Shown here: positions 1 through 64,000 of the stretch, piece after piece
Layout of the letters: the number at the start of each line of letters is the position of its first letter
Position numbering within the stretch: the first letter of the stretch is position 1
Assembly: GCA_023134715.1 (NCBI GenBank)
Contig: JAGLUP010000006.1
Coordinates: 1-64,000 of the forward strand
DNA from: Candidatus Parcubacteria bacterium
GTDB taxonomy: Bacteria > Patescibacteriota > Minisyncoccia > Minisyncoccales > JAGLUP01
Direction: 5' to 3'
DNA: 64,000 nucleotides
Notes under the pieces: generated by a model
Database searches by the model: none
What the model saw: only the letters and a program-made list of their open reading frames with translations
Told to the model about the DNA's origin: nothing
Translations under genes and position numbers: made by a program

Positions 1-126
1 TATCCCTGTAAATATGTGTTTCATTATTTTGATTTTGAAAAATCTGAATTTATTTCTTACATTATTATATCTTACATTATTATATCACAACATATCCAAT
101 CCACAATCCACAACATTTCCCTTTTG
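1..126. repeat. Gene-free edge with short tandem repeats
   Basis: I see no credible gene here. The stretch holds a 15-bp unit (cttacattattatat) repeated twice at 56-85, followed by a heptamer-like run (atccaca units) near 95-112. The same kind of 7-bp array recurs through the window, so this is probably another member of that repeat class. Confidence 0.5.
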
Positions 127-1296
127 CTATTTTAAAAAATATTCTCTGTTTTTGAAAAAATGTTGGGCTTGTTTTAAAACTTCTCTTTCTGATTGAGCCG
201 GAGTTAAATTCGCTGTTTGTTTAAAAAAAGAAGCAACCCTGCCAAAATAAAGACACTCTAACGCCTTAATAATTGAAGAACTTTTAGTTAATTTATAGGC
301 ATTAAAAAATTCATAAACAATTTTAACCCATAAATCTAAATCAATATTTACTTGTTTTTTTTGATAAAATTTTTCTATTTTTTGATATACTTCTATTGAA
401 AGATGTTTCTTGAATAAATTTTTATAAACAGGAAAATTATTCAAAAAAATTTGCTCAAATATTCTATAGTTAGGCCTGATGTCTGGAAGCTCAAACATTT
501 TTTTTCCATCTAAAAAGCAAGCTTTTTTAAATTTTGTTGTTTTTTTAATATGGTTTTCACGACTCTGTAAAATTTTAAAAAGCGACTCAACTACCTGTAA
601 AAACATTGGACCAAGAGATGGCGCGCTGGACTTATGAATCTTAGCTCCAAGGTTTGCCTGACAAACTTTAACATTGCTGGAAAGAGCGTTTAAAGTCATA
701 AAAACATCAATGCCAAACTGTTTGTCTGATTTATGCCATTTTTGCTTTAACCAAATATTAACTAATTTATCAGAAAACGCAAAATCGCCCCCAATGGGCT
801 GTCGGATATTTTGCCCCAATAATCCATAAATTAAAGGATATACTAAATGGTTAGTAATAGTAGCGTCATCTTCAGATCGCGCGTAAAAAGGAAGAATATA
901 TTCATAACCATTAAAAATTGGAGTTCCTAATTTTTTAATCCAAAGCGGTTTAATGCTTAAAAGGTCAGCGTCAACAACAATGCCGGCCTTAGCTTTTAAT
1001 TTTCTAATTTCCAAAAAAAGATTATAAAAATTATGCCCTTTTCCTTTTATGTTTTTAGGGGTGGAAATGTGAATACGAGGAATGTCTATTTTAACTCCCA
1101 AAAAAACTTCTTTGGTATTGTCAGAAGAATTATTATCAACATTAATTATCACGGCTTTTTTCTCTGGAAAATATTTCTCAAGACCTCTAGACACTTGCTT
1201 AACAACAAAACCTATTGTTCTCTCTTCGTTATAAGAGGGAATGCCAACCACTAAATCAGCTTTTTTTATTTTTTGAAGATTAATAATTTTTGTCAT
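127..1296 (-). CDS. Glycosyltransferase, glucosyl-3-phosphoglycerate synthase-like
   Basis: A 389-residue GT-A fold glycosyltransferase, probably cytosolic. The nucleotide-binding start is GIPSYNEE (residues 18-25), VDNNSSDN follows at 53-60, and the metal-binding DxD is VVDADL around 107-112. The block QPIGGDFAFS (166-175), then FGIDVF and NLGAKIHKS, resembles the acceptor region of GpgS/MpgS enzymes, which transfer glucose or mannose to 3-phosphoglycerate. The neighbour 4 bp upstream is a glycerate kinase, which supports a phosphoglycerate or glycerate acceptor. It is the last gene of a five-gene minus-strand run. The sugar donor cannot be read from sequence, and a generic family 2 transferase remains possible. 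Confidence 0.72.
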   Translation of the reverse strand: MTKIINLQKIKKADLVVGIPSYNEERTIGFVVKQVSRGLEKYFPEKKAVIINVDNNSSDNTKEVFLGVKIDIPRIHISTPKNIKGKGHNFYNLFLEIRKLKAKAGIVVDADLLSIKPLWIKKLGTPIFNGYEYILPFYARSEDDATITNHLVYPLIYGLLGQNIRQPIGGDFAFSDKLVNIWLKQKWHKSDKQFGIDVFMTLNALSSNVKVCQANLGAKIHKSSAPSLGPMFLQVVESLFKILQSRENHIKKTTKFKKACFLDGKKMFELPDIRPNYRIFEQIFLNNFPVYKNLFKKHLSIEVYQKIEKFYQKKQVNIDLDLWVKIVYEFFNAYKLTKSSSIIKALECLYFGRVASFFKQTANLTPAQSEREVLKQAQHFFKNREYFLK

Positions 1297-1300
1297 ATTA

Positions 1301-2512
1301 TTATATTATAATCACTCCTATGTCGGCGATGTTTATTCCGGTTGGGCCGGTAAATATTAAATCGTCCATTTTTTTAAAAAAAGAGTAAGAAGCGTTATTT
1401 TCTAAACATTCTTTATAATCTAAATTTTTCTTCATTGCTTTATCTAATGAATCTTCGTCAATAACAGCGCCGGCTGCGTCTGTTGGTCCGTCTAATCCAT
1501 CAGTGTTAATAGAAGCTAAAACCGCTTTTTTAAATTTAGATATTTCTTTTGTCGCGCCTAAACAAAACTCTAAATTTCGTCCGCCTTTGCCCTTTTTTCT
1601 AACAAAAACAGTTGTCTCGCCTCCAAAAATAAAACAATTTCCTCGCCCGCCTAAATGTCCGAAGGACTTTTGGCGGGTTTCCTTGATAACATCTTTGCCT
1701 GCTATTTTTGCCTCTCCCTTTAATTTATTAGTTAAAATTATTGGTTTCAAATCAAGAGACAATGCTTTTTCTTCCATCACTTCAAGCGCGACTTTGTTAT
1801 TTAGCAGTAAAATGTTTTTTACTTTCTTTGATTTTCTGATAGTGGGACCTGACGCAATAATCTCTAAATCATCTCCTGCTACATCAGAAAAAATTAAAGA
1901 AATTATCTTGGCTTGAGTAAGTTTAGCTAATTGCCCTGCTTTGACTTTTGACAATTTTCTTCTTAATTCATTAAATTTTTTAATGTCCAGACCAGCTTTA
2001 TAATTTTTTTCAATAATTTTAAAATATTTTTTAAAATCTATATTCGGCTCGCAAAGCAAAGACGAACCGCCTCCAGATATTAAACAAATTACTAAATCAT
2101 CTTGAGTTAAATTTTCAATAAGCGCTATTATTTTTTTAGTCGCTTTAATATTTTTTAAAGACGGCAAGGGATGAGTTCCTTTTATATTTTCTATTTTCTT
2201 TAGTTTTTCTTTTTCAACGCTAATAATCAGGCCTTTATCAATTCTTTTGCCCAATATCTTTTCAATCCCCTTCCCCATCTTTGCCGAAGATTTGCCAAAA
2301 CCAATCACTATTATTTTTTTATATTTGTTTAAATTAAATTTTTGAACTTTATTGTTATAATCTTTAACAATCAATACATTTTTACTTAATTTTACTTTTT
2401 CTTTAATAATTTTTTCTGTTTTAACAGCTTCCAGACCCGCTTCAATAATTTTAAGCGCATTTTTCCTTAGTTTGGAATTTTTTGATAATTGTTTATAATT
2501 TCTTATAATCAT
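1301..2512 (-). CDS. Glycerate 2-kinase (MOFRL/GckA family)
   Basis: 403 residues, close to the family length. It has the GFGKSSAKMGKG segment (71-82), GTHPLPS (112-118), the glycine-rich SGGGSSLL (146-153) and a C-terminal MOFRL-type block around NTDGLDGPTDAAGA. The family phosphorylates D-glycerate at C2, giving 2-phosphoglycerate for lower glycolysis. Its start lies inside the end of the upstream aminopeptidase gene (20-bp overlap), which suggests translational coupling. With the downstream GpgS-like transferase it may link a glycerate-containing solute to central carbon metabolism. Family assignment is firm; the physiological role is inferred. Confidence 0.88.
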   Translation of the reverse strand: MIIRNYKQLSKNSKLRKNALKIIEAGLEAVKTEKIIKEKVKLSKNVLIVKDYNNKVQKFNLNKYKKIIVIGFGKSSAKMGKGIEKILGKRIDKGLIISVEKEKLKKIENIKGTHPLPSLKNIKATKKIIALIENLTQDDLVICLISGGGSSLLCEPNIDFKKYFKIIEKNYKAGLDIKKFNELRRKLSKVKAGQLAKLTQAKIISLIFSDVAGDDLEIIASGPTIRKSKKVKNILLLNNKVALEVMEEKALSLDLKPIILTNKLKGEAKIAGKDVIKETRQKSFGHLGGRGNCFIFGGETTVFVRKKGKGGRNLEFCLGATKEISKFKKAVLASINTDGLDGPTDAAGAVIDEDSLDKAMKKNLDYKECLENNASYSFFKKMDDLIFTGPTGINIADIGVIII

Positions 2513-3959
2513 TGGCTAATTTGATTAAATATCTAACTCCTGTTCCGGTGGCGCCCTTGCCTAATCCCTGATTTTCAATTGAAACCATGGTTGGACTAAT
2601 ATCTAAATGAACCCACGGGCAATCCTCAATAAAATTCTTTAAAAATAAAGCTCCTGTAATAGTTCCTCCATATCTTGTTTTTCCAACATTAGCCACATCG
2701 CCAAAAGTTGCTTTAATTTCTTCTTCATATTCTTCCCACAAAGGAAGAGGCCAAACATAATCGCCTGATTCTTCGCCAATTTTACGAAGCAAAATTTCTT
2801 TTTCTGTTTTATTAACAAATAAAGCAATTGCTCTTTGACCTAATGCCGCCAAGGCGGCACCGGCTAAAGTTGCGACATCAATAATTATTTTCGGCTTAAA
2901 ATTTTTAACAGCATAAGCCAAAGCATCGGCTAAAATAATTCTTCCTTCTGCGTCTGTATTAAGCACTTCAATTGTTTTTCCGCTGTAGCTTTTTAAGATA
3001 TCGCCCGGCCTATAGGACTGGCCCGAAGGCATATTTTCTACTACAGGGATTATGGCAATAATATTTAATTCAAGCTTAATTTTACTAATAGCTAAAATCG
3101 CGCCGAGAACTGCCGCGGCTCCTGACATATCCATATGCATTTCTGCCATAGCTTCTCCTGGTTTAATATTTAAACCGCCGCTGTCAAAAGTCACTCCTTT
3201 GCCCACAAAAGCTAAATCAACCTTAACGCTTTCCTTTTTCGGCTTGCCAAAATATTTTAAAATAATTAATCGCGGCTTTTCAGGACTTCCTTGAGAAACG
3301 CCTAAAATTCCGCCCATTTTTAATTCTTTTAATTTTTTTTCATCAAAAATTTCTGTTTCAATATTTTCAAAATCTTTAAACGTATTTAAGGTAATTTCTG
3401 TTAATTTTTGAGGAGTCATATCTCCTCCCGGAGTATTGGCTAAATCACGGGTAAAATTTGTCGCTTTCCCAATTATTTCTCCTTGCTTTAAATCTTCTTG
3501 ATATTTCTGCGGGTCTTTTAGGTAAATCTCAATTGATTCAATATTAAACCAGCCCTTTTTTGGTTTTTCTTTATATTTATTAAATTCATAATCAGCTAAA
3601 TAAATATTTTCAGATATTTGCCTGACTAAATTTTTTCTATCTTTTTCAGCTGGAATAATTTTTTCCAAAATAATAGAACTTTGCTTGATTTTATTGTCTT
3701 TTAAAAATCTGGTAATTTTTCTTATACTAAGAATAAATTTTCGCTGATTATATTTTTCTTTTTCCCCAAGATTAAAAAATATGATTTCTTGTGTTTTTTC
3801 AGAAATTGCCAGACGAAATTCTCCCTGGTCCAGGCAAGAGTAAACATTTTTAAATTTATCAAATTCTTGAGCTATTTTCTGCTTTTCAAAATAAGGCAAA
3901 ACTAAAACCCTATTTTTTTCTAATTTAATTTTTTGAGAATCTTTTAATTTTATATCCAT
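2493..3959 (-). CDS. pepA: Leucyl aminopeptidase, peptidase family M17
   Basis: 488 residues with a divergent N-terminal domain and a canonical M17 catalytic domain. The metal/lysine motif GKGVTFDSGG lies at 253-262, HMDMSGAAAV follows near 275, and the family signature NTDAEGR is at 334-340. M17 enzymes are cytosolic two-metal hexamers that remove N-terminal residues from peptides. The start at 3959 is 5 bp after the acylphosphatase stop, within one compact operon. Confidence 0.95.
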   Translation of the reverse strand: MDIKLKDSQKIKLEKNRVLVLPYFEKQKIAQEFDKFKNVYSCLDQGEFRLAISEKTQEIIFFNLGEKEKYNQRKFILSIRKITRFLKDNKIKQSSIILEKIIPAEKDRKNLVRQISENIYLADYEFNKYKEKPKKGWFNIESIEIYLKDPQKYQEDLKQGEIIGKATNFTRDLANTPGGDMTPQKLTEITLNTFKDFENIETEIFDEKKLKELKMGGILGVSQGSPEKPRLIILKYFGKPKKESVKVDLAFVGKGVTFDSGGLNIKPGEAMAEMHMDMSGAAAVLGAILAISKIKLELNIIAIIPVVENMPSGQSYRPGDILKSYSGKTIEVLNTDAEGRIILADALAYAVKNFKPKIIIDVATLAGAALAALGQRAIALFVNKTEKEILLRKIGEESGDYVWPLPLWEEYEEEIKATFGDVANVGKTRYGGTITGALFLKNFIEDCPWVHLDISPTMVSIENQGLGKGATGTGVRYLIKLANDYKKL

Positions 3960-3964
3960 TTTTT

Positions 3965-4246
3965 TTAAAACCTTAAATCAAAGTTTTTAAATTCTCCTTG
4001 ATATTCTTCTTGTTTAATTTTAATATCTTCCACATTCGCAATCATTGGCCCGCTTTTTAACCATTTAATCATTTTTTTTACTTTTTCTTTTTCTCCTTCA
4101 ACGACTGCTTCCACTCTTCCATCTTTTAAATTTTTAACCCAGCCAAAAACGCCAAACTCTCTAGCTTTTTTCTTAGCGCTTTGGCGAAAAAAAACGCCCT
4201 GCACTCGTCCTTTTACAAAAATATGTGCTCTTGTTTTTTTACTCAT
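3965..4246 (-). CDS. acyP: Acylphosphatase
   Basis: 93 residues, the usual size of the family. The phosphate-binding loop GRVQGVFFRQSA (13-24) contains the catalytic arginine, and the catalytic asparagine is in GWVKNLKDGRVEAVVEG. The enzyme hydrolyses carboxyl-phosphate bonds of small acyl phosphates. Its ATG overlaps the stop of the upstream zinc-ribbon gene (ATGA), typical of coupled translation. Confidence 0.95.
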   Translation of the reverse strand: MSKKTRAHIFVKGRVQGVFFRQSAKKKAREFGVFGWVKNLKDGRVEAVVEGEKEKVKKMIKWLKSGPMIANVEDIKIKQEEYQGEFKNFDLRF

Positions 4247-4836
4247 TTTACAGAACGAAAAATTAATCTTAATAAAAGATTGAGTAATGTCCCTGTTATA
4301 GAAACCACCTTTTCAGCAGTTACATTTTCTTTAGTGTTTGGATTAAGGGGCGTAGAAAGAAATTTGGCTGCTTTGCCAAGCGTATTTGGACTTCTATGAA
4401 GCTCTAAAAGTCGTTCAATGTCTTTTTCCAATTTTTTGTTTTTTACTGTTTTTGCTTTTCTTTTGCTTTTCTTTCTTTTTTCTTCTTGATATTTTTTATA
4501 CTTTATTGTCTCGCCTTGATTCAACCATAGTCCTCCGCACTTTAAACACCTTTCTATTTCAAAATCCTTTGGCAGATTAGGGTCTTTAAAAACTTCCAGC
4601 TTCTGCTTGCAAAGAGGACATAATTTAACATCCTGCTTTACTGGATTTCGGTGATGTAATTTTCCTAAATTTAATTTATCAATATGTTTTGCTTTTTCTC
4701 TGCTTAAAGGATATAACTCCCATTTATCAAACCAAATGCCGCCGCAAGACGGACACTGGTTAAGCTCAATAGCTGTGCCATACTCTGATTTAGTGTAAAC
4801 CTTATTTAACTTTGTTCCGCAGTCAGGACACTTCAT
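4243..4836 (-). CDS. Double zinc-ribbon (zf-TFIIB type) protein
   Basis: 197 residues. Two similar zinc ribbons are visible: CPDCGTKLNK with CPSCGGIWFDKWEL (residues 3-41), and CPLCKQKLEV with CLKCGGLWLNQGE (about 73-109). A lysine-rich linker and a hydrophobic C-terminus (TGTLLNLLLRLIFRSVK) follow. Proteins of this zf-TFIIB type are common in bacteria but have no settled function. It is the first gene of the minus-strand run to 127, and its promoter lies 10-40 bp upstream. Confidence 0.8.
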   Translation of the reverse strand: MKCPDCGTKLNKVYTKSEYGTAIELNQCPSCGGIWFDKWELYPLSREKAKHIDKLNLGKLHHRNPVKQDVKLCPLCKQKLEVFKDPNLPKDFEIERCLKCGGLWLNQGETIKYKKYQEEKRKKSKRKAKTVKNKKLEKDIERLLELHRSPNTLGKAAKFLSTPLNPNTKENVTAEKVVSITGTLLNLLLRLIFRSVK

Positions 4837-4845
4837 TATTGTTAT

Positions 4846-4908
4846 TATATCATTTTATAAAAATTTGACAATTTTAAAATTATCCACTACTATTATAATA
4901 GTTCTTTC
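4846..4908. promoter_or_regulatory. Back-to-back divergent promoters
   Basis: On the minus strand, TTGTCA and TATAAT are 16 bp apart, so transcripts of the zinc-ribbon gene begin close to its ATG. On the plus strand, TTGACA (4865-4870) is followed by TATTAT/TATAAT at 4891-4899 with a longer spacer. The two -35 boxes overlap, so the polymerases should compete. Confidence 0.6.
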
Positions 4909-4914
4909 AAAAGA
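4900..4914 (+). promoter_or_regulatory. boxA-like leader motif
   Basis: The sequence agttctttcaaaaga lies between the plus promoter and the ATG at 4939. It resembles the NusB/S10-binding boxA (TGYTCTTTRANA) of rRNA leaders. Similar motifs precede other isolated genes of this window. Confidence 0.4.
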
Positions 4915-4938
4915 TAAATGAATGAACTGGGGTGAAAA

Positions 4939-5718
4939 ATGTATCCAATAACAAAACCTGAATCAGAACTGGAAGATTCTAAAACAAATATTACAACTGG
5001 GAAAATTCCAGCAGTAGAACAAGATAATTTTTATATAAAAAAACTTGAAGAAAAATTTGAAGAAGATGCTGAATATGGATTTGTCGACCAAAAAACCGCG
5101 CGAGAAATTATGGGCTATAATTTTTTAAGAATAGAAGAAACAGCCAAATGTTTTGGAATTCAATTTACTGAATCAGAATTCCAAAAAATAAAAATGATTC
5201 CTTATTCTGAAAAAACATTACGAAAATACAGAAAATCCCATATTTTATTTTTGGGAAGCCCGAAAATTTCTTTTTATGGCGCCGCAAAACCAACAACCAT
5301 TAAAGAGCTGAAAAATAAATTTCCTCAATCAAAAATCCACTATAATAGTGAACTTATTGAAGAGGATTTTATTGAAAAGCAGAAAATAGAATTAAGATGG
5401 TATCTTGTTAATTGCTTAAGATATGGCTATGAATACAATCAAGGTATAGAACTTTTTAGCGATGCAGAGAAAAAACTCAAAAACAATGAATATATAGAAA
5501 AAGCGGTTCTATATATTTATTCTATGATTTTGATGAATAAGATGCGATATGAGATGTTGTTCACGAGCAAAAGCGTCTGGTGCGATGATGTTGATTCTGT
5601 TCAAAGACGTGTTTATATTGACTTGAGCGGAAATGGTATTTCTGTTTCAAGTAGATATGCCACATTTAATCCGTCTAAAAAAATAGTCATAGCTCCAGCG
5701 ATAAAACCGGAATTTTAA
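4939..5718 (+). CDS. Orphan hypothetical protein
   Basis: 259 residues of unrecognised family. It is soluble, rich in Lys/Glu/Tyr, with no signal peptide or membrane segment. The N-terminal third is predicted mostly helical (KLEEKFEEDAEYGFVDQKTA). The C-terminus has a hydrophobic helix (KAVLYIYSMILMNKMRY) followed by a possible beta region (VYIDLSGNGISVSSRYATF). A GGGGTG ribosome binding site precedes the ATG. It stands alone on the plus strand between its own promoter and a bidirectional terminator, like the other insulated orphan genes here. Confidence 0.7.
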   Translation: MYPITKPESELEDSKTNITTGKIPAVEQDNFYIKKLEEKFEEDAEYGFVDQKTAREIMGYNFLRIEETAKCFGIQFTESEFQKIKMIPYSEKTLRKYRKSHILFLGSPKISFYGAAKPTTIKELKNKFPQSKIHYNSELIEEDFIEKQKIELRWYLVNCLRYGYEYNQGIELFSDAEKKLKNNEYIEKAVLYIYSMILMNKMRYEMLFTSKSVWCDDVDSVQRRVYIDLSGNGISVSSRYATFNPSKKIVIAPAIKPEF

Positions 5719-5726
5719 GCAATAAT

Positions 5727-5757
5727 AAAAAACCAACAATGTTGGTTTTTATTTTTT
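5727..5757. terminator. Bidirectional terminator between convergent genes
   Basis: The stem AAAAACCAACA / TGTTGGTTTTT is followed by a T-rich tail on the plus strand and preceded by an A-rich run. It can therefore end both the orphan gene and, on the other strand, the GTPase operon whose stop codon it overlaps. Confidence 0.85.
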
Positions 5758-6537
5758 GATAAAAGGACACTGCGCTTTTTTCGCTTTTTTGTCCAGCACG
5801 GCCCTGATAAATTCATTGCAGGATTTAAAACCGCATTTTCCGCAATTTAAATTTGGCAAAATAGCTTTTATTTCTTTTCCGGCTAAAAATCTTTGCATAA
5901 CAGCTTCTTGATTCACGATTTTATTTCCATAACAATAACCGCAAATAGCCGACGGCATAGAATGTTTTAATGTAAGTTTTTCTTTGCTTAAAACCGGCGA
6001 ATCTTTAATATATTCAACAATATCATTAGCACCCTCACCCGTTAAACCGTTAATTTCAATTATTTTGGCGTCGGAATTAACATTCAAGACACTGCTTCTA
6101 AAAATTTCTCTTTCTGCTTGAGAAACTAAATCTCCCTTGCTTACGGTAACTATATCAGCGTCAGTTAAAATCGGGCCGTATCTGTCAGGGCTCCCAGAAG
6201 TAATATCTAATACATTAATACCGAGCCCCTCTTTTACATAAGGAGAACACCTGAGGCAAAGCCCTGCTGTTTCAATAATAATTATATCTTTATCTTGATT
6301 TTCTTGAATAATTCTAGGTAATTCTAAGGCAGTATAATGGTCAGGGCAAAGTTCTTGCGCAAGCCGTTTAATAGATGGAACTCCGTATTTTTCAGCAATA
6401 ATTTTTTCATCATTTGTTTTTAAACAATCAAATTTAGCAAAAAACACCATAAAATCCTGCTTAAGAACTTCTATGGTATATTTAATTATGCTTGTTTTTC
6501 CAGAACCAGGAGTCCCGGCAAAAATAACTAATTTCAT
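5749..6537 (-). CDS. HypB/UreG-like GTPase with C-terminal Fe-S type cysteine motif
   Basis: 262 residues. The N-terminal G3E-type P-loop domain has GTPGSGKTS (8-16). ETAGLCLRC (89-97) replaces the ENVGNLxCP switch of HypB, and SKGD (133-136) stands for NKxD. Unusual cysteines are C64, C94/C97 and C199/C202. The tail C232-x2-C235-x4-C240-x16-C257 has the spacing of the [4Fe-4S] domain of RnfB and corrinoid proteins. Known relatives insert metals into hydrogenase or urease, but no such enzyme is encoded in the window. It is the last gene of a trio with an ABC ATPase and a ferredoxin. I infer a role in metallocofactor assembly or reductive activation; the client is unknown. Confidence 0.7.
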   Translation of the reverse strand: MKLVIFAGTPGSGKTSIIKYTIEVLKQDFMVFFAKFDCLKTNDEKIIAEKYGVPSIKRLAQELCPDHYTALELPRIIQENQDKDIIIIETAGLCLRCSPYVKEGLGINVLDITSGSPDRYGPILTDADIVTVSKGDLVSQAEREIFRSSVLNVNSDAKIIEINGLTGEGANDIVEYIKDSPVLSKEKLTLKHSMPSAICGYCYGNKIVNQEAVMQRFLAGKEIKAILPNLNCGKCGFKSCNEFIRAVLDKKAKKAQCPFIKK

Positions 6538-6542
6538 AAAAT

Positions 6543-7343
6543 TTATTTAATATCTTTTTTGCGTGGTTCGCAAAATAAAGCTACCTCTTTTACTTCTTGT
6601 CCTTTTCTAATTTCATCTCTAATTTCCATATTATAGCCCTCAATCCAGTTAAGATAATGCGCAATCCCCTTTTCTCTTATTGTTGTTTCTAACACTTTTA
6701 CTATTCCTCCATTCTTAATTACCAGCCGCTTATTTGCGGCTAATGCCAAAGAAGGGTCATGAGTAACAATTAAAACAATCTTGCCTTCTTCAACTAAAAC
6801 TTCAATAGCTTTTTCTTTATGAATTCCGGCATTTTCAATTTCATCAATTAAAACAATCGGGGAAATGCTTATATTAGCCAAATCAGAAACCATTAACGCC
6901 CTACTCTGGCCCCCTGATAAATTTAATAAATTCATATCTGGAGAAATAGGTTCTCCGGTAATTTGATTTGCCTCTTCTATTACTTCTTTAATTAAGCCAG
7001 GGGAAGATTTTTTCCCTCTCGCTTTAATATGCAATTCTAAAAATTCTTTTACAGGCAAATCAGTTAAGAAATTCATTGTTTGCGCCAACGAAGCAATCAA
7101 TCTGTTTTCCAAACTTAATCTCTGCTCTCTGCTCGGCTTTTCATCATTGATTAAAATTTTTCTTTTGCTTTTTGTGTCGCCTTGAGCTAATTTTTCAATA
7201 TCATAAAGCAACTGGGATTTTCCTGCTCCGGTCGGACCCACAATCGCAACTATTTCTCCTTTTTTAATATCAATTGGTTCAAAATTTTCCTTTTTTCCGA
7301 ATTTATTTACTCCTGAAAAAATAGTTATTTTTTTAATATCCAT
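6543..7343 (-). CDS. Lone ABC-type ATPase linked to ferredoxin and GTPase
   Basis: 266 residues from the ATG at 7343; an upstream TTG would overlap the ferredoxin gene and is less likely. Walker A is GPTGAGKS (36-43), the signature LSGGQ is at 142-146, Walker B is IVLIDE (163-168) and the H-loop is VTHD (193-196). There is no membrane domain and no permease gene nearby. The neighbours (a ferredoxin 4 bp upstream, a metallochaperone-like GTPase 5 bp downstream) argue against a simple transporter. They favour a soluble ATPase acting with redox or cofactor proteins, as SufC or AtwA do. Confidence 0.75.
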   Translation of the reverse strand: MDIKKITIFSGVNKFGKKENFEPIDIKKGEIVAIVGPTGAGKSQLLYDIEKLAQGDTKSKRKILINDEKPSREQRLSLENRLIASLAQTMNFLTDLPVKEFLELHIKARGKKSSPGLIKEVIEEANQITGEPISPDMNLLNLSGGQSRALMVSDLANISISPIVLIDEIENAGIHKEKAIEVLVEEGKIVLIVTHDPSLALAANKRLVIKNGGIVKVLETTIREKGIAHYLNWIEGYNMEIRDEIRKGQEVKEVALFCEPRKKDIK

Positions 7344-7347
7344 AGAA

Positions 7348-7536
7348 TTATTTTGTTTCTTTGACTTCTTCCACGGCGTCAAGCGGGCAAATTTCTTTGC
7401 ATCTTCCGCATCCAGTGCATTTTTCTAAATCAATTTCCGCTTTTCCGTCTTCAGTAATTTTTATCGCCCCTTCAGGACAATTTGATATGCACGCCCCACA
7501 CCCCGCGCACTTACTCTTATTTATTTTATATTTCAT
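7348..7536 (-). CDS. Two-cluster [4Fe-4S] ferredoxin
   Basis: 62 residues from the ATG at 7536; a TTG at 7596 would add an implausible tail. It holds two classic CxxCxxCxxxC motifs, cysteines 10/13/16/20 and 40/43/46/50, the clostridial-type 2[4Fe-4S] pattern. It is a small low-potential electron carrier in the cytosol. As first gene of the trio it could feed electrons to the GTPase/ABC pair. It could also serve the ferredoxin:thioredoxin reductase encoded at 36.7 kb. Confidence 0.92.
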   Translation of the reverse strand: MKYKINKSKCAGCGACISNCPEGAIKITEDGKAEIDLEKCTGCGRCKEICPLDAVEEVKETK

Positions 7537-7606
7537 TTTTTTATTTATTTTAATTTTTGACCATTTTCCCCGTTCAGTGAAAATGGTTATCCACAATTAT
7601 AAATTT

Positions 7607-8944
7607 CTAATTAAATAAATTAGCTACCCTATCAGTGGCATAATAATAAACCAATCTGCCAGTTTTTTTTGAAGTAACAAAGCCCTGTTTTTCTAGACCC
7701 TTAAGATCTTTCATGGAGGTAACTCGAGAAGTTTCATAAACTTTCATATGCGATATTACTGATGTTGTAGCATCTTTATTTTTGTAAAAATAGCGTAAAA
7801 GCTGTATTTGCCTATCATTTAGTTTATATTTATTTCTAGCCATTTTTGCCATCCGCGTGTTTTCTTTCCATTTTCTCTCAGCATAGACCTCAAATTCCCT
7901 CATAGCTTGAGTTATTTTATTAATGTTGTATTCAATAAAATATGTTAAATCGTTTTCGTCTTGTTCGGTATAAATATATGCATCTCGATATTGAGCCGGT
8001 GAATTTTTTATGACTTTTGAAAGTGGAAGATAGCCAAAAGCCCAATATTTTTCTCTCAATAAATACCAGTAAAAAAGCGCTCGCGCCATCCTACCATTAC
8101 CATCAACAAAAGGATGTAAATACCCAATCCAGAAATGAATAATTATCGCTTTTATAACAGGATGGACAAAATTGGCATCAGGCGATTCATTATTCGCATA
8201 AGCCATAAATCTCTTGATCTCTCGTTTTACAAACATTTCTTTCGGCGGAATATGATATATTTCATTTCTTAAACCATCATCGCCAACAATAATGTCGTCT
8301 TTGTCTTTTCTATATCGGGCGATTTCTGATCTTTCTAATGTGTCTTTAGTCAAAATTTCGTGAAGTAAAAAAAGAAATTCCTCGTTCAGTTTTTTATCTT
8401 TTAATTCAGTTTCAACAAATCGCATGGCTTGATAATTATTGACAATCATCTGCTCATCTTTATTTTTCGGTTTTTTCCCCTCAAGTAATATTTGTTTTGC
8501 GGCCTTTCTGCTGGTATGCGCCCCTTCCAACTGTGATGAAGCGATAGCTTCTTCCATAACGCCACGACTCAAAAGGCGATGCTGTAATTCGTCGCTAACT
8601 TGATTACTAGACATAAAAAGATTTCCCCCTAATCTCATATCTATCTCGTGTAAAAATTTTTCCAACTTTGGAAGCCAGGGGATCCAAGTAAAATATCTTC
8701 CTTTTTCGTCTTTTACCGGACTATTTCTTCTATCAAAAACTTTGCTTCTTAATAACCTAATAAAAGCCCACAATTCCAAATTTTTTATCCCATTTGGAAC
8801 CGGCCAATGTTTAATCTTCTCCCAATGAACATAAGGAGACAGAGATTTTTGCGCTAATTCTCGTACTTTTTCATTCTGAAAAAGTTCCATTATTTTTTTA
8901 TTATCTATACCGGAAATATCCGGTTTTTCTATTTTTCTTAACAT
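7607..8944 (-). CDS. Fic-family protein (AMP transferase) with winged-helix C-terminus
   Basis: 445 residues. The Fic core HPFVDGNGRMAR (277-288) matches HPFx[D/E]GNGRxxR with all catalytic residues. The inhibitory helix motif [S/T]xxxE[G/N] is present in the same chain (SSQLEG, 136-141), the class II self-inhibited type. The N-terminal Fic_N-like part includes FTWIPWLPKLEKFLHEID. The C-terminal 70 residues (KYKLNDRQIQLLRYFYKN to RLVYYYATD) look like a winged-helix DNA-binding domain. Such proteins AMPylate target proteins; the target is unknown. Dyad-rich DNA upstream suggests tight, possibly self-directed, control. Confidence 0.92.
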   Translation of the reverse strand: MLRKIEKPDISGIDNKKIMELFQNEKVRELAQKSLSPYVHWEKIKHWPVPNGIKNLELWAFIRLLRSKVFDRRNSPVKDEKGRYFTWIPWLPKLEKFLHEIDMRLGGNLFMSSNQVSDELQHRLLSRGVMEEAIASSQLEGAHTSRKAAKQILLEGKKPKNKDEQMIVNNYQAMRFVETELKDKKLNEEFLFLLHEILTKDTLERSEIARYRKDKDDIIVGDDGLRNEIYHIPPKEMFVKREIKRFMAYANNESPDANFVHPVIKAIIIHFWIGYLHPFVDGNGRMARALFYWYLLREKYWAFGYLPLSKVIKNSPAQYRDAYIYTEQDENDLTYFIEYNINKITQAMREFEVYAERKWKENTRMAKMARNKYKLNDRQIQLLRYFYKNKDATTSVISHMKVYETSRVTSMKDLKGLEKQGFVTSKKTGRLVYYYATDRVANLFN

Positions 8945-9000
8945 AAATGTATTTATTCTTGAATTATATATTTTATAAGCATATTAGAGCTATTTTACTG

Positions 9001-9085
9001 ATATGTATAGTCTATCTATATAGTATACATATTATTTACATTTGTAAATAGATATTACCTGTGAATAAAACAATTATTTACACAT
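9001..9085. promoter_or_regulatory. Operator-like dyads upstream of the fic gene
   Basis: Three inverted repeats are seen: atatgtata/tatacatat (9001-9032), atttacatttgtaaat (9034-9049) and tgtgaata/tatttacaca (about 9060-9083). The box TGTRAATA and its complement recur four times. This suggests cooperative binding of a dimeric regulator, possibly the winged-helix domain of the Fic protein itself. The region is otherwise gene-free. Confidence 0.45.
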
Positions 9086-9135
9086 TAATCTATAATATTC
9101 CAAAAAATTTGAAATTTTTTAATAAATTTAATTTG

Positions 9136-9206
9136 CTCGGGAGCAGGGATTCGAACCCCAATTTTCAGGGCCAGAACCTGACGTCCTACCATTAGACTAC
9201 TCCCGA
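9136..9206 (-). tRNA. tRNA-Gln (CTG)
   Basis: The cloverleaf is complete: acceptor TCGGGAG/CTCCCGA, anticodon stem TCAGG/CCTGA with loop TTCTGGC (anticodon CTG), and T-loop GTTCGAATCC. The weak U1-A72 pair is typical of glutamine tRNAs. CCA is not encoded. Confidence 0.92.
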
Positions 9207-9221
9207 ATTATACTTCAAATT

Positions 9222-10130
9222 TTAAATTTTTAAATATTTTCTCATTGCGATTAAGCTGGAAATTACTCCTATGCTAATGCCACAAACAAGTCCGATTAAA
9301 AGAATAAATAAAAAATTATTAACAAAATATCCAAAAAAATCAAATCCAAGAAATAAATTTTTTAATTGCGGATTTAGAAAATAAAAGCTTACAATAAAAA
9401 TTAAAAGAGAAATCATGGTCGCGAAAATTCCGGCTATAATTCCCTGAACAACAAATGGTCCGCGAATAAACCAATTGGAAGCCCCAACTAATCGTTGAAT
9501 TTCAATCTCTTCTTTCAAAGTATAAATAGTCAATCTGATAGTATTAAAAGCAACTAAAATCCCTAAAACAGCTAAAAATAAAGAAAAAACAAACGTAAAT
9601 CTTTTAACATCCGAGCTTATTGAAAAAATACTCTCAATAACCTCTTTATTTTCAAAATAATTAATTTTATAAATTTTTTCGCTGAATTTCTCTTCTAAAA
9701 AACCGTTCAAAACAGCATAGTCAGACGCTTCAGCCATTTTAACATTTAAAGAAGCTAAAAAAGGGTCATCCTCAACTATCTCAAGCGCTTCCATTAAAAT
9801 TTGACTTTCTTTATATTTTTCAACAAATTTTTCTGAAGCCATTTCCCTAGAAATATATTCAATACTATTCACTCCTTCTACGGCATTTATTTCTTTCTTA
9901 ACTTCTAAAATCTCTGCTTCTGAAATATTTTCATTAAAATAAATTGAAACATCTGCTTTTTCCTGCAAATTAGAAACTAAAAAATCAGTTGCCGCTTGAA
10001 ATATAAAAAGGCCGTTAATTAAAGAAATAATCATTACTATAATAAAAATAGTGGCAACAGCTAATCCATTGTTTCGCCAAAAACTTTTCCAGCCGGATTT
10101 AATTATTCTTTTAATTGTAGTAAGTATCAT
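9222..10130 (-). CDS. ftsX: Cell division protein FtsX
   Basis: 302 residues with the FtsX plan: a short N-terminal cytoplasmic segment, one TM helix (about 24-46), an extracytoplasmic domain (about 50-170), then three TM helices in the C-terminal half. The loop NTIRLTIYTLKEEIEIQRLVGAS between TM2 and TM3 is the hallmark of this permease family. FtsX pairs with FtsE to activate cell-wall hydrolases at the septum. It overlaps ftsE by 4 bp, in the order prfB-ftsE-ftsX. Confidence 0.95.
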   Translation of the reverse strand: MILTTIKRIIKSGWKSFWRNNGLAVATIFIIVMIISLINGLFIFQAATDFLVSNLQEKADVSIYFNENISEAEILEVKKEINAVEGVNSIEYISREMASEKFVEKYKESQILMEALEIVEDDPFLASLNVKMAEASDYAVLNGFLEEKFSEKIYKINYFENKEVIESIFSISSDVKRFTFVFSLFLAVLGILVAFNTIRLTIYTLKEEIEIQRLVGASNWFIRGPFVVQGIIAGIFATMISLLIFIVSFYFLNPQLKNLFLGFDFFGYFVNNFLFILLIGLVCGISIGVISSLIAMRKYLKI

Positions 10131-10810
10131 AAAATAAACCTTCCTCTTTCTTCATCTCTAATTATTTTCCCCTCCTCAAGAGTTATTACTCTTCTTCCCA
10201 AGATATTGATTATTTCTTTATTATGAGTAACAAGTATTATTGTTGTTCCTAATTCATTAATTTTTACCAATGTCTGAATAACTTCTTGAGTATTTAAGGG
10301 GTCAAGATTGCCGGTTGGTTCGTCAGCTATTATAAAGTCAGGGCGATGAATTAATGCCCGCGCGATAGCCACTCTTTGCTTCTCGCCGCAAGAAAGTCCG
10401 TCAGGAAAACTTTCAGCTCGCTCTGTCAAATTTGTAATTTCTAATACCTTGGAAACATCTCTTTTGATTTCCTCATCATCCGCGCCAATTACTTCTAAAG
10501 CGTAAGCTATATTTTCATAAGCAGTTTTTGAAGGAATAAGACGATAGTCCTGAAATACAATTCCAATTTGCTGGCGAAGCTTATAAAGATTTGATTTATT
10601 AATTTCTGGAATATTAATTTCTTTAAAAAACAGGGTTCCTTCTGTTGGTATTTCTTCGCCTAAAATCAATTTAAACAAGGTTGTTTTTCCTGCTCCTGAT
10701 TTTCCGATAATTGAAACAAACTCGCCTTTTTCAACATTAAAAGAAACGTTTCTTAAAGCTGCCACTTTAGGATAAGGATAAATTTTAGTTACATTTTGAA
10801 ATTTTATCAT
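10127..10810 (-). CDS. ftsE: Cell division ATP-binding protein FtsE
   Basis: 227 residues. Walker A is GKSGAGKTTL (36-45), the signature is LSCGEKQRVAIARA (Cys in place of the usual Gly), Walker B is FIIADEPTGNLD, and the H-loop is VTHN. It is the cytosolic ATPase partner of FtsX. Its start overlaps the prfB stop by 4 bp, so the three genes are translationally coupled. Confidence 0.96.
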   Translation of the reverse strand: MIKFQNVTKIYPYPKVAALRNVSFNVEKGEFVSIIGKSGAGKTTLFKLILGEEIPTEGTLFFKEINIPEINKSNLYKLRQQIGIVFQDYRLIPSKTAYENIAYALEVIGADDEEIKRDVSKVLEITNLTERAESFPDGLSCGEKQRVAIARALIHRPDFIIADEPTGNLDPLNTQEVIQTLVKINELGTTIILVTHNKEIINILGRRVITLEEGKIIRDEERGRFIL

Positions 10811-11911
10811 AGTTTAATTTCAGCTTCAATAAATTCATCTAATTCTCCATCTAAGATTGCCTCTGTATTGCTTATCTCCACGCCAGTTCTGTGGTCTTTT
10901 ACTAATTTATAAGGATGAAGAACATAAGATCTTATTTGACTCCCCCATTCTATTGAAACACTGCCGCCTTTGATTTTATCCGCTTCAATTTTTTGTTCTT
11001 TTTCTTTTAATTGATAAAGCTTGCTGGAAAGTATTTTCATTGCTTTCTGCCTATTCAATCCTTGAAGCCGTTCTGACTGGCAGGCAACAATAATTTTTGT
11101 CGGTAAATGAGTAATCCTTATTGCTGACTCTCTTTTATTAACATGCTGTCCGCCAGGCCCAGAAGCGCGGAATGTATCAATCTTTAAATCTTCTGGATTA
11201 ATCTGCAGTTCTTTTTCGTCAATATCTGGAAGCTCTGGCAACACTTCAACTAAAGCAAAAGAAGTATGCCGCAATTTCTGGCTTGAAAAAGGAGAAATCC
11301 GCACGAGCCGATGAACTCCATTCTCATTTTTTAAATATCCGTAAGCTGTTTTTCCTTTAATTTCTATGGTTGCTGTTTTTAATCCAATTCTTCCATCCGG
11401 CCCTCCGGGTTCGCCAAATGACTGCTCTAAAATTTTTATTTTAAATCTTTTTCTTTCGCAATATCTCTGATACATCCGCAAAAGCATAGTCGCCCAGTCC
11501 TGAGCGTCAACACCGCCAGCTCCAGAATATATTGAAAGAATCGCGTTTCCTTTATCGTATTTGCCGGAAAGAAAAGTTTTTATTTCTTGCTGCCTAATTT
11601 CTTGCTCTAAATCCTGTTCTTTTTCTTTTATTTCTCTTTCCAATTTTTCATCTTCTTCTGCTAAGGAGCTAAGCTCCTTTAATTCTGCTAATTTTTGTTT
11701 TAAGTCCTCTAATTCCTTTATTTGTTCTTTCAGGTCTGCCAGTTCTTGCGAAATTTTACCTGCTCTTTTGTTATCTTCCCAAAAATCAGAACCCTGAACC
11801 TCAATTTCCAATTCCTTAATTCTATTTTTCTTGTTTGATAAGTCAAAGACAGTCCTCTACGGTGAGGAGTTTCTTTTCTAAATCTCCAATTTTCTCCAAT
11901 ATCTCTTTCAT
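10807..11911 (-). CDS. prfB: Peptide chain release factor 2, with programmed +1 frameshift
   Basis: The full protein is about 367 residues, read in two frames. Codons 1-22 run from the ATG at 11911 to CTT at 11846-11848. An in-frame TGA (11843-11845) follows, and the ribosome must slip +1 to continue in the frame that ends at 10807. Joined at the TGA, the sequence matches the RF2 N-terminus (CLDLSNKKNRIKELE, compare YLDYDAKKERLEEV of E. coli). The SPF codon-recognition motif is near residue 206 and the catalytic GGQ near 253-255. RF2 ends translation at UAA and UGA, so UGA is a stop in this organism. It leads the prfB-ftsE-ftsX operon. Confidence 0.96.
11843..11858 (-). promoter_or_regulatory. 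RF2 autoregulatory frameshift site
   Basis: Read on the minus strand, the site is AGAGGACTGTCTTTGAC: a Shine-Dalgarno-like GAGGA, a short spacer, the slippery CTT, then TGA C. This is the classic RF2 arrangement, in which low RF2 lets the ribosome pause at UGA and slip +1, so RF2 controls its own synthesis. Confidence 0.93.
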
Positions 11912-12003
11912 ATTATTTAATGTCTTATCTTATTTAAAGTATAACAAACTTCCCAAAAAATAAAAGCCCTTATGTCTAAAATATCAACATTAATTATTTA
12001 TTC

Positions 12004-12052
12004 AAGGTCAAATACTTTACCTGCGGCCGCTTGTCGTTTATAATAATTCTAA
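12004..12052. repeat. GCGGCCGC-centred dispersed repeat, copy 1
   Basis: The stretch holds tcaaatactttacctgcgg and the 8-bp palindrome gcggccgc followed by ttgtcgtttataa. Related copies lie near 21840, 29530 and 30430. Four copies of this 8-mer in 64 kb of AT-rich DNA are not expected by chance. Confidence 0.7.
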
Positions 12053-12061
12053 TTTGCAAAT

Positions 12062-12088
12062 AAAAAAAACAGAGGACAGTCCTCTGTA
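12062..12088 (-). terminator. Terminator of purC
   Basis: On the minus strand, the perfect stem ACAGAGGAC/GTCCTCTGT directly after the purC stop is followed by TTTTTTTTA. Confidence 0.9.
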
Positions 12089-13042
12089 TTATTTCGTAAG
12101 TCGATTAAATATCTCTATATATTTTTCGCTTGTCTTTTCCACTACCTGTTTTGGCAATTTCGGTGCTGGCAACTTACCATTCCACTTAGCTTTTTTGACA
12201 AGCCAATCTCTTACATACTGCTTATCCAAACTTTTTTGCGGACCGCCTGCCCTATAAGAATCTACTGGCCAAAACCGAGAAGAGTCAGGCGTCAATACCT
12301 CATCTATTAAAGTAAGCTGGTCACCTACAAATCCAAACTCAAACTTGGTATCTGCGATAATTATTCCTCGCTTCAGAGCATATTCCTTGCCTGCTAAATA
12401 AAGAGCTATACTTGTTGATCTCAAAGTTTGAGCAAGAACTTCAGCGCTGACAATATCTCTAATCTCTGAATGTCCATATAGCCACATTCTCAAATTTTCC
12501 ACCATTCCATTATAAGAAAGATTCATATCATGTCCTTCTTCACTCTTTGTACTCGGAGTAAAAATAGGCGCAGGAAACTCTTCTGACTCTCTTAGATTTG
12601 GTCGCAAATAATGCCCTAAAATATTTACATAACTACGATCAGGCCATTCATTCAAATACTCTTTCCAAAAAGAACCACTCATATGCCCCCTAACAATACA
12701 TTCAAATGGTATTACCGTAGCCTTTTTAACTGTCGCCACCCTATCTCTTAATTCTGAAGAAAAACTAAATATATTAGAACTATCAGCTGTTTTGTAAAGA
12801 TGGTTTGGAACAATATCTTCAAGGTAATTCATCCAGAATTTGCTTAGTTGATTTAAAACCATTCCCTTACCCGGAATACTGGTTGGTAAAACCACGTCAA
12901 AAGCTGAAATTCCATCACTCGTTACAATCGCAAGCAAATTTCGATTGCCCTCAATTTCCCAAATATCCCTTACCTTTCCCCTTTTCAAAATACTAGCTCC
13001 AGGAATTTTTGATTCCACCATATATTCATTTTCATCTGCCAT
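12089..13042 (-). CDS. purC: SAICAR synthetase (phosphoribosylaminoimidazole-succinocarboxamide synthase)
   Basis: 317 residues of the longer PurC type. Family motifs include KRGKVRDIWE, VTSDGISAFDVVLP, IPGKGMVLNQLSKFW, ECIVRGHMSGSFW and IADTKFEFGF. The enzyme ligates aspartate to CAIR with ATP in purine synthesis. No other purine gene is in the window, and the gene has its own strong ribosome binding site (GAGGTGAT) and terminator, so it is a single-gene unit. Why an organism with such an isolated step keeps it cannot be told from here. Confidence 0.95.
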   Translation of the reverse strand: MADENEYMVESKIPGASILKRGKVRDIWEIEGNRNLLAIVTSDGISAFDVVLPTSIPGKGMVLNQLSKFWMNYLEDIVPNHLYKTADSSNIFSFSSELRDRVATVKKATVIPFECIVRGHMSGSFWKEYLNEWPDRSYVNILGHYLRPNLRESEEFPAPIFTPSTKSEEGHDMNLSYNGMVENLRMWLYGHSEIRDIVSAEVLAQTLRSTSIALYLAGKEYALKRGIIIADTKFEFGFVGDQLTLIDEVLTPDSSRFWPVDSYRAGGPQKSLDKQYVRDWLVKKAKWNGKLPAPKLPKQVVEKTSEKYIEIFNRLTK

Positions 13043-13121
13043 TTTATCACCTCATTTGTATATTCTTTTTTAAAATATCTATTTCTATACTTTCTACTAA
13101 ATAAATTATCACAAACCCTCT

Positions 13122-13155
13122 AAAAAAACAAGAGAGTATTAGATTACCCTCTCTT
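13122..13155 (-). terminator. Terminator of the 69-residue membrane protein
   Basis: On the minus strand, the stem AAGAGAG/CTCTCTT spans the stop codon region and is followed by GTTTTTTT. Confidence 0.8.
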
Positions 13156-13348
13156 CTTTTTTCTCATTCACTTTATTAATCCCTGGATAACGTTTCTGAA
13201 TTAAAAACATCACCAATACGGAAACACCAAACACTACTAAGTAAAAAGTTGCTTTTTCTTGCTCATTATCTATTATTAAAATTCCTAATATTCCAAAAAA
13301 ACACACACACCCGACTGAAATCCAATAGATAGTTTCATTTTTTTTCAT
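13139..13348 (-). CDS. Small membrane protein with two TM helices
   Basis: 69 residues of unrecognised family. Two hydrophobic helices are clear: IYWISVGCVCFFGILGILII (about 7-26) and ATFYLVVFGVSVLVMFLI (about 33-50). A short basic/acidic tail (KRYPGINKVNEKKEERVI) follows. GGGGTACC upstream can act as ribosome binding site. It is a single-gene unit with its own terminator. Confidence 0.7.
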   Translation of the reverse strand: MKKNETIYWISVGCVCFFGILGILIIDNEQEKATFYLVVFGVSVLVMFLIQKRYPGINKVNEKKEERVI

Positions 13349-13398
13349 TTTAAGGTACCCCTTTGTTTTTTAAGCTAACACAAAATTTTTAAAAATCA

Positions 13399-13471
13399 AG
13401 CCCACGGTCGGAGTTGAACCGACGACCTATCCTTTACGAAAGGATTGCTCTACCAACTGAGCTACATGGGC
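13399..13471 (-). tRNA. tRNA-Thr (CGT)
   Basis: The acceptor GCCCATG/CGTGGGC, anticodon stem ATCCT/AGGAT with loop TTCGTAA (anticodon CGT) and T-loop GGTTCAACTCC form a normal cloverleaf. CCA is not encoded. Confidence 0.93.
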
Positions 13472-13485
13472 ACTTCGTCCCGTTG

Positions 13486-13556
13486 AGCGGGATACGGGAA
13501 TTGAACCCGTGTTTTTTCCTTGGGAAGGAAATATAATACCACTATATTAATCCCGC
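13486..13556 (-). tRNA. tRNA-Gly (CCC)
   Basis: The acceptor GCGGGAT/ATCCCGC, anticodon stem TTTCC/GGAAA with loop TTCCCAA (anticodon CCC) and T-arm CGGGTTCAATTCCCG are complete. CCA is not encoded. It lies 14 bp from tRNA-Thr in the same direction. Confidence 0.92.
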
Positions 13557-13562
13557 ACTTTT

Positions 13563-13982
13563 TTAAAATCCTAATTTTTCTAAAATCTTCTGCCACCAGG
13601 ATTTAGGTTTTATTGTTTCTGAAAATTCTTTACTCTCTTGCTCTTTTTGAGGAACAATTGTAACTACTTTTTCTCCGGGTTTCTTAAGGTTTAAACGTTC
13701 CCTGGCTTGTTTTTCTAAATGTTCCTGCTCTGAAGTCCATAAGATTTGAGCTTTCAACTCTTTATTCCTTTTTTCTAAAACACTGATTTCTTGTTTTATG
13801 GCATCCATTCTTGAATCAAGCTCTGCTCTTTTTTTATTTATTTTAAAATTAGAAATAATTAAATGCCCGATTATTATTGAAATTAAAACTCCAAAAAATA
13901 CAAAAAAAACTTTCCGCAAATATGGATGAAAAAATAAAGAAGTTTTAGAGGGTCTTTTAAATTTTCTATATTTTGTTATCAT
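13563..13982 (-). CDS. FtsB/DivIC-like septum protein
   Basis: 139 residues: a basic N-terminus, one TM helix (VFFVFFGVLISIIIGHLIIS, about 25-44), then a coiled coil (NKKRAELDSRMDAIKQEI to KNKELKAQI). The closing block ARERLNLKKPGEKVVTIVP is the FtsB/DivIC signature. These bitopic proteins join FtsL at the divisome. The gene sits just downstream of two tRNAs. Confidence 0.85.
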   Translation of the reverse strand: MITKYRKFKRPSKTSLFFHPYLRKVFFVFFGVLISIIIGHLIISNFKINKKRAELDSRMDAIKQEISVLEKRNKELKAQILWTSEQEHLEKQARERLNLKKPGEKVVTIVPQKEQESKEFSETIKPKSWWQKILEKLGF

Positions 13983-13989
13983 ATATAAT

Positions 13990-14097
13990 ATGAAGAAAAT
14001 TAAACAGCAAAAAATTTTTAGAGCGATCTGGATTGTTTTAATATCTTTCGTTGTCTTGGGAATGCTCGCTTTCCTCTTCGCTCCTCTATTAGGATAA
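13990..14097 (+). CDS. Tiny single-TM membrane protein
   Basis: 35 residues from ATG 13990 to TAA 14095. A basic N-terminus (MKKIKQQKIFR) precedes one hydrophobic helix (AIWIVLISFVVLGMLAFLFA) and the end PLLG. It lies between the divergent ftsB-like gene and the end of lepA, ending 1 bp before the lepA stop on the other strand. The clean membrane topology supports a real gene, but no family is recognised. Confidence 0.55.
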   Translation: MKKIKQQKIFRAIWIVLISFVVLGMLAFLFAPLLG

Positions 14098-14098
14098 A

Positions 14099-15874
14099 TT
14101 ATTCTTTCAGCATTTCCAGAAAAACTTTTGAAGGAATTTTTAATTTCCCTTGCTGGGCTAATTTTTTCTTGCCCTTTTTTTGTTTTTCTAATTGTTTTCT
14201 TTTCCTGCTGTAATCTCCGCCATATAAACCAGCAATAACATCTTTCCCGCGAGAACCTAAGGTCTGGCGGGCTATTATTTTTCCGTTAACAGCCGCCTGA
14301 ATCGGTAAGCTAAACTGCTGAGCAGGCAGAATCTTTTTTAATTTTCTGGTCATTAAATCACCTTGTTTAAAGATTTGATGCTCGCCTACAATTTTTGACA
14401 ACGGCTCCTGTTTTTGGCCTGCCAAAAGAATATCAATCTTAACTAAATCACCTTTCCTGAATTCAATAATCTCAAAATCAATTGAGCCGTATCCCTGTGT
14501 AGCACTTTTAACTTTATCATAAAAATCAATAATTATTTCCCTTAACGGGGCTTGATAAATTAAAAGCGTTTTATCGGAACCTAAATATTTTGTATCAATA
14601 TATTTTGCCTGAATATCTTTTAATAATTCTGACGCCACGCCCAAGTATCTTATCGGAACAATAACCCTAAGGTTAACCCATGGCTCCTGAATTTCCTTAA
14701 TATCCTGCGACTCCGGCCAATCGCTTGGCGAATTTATCAAAAACTCTTTGTCTTGATTATTTATAATTTTATAAACAACCATTGGCCTGCTCACGATTAA
14801 ATCTAAATCAAATTCCCTCTGCAAGCGTTCGGTAATAATTTCCGTATGAAACATTCCTAAAAAACCGCAGCGAAATCCCCTACCTAATCCTTCTTTTGAT
14901 TCTGTTTCAAAAGACAAAGATGCGTCTGTTAATTTTAATTCTGCTAAGGACTTTTTTAATGACTCATAATCATCAGGATTTTGAGGATATAAGCTTGCAA
15001 AAACAACTTGTTTTGGCTCTTCATACCCTGGCAGTAAATTTATTTTCAAATTTGGAGTTGTTATCGTATCGCCTACTCTTATTTTTTCCGGTTCTTTAAT
15101 GCCAGTGGCAATATATCCAATTTCTCCGGCAAATAATTCTTTTTGAGGAACAAGCGCCGGAGAAAAATACCCGAGTTCTTTTGCTTCTCCCTGCGATTTT
15201 GCGACTGTTAAAAAAATTTTCTGATTTGTTTTAATTTCTCCATCTACTACCCTGATATAGGCGACAACTCCTTTATAGGAATCATATTTTGAATCAAAAA
15301 TCAAAGCCCTTAGCGGCTTCTCGCTCTGCCCTGCGGGACATGGAACCATATCAATAACCGCTTTTAATAAACTTTCAATATTTTTTCCATCTTTAGCTGA
15401 AATTGTAAAAATTTTATCTTCAGAAATCTCTAATAATTGCGCCAATTCCTTTTTGGTTTCTTTAACTCGCGCTTGCGGTAAATCAATCTTATTAATCACT
15501 GGAATAATTACTAAATTCTGTTTTTTGGCTAAGTCCAAATTAGCCAGCGTTTGAGCTTGAATGCCCTGAACAGCGTCAACAAGTAAAATCGCCCCTTCTA
15601 CTGCGGCTAAACTTCGCGAAACCTCATAACCAAAATCCACATGACCTGGTGTGTCAATTAAATTAAGAATATAACCCTCAAATTCCATTCTGACTGGCTG
15701 CATTTTAATGGTCACTCCCCTTTCCCGCTCTAAATCCATCATATCTAAAAATTGGGACTGCATTTTTCTTTTTTCAATTGTGTTTGTCAATTCCAAAAAC
15801 CTGTCAGCTAAAGTTGACTTCCCGTGGTCAATGTGCGCGATTATAACGAAATTCCTAATTTGTTTCTGCTCCAT
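14099..15874 (-). CDS. lepA: Elongation factor 4 (LepA GTPase)
   Basis: 591 residues, full length. G motifs are AHIDHGKST (13-21), DTPGHVDF (74-81) and NKID near 128. EF-G-like domains II, III and V follow, and then the LepA-specific C-terminus ending in GKKKLAQQGKLKIPSKVF. It is a ribosome-binding GTPase that acts on stalled or mistranslocated ribosomes. Confidence 0.97.
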   Translation of the reverse strand: MEQKQIRNFVIIAHIDHGKSTLADRFLELTNTIEKRKMQSQFLDMMDLERERGVTIKMQPVRMEFEGYILNLIDTPGHVDFGYEVSRSLAAVEGAILLVDAVQGIQAQTLANLDLAKKQNLVIIPVINKIDLPQARVKETKKELAQLLEISEDKIFTISAKDGKNIESLLKAVIDMVPCPAGQSEKPLRALIFDSKYDSYKGVVAYIRVVDGEIKTNQKIFLTVAKSQGEAKELGYFSPALVPQKELFAGEIGYIATGIKEPEKIRVGDTITTPNLKINLLPGYEEPKQVVFASLYPQNPDDYESLKKSLAELKLTDASLSFETESKEGLGRGFRCGFLGMFHTEIITERLQREFDLDLIVSRPMVVYKIINNQDKEFLINSPSDWPESQDIKEIQEPWVNLRVIVPIRYLGVASELLKDIQAKYIDTKYLGSDKTLLIYQAPLREIIIDFYDKVKSATQGYGSIDFEIIEFRKGDLVKIDILLAGQKQEPLSKIVGEHQIFKQGDLMTRKLKKILPAQQFSLPIQAAVNGKIIARQTLGSRGKDVIAGLYGGDYSRKRKQLEKQKKGKKKLAQQGKLKIPSKVFLEMLKE

Positions 15875-15885
15875 AACTATACCTC

Positions 15886-15950
15886 TGTCATTCTGAACGA
15901 AGTGAAGAATCCCGTATTATAGATTCTTCGCCTGCTGGCTCAGAATGACA
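15886..15950. repeat. 65-bp palindromic repeat (CATTCTGA type)
   Basis: The arms tgtcattctgaac-gaagaatc and gattcttc-ctcagaatgaca are inverted around about 10 bp. Repeats of this type occur between genes in many bacterial genomes. It overlaps the end of the next open frame (stop at 15940). Confidence 0.8.
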
Positions 15951-16440
15951 AAAAGCTTAATTTGATTTTAACATAAATAAGATGATATAAAAAACAAAAA
16001 CCCAAAATAAAACGAGCATTTTGAATACTCGTGTTTGTTGTGGCTTTTTCGTATATATGCAGCGTTCCGTCTTTCATTTTCGTTAAGATGTCGCCAACGC
16101 TAAGCCCTGCTGGTATTTTTTCTTTTTTAATTCTGTATGTTTTGATCTCTTCTTCCTTGGCCTTTGATAATCGGCAAATTTGATTATTATCTTCTGTTGT
16201 TAATGACAACAGGAGATACCTGCCTCCCACCTCTATCTTTTCTATTGACATCGGTATGCCATATCCCTGAGGGATATAATACATTTCAAACAAAATGCAA
16301 CCAACTACTACAAATATAATAGTTAGAAAAAACCTGCCAATCTTCCACCTTGTGTCCTTTTCATCTAGGAGATTCCACGAAGTCGCTCCCGCAAGTCCAA
16401 CCAATATCACTCCCATTACATTATATATTTCCTCAATCAT
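15940..16440 (-). CDS. Orphan membrane protein, C-terminus extended into a repeat
   Basis: 166 residues of unrecognised family. Two N-terminal TM helices are visible (VMGVILVGLAGATSWNLL and IGRFFLTIIFVVVGCILF). A soluble part of about 75 residues follows (IEKIEVGGRYLLLSLTTED), then a hydrophobic end. The last 25-30 codons run through a terminator-like hairpin (CGAGTATT/AATGCTCG, then TTTTATTTT, near 16010-16030) and end inside the palindromic repeat. The original stop may therefore have been lost by a small frameshift. Its own promoter lies at 16514-16542. Confidence 0.6.
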   Translation of the reverse strand: MIEEIYNVMGVILVGLAGATSWNLLDEKDTRWKIGRFFLTIIFVVVGCILFEMYYIPQGYGIPMSIEKIEVGGRYLLLSLTTEDNNQICRLSKAKEEEIKTYRIKKEKIPAGLSVGDILTKMKDGTLHIYEKATTNTSIQNARFILGFCFLYHLIYVKIKLSFLSF

Positions 16441-16452
16441 TTTTCCACCTCG

Positions 16453-16465
16453 TTTTCAAAGAGCG
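16453..16465 (-). promoter_or_regulatory. boxA-like leader motif
   Basis: The minus-strand sequence CGCTCTTTGAAAA lies 12 bp before the ATG of the orphan membrane protein. It is very close to rRNA-leader boxA (TGYTCTTTRANA). Confidence 0.45.
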
Positions 16466-16513
16466 TTGAATCAGCGATTTCAGCCAATTCTCTCTTTCCT
16501 TGTTTGTATCTCA

Positions 16514-16542
16514 AATATACCAAAAAATCCCTGCTTTGTCAA
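16514..16542 (-). promoter_or_regulatory. Sigma-70 type promoter
   Basis: TTGACA (16537-16542) and TATATT (16514-16519) are 17 bp apart on the minus strand. The promoter block is nearly the same as that of murA at 63963-63991. Confidence 0.8.
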
Positions 16543-16566
16543 ATTATTTTCTCCATCGAAAAACTC

Positions 16567-16608
16567 AAGCGTAACAAATCTCGCCGATCGACCTACTTTG
16601 TTACGCTT
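16567..16608. repeat. CGTAACAAA hairpin element, copy 1
   Basis: The arms aagcgtaacaaa and tttgttacgctt are perfectly inverted around a loop with ccgatcgacc (core CGATCG). It lies about 25 bp upstream of the promoter -35 box. Six copies occur in the window, each just upstream of an orphan-gene promoter. Confidence 0.85.
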
Positions 16609-16688
16609 GTAATTTGAAGTACAACCCGCCCGCCTTTAACTTCACCAAAGGAGATGTCGGGCGCGGCAGGGCAATGCGCCAATCTCAG

Positions 16689-16729
16689 AAAAAAGGTTCA
16701 ATTTCGCGCGATCGTCGGAATTTGAACCC
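16689..16729 (-). terminator. GTTCAA/CGATCG hairpin terminator
   Basis: On the minus strand, the stem GGTTCAAATTCC/GAAATTGAACC holds a CGATCG core in the loop and is followed by TTTTTTC. It follows the 48-residue gene and is one of six similar hairpins in the window. Confidence 0.75.
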
Positions 16730-16764
16730 GTTTTATTGAGAGATTAATTACAAAAAACAAAAGC

Positions 16765-16796
16765 CCAAAATAAAAGGAGCATCCTGCTGAATGCTC
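16765..16796 (-). terminator. Terminator of the 48-residue membrane protein
   Basis: On the minus strand, the stem GAGCAT/ATGCTC starts at the stop codon and is followed by CTTTTATTTT. Confidence 0.75.
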
Positions 16797-16941
16797 ATAA
16801 ATTATATATAATAATTCCAAAAATTACCGTCCCAAAACCCAGCAACGATAGGTCTTTATTTCTAATTTTCCATGCATCGCGTAAAATTGATGCGCCCAAA
16901 AACATAAAACCCAGTCCAACAATATTTTCAAATAGTGTCAT
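16795..16941 (-). CDS. Small membrane protein with two hydrophobic segments
   Basis: 48 residues, from the ATG at 16941 to TGA. The hydrophobic segments are FENIVGLGFMFLGASIL (about 4-20) and LSLLGFGTVIFGIIIYNL (about 31-48), separated by the charged RDAWKIRNKD. AAAGG precedes the start. A consensus promoter, a boxA-like leader and its own terminator make this a complete single-gene unit. The family is not recognised. Confidence 0.65.
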   Translation of the reverse strand: MTLFENIVGLGFMFLGASILRDAWKIRNKDLSLLGFGTVIFGIIIYNL

Positions 16942-16965
16942 TTTGTACCTTTAAATCTTATTTAT

Positions 16966-16979
16966 ATTTGTAAAGAGCC
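16966..16979 (-). promoter_or_regulatory. boxA-like leader motif
   Basis: The minus-strand sequence GGCTCTTTACAAAT lies 12 bp downstream of the -10 box and 24 bp before the ATG of the 48-residue gene. It matches boxA at most positions. Confidence 0.45.
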
Positions 16980-16990
16980 TTTATATTATT

Positions 16991-17018
16991 AAAATACGCT
17001 AAATTTTACTTTTGTCAA
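16991..17018 (-). promoter_or_regulatory. Sigma-70 type promoter
   Basis: TTGACA (17013-17018) and TATTTT (16991-16996) are 16 bp apart on the minus strand, in front of the 48-residue gene. Confidence 0.75.
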
Positions 17019-17045
17019 ATTATTTTTGTTCATTTAAAAACCAAA

Positions 17046-17081
17046 CATAACAAATCTCGCCGATCGACCTACTTTGTTACG
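17046..17081. repeat. CGTAACAAA hairpin element, copy 2
   Basis: The arms cataacaaa and tttgttacg flank ctcgccgatcgacctac. The murJ stop codon (17077-17079) lies in its arm, so the element forms the very end of the murJ coding sequence. Confidence 0.85.
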
Positions 17082-18720
17082 CTTGTAATCTTTTGAGGAT
17101 TAAAGATTTTAGGGCTTTAGCTTCTTGGGATTTGAGAAATATAGCGGATGTGATATAAATCAAAATTCCAATTATACTCGCAAATCCTGCCTGAAAAAAT
17201 ATTCCGAAAAATGTCTTAGTATTTAGAAATGGAGCGATTAAGTAAAGCGCAGAATATACTCCCCCGCTCATGAGCAAGGTAGCTGAAATTATTTTTAAAA
17301 ATGAAAAACTGATTTTTTTTATTTCAAAATCACCAATCTTCTTATAAAGAAATAATAAAAGTAAAATAAGTTGGAAAATCGCGGCAATGGAAAAAGCCAA
17401 GGCAAGACCAACCACAGCGATACTTTCAATTCCCTGAAGACGAAGAATATTTTTCATAAAACCGCTAAATAAATTATCAAACTGTAAAAGCCAAACAAAA
17501 GCAAAACTCAAAATAACATTAAGAATTACAGAAATCACACTAATTAAAGTAGGTGTCTTGGTGTCTTGAAAAGCAAAAAAAGCCCGAGCAATCAAAGGAA
17601 TCAAAGCAGTGGCAAAAATACTTAGACAAAACACCCCTAAACAAGCCGCGGTTAATTGAGTTTCCCACCATCCGAACTTGCCCCAACCGTAAACTATTCT
17701 TATCGCATACGCTCTTAAAATAAACATTAAAGCGCCGGCAGGAATTATTAAAAAAAGTATCTGCCGAAAACTGGAGGAAAAGCTTTGCAAAAATTCTTTT
17801 TTCTGTCCATTCGCCCAAGTTTTAGAAAGCAAAGGAAATGCGGCAGTTGCAAAAGAAATCCCTATTATTCCAATAGGAAGATGCTGGATATTATTAGAAT
17901 AATAAAAAACAGCAATGGAACCGGTAGTTATAGTAGAAGCAATGGCAGTAATAACAATAAGATTAATTTGCTGGCCGGCTATGGCTATCGTTCTTGGAAT
18001 CATTAAAGTAAAAATTCTTTTAATTGCCGGGTATTTAAAATCAAAAAGCCATTGATACTGAAAACCGCATTTCAGGGCTGGAATTATTTGAATTACTAAA
18101 TGAAGAAAAGCGCCCAAAACTACTCCCAATCCTACGCCAAAAATTCCCCAATTATGATAAGGAGCAAGGAATAAAATTCCGAAAATAATGCCTAAATTAT
18201 AAAAAATCGGAGCAAGGGAATAAACTAAAAAGCGATTAAAATAATGTAAAATACCAGAAAAAATAGAAGATAATCCAAAAAAAATCGGGCTTAAAAGCAT
18301 TAGCCGAGTCAAGGCAATGGTTAATTCCTTGCTTTGAATATCAAAACCAGGAACAATAAATTCAATTAACCAAGGAGCGAGGATAAAAAGAACTGCAGAG
18401 AATAAAATAAGTAAAAATAAAAAAATATTTAAAATATAGCTTACCATTCTCCACGCTTCTTCTTTGTCCTTTAAAAAATATTCTGAAAATAAAGGCAAAA
18501 AAGCCACTACTATGCCTCCGGCGATTAAGATGTTATAGACCAAATCAGGAACACGAAAAGCTGCGGCATAAATATCCATTTCTTGCCCAGCTCCAAAATT
18601 ACCAGCCAAAAGCCGATCACGCAATAATCCTAAAATTTTACTCAATAAAGCAGAAGCAGCTAAAATTCCCGCAGCGGAACTGATTGTCTTGGTTTGAAAA
18701 TTTAAAAAACGAGTTATCAT
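17077..18720 (-). CDS. murJ: Lipid II flippase MurJ
   Basis: 547 residues with about 14 hydrophobic helices. The MATE-like MurJ signature at the start is SAAGILAASALLSKILGLLRDRLLAGNFGAG (residues 15-45), including the conserved arginines of TM1-2. Others are MDIYAAAFRVPDLVYNIL and YYSNNIQHLPIGIIGIS. It flips lipid-linked peptidoglycan precursor across the membrane. The last codons (CAA GCG TAA) lie inside a CGTAACAAA repeat. Confidence 0.95.
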   Translation of the reverse strand: MITRFLNFQTKTISSAAGILAASALLSKILGLLRDRLLAGNFGAGQEMDIYAAAFRVPDLVYNILIAGGIVVAFLPLFSEYFLKDKEEAWRMVSYILNIFLFLLILFSAVLFILAPWLIEFIVPGFDIQSKELTIALTRLMLLSPIFFGLSSIFSGILHYFNRFLVYSLAPIFYNLGIIFGILFLAPYHNWGIFGVGLGVVLGAFLHLVIQIIPALKCGFQYQWLFDFKYPAIKRIFTLMIPRTIAIAGQQINLIVITAIASTITTGSIAVFYYSNNIQHLPIGIIGISFATAAFPLLSKTWANGQKKEFLQSFSSSFRQILFLIIPAGALMFILRAYAIRIVYGWGKFGWWETQLTAACLGVFCLSIFATALIPLIARAFFAFQDTKTPTLISVISVILNVILSFAFVWLLQFDNLFSGFMKNILRLQGIESIAVVGLALAFSIAAIFQLILLLLFLYKKIGDFEIKKISFSFLKIISATLLMSGGVYSALYLIAPFLNTKTFFGIFFQAGFASIIGILIYITSAIFLKSQEAKALKSLILKRLQA

Positions 18721-18745
18721 TTAATTATTCTACCCTACTATTTAA

Positions 18746-18786
18746 AAATAAAAAAGCCCCGCACCAGAACAAAGTTCGATGCGGGA
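18746..18786 (-). terminator. Terminator of RNase P RNA
   Basis: On the minus strand, the stem CCCGCATC/GGTGCGGGG is followed by CTTTTTTATTTT, right after the 3' end of rnpB. Confidence 0.9.
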
Positions 18787-18789
18787 CAG

Positions 18790-19153
18790 GCCCAAGCAGA
18801 CTATAAGCCGAATTCTGTCTTGGACAATCATTTATCTTTGCGAACCACTTTTCACAAAAATTCTACTATAATTTGCAGAATCTCTGGTTTGTTCTTGCAC
18901 CCTGATAAGGATTTAGCCGTTTCACCTCTGTATTGCTACAGAGCTCGCCCAGTCATTCGACCGGGCGGTTTAATCCTTTCAGATTAAACCGTCTCTGCTC
19001 GCACCTCTAGCCTTGCAGCCGCTTCGTTTTCACGAAGTATCTTTTTAGACCCCCCTCTTTTGCGCAAGCGCGAAAAGAGGGGGGAATGAGTGTTCGGACT
19101 TTCCTCTCCGATGAATATAATGCATCGGAGCGATTGTCTTGTCTACTTGAGCT
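18790..19153 (-). ncRNA. rnpB: RNase P RNA (type A)
   Basis: Conserved blocks on the minus strand are GAGAGGAAAGTCCGAACA (CR-I side), GCAAGGCTAGAGGTGCGAG, GGTGAAACGGCTAAATCC and the 3' block ACAGAATTCGGCTTATAG. P1 pairs CAAGTAGAC with GTCTGCTTG. The P12-like hairpin GGTTTAATC/GATTAAACC is clear. The RNA forms the catalytic part of RNase P, which trims tRNA 5' ends. A 35-bp palindrome at 19050-19084, found twice more in the window, forms one of its variable helices. The ends are set by P1 and are accurate to a few bases. Confidence 0.93.
19050..19084. repeat. C6TCTTTT palindrome inside rnpB, copy 1
   Basis: The 35-bp near-perfect inverted repeat has arms cccccctctttt and aaaagagggggg around gcgcaagcgcg. 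Other copies lie at 36560-36593 and 37780-37814. Confidence 0.85.
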
Positions 19154-19171
19154 ATTTTTATTATAGCAAAA

Positions 19172-19654
19172 TCACAAAAGTCTGTCAACGCTAAACTCCT
19201 TGTCTAACGCCTCATTAGCCAATGCGTCTGCTTTTTTATTTTCTTCTCTTGGAATATGAAAAAATGTTATTTTGCCAAAATCAATTTTTAAATTCCAAAT
19301 TTGTAAAAACAATGATTGAATTCTTGGCTCTAAAACTTTATATTTTCCTTGAACCTGTTTTACTAAAAATTCAGAGTCAGATTTTATTTCAATATCTAAT
19401 TCCTTAATTTTCTTTTTTCCAAATAAATGCTTAATCTTTTTCAAAGCAAAAATTACTGCCTGATATTCTGCCTCATTATTAGTTCCCTCTCCTATATATT
19501 CAGAATACTCTTTAATAAGCTGTTCTTTTTCATTACCCGCCTGCAACGCCTTCCCGCCTTGGCGGGATGCGGGCAGGTAAACAGCCGCGCCGATTGCCGA
19601 AGGTCCTGGATTACCCCGTGACCCGCCGTCTGTATAGACTATTAGTTTCTTCAT
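19172..19654 (-). CDS. Ribonuclease H (RNase HI family)
   Basis: 160 residues. The fold start IVYTDGGSRGNPGPSA carries the first catalytic Asp (D9). The catalytic Glu is in TNNEAEYQAV, and the third acid is in IEIKSDSEFLV. The enzyme cuts RNA in RNA-DNA hybrids. About 20 extra residues (LPASRQGGKALQAGNEK) after the first strand are encoded by a GC-rich palindrome at 19535-19578. The gene lies 5 bp downstream of the DHH gene. Confidence 0.92.
   Translation of the reverse strand: MKKLIVYTDGGSRGNPGPSAIGAAVYLPASRQGGKALQAGNEKEQLIKEYSEYIGEGTNNEAEYQAVIFALKKIKHLFGKKKIKELDIEIKSDSEFLVKQVQGKYKVLEPRIQSLFLQIWNLKIDFGKITFFHIPREENKKADALANEALDKEFSVDRLL
19535..19578. repeat. GC-rich palindromic insert within the RNase H gene
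   Basis: The arms acccgcctgc and gcgggcaggt flank a second inner palindrome cccgccttggcggg. It adds in-frame codons to a loop of the protein. Confidence 0.75.
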
Positions 19655-19659
19655 ATTTT

Positions 19660-20781
19660 CTAAATCGTTTTAAAATATTTAATTAAACATTCTTTAAACT
19701 CTTCTAAATTTTTATTATCCAGAGAAAACCCGGCTGCTGGCGGATGGCCGCCATAAGTTTCTAAAAGCTTATGACAGCTTGCCATTGCCTTAACCGCGTC
19801 AAGTCCTTCGGGCATGCGAACCGCGCCCTGACTTTGCTTTTTGCCAATACGAAAAATAAAAGTTGGCTTTTTATATTCTCTACAAATCCGAGTAGCGACA
19901 GGTCCGGCTAAAACCAATGGCCAGGAAGAATCTCCTTCAAAAATAATTGTTTTTTCTATTTTTTCATAAATTCTTATCTGCGTTTGTTCGGTTATTTCTT
20001 TAGTTCTCAAATGCTTTTGTTTTCTTTTTTCAATAAGCTTTTCGGCTATTTTTTCAGCTTTTTTAAAAGAAGAAGCTGTTAAAAGTATATACGCTTCATT
20101 GATATGATTTTTTATTCCAGCCGCATTGAGAGTTGAAATAGTTTTTTGAAGCTCTCCTTTAAAAACTTGAAGTCCTGGCCTCCATGTATTTTCTAACGCA
20201 ATTAATCCTTGTTCAACTATATCTTTATTGTCCTTAATTTGCGGCATCATATCAGAAATAGTAGCTATCGCCGCAAGTTCTAAAAAACTATTCTTTAAAC
20301 TCTCTCCTATATTTTTACCTAAAATCACTTCAGAAAGCTTATAAGTAACTCCTGCCGCGCATAATTCTTTAAAAGGATATTTATCTTGTTTTTGCTTTGG
20401 GTTCACAACTAATGCTTTTGGCAATGGTATATTGTCTAATGCTGTATGATGGTCCACTATTATCACTTCAAAACCTAATTTTTTAGCGACCTCTACTTCT
20501 TTAAAGTTAGCTATTCCTAAATCTAATGAAATAAATAACGCTGGCGAATATTTTTCTGCCAAAAAATTAAGCGCGTTTTCATTGATTCCATAACCCTCTT
20601 TTTCTCTGTCAGGAAAATAGCAGGCAGAAACTTCGCCTCCCAGGTTTTTAATTGTTTCTTCTAAAATAACAACCGAGCAAACTCCATCAGGGTCGGCGTC
20701 TCCATAAAGAATAATTTTTTCTTTATTCTTCACTGCTTTTTTAATCCTATTTGCCGCTTTTTTTAAATTCTTTATCTGCAT
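19660..20781 (-). CDS. DHH-family phosphoesterase, RecJ-like
   Basis: 373 residues, shorter than classical RecJ (about 570). Motif I is ILYGDADPDGVCS (24-36), with DADPDG instead of the usual DYDADG. The DHH motif VDHHTALD lies near 110, and a DHHA1-type C-terminus has SQGAVRMPEGLDA and GGHPPAAGFSL. Such enzymes are 5'-3' single-strand exonucleases or related phosphodiesterases. It heads a two-gene unit with RNase H, consistent with nucleic acid turnover. RecJ or nanoRNase activity cannot be separated by sequence alone. Confidence 0.82.
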   Translation of the reverse strand: MQIKNLKKAANRIKKAVKNKEKIILYGDADPDGVCSVVILEETIKNLGGEVSACYFPDREKEGYGINENALNFLAEKYSPALFISLDLGIANFKEVEVAKKLGFEVIIVDHHTALDNIPLPKALVVNPKQKQDKYPFKELCAAGVTYKLSEVILGKNIGESLKNSFLELAAIATISDMMPQIKDNKDIVEQGLIALENTWRPGLQVFKGELQKTISTLNAAGIKNHINEAYILLTASSFKKAEKIAEKLIEKRKQKHLRTKEITEQTQIRIYEKIEKTIIFEGDSSWPLVLAGPVATRICREYKKPTFIFRIGKKQSQGAVRMPEGLDAVKAMASCHKLLETYGGHPPAAGFSLDNKNLEEFKECLIKYFKTI

Positions 20782-20832
20782 AATATATGATGCGAATATA
20801 AACTTATTTCATTATATCAAAACAAAAACCCC

Positions 20833-20860
20833 TTGACAAATTTTAATAATTTGATATAAT
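20833..20860 (+). promoter_or_regulatory. Strong promoter of structured transcript 1
   Basis: TTGACA (20833-20838) and TATAAT (20855-20860) are both perfect, with a 16-bp spacer. No protein gene follows on this strand. Confidence 0.88.
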
Positions 20861-20866
20861 GACAAT

Positions 20867-21110
20867 GGTGGAGCTGGGGACTAAGTAAAACTATTAGGGT
20901 TGCTCTGGTACCTCGTAAAACTAGATGGCTAGCTATTAGTCTAACATGCGTTTCCCCCCAGAAAGATAAGGTTTCAAGATAATAGTTTCCCTTATCTGTT
21001 CTCCTTTTAATTAGTTCTTTAAGTGTTCATTCACAATCCCGAGATTCAAAGATTGAATCTCAAAAACAAAAAAAATAGGCAAATGACTATAAGTTATTAT
21101 GCCTATTAAT
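20867..21110 (+). ncRNA. Putative structured small RNA 1
   Basis: A transcript starting near 20867 has nested complementary segments: CTGGGGAC (20873-20882) with GTTTCCCCCCAG (20950-20961), GACTAA with TTAGTC (to 20941), and a hairpin GATAAGG/CCTTATC at 20965-20997. A boxA-like agttctttaag follows at 21013-21023. Only tiny frames exist (MVELGTK, 7 codons). It is neither tmRNA nor 6S RNA as far as I can tell. The 3' end is uncertain; the shared hairpin at 21074-21107 is one candidate. It covers most of the gene-free stretch 20782-21130. Confidence 0.5.
21061..21107 (-). terminator. Terminator of hicBA
   Basis: On the minus strand, the stem AATAGGCA/TGCCTATT is followed by TTTTTTTGTTTTT, 24 bp after the hicA stop. 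Confidence 0.85.
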
Positions 21111-21130
21111 TTTGGATTATTTTCTGTAGG

Positions 21131-21343
21131 TTAAATTTTATCCCAATCTTGCTTATTTATTCCTGCCTGGCGGAGAATTTCACTAACCAATCCAGCGCTA
21201 ATATTTCCTTTGTGCTTAGATGGTATATGAATTTTCAAAACGCCTTTTTTCATAAATTGATGTCTGCCTCCGCTATAAGGACCCTCAAAACCAAATTTCC
21301 TAAATTTCTGAACCAATTTTCTCCAAGAAATATTTTTAGGCAT
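21131..21343 (-). CDS. hicA: HicA-family toxin (mRNA interferase)
   Basis: 70 residues. The HicA double-stranded-RNA-binding-like fold shows WRKLVQKFRKFGFE and the catalytic histidine in SGGRHQFMKK, then KIHIPSKHKGNISAGLVSEILRQAGI. It cleaves mRNA when free of antitoxin. Its start overlaps the antitoxin gene by 8 bp. It lies antisense to the region just after structured transcript 1. Confidence 0.92.
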   Translation of the reverse strand: MPKNISWRKLVQKFRKFGFEGPYSGGRHQFMKKGVLKIHIPSKHKGNISAGLVSEILRQAGINKQDWDKI

Positions 21344-21587
21344 AGTTTGGAACCAACACTTTGTGTTTAACTTTTTTTATTGAAAAACCAGGAATTGAAT
21401 CTCCGTCCTGTAATTTCAAAATCAACCATTCTTCTAAAACCTCACGAAGATTTTCTCGACACTTTTCCAAAGTTTTTTCAGATGCCCAAACGCCTTGAAG
21501 TCCTGGAATCTCGCCAAAATAAGCTCCATCTTCTAAAATTTTGTAGTGAGCTTGATTTAGTTTTTTGAAAATATAATTTGTTAACAT
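21336..21587 (-). CDS. hicB: HicB-family antitoxin
   Basis: 83 residues with the HicB partial RNase H-like fold: AHYKILEDGAYFGEIPGLQGVWASEKTLEKCRENLREVLEEW. No C-terminal DNA-binding domain is visible, unlike some longer HicB proteins. It is transcribed first in the pair, antitoxin before toxin. It binds and blocks HicA. Confidence 0.9.
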   Translation of the reverse strand: MLTNYIFKKLNQAHYKILEDGAYFGEIPGLQGVWASEKTLEKCRENLREVLEEWLILKLQDGDSIPGFSIKKVKHKVLVPNYA

Positions 21588-21627
21588 TAATTTTATTATA
21601 AATTTTTAAAATCTAATGTCAATACCC

Positions 21628-21655
21628 TTGACAAATTCGGGAAATGTGGTATTCT
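21628..21655 (+). promoter_or_regulatory. Promoter of structured transcript 2
   Basis: TTGACA (21628-21633) and TATTCT (21650-21655) have a 16-bp spacer. The whole promoter resembles that at 22243-22270, including the flanking cttgacaaatt and ggtat. Confidence 0.85.
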
Positions 21656-21660
21656 TAAAA

Positions 21661-21834
21661 CTAGAATGGAGGGAGGAAAAGGAGACCACAAATCCCTTGC
21701 ATGTTTTATTAAACATGACGTTGATAATCCCTCTATTCTATTATCTTTATAGCACATTCACAATCCAGAGCTCAAAACCATAAGGCGTAGATAAATTGAA
21801 TAATTATCATTCAATATTATCTCGCCTTTTTTCT
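21661..21834 (+). ncRNA. Putative structured small RNA 2
   Basis: About 174 nt. An outer stem TAGAATGGAGGGA (21662-21674) with TCCCTCTATTCTA (21728-21740) encloses an inner hairpin ATGTTTTATTAAACAT. A strong terminator ends it at 21782-21834. A 28-codon frame (ATG at 21666, MEGGKGDHKS to SILLSL) lies within the outer stem, but no ribosome binding site precedes it. A regulatory RNA is the simpler reading; a small protein is not excluded. Confidence 0.55.
21782..21834 (+). terminator. Terminator of structured transcript 2
   Basis: The stem AAGGCG-AGATA-TGAAT with ATTCA-TATCT-CGCCTT is followed by TTTTTTCTTT on the plus strand. Confidence 0.88.
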
Positions 21835-21835
21835 T

Positions 21836-21880
21836 TGGGTCAAATACTTTACCTGCGGCCGCAGATGGAGTATTTGAGTT
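21836..21880. repeat. GCGGCCGC-centred dispersed repeat, copy 2
   Basis: It holds gggtcaaatactttacctgcgg, the palindrome gcggccgc and agatgg. It shares the left flank with the copy at 12004 and lies between transcript 2 and the promoter of transcript 3. Confidence 0.7.
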
Positions 21881-21900
21881 TTATAAATAGCTGGAAACCC

Positions 21901-21929
21901 TTGACAGATTTCATAAGTTATGTTATTAT
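21901..21929 (+). promoter_or_regulatory. Promoter of structured transcript 3
   Basis: TTGACA (21901-21906) and TATTAT (21924-21929) have a 17-bp spacer. Confidence 0.82.
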
Positions 21930-21935
21930 ATAAAT

Positions 21936-22229
21936 AATGCTGAGCTAATCCGGCAGGAATTACAAACAAAACTGGATCCGAGGAAGCGCTGGAAGGAAGG
22001 TTCCTTCCAGCATCCTCATTCTATATATCGTTCATTCACAATTTACAACTCACAAAATTTCAGAAAAAATATAAAAAGGGATTGAAATGTAAAACATAAT
22101 CGTTAAATACGGCCCGAGCAGGGTAAGTATATGGACAAAGAAGATAATTTTCTTCTAGTCCCTATACAAGAATTATATTTATTTCATTTTCAATCTCCTA
22201 AAACATAACATTCAAGTTATGTTTTTTAA
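21936..22229 (+). ncRNA. Putative structured small RNA 3
   Basis: About 290 nt. A perfect hairpin GCTGGAAGGAA/TTCCTTCCAGC (21990-22014) sits between GAGGA and TCCTC. A second domain pairs GGGATTGAAATG (22079-22090) with CATTTTCAATCTCC (22185-22198) and contains the hairpin AGAAGATAATTTTCTTCT. The transcript ends at the terminator AAACATAAC/GTTATGTTTTTT. One frame stays open for much of it but lacks a usable start codon. The match to known RNA classes is unknown. Confidence 0.5.
22201..22229 (+). terminator. Terminator of structured transcript 3
   Basis: The stem AAACATAAC/GTTATGTTT has the loop ATTCA and is followed by a T run. Confidence 0.88.
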
Positions 22230-22242
22230 ATTGCCATAAATC

Positions 22243-22270
22243 TTGACAAATTTCTGGAATATGGTATACT
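22243..22270 (+). promoter_or_regulatory. Promoter of structured transcript 4
   Basis: TTGACA (22243-22248) and TATACT (22265-22270) have a 16-bp spacer. Confidence 0.88.
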
Positions 22271-22276
22271 TAAAAT

Positions 22277-22433
22277 ACAGCTGAGACAATCAGCTTCACA
22301 GGTCCCGTTGTCAGATCGGAAGATGAAACTGACCGGTGAAAGGTGGAAGATAGTTCTTTGACCTTTCCTCGTAAGAAATAGGATTATTTAAATGCGTTCC
22401 GCTTCGTAGACCCAAGCGGATTGGCTGGGGAGG
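22277..22433 (+). ncRNA. Putative structured RNA 4 or long 5' leader
   Basis: Successive hairpins are seen: AGCTGA/TCAGCT, GTCAG/CTGAC with a GGAA apex, GAAAGGT/ACCTTTC enclosing a boxA-like agttctttga, and CCGCTT/AAGCGG. The GGAA apex recalls the SRP RNA tip, but the required AGCA on the 3' side is absent. It runs directly into the open frame at 22434, so it could be a regulatory leader rather than an independent RNA. Confidence 0.5.
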
Positions 22434-22676
22434 GTGAGGAAAGTTCTCTTTCCAGTCCCTCCTCGGTCGAATAAATTAGTTGTTCTTTTCAAAAGACAAA
22501 AGAGGTTCATAAGAGAGCAATCGGGGGCAATAGTAGCAAAAATAGAATCTAAAGAAGTAGTAGAGAATTTTATCCCTTATATAATAGAAGCTGATCTAAT
22601 TAAGAGCATTAAAAACAAATCCCCCGGCTCAATTCTTGATGAATTTCTAGAAAGGTACAAGATATTGAATTATTGA
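22434..22676 (+). CDS. Possible small protein or gene remnant
   Basis: 80 codons from GTG. A GGGGAGG lies directly before the start, too close for ideal initiation. The first 25 residues are basic and proline-containing (RKVLFPVPPRSNK). The remainder looks like ordinary coding sequence (AIVAKIESKEVVENFIPYII and GSILDEFLERYKIL). No other start exists in frame and no family is recognised. It may be a remnant of a longer gene. Confidence 0.4.
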   Translation: MRKVLFPVPPRSNKLVVLFKRQKRFIREQSGAIVAKIESKEVVENFIPYIIEADLIKSIKNKSPGSILDEFLERYKILNY

Positions 22677-22698
22677 ATTTCAATATCCGCTGTGCCTT

Positions 22699-23748
22699 TT
22701 AATTTTGGTTCAAAGCGTCTATTCCAACTAATTTGCCGTCAACAAGATAATCAATCATTGCGCCGCCGCCAGTGGAAATGTGGTCAAATTTATCTGCCAA
22801 ATTTATTTCTTTTAAAAACTCAATTGTCTCCCCTCCTCCGATCACTGAATAAGCGCCTGATTCAATAATTTTTTCGGCAATTTTACTTGTTCCGTTTTGG
22901 AACTCTTTTTTTTCAATCTTGCCTAACGGTCCGTTCCAAAAAATTGTTTTTGCCTGCAAAATTTTTTCTGTAAAAAGAGCAATCGTTTTAGAATCAATGT
23001 CAGAAGGAGCTGTTTTCATAGAAATATCAACATCTTTAGATAAAATTACATTTTCAGGCAGGGAAATTTTATTTTTTAAAATCTGCAAAGATAAAACACT
23101 GCTGACTAAAATAAAATCGCAAATTTGTGAAAGTTTTTCTACAAGTTTAATTTTTGTTTTAAGCTTTATCCCTCCTATTATTGCCACCAACGGCCTTGAG
23201 GGATTTTTAACAACCTTTTGTAAGGAGCTAAGCTCCTTACATAATAAAAAACCAGCCCCAGAAGGCAGGTATTTCGGCAAAGACACGATAGAAGCGTGAG
23301 AACGATGACAGCAAGCAAACGCTTCTTGAATAAAAATATCACCTAATTTTGCCAGCTGCTTGGCAAAAACTTGAGCATTCCCCTCCTCGCCCTTATAAAA
23401 TCTAAGATTTTCTAAAACAACAATTTCTCCGGACTGAATTTTATCTATCTCTTTCTCTACATCTTCGCCAATACAATCTGGCAAAAAACTAATCTTTCGC
23501 CCTAATAATTTTTCCAATCGCAAACCAACAGGTTTTAAGCTATATTTAGCTGACGGTTCAGTCGGCCTGCCTAGATGACTAATTAAAACAATCTTAGCTT
23601 TATTTTTCAGCAAATATCTTATTGTCGGAAAAACCTGTTTAATCCGAAAATCATCTAAAATATTCCCCTTATTATCAAGAGGAACATTGAAATCGCATCT
23701 AACCAAAACGCGTTTATTATTTACATCAAAATCCTCAAGGATTTTCAT
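22699..23748 (-). CDS. pgk: Phosphoglycerate kinase
   Basis: 349 residues, shorter than usual (about 390-400). Substrate motifs are VLVRCDFNVPL (14-24), SHLGRP (56-61) and FIQEAFACCHRSHAS. The nucleotide side has WNGPLGKIE, GGGETI and STGGGAMIDYL. The usual GGAKVSDKI is GGIKLKTKI here. It makes ATP from 1,3-bisphosphoglycerate. Residues KELSSL near 170 are encoded by a palindrome that recurs between genes (23222-23238). Its start is 4 bp after the stop of the VirD4-like gene. Confidence 0.95.
   Translation of the reverse strand: MKILEDFDVNNKRVLVRCDFNVPLDNKGNILDDFRIKQVFPTIRYLLKNKAKIVLISHLGRPTEPSAKYSLKPVGLRLEKLLGRKISFLPDCIGEDVEKEIDKIQSGEIVVLENLRFYKGEEGNAQVFAKQLAKLGDIFIQEAFACCHRSHASIVSLPKYLPSGAGFLLCKELSSLQKVVKNPSRPLVAIIGGIKLKTKIKLVEKLSQICDFILVSSVLSLQILKNKISLPENVILSKDVDISMKTAPSDIDSKTIALFTEKILQAKTIFWNGPLGKIEKKEFQNGTSKIAEKIIESGAYSVIGGGETIEFLKEINLADKFDHISTGGGAMIDYLVDGKLVGIDALNQN
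23222..23238. repeat. AAGGAGCTWAGCTCCTT palindrome inside pgk
   Basis: A perfect 17-bp inverted repeat, here in frame and coding KELSS. Perfect copies also lie in prfB (11663-11679) and between genes at 29479-29495 and 30382-30398. A longer relative is at 40181-40207. Confidence 0.75.
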
Positions 23749-23752
23749 AAAT

Positions 23753-25465
23753 TTAAAATCTCACTGTTTCTCCCGGCTCAATTCTTCCCTTTTTGCTATT
23801 CTCTGTCCCCTCTTCTTCCTTTTTTTTACCTCTCAAAGCATCTAATATCGCATCTTTTACTTCTCCTATATCCGGCGCTTTTCTTGTCGGCTTTTCCATA
23901 TCTTTATTTTTTTCTTTAGGAGGAGAAAATGCAATCGGCTCTCTTCCAATTGCGTTTTCCAAGGAAATGCCATTATTATTTTCCCGCCCAGAATTTTCTG
24001 GGCGAGGCTCGCCCGCCTTTACCCCGCTTAGCGGAGCTTTGGGAGCGGCTTCTGTTTCCATTTTTTTCAAACAGGACTTGCAATAAACAGGCCGAACTCC
24101 ATCTGGCTTGAATGTTACCTTTGTCAATTTGCCGCATCCAGAACATTTAGCATCATAAAGAATTGGAGAAGCTTTCTGCGATTCAGAAATATTTATACCT
24201 TCAGTCCATTTGCTAATTTTTTCTTCCACAATTTCGCAAGAAGTGGCGTATTTTTCCCGAGAAACTTTAATAATCTTATCTCTGTCTGCCTCTTCTTCTA
24301 TTGGAAAAGGAGGAAGAGTTCTTGCGGAAAATGGCTTTCCGGCAATTCCGTCAATCATTAATTTTAAATAAATATTATACTTAGCTAAATTTATTAAATC
24401 TTCAATAAAAAACTCAGGAGTAAATTCTTTTTCAAGATATTCAGCATCGTCTGCGCCTACTCGATAAGAAACAATAGTTCCCACATTGCCAAAAACAGCG
24501 TCTCTTACTTCTTCTTCCATTTGAGAAATATATTGATGAGCTAAAATTAAATTCAACCGATATTTTCTCGCCTCTGATAAAATATTAATAAATGATTCAG
24601 TGGCAAAATTTTGAAATTCATCTACATAAAGATAAAAATCCTCCCTTTCATCTTCAGGCATATCTACTCTGGACATTGCCGCTAATTGAATTTTAGTAAT
24701 TAAAAGAGCTCCTATCAACCGCGAAGCGTCTTCTCCTACCCTTCCTTTGGATAAATTTAAAATTAAAATCTTTTTTTTATCCATTATTTCCCTCATATTA
24801 ATAGTTGATTTTACCTGACCAATAATGTTTCTGATTAAAGGGGAGGAAATAAGCTGGCCAACCTTATTTTGAATAGCAGCTGTGGCCTCTGTTTCATACC
24901 TCTGGCTATAACTGGCAAATTCTTGCGTCCAAAACGCTCTAACTATAGGATCCGTAACTTTATCCACTACTTTTTTTCGATACTCAACATCAGACAGCAT
25001 CCGATTTACGCCTAAAAGAGTAGAGCCCTGATATTCTAAAAGAGCTAAAATGCAATTATTCAAAATATATTCCATCCTCGCAGACCAGACATCAGGCCAG
25101 ATTTTTTTGAATACCCCCATTAAACCGCCGGCAACCAAATGCCTGTATTTAACATCAACTTTTTCCATGATATTAAAAGCAATAGGCCAATCCAAGTCAG
25201 AAGGATTAAAATAAACCACGTCGTTAATTCTTCTGGAAGGAATAAAGTCCAAAAGTTTTTCCGCGGCTTCGCCATGAGGATCAACAAAGCCAACGCCATG
25301 TCCCGCTTGAATATCCTGAATAGCCATATTCTCTAAAAGAGCGGTTTTTCCCATACCGGTTTTCCCCACTATATACATATGCCGACGTCTATCATCTGGT
25401 TTTATGCCAAATTTTTTATGAATATTTCGAAAAGTTGTTTCCGCAAAAAAAGTAATTTTATCCAT
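23753..25465 (-). CDS. VirD4/TraG-like DNA-pumping ATPase
   Basis: 570 residues. Walker A is VGKTGMGKTALL (33-44), followed by VGFVDPHGEAAEKLL. Walker B is FYLYVDEFQNF near residues 277-287, and the sensor region is ILAHQYISQM. These are hallmarks of type IV coupling proteins and related HerA/FtsK-like motors. No N-terminal TM helix is seen; the adjacent gene may supply membrane anchoring. A C-terminal zinc ribbon (CSGCGKLTKV and VYCKSC) is followed by a low-complexity tail. A role in DNA transfer, uptake or pilus function is inferred; no other type IV secretion genes are here. Confidence 0.8.
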   Translation of the reverse strand: MDKITFFAETTFRNIHKKFGIKPDDRRRHMYIVGKTGMGKTALLENMAIQDIQAGHGVGFVDPHGEAAEKLLDFIPSRRINDVVYFNPSDLDWPIAFNIMEKVDVKYRHLVAGGLMGVFKKIWPDVWSARMEYILNNCILALLEYQGSTLLGVNRMLSDVEYRKKVVDKVTDPIVRAFWTQEFASYSQRYETEATAAIQNKVGQLISSPLIRNIIGQVKSTINMREIMDKKKILILNLSKGRVGEDASRLIGALLITKIQLAAMSRVDMPEDEREDFYLYVDEFQNFATESFINILSEARKYRLNLILAHQYISQMEEEVRDAVFGNVGTIVSYRVGADDAEYLEKEFTPEFFIEDLINLAKYNIYLKLMIDGIAGKPFSARTLPPFPIEEEADRDKIIKVSREKYATSCEIVEEKISKWTEGINISESQKASPILYDAKCSGCGKLTKVTFKPDGVRPVYCKSCLKKMETEAAPKAPLSGVKAGEPRPENSGRENNNGISLENAIGREPIAFSPPKEKNKDMEKPTRKAPDIGEVKDAILDALRGKKKEEEGTENSKKGRIEPGETVRF

Positions 25466-25468
25466 AGT

Positions 25469-26731
25469 TTATTCTGTGGGCAAGCCAGGAGGGGCTTCGC
25501 CCTTTTTAGCTTCAACTCTTGGAACAAAAGGAGCGGGCGCGGCAACTCTGCCTGGAAAATGAAACATAGTTGCCAGCTCTTCACTGTTTAAAACAAAAGT
25601 TCCTCCTTCAAAAGGAAACAAAGGACTTACTCTTGCTTTATATTTAACAAACATTCTTCTTTGCCTATAATAAAGCCGTCTTTTTTTAAACCAATAAACA
25701 ATTTTTGTCTTTGTTTTGCCAAGCGGCTTGAGAGCGTTAAGATGCATACTGGCAAACTGACCTATAAAGCCAAAAATAATCTTTACTCTCGGCTTATACC
25801 AAGAGCTTTTTTTCGCTATATAAACCGCGCGGATATTTGTTTCAAAAATATGCTTGCTAACTTTTTCTTCTATCGCAGAAACAATTTCTCTTTCGCCTGA
25901 AGTAAGCATCATCTCAGGAAAAAAAAACTGTTCTTTTTTTTCTTCTGTCATGCCAGGAGGTTGACCTTTAATTAAAATATCAGCCGCTCCCTCAAGTATT
26001 AATTTTTGTTTAGGCGGAGCTGGCCTGCTCACTAATTTATTCACCTTATCTTTTGCCCGCTCCCTAAACCCTCCTTCAGTTAAAAGCGGCTTGGCTGTAA
26101 TCTGAATCCAAAATTGTTCTCCTTTTTTAAGTTTTCCTAATGCTTCTAATAAAGTAGCTACCGGATCCAACCTTTTTTCTTCTTTTACATCCACTCTTTC
26201 TTCAAAAAATTTAGAATAGGTCTTAATCGGATAAATATCTTCATTAACTAATTTAAGATCAATTCCCCAGATATTCCAATCTTTATTAGGAATGTCAGAA
26301 GGAACATATTTTGTATAATCATCAGCCAAAGAAATTTCCACTTCTGGATATTGAGCGTAAATGCAGGATTCAATAACACGGCGATGAATTTTGGGAATTC
26401 TGATAAAAAAATGAGGAATACCATCAATGCCGATAATTTCCAAAGAAAAAGAGATAAGATGCTGTCCGTCAATCCATTTTTCTTTCCAAGTTCCAGGCGG
26501 GTCATACATGATTCCCCAAATACAGGTTATGACTTGCTCCATTGCCTTTAAAGGTTTTGAAATTTCTTTAGGAATTTTAATCTCTAAAAGAACATATTCC
26601 AGTTTATCAAACCATACCTGCTGCCTCCACCAAAGGAAAAACTCCCTTGCTTTCCAATAAAGAATAAAAGGTGCGGGAACCCACCACCATAACTCTATTA
26701 TTTCCCAAATTAAAGATATTTCGCTGTTCAT
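25469..26731 (-). CDS. Membrane-anchored partner of the VirD4-like ATPase
   Basis: 420 residues of a family I cannot name. An N-terminal hydrophobic, tryptophan-rich segment (IIELWWWVPAPFILYWKAREFFLWW, about 10-35) likely lies in or on the membrane. A long soluble domain follows with IKIPKEISKPLKAMEQVITCI and KPRVKIIFGFIGQF. A proline/alanine-rich tail ends it. It is 3 bp upstream of the ATPase gene, so the two are co-translated and probably act in one complex. Confidence 0.65.
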   Translation of the reverse strand: MNSEISLIWEIIELWWWVPAPFILYWKAREFFLWWRQQVWFDKLEYVLLEIKIPKEISKPLKAMEQVITCIWGIMYDPPGTWKEKWIDGQHLISFSLEIIGIDGIPHFFIRIPKIHRRVIESCIYAQYPEVEISLADDYTKYVPSDIPNKDWNIWGIDLKLVNEDIYPIKTYSKFFEERVDVKEEKRLDPVATLLEALGKLKKGEQFWIQITAKPLLTEGGFRERAKDKVNKLVSRPAPPKQKLILEGAADILIKGQPPGMTEEKKEQFFFPEMMLTSGEREIVSAIEEKVSKHIFETNIRAVYIAKKSSWYKPRVKIIFGFIGQFASMHLNALKPLGKTKTKIVYWFKKRRLYYRQRRMFVKYKARVSPLFPFEGGTFVLNSEELATMFHFPGRVAAPAPFVPRVEAKKGEAPPGLPTE

Positions 26732-26765
26732 AAAATAGAAAACGAAGTTTTCTTAACCTATTATA

Positions 26766-27653
26766 TCACGCTTTTTTCTTAAAACGAAGCCAAGTAACCA
26801 GCAAAGGGCCGGCTAAAAATATAGAAGAATAAGTTCCGAAAGATATGCCTAAAATCAAGGCAAGAGAAAAATATTTTAGAGTTTCTCCTCCAAAAAAGAA
26901 AATAGCTAAAAGAACAAATAAAGTGGTGCAGGAAGTATTTACTGATCGAGACAATGTCTGGTTTAAACTCTGATTCACCGCTTCCTCATAATCAATAGAG
27001 CTTTGTTTTATAAGATTTTCTCTGATTCGGTCAAAAACTACTACGGTATCATTAACCGAATATCCAAAAACAGTTAAAAAAGCAGTAACAAGAGGAATAG
27101 TTATCTGGACATCTTGATATTTTCCTAAAATAGAAAAAATCCCCACGGGTATTAAAACATCATGGGCAAGAGCGATTAAGGCCACTATTCCATACTGCCA
27201 GCTGGGAATAGGGCGGGAAATCCGCCTAAAGGCAAAAGCGATATATAAAACTATAGCTATTAAAGATAAAAGAATGACCAGTTTTGTTTTTTCTTCTAAT
27301 TCTTTTCCAATAGCCGGACCAATTGATTCAAAATATTTTTCTTCTAAGTTTCCTTTTTCTTCCAGCTTGCTGATTATTTCTTGATGACCATTCTCATCAA
27401 GAGCTCTCATCCGCAAAATTACTGATTTCTCTCCTGTCGGTTGAACATAAATCTCTCCTAAATCAAGCTCTGATAAAGTGTCTTTAATAACATCATTTGA
27501 AGGTCTCTCTTGGCTGTATTCTATTTCTAAAATACTGCCGCCAGTAAAATCAATTCCAAAATTCAATCCAAAAGCGACCAAACAGGCAATGCTAGTCAAG
27601 ACAAGAACACTGGAGAAAGCAAAATATATTTTTCGGTATTTTAGAAAATCCAT
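26766..27653 (-). CDS. secF: Protein translocase subunit SecF
   Basis: 295 residues with six TM helices: one near the N-terminus, a periplasmic loop, then five. Motifs are GLNFGIDFTGGSILEIEY (28-45), ALAHDVLIPVGIF, VFGYSVNDTVVVFDRIREN and SLNQTLSRSVNTSCTTL. With SecD it uses the proton gradient to help SecYEG release exported proteins. It starts 1 bp after the secD stop. Confidence 0.96.
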   Translation of the reverse strand: MDFLKYRKIYFAFSSVLVLTSIACLVAFGLNFGIDFTGGSILEIEYSQERPSNDVIKDTLSELDLGEIYVQPTGEKSVILRMRALDENGHQEIISKLEEKGNLEEKYFESIGPAIGKELEEKTKLVILLSLIAIVLYIAFAFRRISRPIPSWQYGIVALIALAHDVLIPVGIFSILGKYQDVQITIPLVTAFLTVFGYSVNDTVVVFDRIRENLIKQSSIDYEEAVNQSLNQTLSRSVNTSCTTLFVLLAIFFFGGETLKYFSLALILGISFGTYSSIFLAGPLLVTWLRFKKKA

Positions 27654-27654
27654 A

Positions 27655-29049
27655 TTATTTCCATAACCACTTTATGTTTTCTAATTTCGTTCCTTCAAAG
27701 CATCTCAAAAAATTCTGAGTAATAAAAATAGCTGAAAACATACTTATTAAAATTCCTAAAGATAAAGTAAGAGCAAAACCCTTTACAAAACTTGTTCCAA
27801 AAGCAAAAAGAATAAAAGCAATAATCAAGGTGGTAAAATTGCTGTCTTTAATTGAAGGCCAAGCTCTTTGAAACCCTTGTTCTAAACTCACTCCAAAACT
27901 TTTTTCCTGCTCTAATTCCTCTTTTACCCGAGAAAAAATTAAAATATTAGCGTCAACAGCCATTCCCATTGATAAAATCGCTCCTCCAATCCCGGCTAAA
28001 GTAAGAGTAACCGGTATTAATTTAAATAAGGCAAGAAGTAAAAGCGCGTAAATTGCCAAAGCCAAAGCAGCTAAAATTCCAGGCAAACGGTAGAAAAGAG
28101 CTAAAAATAAAATTATAGTTAAAAATCCAATGCCAACCGCTTTTAATGATTTTTCTAATGATTCCGCGCCAAGAGCAGGTCCCACTGTTTGTTGAGATAT
28201 TAATTTGACTGGAACTGGCAAAGCGCCGGCATTTAAATTTCTGGCTATTTTTTTTGCTTCCTCAACAGTAAATTGTCCTGTAATTTGAGCTCTTCCTCCA
28301 GAAATTTCTTCCTGCACTACAGGCGCGGAAACAAGAACATCATCAATATAAATTGCCACTTGTTTCCCTATATTTTCAGCGGTTATTTCTTTAAAAAGTT
28401 CTGAACCCTGGTCATTAAATTCAAGTAAAATCACTGGTTGATAGGTTGTCTGGTCAAGCTCTAATCCAGCTTTTTTTAAATATTTTCCGTTTAAATCTGT
28501 AGATTTAAAATAAGGGTCTTCAAAAGCCAATTCCCAGTTCTCTACTTCCTGGGCATCTTCTATGGTCAGAGATTTAATTTCTTCTATTTTGTCTAAAATC
28601 TTCTGGGTTTCTTCTTCTGTTCTCTGCTCTTTAAATTCTAAAAACGGGGTCTCGCCAATCATTTCAATTGCCTTGTTAACGTCTTTTACCCCTGCTAATT
28701 CTACAATCAGCCGATAATATGGTTTTTTCTCTTGAACCTGAACCAACGGCTCCTGCACTCCAAAAAGGTTCACCCTTCTTTCAATAATATCCCTTAAACC
28801 GGCCATTGTTGAAGAATGGTCCTCTTCCTCAACACTGGAAAGGTCCGCTTCATAAACAAGATGCGTGCCTCCTTGTAAATCTAATCCCATTCTCAACGGC
28901 TTTTCCCAGAAATGAGGCAATCCTAAAGAAAATTTAGAGTTTAGAAAATCAACCCCTTGATTAAAATATTTAGGTTGAACTAAACTTCCAGCCAAAAAAG
29001 CCAAAACAAAAACAGCAATTACTGTAATATGTAGGTTCTTTTTTGTCAT
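27655..29049 (-). CDS. secD: Protein translocase subunit SecD
   Basis: 464 residues: TM1 (VIAVFVLAFLAGSLV), the P1 domain with RMGLDLQGGTHLVYEAD (53-69), and a C-terminal block of five TM helices with MGMAVDANILIFSRVKEE and DSNFTTLIIAFILFAFG. The short P1 head is typical of small genomes. It forms an operon with secF. Confidence 0.96.
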   Translation of the reverse strand: MTKKNLHITVIAVFVLAFLAGSLVQPKYFNQGVDFLNSKFSLGLPHFWEKPLRMGLDLQGGTHLVYEADLSSVEEEDHSSTMAGLRDIIERRVNLFGVQEPLVQVQEKKPYYRLIVELAGVKDVNKAIEMIGETPFLEFKEQRTEEETQKILDKIEEIKSLTIEDAQEVENWELAFEDPYFKSTDLNGKYLKKAGLELDQTTYQPVILLEFNDQGSELFKEITAENIGKQVAIYIDDVLVSAPVVQEEISGGRAQITGQFTVEEAKKIARNLNAGALPVPVKLISQQTVGPALGAESLEKSLKAVGIGFLTIILFLALFYRLPGILAALALAIYALLLLALFKLIPVTLTLAGIGGAILSMGMAVDANILIFSRVKEELEQEKSFGVSLEQGFQRAWPSIKDSNFTTLIIAFILFAFGTSFVKGFALTLSLGILISMFSAIFITQNFLRCFEGTKLENIKWLWK

Positions 29050-29106
29050 AATTTATATATAGTTTAACCCTCAATCCCCTATTTGTCAAATAAAAAAGCA
29101 GAAGTA

Positions 29107-29373
29107 TTAAACTCCTGCATCACATAATGAAGCAAACGCCTCCATTTCACCATTCTCATCTTTTATCTTATCATCTTCTGCCGCCTTTACATCTACTGTT
29201 TTTTGTTCTTCACACTCTCCCGTATCCTTATTTTTTTTGCTCATTTTTCTTTTCCTCTTTCCATGTTTATCAAAAACCTCCTCGACTTCTCCTAAATATA
29301 CTACTTCCCCTTCCGCCCATCGGGTAGCAAGTTTTGTTAATTCTTCATCAAGGTTTTTGTTTTCTTGTTCCAT
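29107..29373 (-). CDS. Small acidic orphan protein
   Basis: 88 residues, mostly charged (LDEELTKLATRWAEGEVVYLGEVEEVFDKHGKRKRKMSK), with no membrane segment and no known motif. A strong ribosome binding site (AAGGAGG) and a consensus promoter (TTGACA, TAGAAT) precede it. About 190 bp of upstream DNA is nearly identical to that of the gene at 29673-30296, so the two orphan genes are probably co-regulated. Confidence 0.65.
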   Translation of the reverse strand: MEQENKNLDEELTKLATRWAEGEVVYLGEVEEVFDKHGKRKRKMSKKNKDTGECEEQKTVDVKAAEDDKIKDENGEMEAFASLCDAGV

Positions 29374-29384
29374 TTTTTATCGCC

Positions 29385-29600
29385 TCCTTGTTATATATTT
29401 TTTTATTAATTTACTACTTATTGCTAATTCTATTCTACCCATAAAAAACAATCTGTCAAATAAAATTGTAAGGAGTGTAAGGAGCTTAGCTCCTTGAATT
29501 TAGCTCTTTGGATTCTCAAATATTTTATAAATCATCTGCGGCCGCTTGCCGTTTATAAAAATTTCACTTGACAAAACCTACGCCCGTCGAAAAATTCAAG
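29385..29600. promoter_or_regulatory. Duplicated promoter/leader module, copy A
   Basis: Reading on the minus strand: caagtgaaatttttataaac, the palindrome gcggccgc, aaatatttgagaatccaaag, the palindrome aaggagctaagctcctt (29479-29495), TTGACA (29453-29458), a 17-bp spacer, TAGAAT, and a long AT-rich leader. The same order and almost the same bases occur at 30297-30510. Confidence 0.75.
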
Positions 29601-29672
29601 TAAAATTAACGAGAAATGTTCTCGTTATATCTATCAAATAAAAAAGAGGCATTATTTTGCCTCATTCTTGAT

Positions 29673-30296
29673 TTATCTCCGTCCTAATTTCCATCTAAAC
29701 CAAAATTCTTTATTATATTCTACTGCTTCAATGTCATCGCCACATTCTATTTCTCCGTTTAACTTAAAAATCAAATCACACACCTCTCTTAAATATAGCT
29801 TAGCTCCTTGAGCAATTTCTAAAATATTATAGTATTCGCCTCTTTTGTGCGATTTTAAAAACATGGCAATTTTATCATAATTTTCTTTAGCTTGCTTCTC
29901 AATTTCCTGCCTTTCATGCCAATTGCCCTTTGTGATAATCTTTACTATATTTCCTTTTCTTATTGTTCCTTTTCCCGGATTCTCATTCGGACCGAAAAGA
30001 TTAAATCTTAATCGCGGAAAATGTTTTTGAAGAATATCTTCCACTACATTTCTTTTCGCTTCTCTTAATATTTTCAATAACCTGCTTTTTGGAAAATCCG
30101 CGGCATAACACGGGATAAAAAAAATTGCTTCTTCTTCTATTTCTTGCTCTGCCGCTTCTATCAAATCGTCAACAGAAACACCATCTAAGTGACCGACTAA
30201 TGATGCTTTCATTTTTTCCTGTATCTTTTTTCTTCTTTCCACCCGATCTTTTTTTTCTTTTATAAATTCCTTAATTATTTTTTCAGATATTGGCAT
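29673..30296 (-). CDS. Orphan soluble protein
   Basis: 207 residues of unrecognised family. Long charged helices at the start (KIIKEFIKEKKDRVERRKKI) precede a mixed region with DLIEAAEQEIEEEAIFFIPCYAADFP and RKGNIVKIITKGNWHERQEI. A C-terminal part with YYNILEIAQGAKLYLREVC may be a small helix-turn-helix-like fold. It is a single-gene unit under the duplicated promoter module. Part of a ggagctaagct palindrome (29797-29811) lies in its coding sequence. Confidence 0.65.
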   Translation of the reverse strand: MPISEKIIKEFIKEKKDRVERRKKIQEKMKASLVGHLDGVSVDDLIEAAEQEIEEEAIFFIPCYAADFPKSRLLKILREAKRNVVEDILQKHFPRLRFNLFGPNENPGKGTIRKGNIVKIITKGNWHERQEIEKQAKENYDKIAMFLKSHKRGEYYNILEIAQGAKLYLREVCDLIFKLNGEIECGDDIEAVEYNKEFWFRWKLGRR

Positions 30297-30510
30297 TTTG
30301 TCACCTTTTTAGTATATTTTTTTGTTAATTTATTGCTAATTCTATTCTACCCATAAAAACCAATCTGTCAAATAAAATTATAAGGAGCTTAGCTCCTTGA
30401 ATTTAGCTCTTTGGATTCTCAAATATTTTATAAATCATCTGCGGCCGCTTGTCGTTTATAAAAATTTCACTTGACAAAATCAGCCCCTGCTAAAAAATTC
30501 AAGTAAAATC
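30297..30510. promoter_or_regulatory. Duplicated promoter/leader module, copy B
   Basis: The same elements as copy A: gcggccgc near 30441, the palindrome at 30382-30398, TTGACA and TAGAAT 17 bp apart just downstream on the minus strand, and a leader with an AAAAGGTG ribosome binding site. Confidence 0.75.
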
Positions 30511-30518
30511 AAATTTTG

Positions 30519-30971
30519 CTAACTTTTATGATATTTATTTAATAGCCAGGAGCTTGATTGGATTTTTCCGCCATGTCCAACATTAAAAACCATTTTACAA
30601 CCTATTTGATTACAGGTTTCTATTTCTGGAATATTTCCTTTTTTCCTATCTCCGCCATTGGCAAAAATATCAGGTCTTATTTTACTTAATTCCGCGCAAA
30701 CGCTCATATCTTCTGGATTTTCTGAATGACAAGTCAAAATAACTTCATCAACGCAACTAAGCGCTTCAATAATCTCTTTGCGTTCTTGCTGGGGTATAAA
30801 AACATTTCCTTTCTTCTTCTTAAGCCAATCGTCGCTATTCAAAATAACAACAAGCTTATCGCCAAGTTTTTTTGCCTCCTGAAATAAACGAATATGGCCA
30901 ATATGCAACGGATCCATTCCGCCAGAGACCGCAACAATAATTTTCTTTTTCTTTTTATTTTGATTTTCCAT
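30519..30971 (-). CDS. Nucleotidyltransferase (cytidylyltransferase-like)
   Basis: 150 residues from the ATG at 30971, 1 bp after the secA stop; upstream in-frame Mets lie inside secA. The nucleotide-binding motif is SGGMDPLHIGHIRLF with HxGH. RxxxI appears in the Q-Q-E-R-K-E-I-I stretch, and PDIFANGGDRKKGN completes the fold. Relatives activate glycerol phosphate, ethanolamine phosphate or heptose phosphate with CTP or ATP. The substrate is not evident. A lipid or surface-polymer precursor is plausible. Confidence 0.82.
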   Translation of the reverse strand: MENQNKKKKKIIVAVSGGMDPLHIGHIRLFQEAKKLGDKLVVILNSDDWLKKKKGNVFIPQQERKEIIEALSCVDEVILTCHSENPEDMSVCAELSKIRPDIFANGGDRKKGNIPEIETCNQIGCKMVFNVGHGGKIQSSSWLLNKYHKS

Positions 30972-30972
30972 A

Positions 30973-33486
30973 TTATTTCCCGCAGCATTTTTTATATTTT
31001 TTGCCTGAGCCGCATGGGCAGGGGTCGTTTCTGCCGACTTTTTTTGCATTTTTTGCGGCTGGAGCTATGGCTGAAGAGCTTGATACAGAAGGCCGGCTAA
31101 ATTCTGGCGGCGCTGGCTGTCTTGTTAATCTTGCTTTAAAAATTGTATCAGCAATATTTGCTTCCAAAGTATCAAGTAAAATCCGAAACATTTTATGACC
31201 TTCATTTTTATACTCAATCAATGGATCTTGCTGTCCATAAGCCCTTAAACGAACTGAATCCCGCAACCGCTCCATATTTTCTAAATGCTCCATCCAAAGC
31301 ATATCTAAAGTTCTTAAAACAACTGCTTTCTCAAGTTGACGCATATTTTCTTCTCCTACTTCTTTTTCTTTATTTTCATAATCCCCTTCTGAATGTCCTG
31401 CTTTTTTAATTATTTCCAAGACATAAGGTTTTAAACTTTCTTGAACTTTTTTCAGTATTTCTCTTCTCTTTTTGTAAATCACTTCTCTATGTTTATTCAT
31501 TACATCGTCATATTCTAAAATATGTTTTCTTAAATCAAAATTAAATCCTTCAATTTTTGTCTGAGCTGACTCAATCGCTCCAGAAATAATACCCATTTCT
31601 ATCGGTTCATCCTCGGGAAAGTTAAATTTCTCCATTAAGCCCTTTATCTTATCGCCCCCAAAAACTCTTAAAAGATTATCTTCCAACGATATAAAAAACT
31701 GACTGGAGCCGGCATCACCCTGTCTTCCAGTCCTTCCCCGAAGCTGATTGTCAATTCTTCTGGCTTCATGTCTTTCAGTTCCGATAACGCAAAGTCCGCC
31801 TAATTCCTTGATTTTTTTTGCTTCTTCCAAGTTCAAAGGATTTCCACCTAAAACAATATCCACTCCCCTGCCAGCCATGTTGGTGGCAACAGTCACATTG
31901 CCAAGCTTCCCGGCCTGGGCAATAATCTGGCCTTCTTGTTCGTGATTCTTAGCGTTTAAAATTTGGCAGGAAACTCCCTCTCTTTCAAGTAATTTGCCTA
32001 AATATTCATTTTTCTCAATAGAAGTGGTTCCCACTAAGACCGGCTGGCCTTGCTGATGCCTCTTCTTAATCTCTTCTACTACCGCTTTATATCTTCCATT
32101 TTTAGTTTTAAAAACTTTATCCTTTAAATCCTGACGTATCATTGGTTTATTTGTGGGTATAATAATCACATCTATGCCGTAAACTTTATCAAATTCTTCA
32201 GCTGAAGTAACAGCTGTTCCGGTCATTCCAGCGAGTTTTTTATAGAGCCGAAAATAATTTTGAAAAGTAACCGAAGCCAATGTTAAAGATTCCGGCTTCA
32301 CTTCTACTCTTTCTTTCGCTTCAATCGCCTGATGAAGTCCGCCTGACCAGCGTCTTCCCGGCATTAACCGGCCCGTAAATTCGTCAACAATAACCACCTG
32401 GCCATCTTTAATTATGTAATCCTTGTCTTTTTTAAAAAGCGTTTCTCCTCTTAAGGACTGCTCTAAATGATGAAGATATCTTATGCCTTTATCTTCGTAA
32501 ATATTCTCCATTCCTAAGATTTTTTCAATTTTATTTATTCCCTGCTCCGTCAAAGTAACTGCTCTTATTTTCTCGTCTATTTCATAATCGGTTTTTTGGT
32601 CTAATCTGGGAATAATTTTAGCAAATTCTTGATACCATTTTGAGCTTTCAGTATCTGGCGCGGAAATAATTAAAGGAGTCCTTGCTTCATCAATTAAAAT
32701 TGAATCAACCTCGTCAATAATGGCAAAATTAAAATCATTTTTGGCGTCTGTTTCGCGTTTTTGTTTCGCGTCTGTTTCGCGAGTTTGGGTCATTTGATCC
32801 AAACTATAAGCCATATTGTCTCTTAAATAATCAAAGCCAAATTCATTGTTTGTTCCGTAAACAATATCAGCCAAATATGCCTCTTTCCTGGACGCCGGCC
32901 GCAAATAACTTTCCACAACTCTGAACGCGCCTGTCAAATCTCTCTCTTTATCCCTTTCCCCATTTAATCCCTGATTATCTGCGGTATATTTTGAATCATA
33001 AATATAGGCCGCTTCATGAACTATACATCCAACAGATAACCCCAGTAAATCATATATCTGCCCCATCCAAACAGCATCTCTTTTAGCCAAATAATCATTA
33101 ACAGTTATAATATGAACTCCCATTCCTTCTAAAGCATTCAAATAAGCAGGCAAAGTAGCGGCCAGTGTCTTGCCTTCCCCTGTTTTCATTTCAGTAATTT
33201 TTCCTTGATGCAAAACAATTCCGCCAATCAATTGAACATCAAAATGACGCTGGCTTAACATTCTTTTAGAAGATTCTCTAACCAAGGCAAAGGCATCTGG
33301 CAATAAATCATCAAGAGTTTTTCCTTGCCCTATTCGCTCCTTAAGTTCTTTTGTTTTTTCTTTTAATTGTATATTAGAAAAACCCTCGAATTCTGATTCG
33401 AGGTTATTTATCTTTTCTACTAATGGCTGTATTTTCTTTAAATATTTCTCATTTGCGTTGCCGAAAACCTTATCTAATATTGACAT
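30973..33486 (-). CDS. secA: Protein translocase ATPase SecA
   Basis: 837 residues from ATG 33486 (MSILDKVFGNANEKYL); a farther upstream start would run into hpf. Walker A is MKTGEGKTLAA, the DEAD box is DEVDSILIDEART, and preprotein-binding and scaffold domains follow. The C-terminal zinc finger is CPCGSGKKYKKCC. It drives export through SecYEG. An insert just before the DEAD box (RETDAKQKRETDAK, about residues 236-250) is encoded by a 14-bp unit repeated 24 bp apart. Confidence 0.96.
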   Translation of the reverse strand: MSILDKVFGNANEKYLKKIQPLVEKINNLESEFEGFSNIQLKEKTKELKERIGQGKTLDDLLPDAFALVRESSKRMLSQRHFDVQLIGGIVLHQGKITEMKTGEGKTLAATLPAYLNALEGMGVHIITVNDYLAKRDAVWMGQIYDLLGLSVGCIVHEAAYIYDSKYTADNQGLNGERDKERDLTGAFRVVESYLRPASRKEAYLADIVYGTNNEFGFDYLRDNMAYSLDQMTQTRETDAKQKRETDAKNDFNFAIIDEVDSILIDEARTPLIISAPDTESSKWYQEFAKIIPRLDQKTDYEIDEKIRAVTLTEQGINKIEKILGMENIYEDKGIRYLHHLEQSLRGETLFKKDKDYIIKDGQVVIVDEFTGRLMPGRRWSGGLHQAIEAKERVEVKPESLTLASVTFQNYFRLYKKLAGMTGTAVTSAEEFDKVYGIDVIIIPTNKPMIRQDLKDKVFKTKNGRYKAVVEEIKKRHQQGQPVLVGTTSIEKNEYLGKLLEREGVSCQILNAKNHEQEGQIIAQAGKLGNVTVATNMAGRGVDIVLGGNPLNLEEAKKIKELGGLCVIGTERHEARRIDNQLRGRTGRQGDAGSSQFFISLEDNLLRVFGGDKIKGLMEKFNFPEDEPIEMGIISGAIESAQTKIEGFNFDLRKHILEYDDVMNKHREVIYKKRREILKKVQESLKPYVLEIIKKAGHSEGDYENKEKEVGEENMRQLEKAVVLRTLDMLWMEHLENMERLRDSVRLRAYGQQDPLIEYKNEGHKMFRILLDTLEANIADTIFKARLTRQPAPPEFSRPSVSSSSAIAPAAKNAKKVGRNDPCPCGSGKKYKKCCGK

Positions 33487-33490
33487 ATAT

Positions 33491-33847
33491 TTACTCAGAT
33501 AAATGGAGCTCTTCTTTAAAAATTCGGGCTCCTTTTTTCGTTTCAGTAATTTGTTTTTCTTGATACTGCTTAAGCTTTCTTTGAAGCTCGTCTTTAACTT
33601 CATCTATCGCAAGATGAATATCATCTTTTATTGACTCTACTCTTAGGCCTTTTCCAGGCAGCTTTAATTGAACCTCGGCTCGAAAAACTTGTCCTTTATG
33701 ATGGTGATGTGTGGTTTTTCCCACCTCAACCCAAACTTCCCAAGGAGAGGCCTTGATAAACTTTTCCAAGCTTCCTATTTTTATTCCAATATACTCATTA
33801 ATGCTGGGTGTTAATTTAAAATTTGTAGCTTTTATATTAATTTTCAT
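33491..33847 (-). CDS. hpf: Ribosome hibernation promoting factor (short HPF/RaiA type)
   Basis: 118 residues from the ATG at 33847 (MKINIKATNFKLTPSINEYI). It has the S30AE fold with alternating strands and helices, and the typical VWVEVGKTTHHHHKGQVFRAEVQLKLPG. There is no long C-terminal dimerisation domain. It binds the 30S decoding site in resting cells. It lies 4 bp upstream of secA. Confidence 0.9.
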   Translation of the reverse strand: MKINIKATNFKLTPSINEYIGIKIGSLEKFIKASPWEVWVEVGKTTHHHHKGQVFRAEVQLKLPGKGLRVESIKDDIHLAIDEVKDELQRKLKQYQEKQITETKKGARIFKEELHLSE

Positions 33848-33886
33848 ATAATTTATAATAACAAATTTATTAAAAAACAGCAAATA

Positions 33887-33911
33887 AAAAAGGGTGAGAA
33901 ACACCCCTTAT
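33887..33911 (-). terminator. Terminator of the 206-residue orphan gene
   Basis: On the minus strand, the stem AAGGGGTG/CACCCTT is followed by TTTTTATTTG. Confidence 0.8.
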
Positions 33912-33916
33912 TGCTT

Positions 33917-34537
33917 TTATTTATTTGCCTGTTCTGCGACAAATTCTTCGCCTTTCTTCACAAACTCATCCACCAAAGACCAAGTAGATATTTTCCCCGG
34001 ATTCTTGAAAAAATCAAGAAACTCGCCTATCTCTCTTTCTTTGACCACTTCTACCATTCTGCCTTCAATCATGTATTTTGCGTCGCCACACCAAAAATCT
34101 CTATACAAAGATGAAAGCTCATTCATGTCAGTTATCTCTGGCAGCTTTTTTTTCAGCACCTCTATTATTTTTGCCAAAATCAGTTCTTCTGTTTCCAAAG
34201 GAGGATCCGCACTTTTCCGAAGCAACATAATATTTACCAGATAACGTTTAAGTAAGTATATGTCAGTTGTCTTTGGCAGCTTTTTTTTCAGCACCTTTAT
34301 GATTCTTTCTTTAATTAGTTCTTCTCTTCCTAAATTATTCTCCCTTTGCCGTCTAAACCGATTATAACTCATATGTGTATCCAAGTAATACATAAGCCGA
34401 CGCATGTCAGTTGTCTCTAATAGAATCCTTTTAAGTCCACGGTCGTCCTTATCTTCTTCCTTTCCTTTTAGAATATTTACTTTTTCCAAAAACCGTTCTA
34501 TTGAATCCCTTAATTCTTTATCGTTCAATTTTTTCAT
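33917..34537 (-). CDS. Orphan helical-repeat protein
   Basis: 206 residues, almost all helical and charged. The phrase VLKKKLP-x-TTD/ITD is seen twice (KVLKKKLPKTTDIYLLKRYL and EVLKKKLPEITDMNELSSLY). A third, weaker copy (RILLETTDMRRLMYYLD) precedes them, so the protein is built of about three 45-residue units. No family is recognised. Its leader has a possible 21-codon upstream frame that ends on the start codon, and a boxA-like motif. Confidence 0.65.
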   Translation of the reverse strand: MKKLNDKELRDSIERFLEKVNILKGKEEDKDDRGLKRILLETTDMRRLMYYLDTHMSYNRFRRQRENNLGREELIKERIIKVLKKKLPKTTDIYLLKRYLVNIMLLRKSADPPLETEELILAKIIEVLKKKLPEITDMNELSSLYRDFWCGDAKYMIEGRMVEVVKEREIGEFLDFFKNPGKISTWSLVDEFVKKGEEFVAEQANK

Positions 34538-34599
34538 TTTGTATTTAAATTTGTAAAGATCATCAAATCAGCTAATTTAGCCAATTCTCTCTTTCTCAT
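34534..34599 (-). CDS. Possible 21-codon leader peptide
   Basis: ATG at 34599 lies only about 4 nt after the predicted transcript start. It reads MRKRELAKLADLMIFTNLNTK and stops at TGA overlapping the ATG of the next gene (ATGA). A related frame, KRELAEIADSTLFEN, precedes the orphan gene at 16440 and ends in the same way. A shorter MKRTELFFEN precedes the gene at 40326. The shared phrase suggests translation or a common RNA element. Confidence 0.4.
   Translation of the reverse strand: MRKRELAKLADLMIFTNLNTK
34548..34561 (-). promoter_or_regulatory. boxA-like leader motif
   Basis: The minus-strand sequence GATCTTTACAAATT lies 10 bp before the start codon at 34537. It matches boxA except at the second base. 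Confidence 0.4.
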
Positions 34600-34609
34600 T
34601 TGTATTCCC

Positions 34610-34637
34610 AATATATCACAAATCTTTTTTTTGTCAA
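34610..34637 (-). promoter_or_regulatory. Sigma-70 type promoter
   Basis: TTGACA (34632-34637) and TATATT (34610-34615) are 16 bp apart, in front of the leader frame. Confidence 0.8.
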
Positions 34638-34650
34638 TTTTTCTTATTTT

Positions 34651-34694
34651 AAAAAAAGGGTTCAACTTCGCGCGATCGTCGGAAGTTGAACCCT
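34651..34694 (-). terminator. GTTCAA/CGATCG hairpin terminator of murB
   Basis: On the minus strand, GGGTTCAACTTC/GAAGTTGAACCC encloses gacgatcgcgc and is followed by TTTTTTT. It lies 33 bp after the murB stop. Confidence 0.88.
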
Positions 34695-34727
34695 TATAAT
34701 TTTGCGAATAATTACTAAATTAAACTT

Positions 34728-35606
34728 TTAAAATCCTATGCATTGAATCTCTTCTTCTAATTTTATTCCTGTTTTGTCTTTTACCACATTTTTAATTAAA
34801 TTGATTAAATTTATTACATCTTCTGCTTTTGCGTTGCCAGTAAAATTAATTATAAAATTAGCGTGCTGAAAAGAAACTTGCGCGCCTCCAATCGCAAAAC
34901 CCTTAAATCCGCATATTTCAATTAACTCCCCTGCTGAAATATTTTCAGGATTTTTAAAAATAGAACCTGCTGAATATCCCTTTGGAATTTTTTCTGCCCT
35001 GTCTTTTAAAATTTCCTTAATAATCTGCTTGCTCTTTTTAGAATCGTTTTTTTTCAACTCAATCTCCGCGGAAAGAATTATTAAATTCTTATTACGCTTA
35101 AAAATACTATCCCTGTATTTAAATTTACAATCTTTGTTTGTAAAAATTTTTTGTTTTAATGTGTCTGCGTCTAATACTTCCACGTTCTTTACTATATCTT
35201 TCATTGATTTTTCAGGCACACCGGCATTTCCGCGGATAGCTCCTCCTATTGTTCCTGGAATCCCTGCCACCCACTCTAATCCTGTCAGATTGTTTTCTAC
35301 TAATGACTTTATTAAATTACCCAACTTCGCTCCCGACTCAATCCAAATTTTTGGATTTTGAGCTTTGGGTTTTATTTGGAATAATTTGGATTTTGAGCTT
35401 TGGATTTTTATAACCAGTCCATTAAACCCCTTATCGCTAACTAATACATTGCTGCCTCCTCCTAAAATAAAAAAAGGCAATTTATTTTCTTTTGCCGTTT
35501 TAATCGCTTTAGTCAACTCTTTTTTTGTTTTGGCTATTAAAAAATATTTAGCCGGACCACCGATTTTAAAAGTGGTATATTTTGCTAAAGAAATATTCTT
35601 TGACAT
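34728..35606 (-). CDS. murB: UDP-N-acetylenolpyruvoylglucosamine reductase
   Basis: 292 residues. FAD-binding motifs are TTFKIGGPAKYF (11-22), ILGGGSNVLVSD and GIPGTIGGAIRGNAG. The catalytic Ser is in GYSAGSIFKNP and the catalytic Glu in the C-terminal KLEEEIQ. It reduces UDP-GlcNAc-enolpyruvate to UDP-MurNAc with NADPH. Residues about 68-88 (SSKSKLFQIKPKAQNPKIW) come from a repeated DNA segment, a 19-bp unit occurring twice near 35350 and 35386. Confidence 0.95.
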   Translation of the reverse strand: MSKNISLAKYTTFKIGGPAKYFLIAKTKKELTKAIKTAKENKLPFFILGGGSNVLVSDKGFNGLVIKIQSSKSKLFQIKPKAQNPKIWIESGAKLGNLIKSLVENNLTGLEWVAGIPGTIGGAIRGNAGVPEKSMKDIVKNVEVLDADTLKQKIFTNKDCKFKYRDSIFKRNKNLIILSAEIELKKNDSKKSKQIIKEILKDRAEKIPKGYSAGSIFKNPENISAGELIEICGFKGFAIGGAQVSFQHANFIINFTGNAKAEDVINLINLIKNVVKDKTGIKLEEEIQCIGF

Positions 35607-35644
35607 TTTTTTAATGAGCCGGGAGAGTTAACTCCAACCCTTTT

Positions 35645-35682
35645 AACAGTGAGTGCTGTCCTCCCGACTCAATCTTATTATA
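35645..35682 (-). promoter_or_regulatory. murB promoter and leader with segment complementary to the upstream RNA
   Basis: TATAAT (35677-35682) has a weak -35 TTGCTT inside the terminator of the small RNA. The leader (minus strand) contains GACAGCACTCACTGTT. Its CACTCACTG can pair with CAGTGAGTG at the 5' end of the small RNA at 35779. Confidence 0.5.
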
Positions 35683-35693
35683 ACAAAGTAAAA

Positions 35694-35779
35694 TAAAAAA
35701 GCAAAAAACCTTACCGAAGCAAGGTCTTTTGCTTTCAAAGAATCGGAGTATTCCGTAAAACGGAATTCTCACACTCACT
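35694..35779 (-). ncRNA. Putative small RNA upstream of murB
   Basis: The promoter TTGACA (35809-35814)/TAGTAT (35786-35791), 17-bp spacer, leads into about 85 nt. It has a hairpin ATTCCG/CGGAAT, a boxA-like ATTCTTTGAAAGC (35731-35743) and a terminator ACCTT-GCTTCGGT-AAGGTTTTTTGC. There is no open frame of note. Its first bases are complementary to the murB leader that follows, so it could act on murB in cis or trans. Confidence 0.55.
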
Positions 35780-35833
35780 GACTCTATACTACTAAAATCA
35801 TAAAGATTTGTCAACCCCTTTCTCTCCACACGT

Positions 35834-36520
35834 TTATTTTTGAAGCTTCGCTTTAATCTCCTGAAGAATTTCAGCAGCAACATCCTTGCCTCCCAAACCA
35901 AAAGCTAATCCTCCGGCAATAACCAACATCGCCACAAAGCCAGTAAACAAAGTTTGAATCAAGCTCAAAGCAATTCCTAACTGCATTAAGATAGCCATAA
36001 TTGCAAAAATCCAAATTGACCATCTTACAACCGTTCCTACAGCTGAACCATATCCAATTCTCATCTGCTCTACCCATGCTCTGGTAATTTTTTCTAAAAT
36101 ATCAGCTATAATTACCGCTACCACAAAAATAACTACGGCTACCACTACATTTGGCAGATAATTTAAAATATCTCTCAAAAAATTAGCAAATTCCCCGAGC
36201 CCTAAAATATCTACTGCCGCCAACAAGGAAACAATGACAAAAATCCATTTAACAATCGCGCCGATAAATTCTGAAATATTAACTTTTAACTCTGCTTTTT
36301 CAAATGCTTCTTTCCATCCTCCTCTTTCAAAAAGTTGATTGAACTTCAAACTTTCTAAAACCTTAACTGTAAATTTTCCCATAACAGCCGCGACAAACCA
36401 GCCAATAATTAAAACAAGAATTGCGGCTATTAAACCAGGAATATAATTTAACATATTTTCTACTAAAAGTTCAAAAGCGTCATAAATCATTGAAGACCAA
36501 TTTTCAATCATATAAATCAT
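35834..36520 (-). CDS. MscS-type TM-helix membrane protein
   Basis: 228 residues with four to five TM helices: YIPGLIAAILVLIIGWFVAA, IVKWIFVIVSLLAAVDIL, LPNVVVAVVIFVVAVIIADIL, VVRWSIWIFAIMAILMQLGI and a last one with GGLAFGLGGKDVAAEIL. This is the conserved TM-helix repeat found before or within small mechanosensitive channels; the last segment resembles the MscS pore helix. The beta domain of true MscS is absent. It may be a compact channel or a channel accessory protein. Confidence 0.8.
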   Translation of the reverse strand: MIYMIENWSSMIYDAFELLVENMLNYIPGLIAAILVLIIGWFVAAVMGKFTVKVLESLKFNQLFERGGWKEAFEKAELKVNISEFIGAIVKWIFVIVSLLAAVDILGLGEFANFLRDILNYLPNVVVAVVIFVVAVIIADILEKITRAWVEQMRIGYGSAVGTVVRWSIWIFAIMAILMQLGIALSLIQTLFTGFVAMLVIAGGLAFGLGGKDVAAEILQEIKAKLQK

Positions 36521-36559
36521 AATAATATTTATATTTTAATGATTTTACTCTCGACCTTT

Positions 36560-36593
36560 CCCCCCTCTTTTGCGCAAACGCGAAAACAGGGGG
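36560..36593. repeat. C6TCTTTT palindrome, copy 2
   Basis: The arms cccccctctttt and aaaacaggggg (one mismatch) flank gcgcaaacgcg. It lies between the MscS-like and FTR genes, outside coding sequence. Confidence 0.8.
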
Positions 36594-36657
36594 TAAACTC
36601 TTTTCTTATATTATACCAAAAATAAAAAAAATCGCCTTGTGGAAAACTCGAGAACGA

Positions 36658-36927
36658 TTATTTGACAAATAAATTGCAATAACAATGCCCCATTTGTTTA
36701 ATTTCTTTTTTATGCTGAGGACAAGGGCAAATCTTTAATTTATCTTTTTCCTTATTACCAGTTACTCTTCTACAGGGACAATAGCGCGCGCCATATTTCT
36801 TCTCCCTTGCTATCAAACCCTTGACTAAAGATTCCGCTACTTCCTTATTAGGATTTAACTTAAATCCATTTTCTTCAGCGTATTTTTTATATTCCTCAAT
36901 TATTTTTTCAACAACATTATCTTGCAT
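36658..36927 (-). CDS. Ferredoxin:thioredoxin reductase catalytic subunit
   Basis: 89 residues. The complete cysteine pattern of FTR-beta is present: YCPCRR, CPCPQH and GHCYCNLF. It supports one [4Fe-4S] cluster and the redox disulfide. The enzyme passes electrons from ferredoxin to thioredoxin. It starts 1 bp after the thioredoxin stop, so the two are a functional pair. No variable subunit is seen, which is normal outside cyanobacteria and plants. Confidence 0.93.
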   Translation of the reverse strand: MQDNVVEKIIEEYKKYAEENGFKLNPNKEVAESLVKGLIAREKKYGARYCPCRRVTGNKEKDKLKICPCPQHKKEIKQMGHCYCNLFVK

Positions 36928-36928
36928 A

Positions 36929-37246
36929 TTACAAATATTGTTTTATTTTCTCCTCTAAAACAGGATAAGGCATAATCCCCCTGGTTCTATCAATTACTTG
37001 CCCATTTTTAAAAAATAATAAAGTCGGAATAACCTCTATTTGATATTGAGAAGCGGTTCGCGGTCCTTCGTCTATATTAAATTTACCTACTTTGATTTGA
37101 GCTTTATAATTTTCAGCTATTTGGTCTACTATTAAAGCCATTGGCTTGCAAGGAACACACCATTCAGCAAAAAAATCAACCAAAACCAGCTGGTCGCTTT
37201 TTAAAACCTCCTCTTCAAAATTTTCATCTGTTAAAATTATGGACAT
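36929..37246 (-). CDS. trxA: Thioredoxin
   Basis: 105 residues from the ATG at 37246 (MSIILTDENFEEEVL); a farther upstream start would run through two tRNA genes. The active site is AEWCVPCKPM, with Val-Pro between the cysteines in place of Gly-Pro. The conserved cis-proline is in VIPTLLFFKNG. It is a cytosolic disulfide reductant, reduced here by the neighbouring FTR. Confidence 0.94.
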   Translation of the reverse strand: MSIILTDENFEEEVLKSDQLVLVDFFAEWCVPCKPMALIVDQIAENYKAQIKVGKFNIDEGPRTASQYQIEVIPTLLFFKNGQVIDRTRGIMPYPVLEEKIKQYL

Positions 37247-37254
37247 AAATTTAG

Positions 37255-37327
37255 TGGACCGTGCCAGATTCGAACTGGCGACCTCCTCGTTGCAAACGAG
37301 GCATTCTGCCAACTGAACTAACGGCCC
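37255..37327 (-). tRNA. tRNA-Ala (TGC)
   Basis: The acceptor GGGCCGT/ACGGTCC, anticodon stem CCTCG/CGAGG with loop TTTGCAA (anticodon TGC) and T-loop AGTTCGAATCT are complete. CCA is not encoded. Confidence 0.94.
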
Positions 37328-37333
37328 GAAGTG

Positions 37334-37406
37334 TGGGCGCGGAAGGAATCGAACCTTCGACCTCATTCTTATCAGGAATGCGTTCTAACCACTGAACCAC
37401 GCGCCC
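37334..37406 (-). tRNA. tRNA-Ile (GAT)
   Basis: The acceptor GGGCGCG/CGCGCCC, anticodon stem CATTC/GAATG with loop CTGATAA (anticodon GAT) and T-loop GGTTCGATTCC are complete. It lies 6 bp from tRNA-Ala. CCA is not encoded. Confidence 0.94.
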
Positions 37407-37411
37407 AACCC

Positions 37412-37597
37412 CTATTCTTCCTCTTTATTGAACAATCCTGTCCAAAAATGACGTTTTCGTGGTCTTAATAAAAGAGAAAGTCCTAATAAAATTATCAAAG
37501 TCGGCCAGATAAGCCCCCAAATTTCTCCGCTGATAACACCTAAATTTTTTAAAAGGAATATAACCCCGATAGCGATTAAAGAAATTGAAAAAAACAT
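37412..37597 (-). CDS. Small membrane protein, LiaI/LiaF TM-region type
   Basis: 61 residues from the ATG at 37597; the longer frame upstream is AT-rich repeat-like DNA and unlikely to be coding. Two TM helices (FFSISLIAIGVIFLLKNLG and IWGLIWPTLIILLGLSLLL) with the motif GEIWGLIWPTLIILLG resemble the LiaI-LiaF-like TM region domain. A basic tail RPRKRHFW follows. It is probably an envelope-associated small protein. Confidence 0.72.
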   Translation of the reverse strand: MFFSISLIAIGVIFLLKNLGVISGEIWGLIWPTLIILLGLSLLLRPRKRHFWTGLFNKEEE

Positions 37598-37779
37598 TTT
37601 ATATTTCTGCAAATTACGAATAAACACGAATATACGAAAAATATTTCGATATATTGGTGATTTTGCGAAATATTGCAGGATAAAATTATTAATTTTTTTT
37701 AACAAAAATATTTTATTAATTTTCAAATTTTTACACTTATACTATTATTTATAGTAGCATAAACCGCTAAAAACTCAAA

Positions 37780-37814
37780 CCCCCCTCTTTTCGCGTTTGC
37801 GCAAAAGAGGGGGG
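37780..37814. repeat. C6TCTTTT palindrome, copy 3
   Basis: The 35-bp inverted repeat has arms cccccctctttt and aaaagagggggg around cgcgtttgcgc, the reverse orientation of copies 1 and 2. A T run on the plus side and A-rich flank may let it serve as a terminator for the 50-residue gene. Confidence 0.8.
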
Positions 37815-37839
37815 TTTTGAAATTTAGATAACAATAAAA

Positions 37840-37992
37840 CTAAACTTCTGGAGTAGTAGGACCTTCATCTGAAGGAGTTTCGGGAGTAGTGATTTCTTCT
37901 GTTCCGCCTTGTTTCTTGCTTTTCAAGTAATAAATCGCTGCTCCTATCGCTACTACAGCCACTATCAACAAAACAATAGTTGTAGTTTCCAT
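37840..37992 (-). CDS. Small single-TM protein with acidic tail
   Basis: 50 residues from ATG 37992 to TAG. The TM helix TTIVLLIVAVVAIGAAIYYL (about 4-23) is followed by KSKKQGG and a Thr/Pro/Glu-rich tail ending GPTTPEV. Codon use and topology support a real gene. AAGGAA precedes the start. No family is recognised; possibly a cell-surface stalk or anchor peptide. Confidence 0.62.
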   Translation of the reverse strand: METTTIVLLIVAVVAIGAAIYYLKSKKQGGTEEITTPETPSDEGPTTPEV

Positions 37993-38127
37993 AATTCCTT
38001 TTTTCGCAATGTATAATTTTTCTGGATTAAATTTCCTGAAAAAATTTACATTACTTGTTTAATGATTAATTATTACTAATAATAAAACCTTTATTAGAGC
38101 ATAACATTATTACTAAAAACAAGCAAA

Positions 38128-39432
38128 TCAGCTGTGGAAAACTTTATAAATATCCCCTGCTCCCATTATTATCACTACCTCTCCTTTCTTTATATTGTTT
38201 TTTAAATAATTTTCTACTTTTTTAATGCTTGGGATATAAATTGCTTTATTATTTTTAATCGCCTTGATTAACTTTTCTGAACTTACTTTCCCCTTAGTTT
38301 TTTTATCTTCCCTGCCAGCGACATCGTAAATATCAGCAATGATTAAATTATCAATCCAATTTTCTTCTAACGCTTGAGAAAAAACTTTAACAAAATCAGG
38401 AAAAAGATGATAAGTTCTATGATATTGATGCGGCTGAAAAACACACCAAATTTTTTTGTTTAAAAATTTTTCTCTACCAGCTTTTAATGTTGCTTTTACT
38501 TCTGTCGGGTGATGAGCGTAATCGCTAACAATAACTAATGACCGATGACCGATGACCAATTTTTTAATTTCAAAACGGCGCCAGCAACCCTTATACCCTG
38601 AAAGCGCTTTAAAAAAAGTTTTATCTGGAACTTTTAGAATCCTGGCAACTGTCAAAGCGGCCAGAGCGTTATAAACATTATGCTCTCCCGGCACCTTTAA
38701 AATTCTTTCTAATTTCTGCGACTCCTTATCTTTAATAGAATAAAATTTTACCTGACCTCTGCTGTCTAATATCTTAAAAATATTTTTATCATCTTCATTT
38801 ATTACTAATACTCCATTTTTGGATAATCGTTTAATAAACTTTCTAAACGCCTTCAAAACATTTTTCAAATTTTTAAAATAATCAAGATGGTCTGCCTCAA
38901 TATTAGTTAAAACAATAATTTTAGGTAAATAATTTAAAAATGATTCCTCATATTCGCACGCCTCAATAATCAAATATTTCGACTTTCCTATTCGAAAATT
39001 TGAATTTCCGAATTCTTTTAGTTTTGTCCCTATAATAACAGTTGGATCTAATCCTGCCTTAATTAAAACCATTGCGAGCATTGAGCTTGTAGTGCTTTTG
39101 CCATGCGTTCCTGCTACAGCAATAGTAAAATGTTTTTTTGTTAAATCCCCTAACGCTTCTGGATATGTCTGGCATTTAATTCCTAATTTTCTTGCCTGCT
39201 TTAATTCAGGATTATCTTCTTGAACTGCTGGAGAATAAACAACCAAATCAATGTCTTGAGAAATATTTTTTGCTTTCTGCCCTATAAAAACTTCAGCTCC
39301 CTTTTTATCAAGCAAATCAGTAATTTCCGAGCGCGCCAAATCAGAACCGCTTACCTCGCGCCCTTTGGCTAAATAATACTGGGCTAAAGCAGAAACACCA
39401 ATCCCGCCGATACCAATAAGATGAACTCTCAT
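38128..39432 (-). CDS. murC: UDP-N-acetylmuramate-L-alanine ligase
   Basis: 434 residues. The dinucleotide-like start is IGIGGIGVSALAQYY (6-20), the ATP loop AVAGTHGKSTTSSML (107-121), and IEACEYEESFLNYLP and DYAHHPTEVKATL are typical of MurC. It adds L-Ala to UDP-MurNAc. Residues around VIGHRSLVIV near 293-299 are encoded by three copies of the heptamer ATGACCR (38538-38558), an insertion by tandem repeat. Confidence 0.96.
   Translation of the reverse strand: MRVHLIGIGGIGVSALAQYYLAKGREVSGSDLARSEITDLLDKKGAEVFIGQKAKNISQDIDLVVYSPAVQEDNPELKQARKLGIKCQTYPEALGDLTKKHFTIAVAGTHGKSTTSSMLAMVLIKAGLDPTVIIGTKLKEFGNSNFRIGKSKYLIIEACEYEESFLNYLPKIIVLTNIEADHLDYFKNLKNVLKAFRKFIKRLSKNGVLVINEDDKNIFKILDSRGQVKFYSIKDKESQKLERILKVPGEHNVYNALAALTVARILKVPDKTFFKALSGYKGCWRRFEIKKLVIGHRSLVIVSDYAHHPTEVKATLKAGREKFLNKKIWCVFQPHQYHRTYHLFPDFVKVFSQALEENWIDNLIIADIYDVAGREDKKTKGKVSSEKLIKAIKNNKAIYIPSIKKVENYLKNNIKKGEVVIIMGAGDIYKVFHS
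38538..38558. repeat. Heptanucleotide tandem repeat within murC
   Basis: atgaccg, atgaccg, atgacca: three 7-bp units in the coding sequence. Confidence 0.8.
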
Positions 39433-39523
39433 AAATTTCTAATTTCTAATTTCTAATTTTCAAACTATTTAGAAATTAATTCATTGAAAATTTAATAGAA
39501 ATTGAAAATTGAAAATTGAAAAT
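39433..39523. repeat. About 90-bp dispersed repeat with heptamer ends, copy 1
   Basis: Three TTTCTAA units, then ttttcaaactatttagaaat, ttaattcattgaaaatttaa, and three TTGAAAA units. The second copy at 62573-62688 shares almost every base of the central part. It lies directly upstream of murC. Confidence 0.85.
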
Positions 39524-39544
39524 TTTAAGCTTGATACTTGGGTT

Positions 39545-40129
39545 TTAACTACCCAATAACGCACTTTCTAAAATAGTATAAGTTGTTCCTCCTCTTTTAA
39601 GCTGGCTTTCCATTACTTCAATTGAATTTATGTCAAATTTTAATGAAATTTCTTTTTCAACTACTGGTCTTTCTTCTGGATTAATCTGCTTCCACTGCCA
39701 GGCCCTAATCCTTCCCAAAGTAATATGAGGAGAAAAAGCTCTTCCCTCTTTATTCTTAAATCCGCTGTTCTCAGATTCTAACAAAATCATTTCTAAACCA
39801 GTTTTTAATTTAGCTAATTCTTGGCTTTTTTCTCCTGTCGCCCATATCATTCGCGGAGGCATTTTTTCAGGAGGGCCGTAGCAAATTTTAGTTAAATTTA
39901 AAGAAAATGGCTCTTGCTTTTGAACTATTGATTTTGTTAATTGACAAATTTCAACTATTTCATCGTCTTGAACATATCCGAGAAAAGCTAAAGTAATATG
40001 TAAATTATCTTTTCTTGTCCAACGCATTGGACTAATATCAAAAGAGCTCTCAATCTCCTCTTGCTCAAAAGCCAATTTCTTTTTTATATCTTCCGGCAAA
40101 TTTATAGCAATAAATACTCTATGTTTCAT
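39545..40129 (-). CDS. thpR: RNA 2',3'-cyclic phosphodiesterase (2'-5' RNA ligase family)
   Basis: 194 residues. The two HxTx motifs of the 2H superfamily are HITLAFLG (about 45-52) and HITLGRIR (about 136-143). RVFIAINLPEDIKKKL at the start is typical. The enzyme opens 2',3'-cyclic phosphates on RNA. It forms a single unit upstream of the murC region. Confidence 0.93.
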   Translation of the reverse strand: MKHRVFIAINLPEDIKKKLAFEQEEIESSFDISPMRWTRKDNLHITLAFLGYVQDDEIVEICQLTKSIVQKQEPFSLNLTKICYGPPEKMPPRMIWATGEKSQELAKLKTGLEMILLESENSGFKNKEGRAFSPHITLGRIRAWQWKQINPEERPVVEKEISLKFDINSIEVMESQLKRGGTTYTILESALLGS

Positions 40130-40180
40130 AAATCAACTAAATTTTACCACAAATCCCAACCAAATCAAAATCCTGCTAAA

Positions 40181-40207
40181 AACCCACGGAGCTAAGCTCC
40201 GTGGGTT
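40181..40207 (-). repeat. Extended GGAGCTWAGCTCC palindrome
   Basis: aacccacggagctaagctccgtgggtt is a perfect 27-bp inverted repeat sharing the AGCTWAGCT core of the copies in prfB and pgk. It could act as a terminator-like hairpin between thpR and the next, divergent gene. Confidence 0.7.
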
Positions 40208-40231
40208 ATACTCTTAATAACAAATAAAAAT

Positions 40232-40260
40232 TTGACAAAACATGAATAATTTAGTAGTAT
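40232..40260 (+). promoter_or_regulatory. Sigma-70 type promoter
   Basis: TTGACA (40232-40237) and TAGTAT (40255-40260) have a 17-bp spacer. Confidence 0.83.
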
Positions 40261-40273
40261 TTCTAATAGTTCA

Positions 40274-40306
40274 ATGAAAAGGACAGAATTGTTCTTTGAG
40301 AATTAA
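40274..40306 (+). promoter_or_regulatory. Leader with short frame and boxA-like motif
   Basis: The 10-codon frame MKRTELFFEN starts at ATG 40274. The boxA-like tgttctttgagaatt occupies 40290-40304 and is close to the Bacillus rRNA boxA. The downstream gene starts at 40326. Confidence 0.45.
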
Positions 40307-40325
40307 ATAAACGAGATGAATAAAA

Positions 40326-40805
40326 ATGGAAAAACGTGAAACAATTATGGAAGCATTGAAAAGCATGGAAAATATAATAAAAGATATTAAGACTGCTGTA
40401 CAGGAAGACGATCTAAATGGCCTTGAGGTACATTTAAAAACTTTTGCAACAGAAATTTCAAAAATAAGCCCGGTAGTTGCTCCTGTGATAGAAGAGTTAC
40501 TTCAAGAATATGGATCTTCTATGAAGCCAATTTTTGATGAATTGATAAAAGCAATAGCAAAGGCTAAGGGCTATGGATATGAAAAAGCAACAGAAATTAT
40601 TGAAAAAACATCTGTGCAAGCGGAACTACACAATAAAGTTCTGGCTGAGCATTACTTCAAGAAAGTAGAAATATTGATGAATGCAGGGTTTGATAGAGAG
40701 GAAGCCATGAGCATACTTCTTTTAGAAATATTAAGCCAAAAACAATCAGAATGCCAGAGTTTGAAGGGTATTTCTCAGATAATACGAGCAAGACCTGAAA
40801 ACTAA
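40326..40805 (+). CDS. Orphan helical protein
   Basis: 159 residues of unrecognised family, soluble and mainly helical (TIMEALKSMENIIKDIKTAV, VIEELLQEYGSSMKPIFDEL, ILMNAGFDREEAMSILLLEI). There are no cysteines that would suggest metal binding apart from one near the end. It is an isolated plus-strand unit with promoter, boxA-like leader and terminator. Confidence 0.65.
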   Translation: MEKRETIMEALKSMENIIKDIKTAVQEDDLNGLEVHLKTFATEISKISPVVAPVIEELLQEYGSSMKPIFDELIKAIAKAKGYGYEKATEIIEKTSVQAELHNKVLAEHYFKKVEILMNAGFDREEAMSILLLEILSQKQSECQSLKGISQIIRARPEN

Positions 40806-40848
40806 TTTTTCATGAATTTCTGAAAATTAGGAATATTATAATAAACCA

Positions 40849-40879
40849 GAGTAAATCAATGATTTACTCTATTTTTTTA
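40849..40879 (+). terminator. Terminator of the 159-residue orphan gene
   Basis: The stem AGAGTAAAT/ATTTACTCT with loop CAATG is followed by ATTTTTTT. Confidence 0.88.
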
Positions 40880-40891
40880 GTATAAAATGAA

Positions 40892-41413
40892 TTATTTTTC
40901 AGAATCTTCCTTGCCCGCCGTAGTCACGCTTGGCGGGACGGAAGAGGGTTTCTTTTTTTCTTCAGTTTTTGGCTCCTCTTTTAATTTTTGCTTTGGCTTC
41001 TCCTTGACTTCTGTTTTAGTTTCCTTCGCTTCTGTTTTTTGTTCTTCTTTTTTCTCTGGTTTCCCTTTAACTTCAGGTTCTTTTGTTTCAGGTTTTACAC
41101 CTGCCTGCTCTTTTGGTTTTTCTTGCTCCTCGCCCTCTTTCACCTTTTTCTTTTTATGGACAGGTATCTTTTTCCCTTCTATTACTTTTTCTGTAATTAA
41201 TAAATTATGAACTGTATCTGAACATTTGGCGCCAACTGACAGCCAATACTTAATCCGTTCTGCCTTAAGGTTTCTTTTTTTGGTTAAAGGATTATAAAAA
41301 CCGAGTATCTCTAAAAACCTGCCTGTTTGAGGCGCGTTTCCTTTGTTGCAAACCACTATTCGAAAAAACGGTTGATTCTTTTTTCCTGTTCTTAAAAATC
41401 TTATTGAAAGCAT
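40892..41413 (-). CDS. rpsP: 30S ribosomal protein S16 with long charged tail
   Basis: 173 residues; the S16 core is the first 80 (MLSIRFLRTGKKNQPFFRIV, GRFLEILGFYNPLTKK). The rest is a Lys/Glu-rich disordered extension (VKEGEEQEKPKEQAGVKPE to KTEEKKKPSS) about as long as the core. Long tails of this sort occur in several reduced genomes; the function is unclear. It is followed on the minus strand by no further ribosomal gene. Confidence 0.95.
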   Translation of the reverse strand: MLSIRFLRTGKKNQPFFRIVVCNKGNAPQTGRFLEILGFYNPLTKKRNLKAERIKYWLSVGAKCSDTVHNLLITEKVIEGKKIPVHKKKKVKEGEEQEKPKEQAGVKPETKEPEVKGKPEKKEEQKTEAKETKTEVKEKPKQKLKEEPKTEEKKKPSSVPPSVTTAGKEDSEK

Positions 41414-41435
41414 AAATTTATGATTTATATTCTAA

Positions 41436-42131
41436 TTAATTATTCCAATTTTTAACTTTAAGCGCGTTTTGCGCTGCTGAATCCTCTGCTTCTTGCTTTG
41501 AAGAACCCTTTCCTTTGGCTATTAATTTATTTCGCAAAAATACTCCGACAACAAAATGTTTAAGATGATCCGGCCCCCATTGTTTTAAAACCTTATAATT
41601 AGGAGTAATTCTTGCTGTTTCTTGCGCCTTTTCCTGAAAACAACTTTTAGCGTCTTTAAAAAGATTTTCTTTAATAATACGAGGAAGCTCTTTTATCAGA
41701 TATTGTTCTATAAATTTTTTAGCAGAATTATAACCGGAATCAAGGAAAAACGCGCCAATAAACGCTTCAAAGGTATCAGCTAAAATATATTGGCGGGCTT
41801 TGCCAGTATCTTTCGCTTCTCCGTGAGAAAGCAGTAAGAAATTATCAAATTTAATATCAGAAGCAACCTTTGCCAAGATATTAGTATTAACTAAAGCCGC
41901 GCGCCAATTGGTCAATTCCCCTTCTGCTTTTTCAGGATAATTCTGATAAAGATAATTTGTAACAATCAATTCTAATACTGCGTCTCCTAAAAATTCCAAT
42001 CGTTCATTATGGTCTAAATGAAAATCTGGATTCTCGTTTAAGTAAGAGCGATGGATAAACGCCTGAGTTAATAAATCCTTATTTTTAAATTTAATATTAA
42101 ACTCTTTTTCTAAAGGTGAAAAATCTTTCAT
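41436..42131 (-). CDS. rnc: Ribonuclease III
   Basis: 231 residues. The catalytic signature is NERLEFLGDAVLELIV (42-57), the second acidic site ILADTFEAFIGAFFLD, and a C-terminal dsRNA-binding domain ends in GKGSSKQEAEDSAAQNAL. It cuts double-stranded RNA, including rRNA precursors and hairpin leaders like those in this window. It is part of a run nusB-rnc-rpsP. Confidence 0.96.
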   Translation of the reverse strand: MKDFSPLEKEFNIKFKNKDLLTQAFIHRSYLNENPDFHLDHNERLEFLGDAVLELIVTNYLYQNYPEKAEGELTNWRAALVNTNILAKVASDIKFDNFLLLSHGEAKDTGKARQYILADTFEAFIGAFFLDSGYNSAKKFIEQYLIKELPRIIKENLFKDAKSCFQEKAQETARITPNYKVLKQWGPDHLKHFVVGVFLRNKLIAKGKGSSKQEAEDSAAQNALKVKNWNN

Positions 42132-42142
42132 TTGTTTGGAAT

Positions 42143-42571
42143 TTAAGATTTGCTATTTAATTCTTTATATACTGTTCCCAGAACACCGTTAATAAATCTG
42201 CTTGAGGATTCTCCTCCAAAAGATTTAGCTAATTCAATTGCTTCATTGATCGCCACCTTGGGAGGCACCTCTTCTTTATCGCTGTATAAAAGCTCATAAA
42301 GTCCTAATCGCAAGATATTTCTATCTATAATTGTTATTTGTTCTACTGGCCATTCCGGAGCGGCTTTTTCAATAATTTTATCAATTTGAGAAATATGTTT
42401 TTTTACTCCTTCCATTAATTTTAAAACAAAATCAGAACTTTCAAGTCCGGGTCCCAGTTCTTTAATATTACGCTCAACAATTTTTTTTAAAGAATCTTTT
42501 TTTTTACCAAAAAAATCCCACTCGTATAAACTTTGCATTACTATAGAACGTGATAAATGTCTACTTGCCAT
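42143..42571 (-). CDS. nusB: Transcription antitermination protein NusB
   Basis: 142 residues, all-helical. The arginine-rich start is [19 protein letters not shown]; later [15 protein letters not shown] and [30 protein letters not shown] are diagnostic. It binds boxA RNA together with S10. Its presence matters because several orphan-gene leaders here carry boxA-like motifs. Confidence 0.95.
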
Positions 42572-42740
42572 ATTCCTTCGCCCTCTCGGGCTCAGTCAAA
42601 TTAAAAATTATGCCGATTTCATCGAGCATCCTCGACAAAGTCGGGAAAAGTGAAAAATTAAAAGTTATAATACCGACCAAATTAAAAAAATAAAATTTTA
42701 GATTTTACTCTATCGTTTTTCATTTTTCATTTTCTATTTT
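42572..42740. repeat. Intergenic stretch with palindrome and heptamer-like runs
   Basis: The 169 bp between nusB and rpmF contain a small palindromic patch (catcctcgacaaagtcggg) and the run ttttcatttttcattttct of tandem 7-bp type. I see no gene. Confidence 0.5.
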
Positions 42741-43028
42741 TCATTTCTTAGATAGTTGTTCCATGCTTAATGCTCCCTCGTCTTTGGCTTTTTCTTTTTT
42801 ATGCACTGCCATTTCTTTTTCTTTTTGTTTCTTTTCTTTCTTGGTTAATTTAGCTAAAACATCAATTACCTCTTTGCCTTTATAAAAACCACAGCTCCAA
42901 CATACAGTATGAGGTTTTACCGGTTTTCCGCACTTTGGACACTTAATTAAAAGCGGCGCTTTTAAATTAATATGCGACCTTCTTTGATTTCTTCTTGATT
43001 TTGTTTTTCTTTGCTTTGGAACCGCCAT
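42741..43028 (-). CDS. rpmF: 50S ribosomal protein L32 with extended tail
   Basis: 95 residues from the ATG at 43028 (MAVPKQRKTKSRRNQRRSH). The zinc ribbon is CPKCG with CWSCGFYKG. A lysine-rich C-terminal extension of about 35 residues is unusual for L32 (normally about 60). The N-terminal block is the family signature. Confidence 0.95.
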   Translation of the reverse strand: MAVPKQRKTKSRRNQRRSHINLKAPLLIKCPKCGKPVKPHTVCWSCGFYKGKEVIDVLAKLTKKEKKQKEKEMAVHKKEKAKDEGALSMEQLSKK

Positions 43029-43090
43029 AAACAATTTATTTAATTCCTTTTTACTTTACCAAAAAAATAATAATTATGCAAGCTTTTGAA

Positions 43091-43116
43091 AATAAAAAAG
43101 GCGAAATTCATCCGCC
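43091..43116 (-). terminator. Terminator overlapping the stop codon, unit 1
   Basis: On the minus strand, GGCGGATGAATTTCGCC is followed by TTTTTTATTTT. The TGA stop of the 43108-43509 gene lies in the hairpin. The same hairpin ends three further small genes upstream. Confidence 0.82.
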
Positions 43117-43509
43117 CTTTAATTTTTCATCTACTTTTTTGGCACTCCAATAAATGTAAGTTAGCCTCATGTCTGCGCTTTCTTTCCCTTCAGGTTCTTG
43201 AATTTCAAAAGGATCCCCTAAAAATTCTTCAAACCACTGGATTACTCTCCCTCTCAATTCATCATCTCCTGAAATAGACATTGTGTAGAATTCCATTCCT
43301 GAAACTTGCTTCCTGTCTGGAAAAGACCATGAAAAAACGCCTTTAACAATGTTAAAATGTATTAACTCACACCTTTCTGTTTTTTTGCTCTCTATTATCG
43401 TCTTTTCAAAAAAACTACTCAATGTGCCATCCTTTACAACAACCACAGTAAGTCCTAATAAAGCTTTTTTAACTTCCCTTTTGTTCAATCCTCGTATTCT
43501 CATTTTCAT
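43108..43509 (-). CDS. Orphan protein, paralog of the neighbour at 43759
   Basis: 133 residues of unrecognised family. It shares the plan and the C-terminus (W-F-E-E-F-L-G-D-P, then YIYWSAKKVDEKLKGG) with the protein at 43759-44160. Predicted mixed alpha/beta, no membrane segment. The better start is the second ATG at 43503, because GAGGTAA lies next to the first. It is a cassette gene with its own promoter (43558-43585). Confidence 0.68.
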   Translation of the reverse strand: MKMRIRGLNKREVKKALLGLTVVVVKDGTLSSFFEKTIIESKKTERCELIHFNIVKGVFSWSFPDRKQVSGMEFYTMSISGDDELRGRVIQWFEEFLGDPFEIQEPEGKESADMRLTYIYWSAKKVDEKLKGG

Positions 43510-43557
43510 TTACCTCATATTTTATTGTTAATATACTTTTTAACAATTAACAATTCC

Positions 43558-43585
43558 ACATTATCAAACTCTACAAAAAAGTCAA
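43558..43585 (-). promoter_or_regulatory. Cassette promoter, unit 1
   Basis: TTGACT (43580-43585) and TAATGT (43558-43563) are 16 bp apart. The same promoter and leader recur in front of the next three small genes. Confidence 0.8.
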
Positions 43586-43602
43586 ATAAACCAAAAATAA
43601 AA

Positions 43603-43636
43603 TAACAAATCTCGCCGATCGACCTACTTTGTTACG
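43603..43636. repeat. CGTAACAAA hairpin element, copy 3
   Basis: taacaaatctcgccgatcga then cctactttgttacg, about 20 bp upstream of the cassette promoter. Confidence 0.85.
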
Positions 43637-43681
43637 CCAAATTAAACAATTATTTGAACAACTAAATTTTTATAAAATAAA

Positions 43682-43722
43682 AAAAGGTTCAATTTCCCGC
43701 GATCGTCGAAAGTTGAACCCTT
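43682..43722 (-). terminator. GTTCAA/CGATCG hairpin terminator, unit 1/2 boundary
   Basis: GGGTTCAACTTTC/GGGAAATTGAACC with CGATCG in the loop, followed by TTTTTTTATTTT on the minus strand. Confidence 0.85.
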
Positions 43723-43750
43723 TTTAATAATATCAAACTCTAATAAAAAA

Positions 43751-43767
43751 GGCGAAATTCATCCGCC
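43751..43767 (-). terminator. Stop-overlapping terminator, unit 2
   Basis: The GGCGGATGAATTTCGCC hairpin is followed by TTTTTTATTA. It contains the TGA of the 43759 gene. Confidence 0.8.
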
Positions 43768-44160
43768 TTTTAATTTTTCATCTACTTTTTTGGCACTCCA
43801 ATAGATATAATCCTGTTCTCCGCTTATTTCTCCTTTAATTTCTTGAATTTCAAGAGGGTCTCCTAAAAATTCTTCAAACCATTTTATTACTTTTCCTTTC
43901 AGTAATTGATCTCCTGCGATAGACATTATATAAAATTCCATTCCTATCAGCCACCCTCCACTCGGAAAAGCCCGCATTAAAATGCCTTTTTTGACAATCT
44001 CAAAGCATATTGTCTCCTCGTTTTCTGTTTCCTCGTTTTCTATTATCTCCTTTTCAAAAAGACTTTTACATATGGAGCCCTCAGCTCCAGTGACCACAAT
44101 AAGCCGAGACAAAGCATCTTTAATTTCCTTTTCATCTAATCCTTGTATTTTCATTTTCAT
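43759..44160 (-). CDS. Orphan protein, paralog of the neighbour at 43108
   Basis: 133 residues. It begins MKMKIQGLDEKEIKDALSRL and is clearly related to the 43108 protein over its full length (for example GMEFYxMSIxGD and the last 17 residues). A tandem duplication of the whole cassette, including promoter and hairpins, is the simplest origin. GAGGTGA abuts the first ATG, so the second ATG (44154) may be used. Function unknown. Confidence 0.68.
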   Translation of the reverse strand: MKMKIQGLDEKEIKDALSRLIVVTGAEGSICKSLFEKEIIENEETENEETICFEIVKKGILMRAFPSGGWLIGMEFYIMSIAGDQLLKGKVIKWFEEFLGDPLEIQEIKGEISGEQDYIYWSAKKVDEKLKGG

Positions 44161-44206
44161 TCACCTCATATTCTATTTGTAATATTGCTACTTTTTTAAT
44201 AATTTC

Positions 44207-44234
44207 ATCTTATCAGTCCCCGCCAAAAAGTCAA
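44207..44234 (-). promoter_or_regulatory. Cassette promoter, unit 2
   Basis: TTGACT (44229-44234) and TAAGAT (44207-44212) have a 16-bp spacer. Confidence 0.8.
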
Positions 44235-44251
44235 ATAAACTGGAAATAAAA

Positions 44252-44285
44252 TAACAAATCTCGCCGATCGACCTACTTTGTTACG
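44252..44285. repeat. CGTAACAAA hairpin element, copy 4
   Basis: Same arms and CGATCG core as copy 3, 17 bp upstream of the promoter. Confidence 0.85.
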
Positions 44286-44329
44286 CCAAATTAAACAATT
44301 ATTTAAATAACTAAATTTTTGCGAAATAA

Positions 44330-44368
44330 AAAAGGTTCAACTTCCCGCGATCGTCGAAAGTTGAACCT
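44330..44368 (-). terminator. GTTCAA/CGATCG hairpin terminator, unit 2/3 boundary
   Basis: GGTTCAACTTTC/GGGAAGTTGAACC encloses gacgatcgc and is followed by TTTTTTATTTCG. Confidence 0.85.
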
Positions 44369-44495
44369 CTTGTTTCATTGTCTTACTTTAATTTTACGAC
44401 ACCTGTAGATTCTGTTAAGTGGATTTATAAATCCGCCCAACAAAATTTATCCTAAATCATCGACGGCCGTGGATGAAATAGGATAAAATAAAAAA

Positions 44496-44512
44496 GGCGA
44501 AATTCATCCGCC
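44496..44512 (-). terminator. GGCGGATGAATTTCGCC terminator, unit 3
   Basis: The same hairpin as in units 1 and 2, with a T-rich tail, 8 bp after the stop of the 57-residue gene. Confidence 0.78.
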
Positions 44513-44519
44513 TGATTTT

Positions 44520-44693
44520 TTACCTAAGAACTCTTCCGTCTGTTTCTGTTAATTTATCTAGAAACTCTCTTGCTTTTTCCTCACTAGTTTGAATAAATTC
44601 TGTAGTCTTTAGTACTAGAGGTGGATCAAATCTACTGCCCCGTGTCCGTGTTTTATGATGTAATCTTTCATAATCTGCTTCATTCATTTTCAT
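44520..44693 (-). CDS. Small orphan protein in a cassette
   Basis: 57 residues from ATG 44693 (or 51 codons after the second Met at 44687) to TAA. It reads MKMNEADYERLHHKTRTRG, then a Phe/Pro-containing middle and a helix EFIQTSEEKAREFLDKL. There are no family motifs. It shares the leader, promoter and terminator type of the neighbouring units, which supports expression. Confidence 0.6.
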   Translation of the reverse strand: MKMNEADYERLHHKTRTRGSRFDPPLVLKTTEFIQTSEEKAREFLDKLTETDGRVLR

Positions 44694-44741
44694 TTACCTC
44701 ATATTTTATTGTTAATATACTTTTTAACAATTAACAATTCC

Positions 44742-44769
44742 ACATTATCAAACTCTACAAAAAAGTCAA
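44742..44769 (-). promoter_or_regulatory. Cassette promoter, unit 3
   Basis: TTGACT (44764-44769) and TAATGT (44742-44747), 16-bp spacer, nearly identical to unit 1. It lies in the gene-free stretch 44694-45022. Confidence 0.8.
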
Positions 44770-44788
44770 ATAAACTGGAAATAAACAA

Positions 44789-44822
44789 TAACAAATCTCG
44801 CCGATCGACCTACTTTGTTACG
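44789..44822. repeat. CGTAACAAA hairpin element, copy 5
   Basis: Arms and CGATCG core as in copies 3 and 4, 19 bp upstream of the promoter. Confidence 0.85.
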
Positions 44823-44894
44823 CTAAATTAAACAATTATTATTGAACAATTATTTAAACAACTAAATTTTTACGGAATAAAAATACAGAATGAA

Positions 44895-44936
44895 AAAAAG
44901 GGTTCAATTTCCGACGATCGGCAAAAGTTGAACCCA
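44895..44936 (-). terminator. GTTCAA/CGATCG hairpin, unit 3/4 boundary
   Basis: GGGTTCAACTTTT/GGAAATTGAACCC with a CGATCG core and a TTTTTTTC tail on the minus strand. Confidence 0.82.
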
Positions 44937-44993
44937 TTAAAATTTCACTTAAATCGTCCATCACGAATGGATGAAATAGGATAAAATAAAAAA

Positions 44994-45010
44994 GGCGAAA
45001 TTCATCCGCC
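44994..45010 (-). terminator. GGCGGATGAATTTCGCC terminator, unit 4
   Basis: Same hairpin as the other units, 12 bp after the stop of the coiled-coil gene, with a TTTTTTATTTT tail. Confidence 0.8.
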
Positions 45011-45022
45011 CCATAAGATAAT

Positions 45023-45334
45023 TTAGTCAAAACCAAAAAAATCATTAATTTTCTCTACTTGTTCGTCTGTAAATTGCTGATCAGGTTCATACGTTTCAAC
45101 AGTTTTTGTTAACGCAATCAATTCTTTCTCTAATTCTTCAATCCTTTCGCTTAATATTTCTATTTCTTGATTGGTTCCTTTCAGTTTTTGCTCCATCTCC
45201 TCTATGTTCTTATCTCTTATATCCAATTCTCCTACTATTAGCACATTAACGGTATCGACGATCTCTTCAATTACTTTTTTTATGTCCTCAAATGACGTAA
45301 AGTCACCAAAAATAATTTTTTTCAAATTTCCCAC
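45023..45334 (-). CDS. Orphan coiled-coil protein
   Basis: 103 residues with a GTG start at 45334; GGGGTGA lies 7 bp before it. A clear coiled coil fills the middle (RDKNIEEMEQKLKGTNQEIE and ILSERIEELEKELIALTKTV). The C-terminus is acidic and aromatic (EKINDFFGFD). It is the fourth member of the cassette series. No function can be assigned. Confidence 0.68.
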   Translation of the reverse strand: MGNLKKIIFGDFTSFEDIKKVIEEIVDTVNVLIVGELDIRDKNIEEMEQKLKGTNQEIEILSERIEELEKELIALTKTVETYEPDQQFTDEQVEKINDFFGFD

Positions 45335-45386
45335 TTTGATTCACCCCATATTCTTTTTTTAATATTGCTACTTTTTTAGTAATTCC

Positions 45387-45414
45387 ACATTATCAAACTC
45401 TACAAAAAAGTCAA
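45387..45414 (-). promoter_or_regulatory. Cassette promoter, unit 4
   Basis: TTGACT (45409-45414) and TAATGT (45387-45392), 16-bp spacer. Confidence 0.8.
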
Positions 45415-45431
45415 ATAAACTGGAAATAAAA

Positions 45432-45465
45432 TAACAAATCCTGCCGATCGACCTACTTTGTTACG
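45432..45465. repeat. CGTAACAAA hairpin element, copy 6
   Basis: Same element with one base change (ctgccgatcg in place of tcgccgatcg), 17 bp upstream of the promoter. Confidence 0.85.
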
Positions 45466-45518
45466 CTAAATTAAAAAATTATTATTGAACAATTTAAATA
45501 ACTAAATTTTTGCGAAAT

Positions 45519-45559
45519 AAAAAAGGTTCAACTTCCCGCGATCGCGGAAAGTTGAACCC
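45519..45559 (-). terminator. GTTCAA/CGATCG hairpin next to dnaE
   Basis: GGGTTCAACTTTC/GGGAAGTTGAACC with the core gcgatcgc, then TTTTTTATTTCG. No minus-strand gene lies directly upstream, so here it seems to be a cassette boundary more than a working terminator. Confidence 0.75.
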
Positions 45560-45577
45560 TGCGGAAAAGTCAATGAT

Positions 45578-45605
45578 TTGCCATAGGATTTGAAAATGAT
45601 ATAAT
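45578..45605 (+). promoter_or_regulatory. Promoter of dnaE-thrS
   Basis: TTGCCA (45578-45583) and TATAAT (45600-45605) are 16 bp apart, with the ATG 20 bp downstream. Confidence 0.75.
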
Positions 45606-45624
45606 AGAATAATAATTTTCAATT

Positions 45625-48600
45625 ATGTCTAAGTTTACTCATTTGCATGTCCATTCGCACTATTCCCTATTAGATGGTCTGCCAAAGATTGACGAGATTT
45701 TAGATTACGTAAAACAAAATGATATGGACTCTGTTGCCATAACTGACCATGGTGTTTTATACGGCGCGGTAGAATTTTACAAAAAAGCAAAAAAAGCGGG
45801 CATTAAGCCAATTATTGGCTGTGAATTCTATATGGCCTTTGAACGAATGGAGCAAAAAAGGCCAAACATTGACAATAAAAAATATCATCTGGTTCTTTTG
45901 GCTAAAAATGAAATCGGCTATAAAAATTTAGTAAAATTAGCAACTAAAGCCCATCTTGAGGGTTTTTATTATAAGCCCAGAATTGACGATGAACTTTTAG
46001 AAAAACACAGCGAAGGGCTTATCGCAATGACTGCTTGTTTGCGTGGAAAAATACCTCAGCTTATTATCGCAAAAAAAATTAATGAAGCGGAAAAATTAGC
46101 TCTAAAATATCAGAAAATTTTTGGCAAAGATAATTTTTACCTGGAAATTCAACATCATCCAAATTTGCCAAATCAGAAAATTGCTAATCATGGCCTGATT
46201 CTTCTTTCTAAAAAACTAAATATTCCTTTGGTTGCCACGAATGACTGTCATTATCTTAAACCAGAAGACGCTGAAGCGCAGGATATTCTGATGTTGATTA
46301 ATACTGGAGCTAAGCCAAATGACCCGGGGCGATTAACAATGAAATCTGATGATTTTTCAATGCACACGTCAGAAAAAATGAAAGAGCTTTTTAAAGATAC
46401 GCCATCAGCAATTGAAAACACCCAAAAAATCGCAGACGCTTGCAATTTTGAATTTAAGTTAGGCGAAACAAAACTCCCTTATTTTGAAGTCCCAGATAAA
46501 AAAACTTCTAACGAATATCTGGAAGAGCTCTGCGAACAAGGACTAGAAAAAAGAAAATTAGAAAAAACAAAAGAACTTGCCGACCGCTTAAATTACGAAC
46601 TTTCAGTCATAAAACAAACTGGATTTGCTTCTTATTTTCTTATTGTCCAAGATTTTGTTAACTGGTCAAAGCAAAACAGAATTGTAGTTGGCCCTGGGAG
46701 AGGTTCGGCAGCAGGTTCTTTGGTTTCCTATCTTTTAAATATCACTGATATTAACCCTCTAAAATACGATTTATTATTTGAAAGATTTTTAAATCCTGAA
46801 CGAATTTCAATGCCTGATATTGACCTTGATTTTACTGACTGGAGAAGAGGTGAAGTAATAAATTATATCGCTGAAAAATATGGCAAAGATAAGGTGGCGC
46901 AAATCATCACTTTCGGGACAATGGCCGCGCGAGCTGCAATCAGAGATGTGGGCAGAGCCCTAAGTTATGATTATAATTATTGCGACCGAGCCGCAAAAAT
47001 GATCCCAATCGGATTCAATCTAAATCAAACCTTGGAAAAAATAAGCGAATTTAAGCAATTTTATCAAACAGACCCGCAAGCGACAAAACTAATTGATTTA
47101 GCTAAAAAGCTGGAAGGAGTGGCTAGGCACGCTTCTACTCATGCTTGCGGTTTAGTAATTTCCAAAGAACCTTTAACAGAAACAGTTCCCTTGCAAAATT
47201 CAGGCAAAAATAACGAAAATATTGTTACTCAGTATGAAATGCACTCAATTGAGGATTTGGGATTATTAAAAATGGACCTCTTGGGATTGAAAAATCTTAC
47301 TATTATTGAAGATACTCTTTCCCGTATTTATAAAGTTCAGGATAAATCTATAAAAATTGAAGAAATTCCTTTAGACGATAAAAAAACTTTTGAAATTCTC
47401 CAGAAAGGACAAAGCACCAGCGTATTCCAGTTGGAAAGCGATGGAATGAAAAGATATTTAAAACAGCTTAAGCCGACTGAGTTTGAAGATATTATCGCTA
47501 TGGTCGCTCTATACCGGCCAGGACCAATGCAATTTATTCCCGACTATATTAAAGGAAAACACGGTAAAAAGAAAGTAGAGTATCTCCACCCAAAATTAGA
47601 GCCAATTTTAGGAAAAACTTACGGCATTATGGTCTACCAGGAACAGCTTATGCAGATTGCCCAGCAATTATCCGGGTTTTCCTTGGGCGAAGCAGATGTT
47701 TTAAGAAAAGCGGTTGGAAAAAAAATCAAAAAACTTCTTTTAGAACAAAAAGAAAAATTTGTGGGAGGAGGAATAAACAATGGAATAGACAAAAAAATTA
47801 TAGAAAAAATCTGGGAATGGATTTTGCCTTTTGCCAGCTATGGATTTAATAGAAGCCATGCGGCTTCTTACGCAATGATTGCTTATAGAACCGCTTATTT
47901 AAAATCCCATTATCCAGTGGAATTTATGGCCGCGGTTTTAACATCAGAAAGGCAGGACATTGAGAAAATCGCATTTTTAATCGAAGAGTGCAAAAGAATG
48001 GAAATTCAAGTGCTTGCTCCTGATATAAACGAAAGTTTTAAAAACTTTTCAGTAATACCAGAAAGAAATAAAATACGTTTTGGACTTTTAGCCATTAAAA
48101 ATGTTGGCTACAATATAGTAGAAACAATTGTAAAAGAAAGAAAAGCTAATGGCCATTTTGACTCAATCCAGGATTTTATAAGCAGAGTTGATTCTAAAGA
48201 TTTAAACAAAAAATCTTTAGAGGCCTTGATTAAAACTGGTTCTTTTGATAAATTTGAAGAAAGGAATAAACTCCTTCAAAATTTGGAAAAAATTCTGGAA
48301 TGGAACCGCGAAGCGCGAAAAAATAAAGCAAATGGACAGAAAGGACTTTTTGATAGTATGAAATCCGGCAATAATAATTTAAACCTATCCCCTGCTCCGC
48401 CGCTTCCAAAAAAAGAAAAACTAAATTGGGAAAAAGAATTATTAGGCCTTTACATCTCTTCTCATCCTTTAGAAGATTTTAAAAAGATTTTTGAAAAAAC
48501 CGTTTTGCCGTTAGCTAAAATTACTCAAGATGTGACTGGAAAAATTGTTAAAGTTGGCGGGATAATTTCTAGTATGAAAAAAATTATCACTAAAACCGGG

Positions 48601-48795
48601 AAGCCAATGCTTTTTGTTAAATTAGAAGACCAGACAAGCAGAATTGAATTAGTTGTTTTCCCATCTATTATTGAAAATAATCCAAATATTTTTCAAGAAA
48701 ATAAAATAGTTATAATAAAAGGAAAAGTTGACAACCGCGACGGAGTACCCAAAATAATCTGCAATGAAATCGAAGAAGTTATAGAAAAAGAATAA
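45625..48795 (+). CDS. dnaE: DNA polymerase III alpha subunit
   Basis: 1056 residues. The N-terminal PHP domain is THLHVHSHYSLLDGLPKI (5-22) with ITDHG. The catalytic palm has VGPGRGSAAGSLVSYLL and the acidic PDIDLDFTDWRRGEV. The finger region shows LYRPGPMQFIPDYI and YGFNRSHAASYAMIAYRTAYLK; an OB fold (KVGGIISSMKKIITKTGKPM) ends the protein. It is the replicative polymerase. It is co-directional with thrS, 10 bp apart. Confidence 0.97.
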   Translation: MSKFTHLHVHSHYSLLDGLPKIDEILDYVKQNDMDSVAITDHGVLYGAVEFYKKAKKAGIKPIIGCEFYMAFERMEQKRPNIDNKKYHLVLLAKNEIGYKNLVKLATKAHLEGFYYKPRIDDELLEKHSEGLIAMTACLRGKIPQLIIAKKINEAEKLALKYQKIFGKDNFYLEIQHHPNLPNQKIANHGLILLSKKLNIPLVATNDCHYLKPEDAEAQDILMLINTGAKPNDPGRLTMKSDDFSMHTSEKMKELFKDTPSAIENTQKIADACNFEFKLGETKLPYFEVPDKKTSNEYLEELCEQGLEKRKLEKTKELADRLNYELSVIKQTGFASYFLIVQDFVNWSKQNRIVVGPGRGSAAGSLVSYLLNITDINPLKYDLLFERFLNPERISMPDIDLDFTDWRRGEVINYIAEKYGKDKVAQIITFGTMAARAAIRDVGRALSYDYNYCDRAAKMIPIGFNLNQTLEKISEFKQFYQTDPQATKLIDLAKKLEGVARHASTHACGLVISKEPLTETVPLQNSGKNNENIVTQYEMHSIEDLGLLKMDLLGLKNLTIIEDTLSRIYKVQDKSIKIEEIPLDDKKTFEILQKGQSTSVFQLESDGMKRYLKQLKPTEFEDIIAMVALYRPGPMQFIPDYIKGKHGKKKVEYLHPKLEPILGKTYGIMVYQEQLMQIAQQLSGFSLGEADVLRKAVGKKIKKLLLEQKEKFVGGGINNGIDKKIIEKIWEWILPFASYGFNRSHAASYAMIAYRTAYLKSHYPVEFMAAVLTSERQDIEKIAFLIEECKRMEIQVLAPDINESFKNFSVIPERNKIRFGLLAIKNVGYNIVETIVKERKANGHFDSIQDFISRVDSKDLNKKSLEALIKTGSFDKFEERNKLLQNLEKILEWNREARKNKANGQKGLFDSMKSGNNNLNLSPAPPLPKKEKLNWEKELLGLYISSHPLEDFKKIFEKTVLPLAKITQDVTGKIVKVGGIISSMKKIITKTGKPMLFVKLEDQTSRIELVVFPSIIENNPNIFQENKIVIIKGKVDNRDGVPKIICNEIEEVIEKE

Positions 48796-48805
48796 AATAA
48801 AATAT

Positions 48806-50551
48806 ATGGCAAAAATAGAAACAACAAGACACTCATTGGCTCATATAATGGCAGAAGCAGTTCAGGAAATATATCCAACTGCTAAGTTTGGCATTGGGCC
48901 GACAATTGAAAACGGCTTTTACTATGATTTTGCCTTGCTCACCGTAGCCTCTGGCGAAGGAGGGACTTTTACCCCCAAAGACCTGCTAAGGATCGAAAAA
49001 AGAATGAAAAAATTGATTAAGCAGGATATAAAATTCAAAAAGAAAATAATATCCAAGACAGAAGCCAAAAAATTATTTAAAAATCAGCCATATAAACTGG
49101 AATTAATTAAAGAATTGCCGGGAAAAACCGTGTCAATTTATAAAAGCGGAAAATTCACAGATTTATGTAAAGGTCCTCATATCAAATCAAGCGAAGAAAT
49201 TAATCCAGAGACATTTAAGTTGACTAAAATCGCAGGCGCCTATTGGAGAGGAGATGAAAAAAATCCAATGCTTCAGCGAATTTACGGAATTGCTTTTGAA
49301 ACAAAAAAAGAATTAGATGATTACTTAGAGCAACAAAAAGAAGCTGAGAAAAGAGACCACCGGCTTTTAGGCCAAAAATTAGGATTATTTGCTCTTAGCG
49401 AAGAAGTTGGACAAGGACTTCCTCTTTGGCTGCCAAAAGGAGCAATGCTTCGCCAGATAATAGAAGATTTTGTTTTACAAAAATATATTAAAGAAGGATA
49501 TGAAGTGGTGCGGACCCCTCATATTGGAAATGAAAAACTTTTTCAAAAATCAGGACACTTAGACCATTATCAAGATAGCATGTATGCGCCAATAGAAATT
49601 GACAAAGAAAAATACTATCTTAAACCAATGAATTGTCCTTTCCATTTAATGATTTATAAAGAATCTATGAAAAGCTATCGTGATATGCCTGTTCGCTATA
49701 CTGAGTTAGGCACTGTTTATCGTTATGAGCGCTCAGGAACTCTAAACGGACTAACAAGGGTGCGTGGATTTACTCAAGATGACGGACATATTCTTTGCAC
49801 GCCAAATCAATTAAACGAAGAAATTATTAAAGCGGTAAAATTGACTAAAAATGTTTTACAAACTTTTGGTTTTAAAAAATTTAGAGTTGTGCTTAGCGTC
49901 CGCGATTCTAAAAATAAAAAAAATTATTTGGGTTCTGACTCTGATTGGGAAAAAGCGGAACAAGCGCTAATTTATGGAATTAAAAAAGCTAACTGGGATT
50001 TTGTCATAGAAGAAGGAGAAGCTGTTTTTTACGGTCCCAAAATAGATGTCAAAATACAAGATTCCATTAAACGAGAATGGCAAATTTCAACTATCCAACT
50101 TGACTTTAATCTGCCAGAAAGATTTGATATTTTTTATATAGATAAAAACGGAGAAAAACAAAAACCATTTATGCTTCATAGGGCATTATTAGGGTCATTA
50201 GAAAGGTTTACGGGCGTACTTATTGAACATTATGCCGGGGCTTTTCCTCTTTGGCTATCCCCTGTTCAAATATATATAATCCCTATCGGAGCTAATCATA
50301 AAAAATACGCTAATACAATTAAAAAAGAACTTGAATCTTTTAGAATTGAAATTAAAGATGAAAATCAAACAATAGGGAAAAAAATCCGAGAAGCAGAAAT
50401 GCAAAAAATCCCCTATCTTTTAATTGTCGGCGACAAAGAAGTGAAAAACAAAACTATAAGTGTTAGAAAAAGAGGAAAAGGAGACATTGGCGAAATAAAA
50501 ATTAAAAAATTCTTAGAACAAATCAAGAAAGAGATAGAAAAGAAAAAATGA
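48806..50551 (+). CDS. thrS: Threonyl-tRNA synthetase without TGS domain
   Basis: 581 residues; the N-terminal TGS domain of about 60 residues seen in E. coli is missing. The chain starts in the editing domain (TTRHSLAHIMAEAVQEIYP, with HxxxH). Class II motifs are YEVVRTPHIGNEKL (motif 1), RYERSGTLNGLTRVRGFTQDDGH (motif 2) and the HRALLGSLERF region (motif 3). An anticodon-binding domain is at the end. It charges tRNA-Thr. Confidence 0.96.
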   Translation: MAKIETTRHSLAHIMAEAVQEIYPTAKFGIGPTIENGFYYDFALLTVASGEGGTFTPKDLLRIEKRMKKLIKQDIKFKKKIISKTEAKKLFKNQPYKLELIKELPGKTVSIYKSGKFTDLCKGPHIKSSEEINPETFKLTKIAGAYWRGDEKNPMLQRIYGIAFETKKELDDYLEQQKEAEKRDHRLLGQKLGLFALSEEVGQGLPLWLPKGAMLRQIIEDFVLQKYIKEGYEVVRTPHIGNEKLFQKSGHLDHYQDSMYAPIEIDKEKYYLKPMNCPFHLMIYKESMKSYRDMPVRYTELGTVYRYERSGTLNGLTRVRGFTQDDGHILCTPNQLNEEIIKAVKLTKNVLQTFGFKKFRVVLSVRDSKNKKNYLGSDSDWEKAEQALIYGIKKANWDFVIEEGEAVFYGPKIDVKIQDSIKREWQISTIQLDFNLPERFDIFYIDKNGEKQKPFMLHRALLGSLERFTGVLIEHYAGAFPLWLSPVQIYIIPIGANHKKYANTIKKELESFRIEIKDENQTIGKKIREAEMQKIPYLLIVGDKEVKNKTISVRKRGKGDIGEIKIKKFLEQIKKEIEKKK

Positions 50552-50569
50552 AATGCATTCAAAAAAATA

Positions 50570-50595
50570 AAGTTCGCTATATTGCGAACTTTTTT
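50570..50595 (+). terminator. Terminator of dnaE-thrS
   Basis: The stem AAGTTCGC/GCGAACTT has a short loop and is followed by TTTT. Confidence 0.88.
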
Positions 50596-50628
50596 AGAGG
50601 CAGTTTGAAATTCGGCGCTAATAATCTT

Positions 50629-51117
50629 CTAGAGAAGATCAAAAATCCTCCGATGCATTTTAATCAAATTTTTTGGAATATTTTCTTTTCCAAAAAATTG
50701 GCCTTTCTCTGGAACCCTATCTGGCACAGCCAGATAAACTCCCGAAACTGAATGGCCCCTGGCATATTCTTCAATCAAATGTTCATTAATTCCTATCTGT
50801 TGAATTTTTACCAGTTTAACTCCTACCTCTTCTTTTGCTATCCTTTCACAAGCTTCTTCCATCTTTTCCTGATACCCAACAAATCCACCTGGAAAGTGCC
50901 ACTTGTCTGGCCAAAATTTATCATCTGGGCCTCGCAACGTCAGTAAAACTTTTCCTTTTTCCAATGGATGTATCATAACTAAATCTACTGTCACCATTGG
51001 TATTTTCTTGCATATTGCCCGAAAAACCTCTAACTCCAAATTGGGTATTGGAGAAATTTTTTCCATCAACTCTTCAATCGTCCTAGCATTCTTTCCGACA
51101 TCTATCATTTCATTCAT
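50629..51117 (-). CDS. Nudix hydrolase
   Basis: 162 residues. The Nudix box is GFVGYQEKMEEACERIAKEEVGV, where the usual RE is RI. The metal-binding EExG glutamates are kept. KVLLTLRGPDDKFWPDKWHFPGG precedes it and resembles GDP-mannose hydrolase-like enzymes, which also have altered boxes. The substrate is uncertain. Promoter TTGACT-17-TACTAT and a ribosome binding site AGAGGTGAT precede it; it is a single-gene unit, divergent from miaB. Confidence 0.82.
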   Translation of the reverse strand: MNEMIDVGKNARTIEELMEKISPIPNLELEVFRAICKKIPMVTVDLVMIHPLEKGKVLLTLRGPDDKFWPDKWHFPGGFVGYQEKMEEACERIAKEEVGVKLVKIQQIGINEHLIEEYARGHSVSGVYLAVPDRVPEKGQFFGKENIPKNLIKMHRRIFDLL

Positions 51118-51201
51118 TTTACTTTATCACCTCTTTTTAAAATTAAATAACTAATAAAATAGTAGCATATTTCATATAAAAAGTCAATTTTACGATAAAA
51201 A

Positions 51202-52509
51202 ATGAATTATTACATTATTACATTTGGATGTCAGATGAATCATTCTGACTCTGAAAGAATAGCGTCTGTTTTGGAAAAAGCAAAATATAAAAAAGCCCCC
51301 AAAATTGAAGGGGCTGATTTAATTGTAGTTAATATGTGCTCTATAAGACGATCAGCAGTAGATAAGGTTCACGGGGTTGTCGCTAAATTCAAAAAACTAC
51401 AAACTAAGAACTATAAACTAAAGACTGTATTAACTGGATGTATTCTTAAAAAAGATAGAAAAAAATTTGCTGAGAAATTTGATTTAATTTTTGATATCAA
51501 GGATTTGCCAAACTGGTTAAAATCATTAAAAAATACAAAAAATTATTTTAAAATTAAACCTAAATATCAAAATAAATTTTCAGCTTGTATTCCGATTATG
51601 ACAGGATGTAATAATTTTTGCTCTTATTGCGTTGTCCCCTATACTCGGGACAGAGAATTTTCAAGACCAGCAAAAGATATATTGAATGAAATAAGAAATT
51701 TAATTAAACATGGCTATAAAGAGGTTTGGTTGCTTGGACAGAATGTGAATAGCTATAAATCCAAAATCCAAAATCCAAATTATTCCAAATCAAATCTAAA
51801 ATCCAAATGTCAAAACCAGAAATTCAAAATAATTAATTTTGCGAAACTTTTGAAAATGGTAAATGATATTCCGGGCGATTTTTGGATTAGATTTACAAGC
51901 TCCCATCCAAAAGATTTTTCTGCTCAGCTAATTAACTCAATGGCAAAATGCGAAAAAAATACTCCTTACTTGAATTTACCTTTCCAATCAGGCGATGATA
52001 AAATTTTGAAAAAAATGAATCGTAATTACACTGTTAAGGAATATAAAAAATTAATTAAAAAAATCAGGAAGAAAAATCCTGATATTACTCTTTCTACTGA
52101 TATTATTGTCGGCTTTCCGGGAGAAACAAAAAAACAATTTGAAAATACTGTAAAACTATTCAAAGAAATAAAATTTGATATGGCTTATATCTCTCGCTAC
52201 TCTCCCCGTCCAGAGACCTCTGCTCTTAAGCTGAAAGATAATGTTTCATTGAGAGAAAAAAAGAAAAGAAAAGAAATCTTAAATAATATCCTAAAAAAAA
52301 TCGCTTTAGAAAAAAATAAAAAATATATTGGGAAAATAGTTAATGTTTTAGTTGAAAAACAAAAAAATGAATTTTTAATTGGAAAATCCCGGCATTATAA
52401 AACTGTAAAATTTGAATCCAATAAAAACTTAATAGGAAAATTTGTAAAAGTAAAAATAACTGATGCCCTGTCATGGGGCTTGAAAGGAAAATTAATCCAA
52501 AAAAAATAG
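51202..52509 (+). CDS. miaB: tRNA-2-methylthio-N6-dimethylallyladenosine synthase
   Basis: 435 residues. The N-terminal cluster cysteines are in FGCQMN, NMCSIRRSA and TGCILKK. The radical-SAM motif is CNNFCSYCVVPYTR, and the C-terminal TRAM domain ends the chain. It adds a methylthio group to i6A37 of tRNAs. Two inserts come from heptamer DNA arrays: around LQTKNYKLKT (51398-51430) and around KSKIQNPNYSKSNLKSK (51757-51830). Both sit at loops outside the catalytic motifs. Confidence 0.93.
   Translation: MNYYIITFGCQMNHSDSERIASVLEKAKYKKAPKIEGADLIVVNMCSIRRSAVDKVHGVVAKFKKLQTKNYKLKTVLTGCILKKDRKKFAEKFDLIFDIKDLPNWLKSLKNTKNYFKIKPKYQNKFSACIPIMTGCNNFCSYCVVPYTRDREFSRPAKDILNEIRNLIKHGYKEVWLLGQNVNSYKSKIQNPNYSKSNLKSKCQNQKFKIINFAKLLKMVNDIPGDFWIRFTSSHPKDFSAQLINSMAKCEKNTPYLNLPFQSGDDKILKKMNRNYTVKEYKKLIKKIRKKNPDITLSTDIIVGFPGETKKQFENTVKLFKEIKFDMAYISRYSPRPETSALKLKDNVSLREKKKRKEILNNILKKIALEKNKKYIGKIVNVLVEKQKNEFLIGKSRHYKTVKFESNKNLIGKFVKVKITDALSWGLKGKLIQKK
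51759..51779. repeat. Heptanucleotide tandem repeat within miaB
   Basis: Three atccaaa units, followed by degenerate copies to about 51830, in the coding sequence. Confidence 0.8.
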
Positions 52510-52540
52510 AAGGCATAAAAATAAAAAAATAAATGCCTTC
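52508..52540. terminator. Bidirectional terminator after miaB
   Basis: AGAAGGCAT/ATGCCTTCT lies between the convergent miaB and the 115-residue gene. The minus strand is followed by TATTTTTTTT. Confidence 0.82.
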
Positions 52541-52541
52541 T

Positions 52542-52889
52542 CTATATGAAAGGAGCAAAATCCTCTAAATTTTTCTCAAATTCATCAAGACCTATCTCTC
52601 TGAAAATATCTTTCAAAGGATCTTCTGTTCCCGACATGCCCGGAGATAATACCACTTGCCCTGTTTCTCTTATCAGAGACACCAAAGATGATGTCGGATT
52701 ATTGTCTACAAGCTTAACACTTGCTTTCATTCTTCTCCCTTGGCAATATCTTACAATGCTCACTACAACATCTACAACTTTTCTATTTATTATAGTAAGT
52801 GTAGTATATATAATATCTCCATCACTTCTTTTCCTCGAATACCGTATTATTTTTCTATCATTCATTTTTTCATTCTTAGAATTAAGCAT
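52542..52889 (-). CDS. Orphan basic/beta-rich protein
   Basis: 115 residues of unrecognised family. An N-terminal basic strand pair (IIRYSRKRSDGDIIYTTLTI), a middle with VVVSIVRYCQGRRMKASVKL and an acidic end (LKDIFREIGLDEFEKNLEDF). Promoter TTGAAA-17-TATAAT precedes it. No motifs support a function. Confidence 0.62.
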   Translation of the reverse strand: MLNSKNEKMNDRKIIRYSRKRSDGDIIYTTLTIINRKVVDVVVSIVRYCQGRRMKASVKLVDNNPTSSLVSLIRETGQVVLSPGMSGTEDPLKDIFREIGLDEFEKNLEDFAPFI

Positions 52890-52960
52890 TAGCTAATTCC
52901 AAGATATTTTAATTATAGCACACTATTGATTATTTTTCAATAGCTTCGGCGGAGCGAAGG

Positions 52961-53034
52961 CGGACCCGACCGGATTTGAACCGGCGATCTCTTCCGTGAC
53001 AGGGAAGCGTGTTAGACCGCTACACTACGGGTCC
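52961..53034 (-). tRNA. tRNA-Asp (GTC)
   Basis: The acceptor GGACCCG/CGGGTCC, anticodon stem CTTCC/GGAAG with loop CTGTCAC (anticodon GTC) and T-loop GGTTCAAATCC are complete. CCA is not encoded. Confidence 0.94.
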
Positions 53035-53055
53035 CATTAAATTTGTAATATTATG

Positions 53056-53128
53056 TAGCGGTGGCTGGAATTGAACCAGCGGCCTTAGCCTTATGAAGAC
53101 TCTGCTCTAACCACTGAGCTACACCGCC
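53056..53128 (-). tRNA. tRNA-Met (CAT), elongator type
   Basis: The acceptor GGCGGTG/CACCGCT, D-arm AGCTCAGTGGTTAGAGC, anticodon loop TTCATAA (anticodon CAT) and T-loop GGTTCAATTCC form a normal cloverleaf. The anticodon stem lacks the three G-C pairs of initiators. It could also be the lysidine-modified tRNA-Ile2, which also has a CAT gene anticodon. Confidence 0.85.
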
Positions 53129-53146
53129 TACTTTGATTTTAGAATG

Positions 53147-53217
53147 TTGCGGGGGCCGGAATTGCACCAGCGTCTCGGGCTTATGAGACCCACGAGATAC
53201 TACTTCTCCACCCCGCT
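53147..53217 (-). tRNA. Initiator tRNA-fMet (CAT) with atypical loops
   Basis: AGCGGGG/CCCCGC acceptor with unpaired 1-72 (A-A), three G-C pairs in the anticodon stem (TGGGT/GCCCG) and loop CTCATAA mark an initiator tRNA. The D-loop (AGTAGTA) lacks the GG pair, and the T-loop is TGCAATT instead of TTCRANT, so the usual D-loop/T-loop contact is lost on both sides. It may be functional with altered tertiary pairing, or a degenerate copy. Its 5' half recurs twice just upstream. Confidence 0.7.
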
Positions 53218-53234
53218 GTAAATTTACATATTTC

Positions 53235-53295
53235 TTCCCAGCGTCTTCCCGACTTTTGAGTCGGGACGAGATACTACTTCTCCACCCCGCTGTAA
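53235..53295. repeat. tRNA-derived 61-bp repeat, copy A
   Basis: It contains (minus strand) the tRNA-fMet 5' half AGCGGGGTGGAGAAGTAGTA and TCTCGT, followed by a new hairpin CCCGACT/AGTCGGG and GACGCTGGGAA. It is identical to the copy at 53532-53592. The GIY-YIG frame ends inside it. Confidence 0.88.
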
Positions 53296-53528
53296 ATTAA
53301 ACTTTCTATAAATTTTCTACTTTTTTGAGATTTAATATATTTTTCTCTTTTTATTGCCTCTCCACGACTATTATATCTTTCTTGATAAACTAATATCCAT
53401 TCTCCTTTATTTTTTGTAAATCTAGAACGCCCCTCATTATGTCTCTCTAATCGTTCTTTAATATTTTTTGTATAACCAATATAATATTTATTGTTAGTCA
53501 AACTTTTTATAATGTATACATAATACAT
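53274..53528 (-). CDS. GIY-YIG nuclease-domain protein
   Basis: 84 residues. The motif pair YVYIIKS (3-9) and YYIGYTK (15-21) gives GIY-YIG, then KERLERHNEGRS and a catalytic Glu in GEAIKREKYIKS. These small proteins are often linked to mobile DNA. The last residues YSGVEK are encoded by the tRNA-derived repeat copy A, and the other repeat copy begins 4 bp before its ATG, so the gene fills the space between two identical 61-bp repeats. Confidence 0.9.
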   Translation of the reverse strand: MYYVYIIKSLTNNKYYIGYTKNIKERLERHNEGRSRFTKNKGEWILVYQERYNSRGEAIKREKYIKSQKSRKFIESLIYSGVEK

Positions 53529-53531
53529 AAT

Positions 53532-53592
53532 TTCCCAGCGTCTTCCCGACTTTTGAGTCGGGACGAGATACTACTTCTCCACCCCGCTGTAA
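53532..53592. repeat. tRNA-derived 61-bp repeat, copy B
   Basis: Identical to copy A, start-to-start distance 297 bp, in direct orientation. It lies just upstream of the GIY-YIG gene. Confidence 0.88.
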
Positions 53593-53637
53593 TAACTACA
53601 ATTATACTCTAAATTTTCTTTAAAATCAAGCTTTATA

Positions 53638-54219
53638 TTAAAAAATGCCTAAATCTTGAAATGTTTTCTTGTAAACCGCTAAAATTCTTTTTGCTTCATC
53701 TATATCTAATTTATAAATAGCGTCGTGAGGAATATTATCACAAATTTTATGAACCTTCCAAATTGAATTTAAATCAGAAATTTTTCCCGGCTCTACCTGT
53801 CTTAACCTATCTTCCAAGCTTTTACCATCATAACCTTTTTCTTTCAAAACATAATCCAATAAATGATCTGCTTTAATTATAGCTAATTTATATTCAGATT
53901 CAGAATTAGCTTCTAATCTTTTTATAATTTTTCTCCAGTAATTTATATAATATTCTCTGCTCTTTTTAGAATCATCTGGCTTAAAAGCAAGCATATCCTT
54001 TAAATCATCTCCGCGATGCCATTTTGAATAATCGCTTTTCCTAAGAAGAAAAACAATCGCAATAACAAGGAAAAAACAAACAAAAAAAGAAATAAGTTGC
54101 AAAATAAAAAATTTTTCTTGAAGTCCTGGAGAAAGAATAAAGGAAATAGCATCAGAAACCTCTGGATTAGATAAAAATGTTTCGCCAGCTATTTTTATTT
54201 CAGATGGAATTAAATTCAT
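53638..54219 (-). CDS. Single-TM protein with cytoplasmic helical domain
   Basis: 193 residues of unrecognised family. A hydrophilic N-terminus of about 35 residues, one TM helix ([21 protein letters not shown], about 39-59), then a helical domain ([56 protein letters not shown]). Its start overlaps the gatA stop by 4 bp, so it is co-translated with gatCA. Confidence 0.65.
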
Positions 54220-55607
54220 AATTTTATATCTTCAAATAATTGACCTGTTTCTAAAATTTTATCTTCCTCGAAAAAATTTCCAATAAGTTGAAGTCCTATT
54301 GGTAAACCTTTGGCTTTGCCACAAGGCAGAGATAAAGCGGGAAGCCCTGCTAAATTAACTGAAATTGTAAAAATATCGGAAAGATACATTGTTAAAGGAT
54401 TAGTAACTTTTTCCCCTAACTTAAATGCCGGCGTGGGAGAAGTGGGCGTTAAAATAACATCAACCTTTTTAAACGCTTTATTGAAATCCTGTTTAATTAA
54501 GGTTCTAATCTTTTGAGCCCTTAAATAATATGCCTCATAATAGCCAGCTGATAAGGTATAAGTGCCAAGCATAATTCTCTTTCTCACCTCTTTGCCAAAT
54601 TTTTCTCTCAACTCTCCATATCTTACTCCGTCATATCGAGCTAAATTACTAGATGCCTCTGAAGGCATAATAATGTAATAAGCGGCTAAAGCATATTCAG
54701 TATGAGGAAGTGAAATTTCCTCAATTTTTGCCCCTAATTTTTCATACTTTCTAATCGCTCTTCTAACAGCTTTCTCCACTTCCCTGTCTATGCCTTTTAT
54801 AAAATACTCTTTCGGAATCCCAATTTTTAAGTTTTGCTTGCCCGCCGAAGCTTTAGCGGAAGCGGGGGTTTTGAATTTTGAGTCCACTGAGGTGCTGTCC
54901 ATTATATCTTTCCCTTTTATCGCCTCAAATACAATTTTTGCGTCTTCTACTGTCTTAGTTATTGGACCAATTTGGTCAAGCGAAGAAGCCATAGCAATAA
55001 GCCCATATCTTGAGACAGCTCCATAAGTCGGCTTTAGTCCAACTACTCCACAAAAAGACGCAGGAAGCCGAATTGATCCGCCAGTATCAGAACCAAGAGC
55101 AAAAATACACATATCAGCGGCAACCGCGGCCGCTGAACCGCCGGAAGAACCTCCCGGCACTCGCTCTAAATCAACCGGATTTTTTGTTGGAAAAAACCCA
55201 GAATTCTCGCAAGAAGAACCCATAGCAAACTCATCCATATTGGTTTTCCCTAAAAATATCACTCCTGATTCCTTTAATTTCTGAATTACTCCTGCGTCAT
55301 AAGGCGCAATATAATTTTTAAGAATCTTTGAACCAGCAGTGCATTTTATATCCTCAATCAAAATATTATCTTTTATAGCTGCCGGAATTCCTGCCAATAG
55401 AGGTAATTTTTCTTTTTTTGAAATCAAAACATCTATTTCTTTCGCCTTTTTTAAAGCTAATTTTTCGGTTATCGTCAAATAAGCAAAAATTTTCTTATCC
55501 TGTTTCCTTATTTTTTCTAAATAAGCATTAGTCAATTCTAAAGCAGAAAATTCTTTTTTTTCTAATCCCCTATGAGCTTGACTAATTGTTAATTCATATA
55601 ATTTCAT
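54216..55607 (-). CDS. gatA: Aspartyl/glutamyl-tRNA amidotransferase subunit A
   Basis: 463 residues. The amidase triad is in place: Lys in PAAIKDNI, then [15 protein letters not shown] with cis-Ser and the nucleophile in [14 protein letters not shown]. It supplies ammonia for converting misacylated Glu-tRNA-Gln or Asp-tRNA-Asn. The segment [12 protein letters not shown] near 248-259 is encoded by a GC-rich palindrome (54839-54866), an insert compared with standard GatA. gatC precedes it by 1 bp; gatB is not in the window. Confidence 0.96.
54839..54866. repeat. GC-rich palindromic insert within gatA
   Basis: cccgccgaagctttagcgg then aagcggg form an inverted repeat in frame, coding PASAKASAG. 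It resembles the inserts in the RNase H and holB genes. Confidence 0.7.
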
Positions 55608-55608
55608 A

Positions 55609-55896
55609 TTAAAGTACAGCTTTGACTCTAATGTGTTTATTCTTTTTGTTTGACGCTAAATCCAGCAACTTTTGACTTTTGACTTTTGACTTTTGACTTT
55701 TTCGGTCCTCTCGCGTCACGTTTTGAATCTCAATTGGATGAAAGCAGGGCTCAACTTGGGAAACATCTATTTCTTTTAACTTTTCCGCATAATCCAAGAC
55801 CGAAGAAAGCTCTTTTTGGAGCTTTTCCTCCTCTTTTTTGGCAACTTTTAATTTTGCCAATTTAGCAATATGTTTAACTTCTTGTTTTGAAATCAT
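55609..55896 (-). CDS. gatC: Aspartyl/glutamyl-tRNA amidotransferase subunit C
   Basis: 95 residues. The GatC helix pair [20 protein letters not shown] and [21 protein letters not shown] is clear. The C-terminal region contains [11 protein letters not shown], encoded by four heptamer units (cttttga) at 55669-55696. It stabilises GatA in the GatCAB complex. It begins the gatC-gatA operon, 3 bp after mreB. Confidence 0.92.
55669..55696. repeat. Heptanucleotide tandem repeat within gatC
   Basis: Four perfect cttttga units in a coding region. Confidence 0.88.
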
Positions 55897-55899
55897 AAT

Positions 55900-56952
55900 C
55901 TATTTAGGCGCTTCTTCATATTCTGTTTCTACTAAGACCTCGGAAAGCTCGTCAATATTTTCTAACACTATACCCGCTCCCCTTACCACAGTAGTCAAAG
56001 GATCTTCGGCAACTTTTACTGGAATTTTTGTTTCCTTGGTAATTAAAACATCTAACTCCCGAAGAAGGCCTCCGCCGCCAACAAGATAAATGCCCCTAGA
56101 CATCACATCAGCCAAAAGTTCAGGAGGGGTTTCTTCAACTGTTGTTTTTACCGCATTAATTATCTGCTTTATGGACTTTTCTAAGGCCTGATGAATGTCT
56201 TTATTAGAAATTATAATTTCCTCTGGCAATCCTGTTACTAAATTTCTTCCTCTTATCGGCCATTCTTTTTTCTCCTTCAGGGGTATTGCCGAACCAATAT
56301 TGATTTTTGCCTCTTCTGCTGTTCTTTCCCCGATTAAAAGCTTATACTCTTCTTGCACAAAATTAATAATATCTTGGTTAAGCTTATCTCCAGCTATGCG
56401 CAAACTTTTTGAAGAAACAATACCTCCTAAAGATATTACCGCTACTTCGGTGGTGCCGCCTCCAATATCAACAACAAAATTTCCTCCTGCTTCCTGAATT
56501 GGAAGGCGAGCTCCGATAGCAGCTGCCATTGGTTCTTCAATTAAAAATACTTTTCGAGCCCCGGCATTTTCTGCCGCATCGCATACTGCTTTTTTTTCCA
56601 CTTCAGTAACTCCGCAAGGGATGCCAATTATTACCCTAGGCCGAGGAGAAAAAATAATCCTTTTTTTATGAGCTTTTTCAATAAAATATTTAAGCATCTG
56701 CTCGGTAACTTCAAAATCTGAGATAACCCCTTTGACTAAAGGACGAGTAGCAACAATATGGGCCGGAGTTCTTCCAACCATTTTTTTTGCTTCGTCTCCA
56801 ATAGCTAAAACCTGCCCTGTTTTTTTATTGATAGCCACTACAGAGGGCTCAAAAATTACTATACCCTGTCCCCTAACATAAACCAGGGAATTAGCTGTTC
56901 CCAAATCAATGGCAATATCTTCTGAAATATATGAGAAAATTTTATCAAACAT
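55900..56952 (-). CDS. mreB: Rod-shape actin MreB, paralog 1
   Basis: 350 residues. Actin-fold motifs are IDLGTANSLVYVRGQG (16-31), NFVVDIGGGTTEVAVISLGG and the adenosine motif LVGGGGLLRELD. It polymerises under the membrane and directs wall synthesis. It is the first gene before gatCA. A second mreB lies at 61559. Confidence 0.96.
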   Translation of the reverse strand: MFDKIFSYISEDIAIDLGTANSLVYVRGQGIVIFEPSVVAINKKTGQVLAIGDEAKKMVGRTPAHIVATRPLVKGVISDFEVTEQMLKYFIEKAHKKRIIFSPRPRVIIGIPCGVTEVEKKAVCDAAENAGARKVFLIEEPMAAAIGARLPIQEAGGNFVVDIGGGTTEVAVISLGGIVSSKSLRIAGDKLNQDIINFVQEEYKLLIGERTAEEAKINIGSAIPLKEKKEWPIRGRNLVTGLPEEIIISNKDIHQALEKSIKQIINAVKTTVEETPPELLADVMSRGIYLVGGGGLLRELDVLITKETKIPVKVAEDPLTTVVRGAGIVLENIDELSEVLVETEYEEAPK

Positions 56953-57026
56953 AAGGTAAATTAAAAATAGAAAATGAAAAATGAAAAATCACAATCTAAA
57001 ATCTAAAATTTTTATTTTTTATCTTT

Positions 57027-58307
57027 TTAAATTTTTCTTTGTCGTTTTTTATTTTTAGTTTTTAGTTTTTCATTTAAGAATTGTGGTAAGTCTTTTATCT
57101 TAACCAACTTGCTTTGCTTTTCTTTCCGCTCCTTTATCTCTATACTATTCTTTTTTATGGTTCTCTCGCTTACCACAATTCTGTATGGTATTCCGATTAA
57201 ATCTGCCTCAGCAAACTTTTCTCCCGGAGATTTATCTTTTCTTTCGTCATACAACACTTCAATGTTATTCTTTTTCAAATCTTTATATAATTTTCCAGCG
57301 ACCTTATTTAACTTTTGATTATCTTCAATCTGAATTAAATGAACCTGACAAGGCGCTATCTCTTTTGGCCAAGTAATCCCTTGCTTATCATTATGAACCT
57401 CTACAACAGCCCCCATTAATCTATCTAATCCGGCTCCATAACAACCCATAACAACTAATTTTTCCTGTCCATTTTTATCTTTAAATTTAAAGTTAAAGGG
57501 TTCTGAATATTTGATGCCGAGCTTGAATATATTGCCTACTTCTATCGCTTTTTCCTGCCTAAACTTTGCTTTCCCGCATTCAGGACATTTTGAATGTTCT
57601 TGCTTAATTTCTTTATTTATCGCTAACCCGCAATTTTCGCAAATATAGATTATATCTTCTCCGGCGTCAGTGATTGTTTGAAATTCATGAGAATATTTAG
57701 AAAAAGTTCCTCCTGAGGCCAAGGTTAAATATGTCTCATCCCCTATTCCGCAACGTTTAAAAATTTTAAAATAAGCATTTTTAACCTTTTCGTAATAATT
57801 ATCTAAATCTTTTTGCTCTGAATGGAAAGAATATAAATCTTTCATTATAAATTCCCTGCCTCTTAATAATCCTGATTTTGCTCTTGGCTCATCTCTGAAT
57901 TTGGTCTGAATCTGATAAACATAACAAGGCAATTCTTTATAAGAAAAAATAAATTTTTTTAATAAAGGGGTTATTATCTCTTCGTGAGTCCAGCCCAAGC
58001 CATATTCTTTTTCTGAACGGCCTTTTAATTTAAACATTTCTGAAACTTGCCATCGTCCCGTGGTTTCCCATTTGTCCCGTGGATGAAGACACGGCATTAA
58101 AATTCTCTGGCCTCCAATTGCTTCTATTTCTTCTTCAATAATCTTTTCTATTTTTTTAAAAACACATAACCCAAAAGGCAAATAAGTATAAATGCCAGCA
58201 GCTAATTTATCAACAAAACCAGCTCTAATTAAAAATTGGGCATTAACGCTTTTTTCATCCTTTGGAGCTTGTTTTGTTGTCTTGGCAAAAAGTTGAGATT
58301 GCAGCAT
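57027..58307 (-). CDS. proS: Prolyl-tRNA synthetase, short form
   Basis: 426 residues. Class II motifs are FLIRAGFVDKLAAGIYTYLP (motif 1), KFRDEPRAKSGLLRGREFIMKDLYSFH (motif 2) and GCYGAGLDRLMGAVVE (motif 3). The large editing insertion of bacterial ProS is missing; a short cysteine segment (CENCG and CPECG, a likely zinc ribbon) stands in its place. An anticodon-binding domain follows. Loss of editing may let Ala-tRNA-Pro persist unless a separate deacylase exists. Confidence 0.95.
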   Translation of the reverse strand: MLQSQLFAKTTKQAPKDEKSVNAQFLIRAGFVDKLAAGIYTYLPFGLCVFKKIEKIIEEEIEAIGGQRILMPCLHPRDKWETTGRWQVSEMFKLKGRSEKEYGLGWTHEEIITPLLKKFIFSYKELPCYVYQIQTKFRDEPRAKSGLLRGREFIMKDLYSFHSEQKDLDNYYEKVKNAYFKIFKRCGIGDETYLTLASGGTFSKYSHEFQTITDAGEDIIYICENCGLAINKEIKQEHSKCPECGKAKFRQEKAIEVGNIFKLGIKYSEPFNFKFKDKNGQEKLVVMGCYGAGLDRLMGAVVEVHNDKQGITWPKEIAPCQVHLIQIEDNQKLNKVAGKLYKDLKKNNIEVLYDERKDKSPGEKFAEADLIGIPYRIVVSERTIKKNSIEIKERKEKQSKLVKIKDLPQFLNEKLKTKNKKRQRKI

Positions 58308-58309
58308 AT

Positions 58310-59386
58310 TTAAAATAAACGTCCTATATCTTTAATTGTCACAAAAATCATAAGACCAATGAGCAAAAAGAAAAAAACTGTATTGATTTTTTGTTCAAGC
58401 AGTTGATTGATTGGCCTGCCTTTAATTTTTTCAATACCTAAAAACAATAATCTTCCACCATCTAAAGCTGGAATTGGCAAAAGATTAAAAATAGCCAAAT
58501 AAATTGAAATCATTGCTATAAACTGCAAATAATAGCTTAAGCCAATCTGAGCGGCCTGCACCATCAAAGAACCAAGACCTATTGGCCCTACTAACTGCGC
58601 TTGAGTTGGAGTTCCTGAAATTGCTTGCGCAATTGTTTTATACAATCCTTCAATTAATAAATAAGTCATTGTTGCTACAGCTTCAGCTCCTTTTAAGGGC
58701 GCTTCATACCATGGATAACTTTTTATTGCTATCCTTGCCAAGCCAATACCTATTGCGCCTTCTCCTTCTGGCGGCGAAATCCGAGGAACTAAAGAAACAT
58801 CAAAAATTTCTTTTCCTCTTTGAATAGTTAAGATAATTTCCTCTCCCTTATGTCCGCCGATAAAATCCTGCACCTCTATTACTTTTTGGAATTTGACAAT
58901 GGTGTCGCCCGGCTTAAGCCCTGCTTCTTGCGCGGGCGATTCAGACGCTATCGCGGTAATTAAAACTTTAGCCCCAGGACTTTGAACCTCATCGCTAATC
59001 CCCTGTTGAACTCCTATTACAAAAACAAAGGAAAGAAGAACCCATGCTATAAGCCAAAAAGCAGCCACTCCGCCAAAAAGAATTAGAGCTCTTTGCCAAA
59101 TTGGCTTTGAAGTAAAACTCCGAGGGTCTCTTTTTTCTCTCTGGGACTTATCCTGAACAAGGGGTTCTGCTTCGTCTCCATAAATTTTTACAAAAGCCCC
59201 TAATGGCAAAAGATTTAAAGAATACAAAGTTTCTCCATATTTTTTCCCAAAAATCCGAGGAGGATATCCAATCCCAAACTCATCAACCCTCACTCCAAAT
59301 TTCTTGGCTATAATAAAATGGCCAAACTCATGCAGAGCAAGCAAAGTTATAATACTAAAAAAAACAATTAAAACAGTTAAGAACAT
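58310..59386 (-). CDS. rseP: Site-2 membrane metalloprotease (RseP/RIP type)
   Basis: 358 residues. HEFGHFI (19-25) holds the zinc ligands, and NLLPIPALDGGR near 300 gives the third ligand. Four TM helices flank one PDZ domain (ESPAQEAGLKPGDTIVKF). It cleaves membrane proteins inside the bilayer, typically anti-sigma factors. It is coupled to proS (2-bp gap) and frr. Confidence 0.93.
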   Translation of the reverse strand: MFLTVLIVFFSIITLLALHEFGHFIIAKKFGVRVDEFGIGYPPRIFGKKYGETLYSLNLLPLGAFVKIYGDEAEPLVQDKSQREKRDPRSFTSKPIWQRALILFGGVAAFWLIAWVLLSFVFVIGVQQGISDEVQSPGAKVLITAIASESPAQEAGLKPGDTIVKFQKVIEVQDFIGGHKGEEIILTIQRGKEIFDVSLVPRISPPEGEGAIGIGLARIAIKSYPWYEAPLKGAEAVATMTYLLIEGLYKTIAQAISGTPTQAQLVGPIGLGSLMVQAAQIGLSYYLQFIAMISIYLAIFNLLPIPALDGGRLLFLGIEKIKGRPINQLLEQKINTVFFFLLIGLMIFVTIKDIGRLF

Positions 59387-59392
59387 AAATTT

Positions 59393-59950
59393 TTATAATT
59401 CGATTTCTTTATTTTTTCTCTCTCTTATTTCTTCTATTTTCTCATTGTATTTATCAACTAATTTTTGAAGCTCGTCCTTGCCTCGAAACTTATCATCCTC
59501 TCTGACTTCTCCCGCTTTAAACCCATCCTGAACTTCCTTCCACGCCTGCTCCCGCCAATGCCTTATTGTCTGTTTCGCATCTTCTGTTTTTTCCGCTAAA
59601 ACTCGCAGCAAACTTTCCCGATGTTCTTCGGTTAAAGTAGGAGTTGAAATTCTAATCACATCTTTGTCAACAATCGGAGACAACCCTAATCCTGCCTGAA
59701 AAATCGCTTTTTCAATCATTTCTAAAGATGACTTATCCCATGGCTGAATAACAAGATTGCGAGGCCCGGAACTGCTTATCGCTCCCATTTGTTTTAAAGG
59801 AAGCTTTGTCCCCATATAATCTACTGTTATATCTTCCACTAAGGATGGAGACGCTTGTCCAGTCCGAATCTTTTTTAATTCATTCTCAAAAAACTGAATA
59901 ACTTTATCCATCTCCGGTTCAGTTTTTTTTATAATTTCTTTGTAATCCAT
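59393..59950 (-). CDS. frr: Ribosome recycling factor
   Basis: 185 residues, full length. Signatures are GQASPSLVEDITVDYMGTKLPL, QPWDKSSLEMIEKAI, IRISTPTLTEEHRESLLRV and KDELQKLVDKYNEKIEEI. With EF-G it splits post-termination ribosomes. It heads the frr-rseP-proS run. Confidence 0.97.
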   Translation of the reverse strand: MDYKEIIKKTEPEMDKVIQFFENELKKIRTGQASPSLVEDITVDYMGTKLPLKQMGAISSSGPRNLVIQPWDKSSLEMIEKAIFQAGLGLSPIVDKDVIRISTPTLTEEHRESLLRVLAEKTEDAKQTIRHWREQAWKEVQDGFKAGEVREDDKFRGKDELQKLVDKYNEKIEEIRERKNKEIEL

Positions 59951-60065
59951 ATATTTTAACTTATATTCTAACTATAACAAAATATCTAATCATTGACAAG
60001 CAAAGCTTTGTGGGATAACTTAAAAAAGGAGGACATTGTCCTTTAAAAATTTGAAGGTGATATAA

Positions 60066-60665
60066 ATGGAAGAAAAACTCAAACCAATAAAATGTGAATG
60101 TTGCGGAAAAAAACTTGAAACTATTATCTCTCTTGTTGATAAAAAAATAACTGTCCCCAACGAAGGAGTATGGCTTAGATTTATGGATATAGAGGAAATA
60201 AAAGGGCTTCTATTAGAAAGCCTTTATGAAATAGTAGAAGTAATGAAAGATAAAACAACAGAAGTCATAATAGACGCCATAAGAAAAACAGAGAAATGGG
60301 GAAAAGAAAACTTTTTGATATATATAAAAATGGAGGCTCTTGTTAAAAGGGTAAAAAGATATACAGAGGTAATAGCTTTTATCAAATTAGAGCCATCTAT
60401 GATTTTAGTATGTGATGAATGTTCAGAGAAATTTGCATTAAGGGTAACGATAAAAGAAATATCAGAGAAAAATATTAAAATAAAGCCATTGCTTCCTGAA
60501 AACGAATCTTCTTGGAATACACTTAATGGAGAAGAAAAGAATCTATTCAAAAAATGGACAAGCAAGTGGATTAAAAAAAATGAAAATCAATCTCTTATAA
60601 CGCGAATTAATAAGGAACCAGTAAAAAGGCATCCTGAATCGTCTAATGTAGAGATAATAAAATAA
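60066..60665 (+). CDS. Orphan protein with two CxxC pairs
   Basis: 199 residues of unrecognised family. CECCGKK (10-16) and CDECSEKF near 118-125 could together bind one zinc. The part between is helical (GLLLESLYEIVEVMKDKTTE). The C-terminus is basic. Promoter TTGACA-17-TAACTT and a leader with an AAAGGAGGACATTGTCCTTT hairpin precede a GAAGGTGAT ribosome binding site. It is an isolated plus-strand unit. Confidence 0.65.
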   Translation: MEEKLKPIKCECCGKKLETIISLVDKKITVPNEGVWLRFMDIEEIKGLLLESLYEIVEVMKDKTTEVIIDAIRKTEKWGKENFLIYIKMEALVKRVKRYTEVIAFIKLEPSMILVCDECSEKFALRVTIKEISEKNIKIKPLLPENESSWNTLNGEEKNLFKKWTSKWIKKNENQSLITRINKEPVKRHPESSNVEIIK

Positions 60666-60690
60666 AGGGCTAATCACCCTTTTCTTTTTT
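60664..60690 (+). terminator. Terminator of the CxxC orphan gene
   Basis: AAAGGG/CCCTTT with loop CTAATCA is followed by TCTTTTTTT, overlapping the end of holB on the other strand. Confidence 0.82.
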
Positions 60691-61562
60691 TACAATTCCA
60701 GCATTAGAATTTCTAAAGCTAATTTGGGGTTGACATTGGTTGAAGAAATTAAAAGATTTGTTCGTTCTATGGTTTTTATAATCTTGTTTAGCTTTGCCAA
60801 AGAATAATTATTAGATGGCGGAGTGTGGATAGCAGAAAGTGAATTTTCGTTTACTATAGAAAGCAATAAATTTCTAAAATAAATAAGCCAGGCATTTAAA
60901 ACTTCTTTTATATTTTCTTTTTCTTCGCTTAATTCTTTTGCGTATTGAAAGCGGACGGCTAAATCTGACTTAGTAAGCGAAATAATTTTTTTAATTCTTT
61001 CGTCTTTTTCTGATAATTTTTGAGGCCCTAAAGAATAAAATTTAACTATTTGACACCTTGAAACAATAGTCGGCAGTAATGCCTCTGAACTGCGGGAAAT
61101 TAAAATTAAAACAGTACTGCCCCTCGGTTCTTCAAGCGTCTTTAAAAGAGCGCTGGCTGCTTCTTGGTTCATTTTTTCAGCGTCCTCTATTATCACTGAT
61201 TTATAGCGAGCAGAATGCGGATGCAAGCTTAATGCTTTCTTTAGCTCTCTAATTTGAAAAATTTGAATCTCCCCGCTTGCAACGCTACGCGTAGCATTGC
61301 GGGCAAGCCCGCCTGCCTCCGGACTGATAACATTAAAATCAGGATGAATTTCTTTTTCAATGTCTTTGCAGGAACGGCAGGATTGACAAGGCCTATTTGA
61401 AAATGCTTGCGCCTGACAATTTAACAATTTAATAAATTCCACAGCCAATGCCTTTTTTTCTAAGGATTCTTGACCTAAAAATAAATAAGCATGAGATACT
61501 TTCTCAAGCTCAACTGTTTTTTTTAAAAACTCCCATTGTTTTTGATAACCAGCCATTGTCAT
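60690..61562 (-). CDS. holB: DNA polymerase III delta prime subunit
   Basis: 290 residues. AAA+-type fold: SHAYLFLGQESLEKKALA at the degenerate P-loop (normal for delta prime), the zinc site CQSCRSC, EDAEKMNQEAASALLKTLEEP and the SRC motif IVSRCQIVKF. It is part of the clamp loader. A palindrome-coded segment (GGLARNATRSVASGE near 83-97, DNA 61268-61320) is inserted before QIFQIRELKKALSL. Its ATG overlaps the mreB stop (ATGA). Confidence 0.93.
   Translation of the reverse strand: MTMAGYQKQWEFLKKTVELEKVSHAYLFLGQESLEKKALAVEFIKLLNCQAQAFSNRPCQSCRSCKDIEKEIHPDFNVISPEAGGLARNATRSVASGEIQIFQIRELKKALSLHPHSARYKSVIIEDAEKMNQEAASALLKTLEEPRGSTVLILISRSSEALLPTIVSRCQIVKFYSLGPQKLSEKDERIKKIISLTKSDLAVRFQYAKELSEEKENIKEVLNAWLIYFRNLLLSIVNENSLSAIHTPPSNNYSLAKLNKIIKTIERTNLLISSTNVNPKLALEILMLEL
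61268..61320. repeat. GC-rich palindromic insert within holB
   Basis: tcgcaacgctacgcgtagca-type DNA (caacgctacgcgtagcattg, then cgggcaagcccgcctgcctc) forms nested inverted repeats inside the coding sequence, in frame. Confidence 0.7.
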
Positions 61563-62566
61563 TTTTTACTCATTAAACTCTTCTTGTAAACATCAAGATT
61601 TTCTAATACTACCCCGGTTCCCTTTGCAACGCAAGACAATGGGTCTTTGGCGATAAAACAAGCCACGCCCGTATCTTGAGCTATTAATTTATCAATGTCT
61701 TTTAATAAAGCGCCGCCGCCGGAAACAATCATTCCCTTGTCCATAATGTCTGCTGAAAGTTCAGGCGGAGTATCTCTCAATACAATCTTAATCGCTTGAA
61801 CAATCTCATTAAGCACCTCAGAAACCGCTTCACAAATTTCATTAGAAGAAACTTTAATATTTTTAGGAAGACCTTGTATTAAATCTCTTCCTCGAATTTC
61901 AAGCTCTCTTTTTTCTTTTTCCGGCAAAGCAATGCCGATTTTAATTTTTATTTCCTCAGCTGTCTGCTCGCCTATAGCTAAATTATATTTTTCTCTAATA
62001 TAATCAGATATTGCAACATCCATTTTATCCCCTGCTATTCTTACTGAACTTGAGGTTACAATTCCTCCAAGAGCTATTACGGCTATCTCTGATGTTCCTC
62101 CGCCAATATCAATAATCATATTGCCGGAGCAAGAATTTATAGGAATACCAGCTCCAATAGCAGCTAAAATTGGCTCTTTCGCCACATACGCTTCTTTCGC
62201 GCCAGCGCTAATCGCCGCTTCAATCACCGCTCTTTTTTCAGTAGATGTAATGCCAGCTGGAATGGCAATCATTAATTCTGGTTTAAAAAAACGAAAACTG
62301 CCAATGGTCTTATTAATAAAATATCTAAGCATCGCTTCGGTAATCCGATAGTCAGCGATCACCCCGTCTTTTAAAGGACGGGAAACTTTAATATTGTCAG
62401 GCGTTCGGCCAGTCATTTCTTTTGCTTCTTTTCCCACAGCTAAAATTCTATTTTCTAAAAGAGAAACTGCCACCACTGATGGCTCGTCTAAAACCACCCC
62501 TTTTCCAGGAAGAAAAACCAAAGAATTACAAGTACCAAGATCTATGCCTATCTTTTTTATGAACAT
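61559..62566 (-). CDS. mreB: Rod-shape actin MreB, paralog 2
   Basis: 335 residues. KIGIDLGTCNSLVFLPGKG, NMIIDIGGGTSEIAVIALGG and VSGGGALLKDIDKL give the actin fold. It differs throughout from the 55900 paralog, so this is an old duplication. Two MreB-like filaments may work at different sites or as a copolymer. It is translationally coupled with holB. Confidence 0.95.
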   Translation of the reverse strand: MFIKKIGIDLGTCNSLVFLPGKGVVLDEPSVVAVSLLENRILAVGKEAKEMTGRTPDNIKVSRPLKDGVIADYRITEAMLRYFINKTIGSFRFFKPELMIAIPAGITSTEKRAVIEAAISAGAKEAYVAKEPILAAIGAGIPINSCSGNMIIDIGGGTSEIAVIALGGIVTSSSVRIAGDKMDVAISDYIREKYNLAIGEQTAEEIKIKIGIALPEKEKRELEIRGRDLIQGLPKNIKVSSNEICEAVSEVLNEIVQAIKIVLRDTPPELSADIMDKGMIVSGGGALLKDIDKLIAQDTGVACFIAKDPLSCVAKGTGVVLENLDVYKKSLMSKK

Positions 62567-62572
62567 AAAGAA

Positions 62573-62688
62573 AAATTTCTAATTTCTAATTTCTAATTTT
62601 TATTAAATTTCTAATTTCTAATTTTCAAACTGTTTAGAAATTAATTCATTGAAAATTTAATAGAAATTGAAAATTGAAAATTGAAAAT
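62573..62688. repeat. About 90-bp dispersed repeat with heptamer ends, copy 2
   Basis: Five or more TTTCTAA-type units, then ttttcaaactgtttagaaat, ttaattcattgaaaatttaa, and three TTGAAAA units next to the murA stop. The other copy is at 39433-39523. Confidence 0.85.
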
Positions 62689-63953
62689 TATACTTTGACT
62701 CTCTTGATGTCCGCTCCCAATTGCTGCAAACGTTCCTCTATTTTTTCATATCCCCTATCTATCTGATAAATATTATTAATCGTACTTTGTCCTTCGGCTA
62801 AAAGTCCGGCAATAATCAAAGACGCGCCGGCTCGAATATCCCAACTTTCTATACTGAATCCTTTTAATTCTGTTTTACCAAAAATAAGAGCGCGATGAGG
62901 ATCAACTACTTCCACATCTGCTCCCATTTTTCTTAATTCCTGAAGATATCCTTGGCGAGATTCATATAAAGGATCGTGAATCAAGCTTTTTCCCTGTGCC
63001 TGAGTTAAAAGAACAGCAGTAAATGGAAGAAAATCAGTAGGAAAGCCAGGATAAGGAAACGCTTGAGCTCTGGTTGCTTTAAGATTTGGCGAATAAGAGA
63101 CTTTTACAAAATCCACGCCTTTCTCTAAATTAACTCCTATTTCTTCTAATTTATCTAAAAATATATCTAAATGATTTAAGTTCACCTTCCTCACTTCCAC
63201 TGTTCCAGGAGTAATTGCTCCGGCAACAATAAAGGTTGCCGCCTCTATTGGATCGGAAATAATTTTATGTTCAAAGCCATTTAAATTCTCTACTCCTTCA
63301 ATAATAATAGTATGAGTTCCGAGCCCGTCAATTTTAGCTCCCATTTTTTTTAACACTCCCCCTAAATCCTGAACTTGTGGCTCGCAAGCCGCTCCCTTAA
63401 TAATTGTACTGCCTTCAGCTTTTACTGCCGCGAACATTAAATTTTCAGTAGCAGTAACACTAAATTCTTTTAAAATAATTTCTTTTGCTTTAAGATTTTC
63501 TCTTTCAAAATAATAAAAACCATCTCTCCGTGTAATTCTTGCTCCTAATTTTTCTAATGCTTGTAAATGAGTGGAAATTGGCCTTAAGCCAATTTTATCT
63601 CCGCCTGAATCAGGAATTTTAAAATTCTTAAACCGAGCAAGCAAAGGTCCAATTAAAAGAACTGAAATTCTTGTTCTCGGAACTTTTTCTATATCTATTT
63701 TTTGAGGATCTACTTCTTTGCCGGCTTTTACCTTAAGCTTTCTTTCAGACATCCATTCTGCTTCCACGCCCATACTTTTTAAAATTTCAATTAAGCAAAA
63801 AACATCTTCCACCAAAGGAAGATTGTCAATCACACATTCTTCTTCAGTTAAAAGGCAAGCAGCCAAAACCGCGCCAGCCGCATTCTTATATCCTCTAACC
63901 TCAATTGCTCCTTCTAACGGTTTTCCACCTTGAATTACAAATTTCTCTGCCAT
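62688..63953 (-). CDS. murA: UDP-N-acetylglucosamine 1-carboxyvinyltransferase with Cys-to-Asp active site
   Basis: 421 residues from the ATG at 63953 (MAEKFVIQGGKPLEG). EPSP-synthase fold, with GYKNAAGAVLAACLL (21-35) and GEMxVxxDP-type elements. It is the first committed enzyme of peptidoglycan synthesis. At the loop that normally holds the catalytic cysteine (GGCxIG) it reads GGDKIG, with Asp at about position 119. The same change in Mycobacterium and Chlamydia gives natural fosfomycin resistance. The promoter is 10-38 bp upstream. Confidence 0.95.
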   Translation of the reverse strand: MAEKFVIQGGKPLEGAIEVRGYKNAAGAVLAACLLTEEECVIDNLPLVEDVFCLIEILKSMGVEAEWMSERKLKVKAGKEVDPQKIDIEKVPRTRISVLLIGPLLARFKNFKIPDSGGDKIGLRPISTHLQALEKLGARITRRDGFYYFERENLKAKEIILKEFSVTATENLMFAAVKAEGSTIIKGAACEPQVQDLGGVLKKMGAKIDGLGTHTIIIEGVENLNGFEHKIISDPIEAATFIVAGAITPGTVEVRKVNLNHLDIFLDKLEEIGVNLEKGVDFVKVSYSPNLKATRAQAFPYPGFPTDFLPFTAVLLTQAQGKSLIHDPLYESRQGYLQELRKMGADVEVVDPHRALIFGKTELKGFSIESWDIRAGASLIIAGLLAEGQSTINNIYQIDRGYEKIEERLQQLGADIKRVKV

Positions 63954-63962
63954 ATTGCTTTC

Positions 63963-63991
63963 AATATACCTCAAAATCCCTGTTTTGTCAA
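63963..63991 (-). promoter_or_regulatory. murA promoter
   Basis: TTGACA (63986-63991) and TATATT (63963-63968) are 17 bp apart. The start codon lies only about 10 bp after the -10 box, so the mRNA is nearly leaderless. The core (AACAGGGATTTT) is shared with the promoter at 16514. Confidence 0.82.
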
Positions 63992-64000
63992 AAAAAACAG

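Follow-up and report, generated by a model that had tools for sequence, protein, structure and literature searches.

A cluster of four candidate structured non-coding RNA genes in the dhh-pgk spacer of a Candidatus Parcubacteria bacterium, with counterparts at the same position in related genomes

The window, a stretch of 64,000 nucleotides, belongs to a genome of 762 kb in 12 contigs, and the locus described here is its dhh-pgk spacer (20782-22698), which is bordered by two minus-strand genes. On the left lies dhh (19660..20781; Pfam DHH/DHHA1), a RecJ-like DHH phosphoesterase gene whose product matches the NCBIfam recJ model at 1.3e-82 yet falls under the cut-off of that model, and on the right lies pgk, the phosphoglycerate kinase gene (22699..23748; Pfam PGK, 3.9e-115). 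Inside the spacer, the hicA toxin gene (21131..21343; Pfam HicA_toxin, 3.6e-10) and a hicB-like antitoxin gene (21336..21587; Pfam UPF0150, 2.3e-28) are the only recognised protein genes, and both are on the minus strand, opposite to the four predicted RNAs (R1 to R4), as an earlier reading made from the sequence alone (the sequence-only reading) had said. A near-perfect palindrome, TCAAATACTTTACCTGCGGCCGCAGATGGAGTATTTGA, is found at 21840-21877 between R2 and R3; it is a REP-like element that also has copies on contigs C5, C7, and C9 of the same genome. Just outside the cluster, a class A RNase P RNA was found by covariance model on the minus strand (18789-19149), with its own consensus promoter at 19188. 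Standard Rfam annotation misses this gene because it scores 80 bits and the gathering score is 100.

The sequence-only reading had placed four near-consensus promoters on the plus strand of the spacer, and all of them are present, with 10 to 12 of 12 consensus positions matched. The R1 promoter (20833..20860) is TTGACA-16-TATAAT with an extended -10 and matches at 12/12; the R2 promoter (21628..21655) matches at 10/12, and those of R3 (21901..21929; TTGACA-17-TATTAT) and R4 (22243..22270; TTGACA-16-TATACT) at 11/12, all three with a TG before the -10. The pattern TTGACA-N15-18-TATWMT occurs six times in the window, against 0.31 expected. When extended -10 promoters (TTGACA, 16- or 17-nt spacer, TGN, TATNNT) were counted in 747 kb of the genome we found 34, four of them in the dhh-pgk spacer. 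Four such promoters within 1500 nt on one strand arose in 1 of 2000 random-placement trials, and no other 1.5-kb one-strand stretch of this genome held more than two in the genome-wide count. Each of R1-R4 has a promoter of its own, which is one of the marks of an independent small RNA. Two minus-strand promoters are also present: that of hicBA (21622-21595) stands back to back with the R2 promoter, and that of dhh (20839-20811) overlaps the R1 promoter. In this last case (20811-20862) the -35 boxes overlap (TTGACAA/TTGTCAA) and the -10 regions mirror each other as a 13-nt inverted repeat, giving a nearly symmetric bidirectional promoter. Elsewhere in the genome, near-identical promoter-leader segments, TGTTAGGAGAGAGAAACTGATTTTA..., precede different genes (C5:6659, 54516, 59317, 131729, and 202214), and in those that were read further a boxA-like CTTTAA/CTTTGA element accompanies a terminator-like hairpin.

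Downstream of these promoters, the sequence suggests four transcripts. R1 is a predicted ncRNA of ~250 nt (20866..21115), divergent from dhh, whose end is uncertain: the hairpin at 21080-21112 is a weak terminator on the plus strand and a good one for minus-strand hicA only. R2 would be ~170 nt long (21661..21832), with a closed domain (21662-21740), a tail (21753-21767), and a strong terminator (21782-21832). R3 would span ~290 nt (21936..22227), in which a hairpin (21980-22017) and a tail (22031-22044) are followed by a multibranched domain (~22077-22199) and an A/T-rich terminator (22202-22227). Finally, R4 is predicted to be at least ~210 nt long (22277..22489), with five hairpins, among them a long GC hairpin at 22423-22468, and a possible closing helix; no clear terminator was found in its sequence. 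Clear terminators had been claimed for the second and third transcripts, in agreement with these results. The claim that the transcripts are structured stands for three of them, as R2, R3, and R4 each fold better than all 200 of 200 dinucleotide shuffles (z of -5.3, -6.6, and -5.4), and is weak for R1 (z of +0.9 for the 5' 175 nt, and -2.6 at full length with the 3' hairpins).

Coding capacity on the plus strand is as limited as had been proposed. ORFs inside R1-R3 do not exceed 28 codons, the longest being within R1. A GTG ORF of 80 codons (22434-22676, plus strand) begins within an R4 hairpin, and it has no family match in Pfam, NCBIfam, or PHROG. No conserved coding frame was found, R1-R3 having only short ORFs and the RNAs of relatives showing stops and out-of-frame indels. 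The units could nevertheless be 5' leaders (attenuators or cis-regulatory UTRs) of lost or decayed genes, and this is the main rival explanation because structured leaders that contain boxA-like elements are common in this genome. In fact, many of its strong promoters are followed by long structured leaders that belong to real genes, R1 and R4 carry the boxA-like TTAGTTCTTTAAG and GTTGTTCTTTTCAAAAG, R3 holds an mRNA-like AAAATATAAAAAGGGATTGAAATG with a stop codon immediately after it, and the 80-codon ORF overlaps and follows R4. However, R2 and R3 terminate on their own before any ORF, the units found in four other genomes (G008, G040, G039, and G172, see below) end in terminators without an ORF, and four consecutive decayed leaders would be unparsimonious, so that we consider this explanation rather unlikely.

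With respect to known RNAs, nearly all of the genome was scanned with the 4227 models of Rfam release 15 at gathering score, and no match was found in the cluster. R1-R4 are like Rfam families in being, by prediction, structured, promoter-driven, and non-coding. The covariance-model search that the sequence-only reading had asked for gave nothing significant on 20780-22720 even at E<=10, the best value (0.11) corresponding to the antisense RNA Spy392987, an A/T-rich hairpin; this supports its view of a cluster of small ncRNAs that do not match tmRNA, 6S RNA, or SRP RNA. In particular, tmRNA had no covariance-model match in the locus and was found on contig C8, RNase P RNA had none in the cluster and was found at the position given above, and neither 6S RNA nor SRP RNA (RF00169) had a match at the locus. 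The bacterial small SRP RNA was not found by RF00169 at E<=10 in any of the 12 genomes tested from the order, this one among them and some rated 100% complete, and 13 of 14 control genomes were positive in this test; a regular expression did not find SRP RNA either. A search of the literature found no paper on an RNA locus between dhh and pgk.

We also compared the spacer with that of relatives, all of them members of other families in the order, since the genomes searched included none from the genus or family of the window genome. The dhh-pgk adjacency exists in most of them, usually with 0-480 bp between the genes, and most genomes examined have no RNA there. A promoter followed by a predicted structured RNA was found in the dhh-pgk spacer of six other genomes (G008, G040, G039, G057, G113, and G172) from five other families, and an apparent promoter remnant in G043 and G044. 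In the case of G008, the spacer (942 bp) follows the same plan as that of the window: starting from dhh, it has a divergent promoter with its RNA, a minus-strand toxin-antitoxin pair of RelE type (identified by reading the sequence), and another promoter with its RNA before pgk. The two G008 RNAs (136 and 202 nt) are terminated, contain no ORF of more than 16 codons, and are paralogs that resemble each other at the ends and differ in the middle. In G040, which is in the same genus as G008, fragments of three RNAs of this kind are present and the same toxin-antitoxin pair separates two of them; the RNAs of both genomes share the closing helix UGUUGGC/GCCAACA. A pattern of promoter plus TGTTGG also returns gene leaders, so this 5' motif alone is not diagnostic. 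In G039, G057, G113, and G172 the promoter and structured RNA are directly divergent from dhh. As promoter-driven RNAs occupy the same spot in at least six other genomes, a real and fast-changing RNA gene locus seems likely.

The arrangement in both lineages, in which a minus-strand toxin-antitoxin operon and an RNA promoter lie back to back (hicBA with R2 in the window, and the relBE-like pair with the second RNA in G008 and G040), raises the possibility that the RNAs are functionally part of toxin-antitoxin modules, for instance as divergent RNA regulators or antitoxins. Type III toxin-antitoxin systems such as ToxIN do have a structured RNA adjoining the toxin gene, and R1-R4 resemble them in this placement; hicBA, however, consists of two proteins and is encoded on the opposite strand, and no tandem-repeat RNA antitoxin precedes the toxin. 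Moreover, the toxin-antitoxin families differ (hicBA in the window and relBE-like in G008/G040), and hicBA homologs with 64-77% DNA identity elsewhere in the order have no such RNAs alongside, so that the module can exist without the RNA. In addition, G039, G113, G057, and G172 have the RNA, and no toxin-antitoxin pair was recognised in their spacers. A module function is therefore highly improbable.

Strong conservation was found between G057 and G113, which belong to two families. Their RNAs have a core that is 89.9% identical over 199 aligned bases, against 65.5% for dhh and 68.1% for pgk, and a 5' part that is only 64% identical. That this core has outlasted the flanking genes in identity implies strong constraint or exchange between lineages. 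Codon-level conservation, which the sequence-only reading had named as a refuting observation, is not what this alignment presents, since stops and out-of-frame indels abound in the conserved RNA. In this two-sequence alignment, 7 of 59 predicted pairs are compensatory; the compensatory changes expected in relatives were thus obtained for this pair and not for R1-R4 themselves. According to BLAST of the cluster against 247 genomes of the order, only hicBA, the promoters, and the palindromic repeat have matches, and the RNA bodies of R1-R4 have no BLAST homolog in the 246 other genomes. A protein-based scan of a genome collection returned a single relative, which does not have the RNA. Phage records and viral contigs gave no match to the cluster, the promoter pattern, or the G057/G113 core, nor did plasmid records to the G057 RNA. 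Outside dhh-pgk, another promoter-driven, terminator-closed structured RNA was seen in G118 (C20:18865; L202), beside a gspE-like gene.

R1, R2, and R3 have in common a 3' tail, CAUUCACAAU, with a repeat centred around CATTCACAAT; the R1 tail is UUCAUUCACAAUCC (21026..21039, plus strand). In local alignments compared with shuffles, with p values that are nominal and per pair, R1-R2 gave p=0.0008 and R2-R3 p=0.010, and the G113 RNA tail resembled those of R2 (p=0.0024) and R3 (p=0.0064). R4 does not have this tail, and its only link to the other units is a purine/pyrimidine hairpin shared with R3 (p=0.0084). A G113+G057 profile run with nhmmer on the whole genome gave the R2 tail (21733-21787, plus strand) as its second-best match, at E=1.9 genome-wide and ~0.002 only if restricted to the 1.7-kb locus. 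The proposal of one diverged family is only half borne out, by the tail of R1-R3, which R4 lacks, and the 5' domains and bodies of R1-R4 could not be aligned; on the basis of the pairwise alignments and the profile match, we regard the locus and the R1-R3 tail as common, and a single family as not proven.

These similarities bear on another explanation, namely that the dhh-pgk spacer is a mere insertion hot spot for unrelated promoter-bearing fragments, alike by chance or by promoter convergence. The G043 spacer does contain a transposase-like gene and those of G036 and G032 other genes, the palindromic repeat between R2 and R3 has copies elsewhere in the genome, and promoter spacers are alike across the whole genome. 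However, the strand, the position beside dhh, and the succession of promoter, fold, and terminator all recur in six other genomes, a 90% identical core is present in two families, and tails are held in common, which makes a hot spot very unlikely.

Taken together, we consider that R1-R4 are quite probably ncRNA genes, judging from their promoters, folds, and lack of recognisable coding, and that the dhh-pgk spacer contains four separately promoted structured ncRNA genes, probably regulatory, at an old, rapidly evolving locus that recurs in several families of the order, a reading to which we give a probability of roughly two in three. How they might regulate is a more tentative matter. The likeliest mode, which we nevertheless hold to be less probable than not, is that they would be constitutively made regulatory RNAs acting in trans, with a stable fold at the 5' side and, in R1-R3, the exposed A/C/U-rich tail behind it, through which they may bind either a target RNA or an RNA-binding protein, and with an intrinsic terminator that would form the 3' end. 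Pairing of the tail to gene starts through an anti-start-codon seed gave no significant result, since 15 of 200 and 25 of 200 shuffles were as good. Pairing to the canonical anti-Shine-Dalgarno was rejected as well: only two G008/G040 RNAs stood out, and the 16S rRNA of the window genome does not have this sequence. On the ribosome side, 16S rRNA genes without the canonical anti-Shine-Dalgarno were seen in this genome (C5:148234-148400; L164) and in six others of the order (L159-L163 and L165). Downstream of helix 45 their sequence is GGAUUAUCACAUUU, GGAUCAUUAAAUUU, or similar, and a structured trailer of ~110 nt comes next; in an alignment of six genomes, compensatory changes were seen in 14 of 22 predicted pairs; an SD-like AGGTGA still precedes ~4% of starts.

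Clusters of paralogous bacterial small RNAs are known, such as the Qrr RNAs and the CiaR-dependent csRNAs. Compared by description, these are like R1-R4 in consisting of several short RNAs with their own promoters and terminators, a shared segment, and different bodies; unlike them, R1-R4 are tandem copies in one spacer, and their bodies are far more divergent. It is conceivable, though on present evidence we hold it unlikely, that an ancestral RNA gene of the order has had its fixed locus between dhh and pgk, keeping a core or tail while the 5' domain was swapped, giving rise to tandem paralogs in some lineages and being lost in most. It would then be a new class of ncRNA, possibly exchanged between lineages via the conserved flanking genes.

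Knowledge of regulatory RNA in Patescibacteria seems to be scant. An ncRNA locus that is syntenic, promoter-driven, and conserved in part, and that has no Rfam counterpart, provides a concrete target for metatranscriptomics, and it offers a case of an RNA core that is conserved beyond its flanking protein genes, beside a domain that changes freely.
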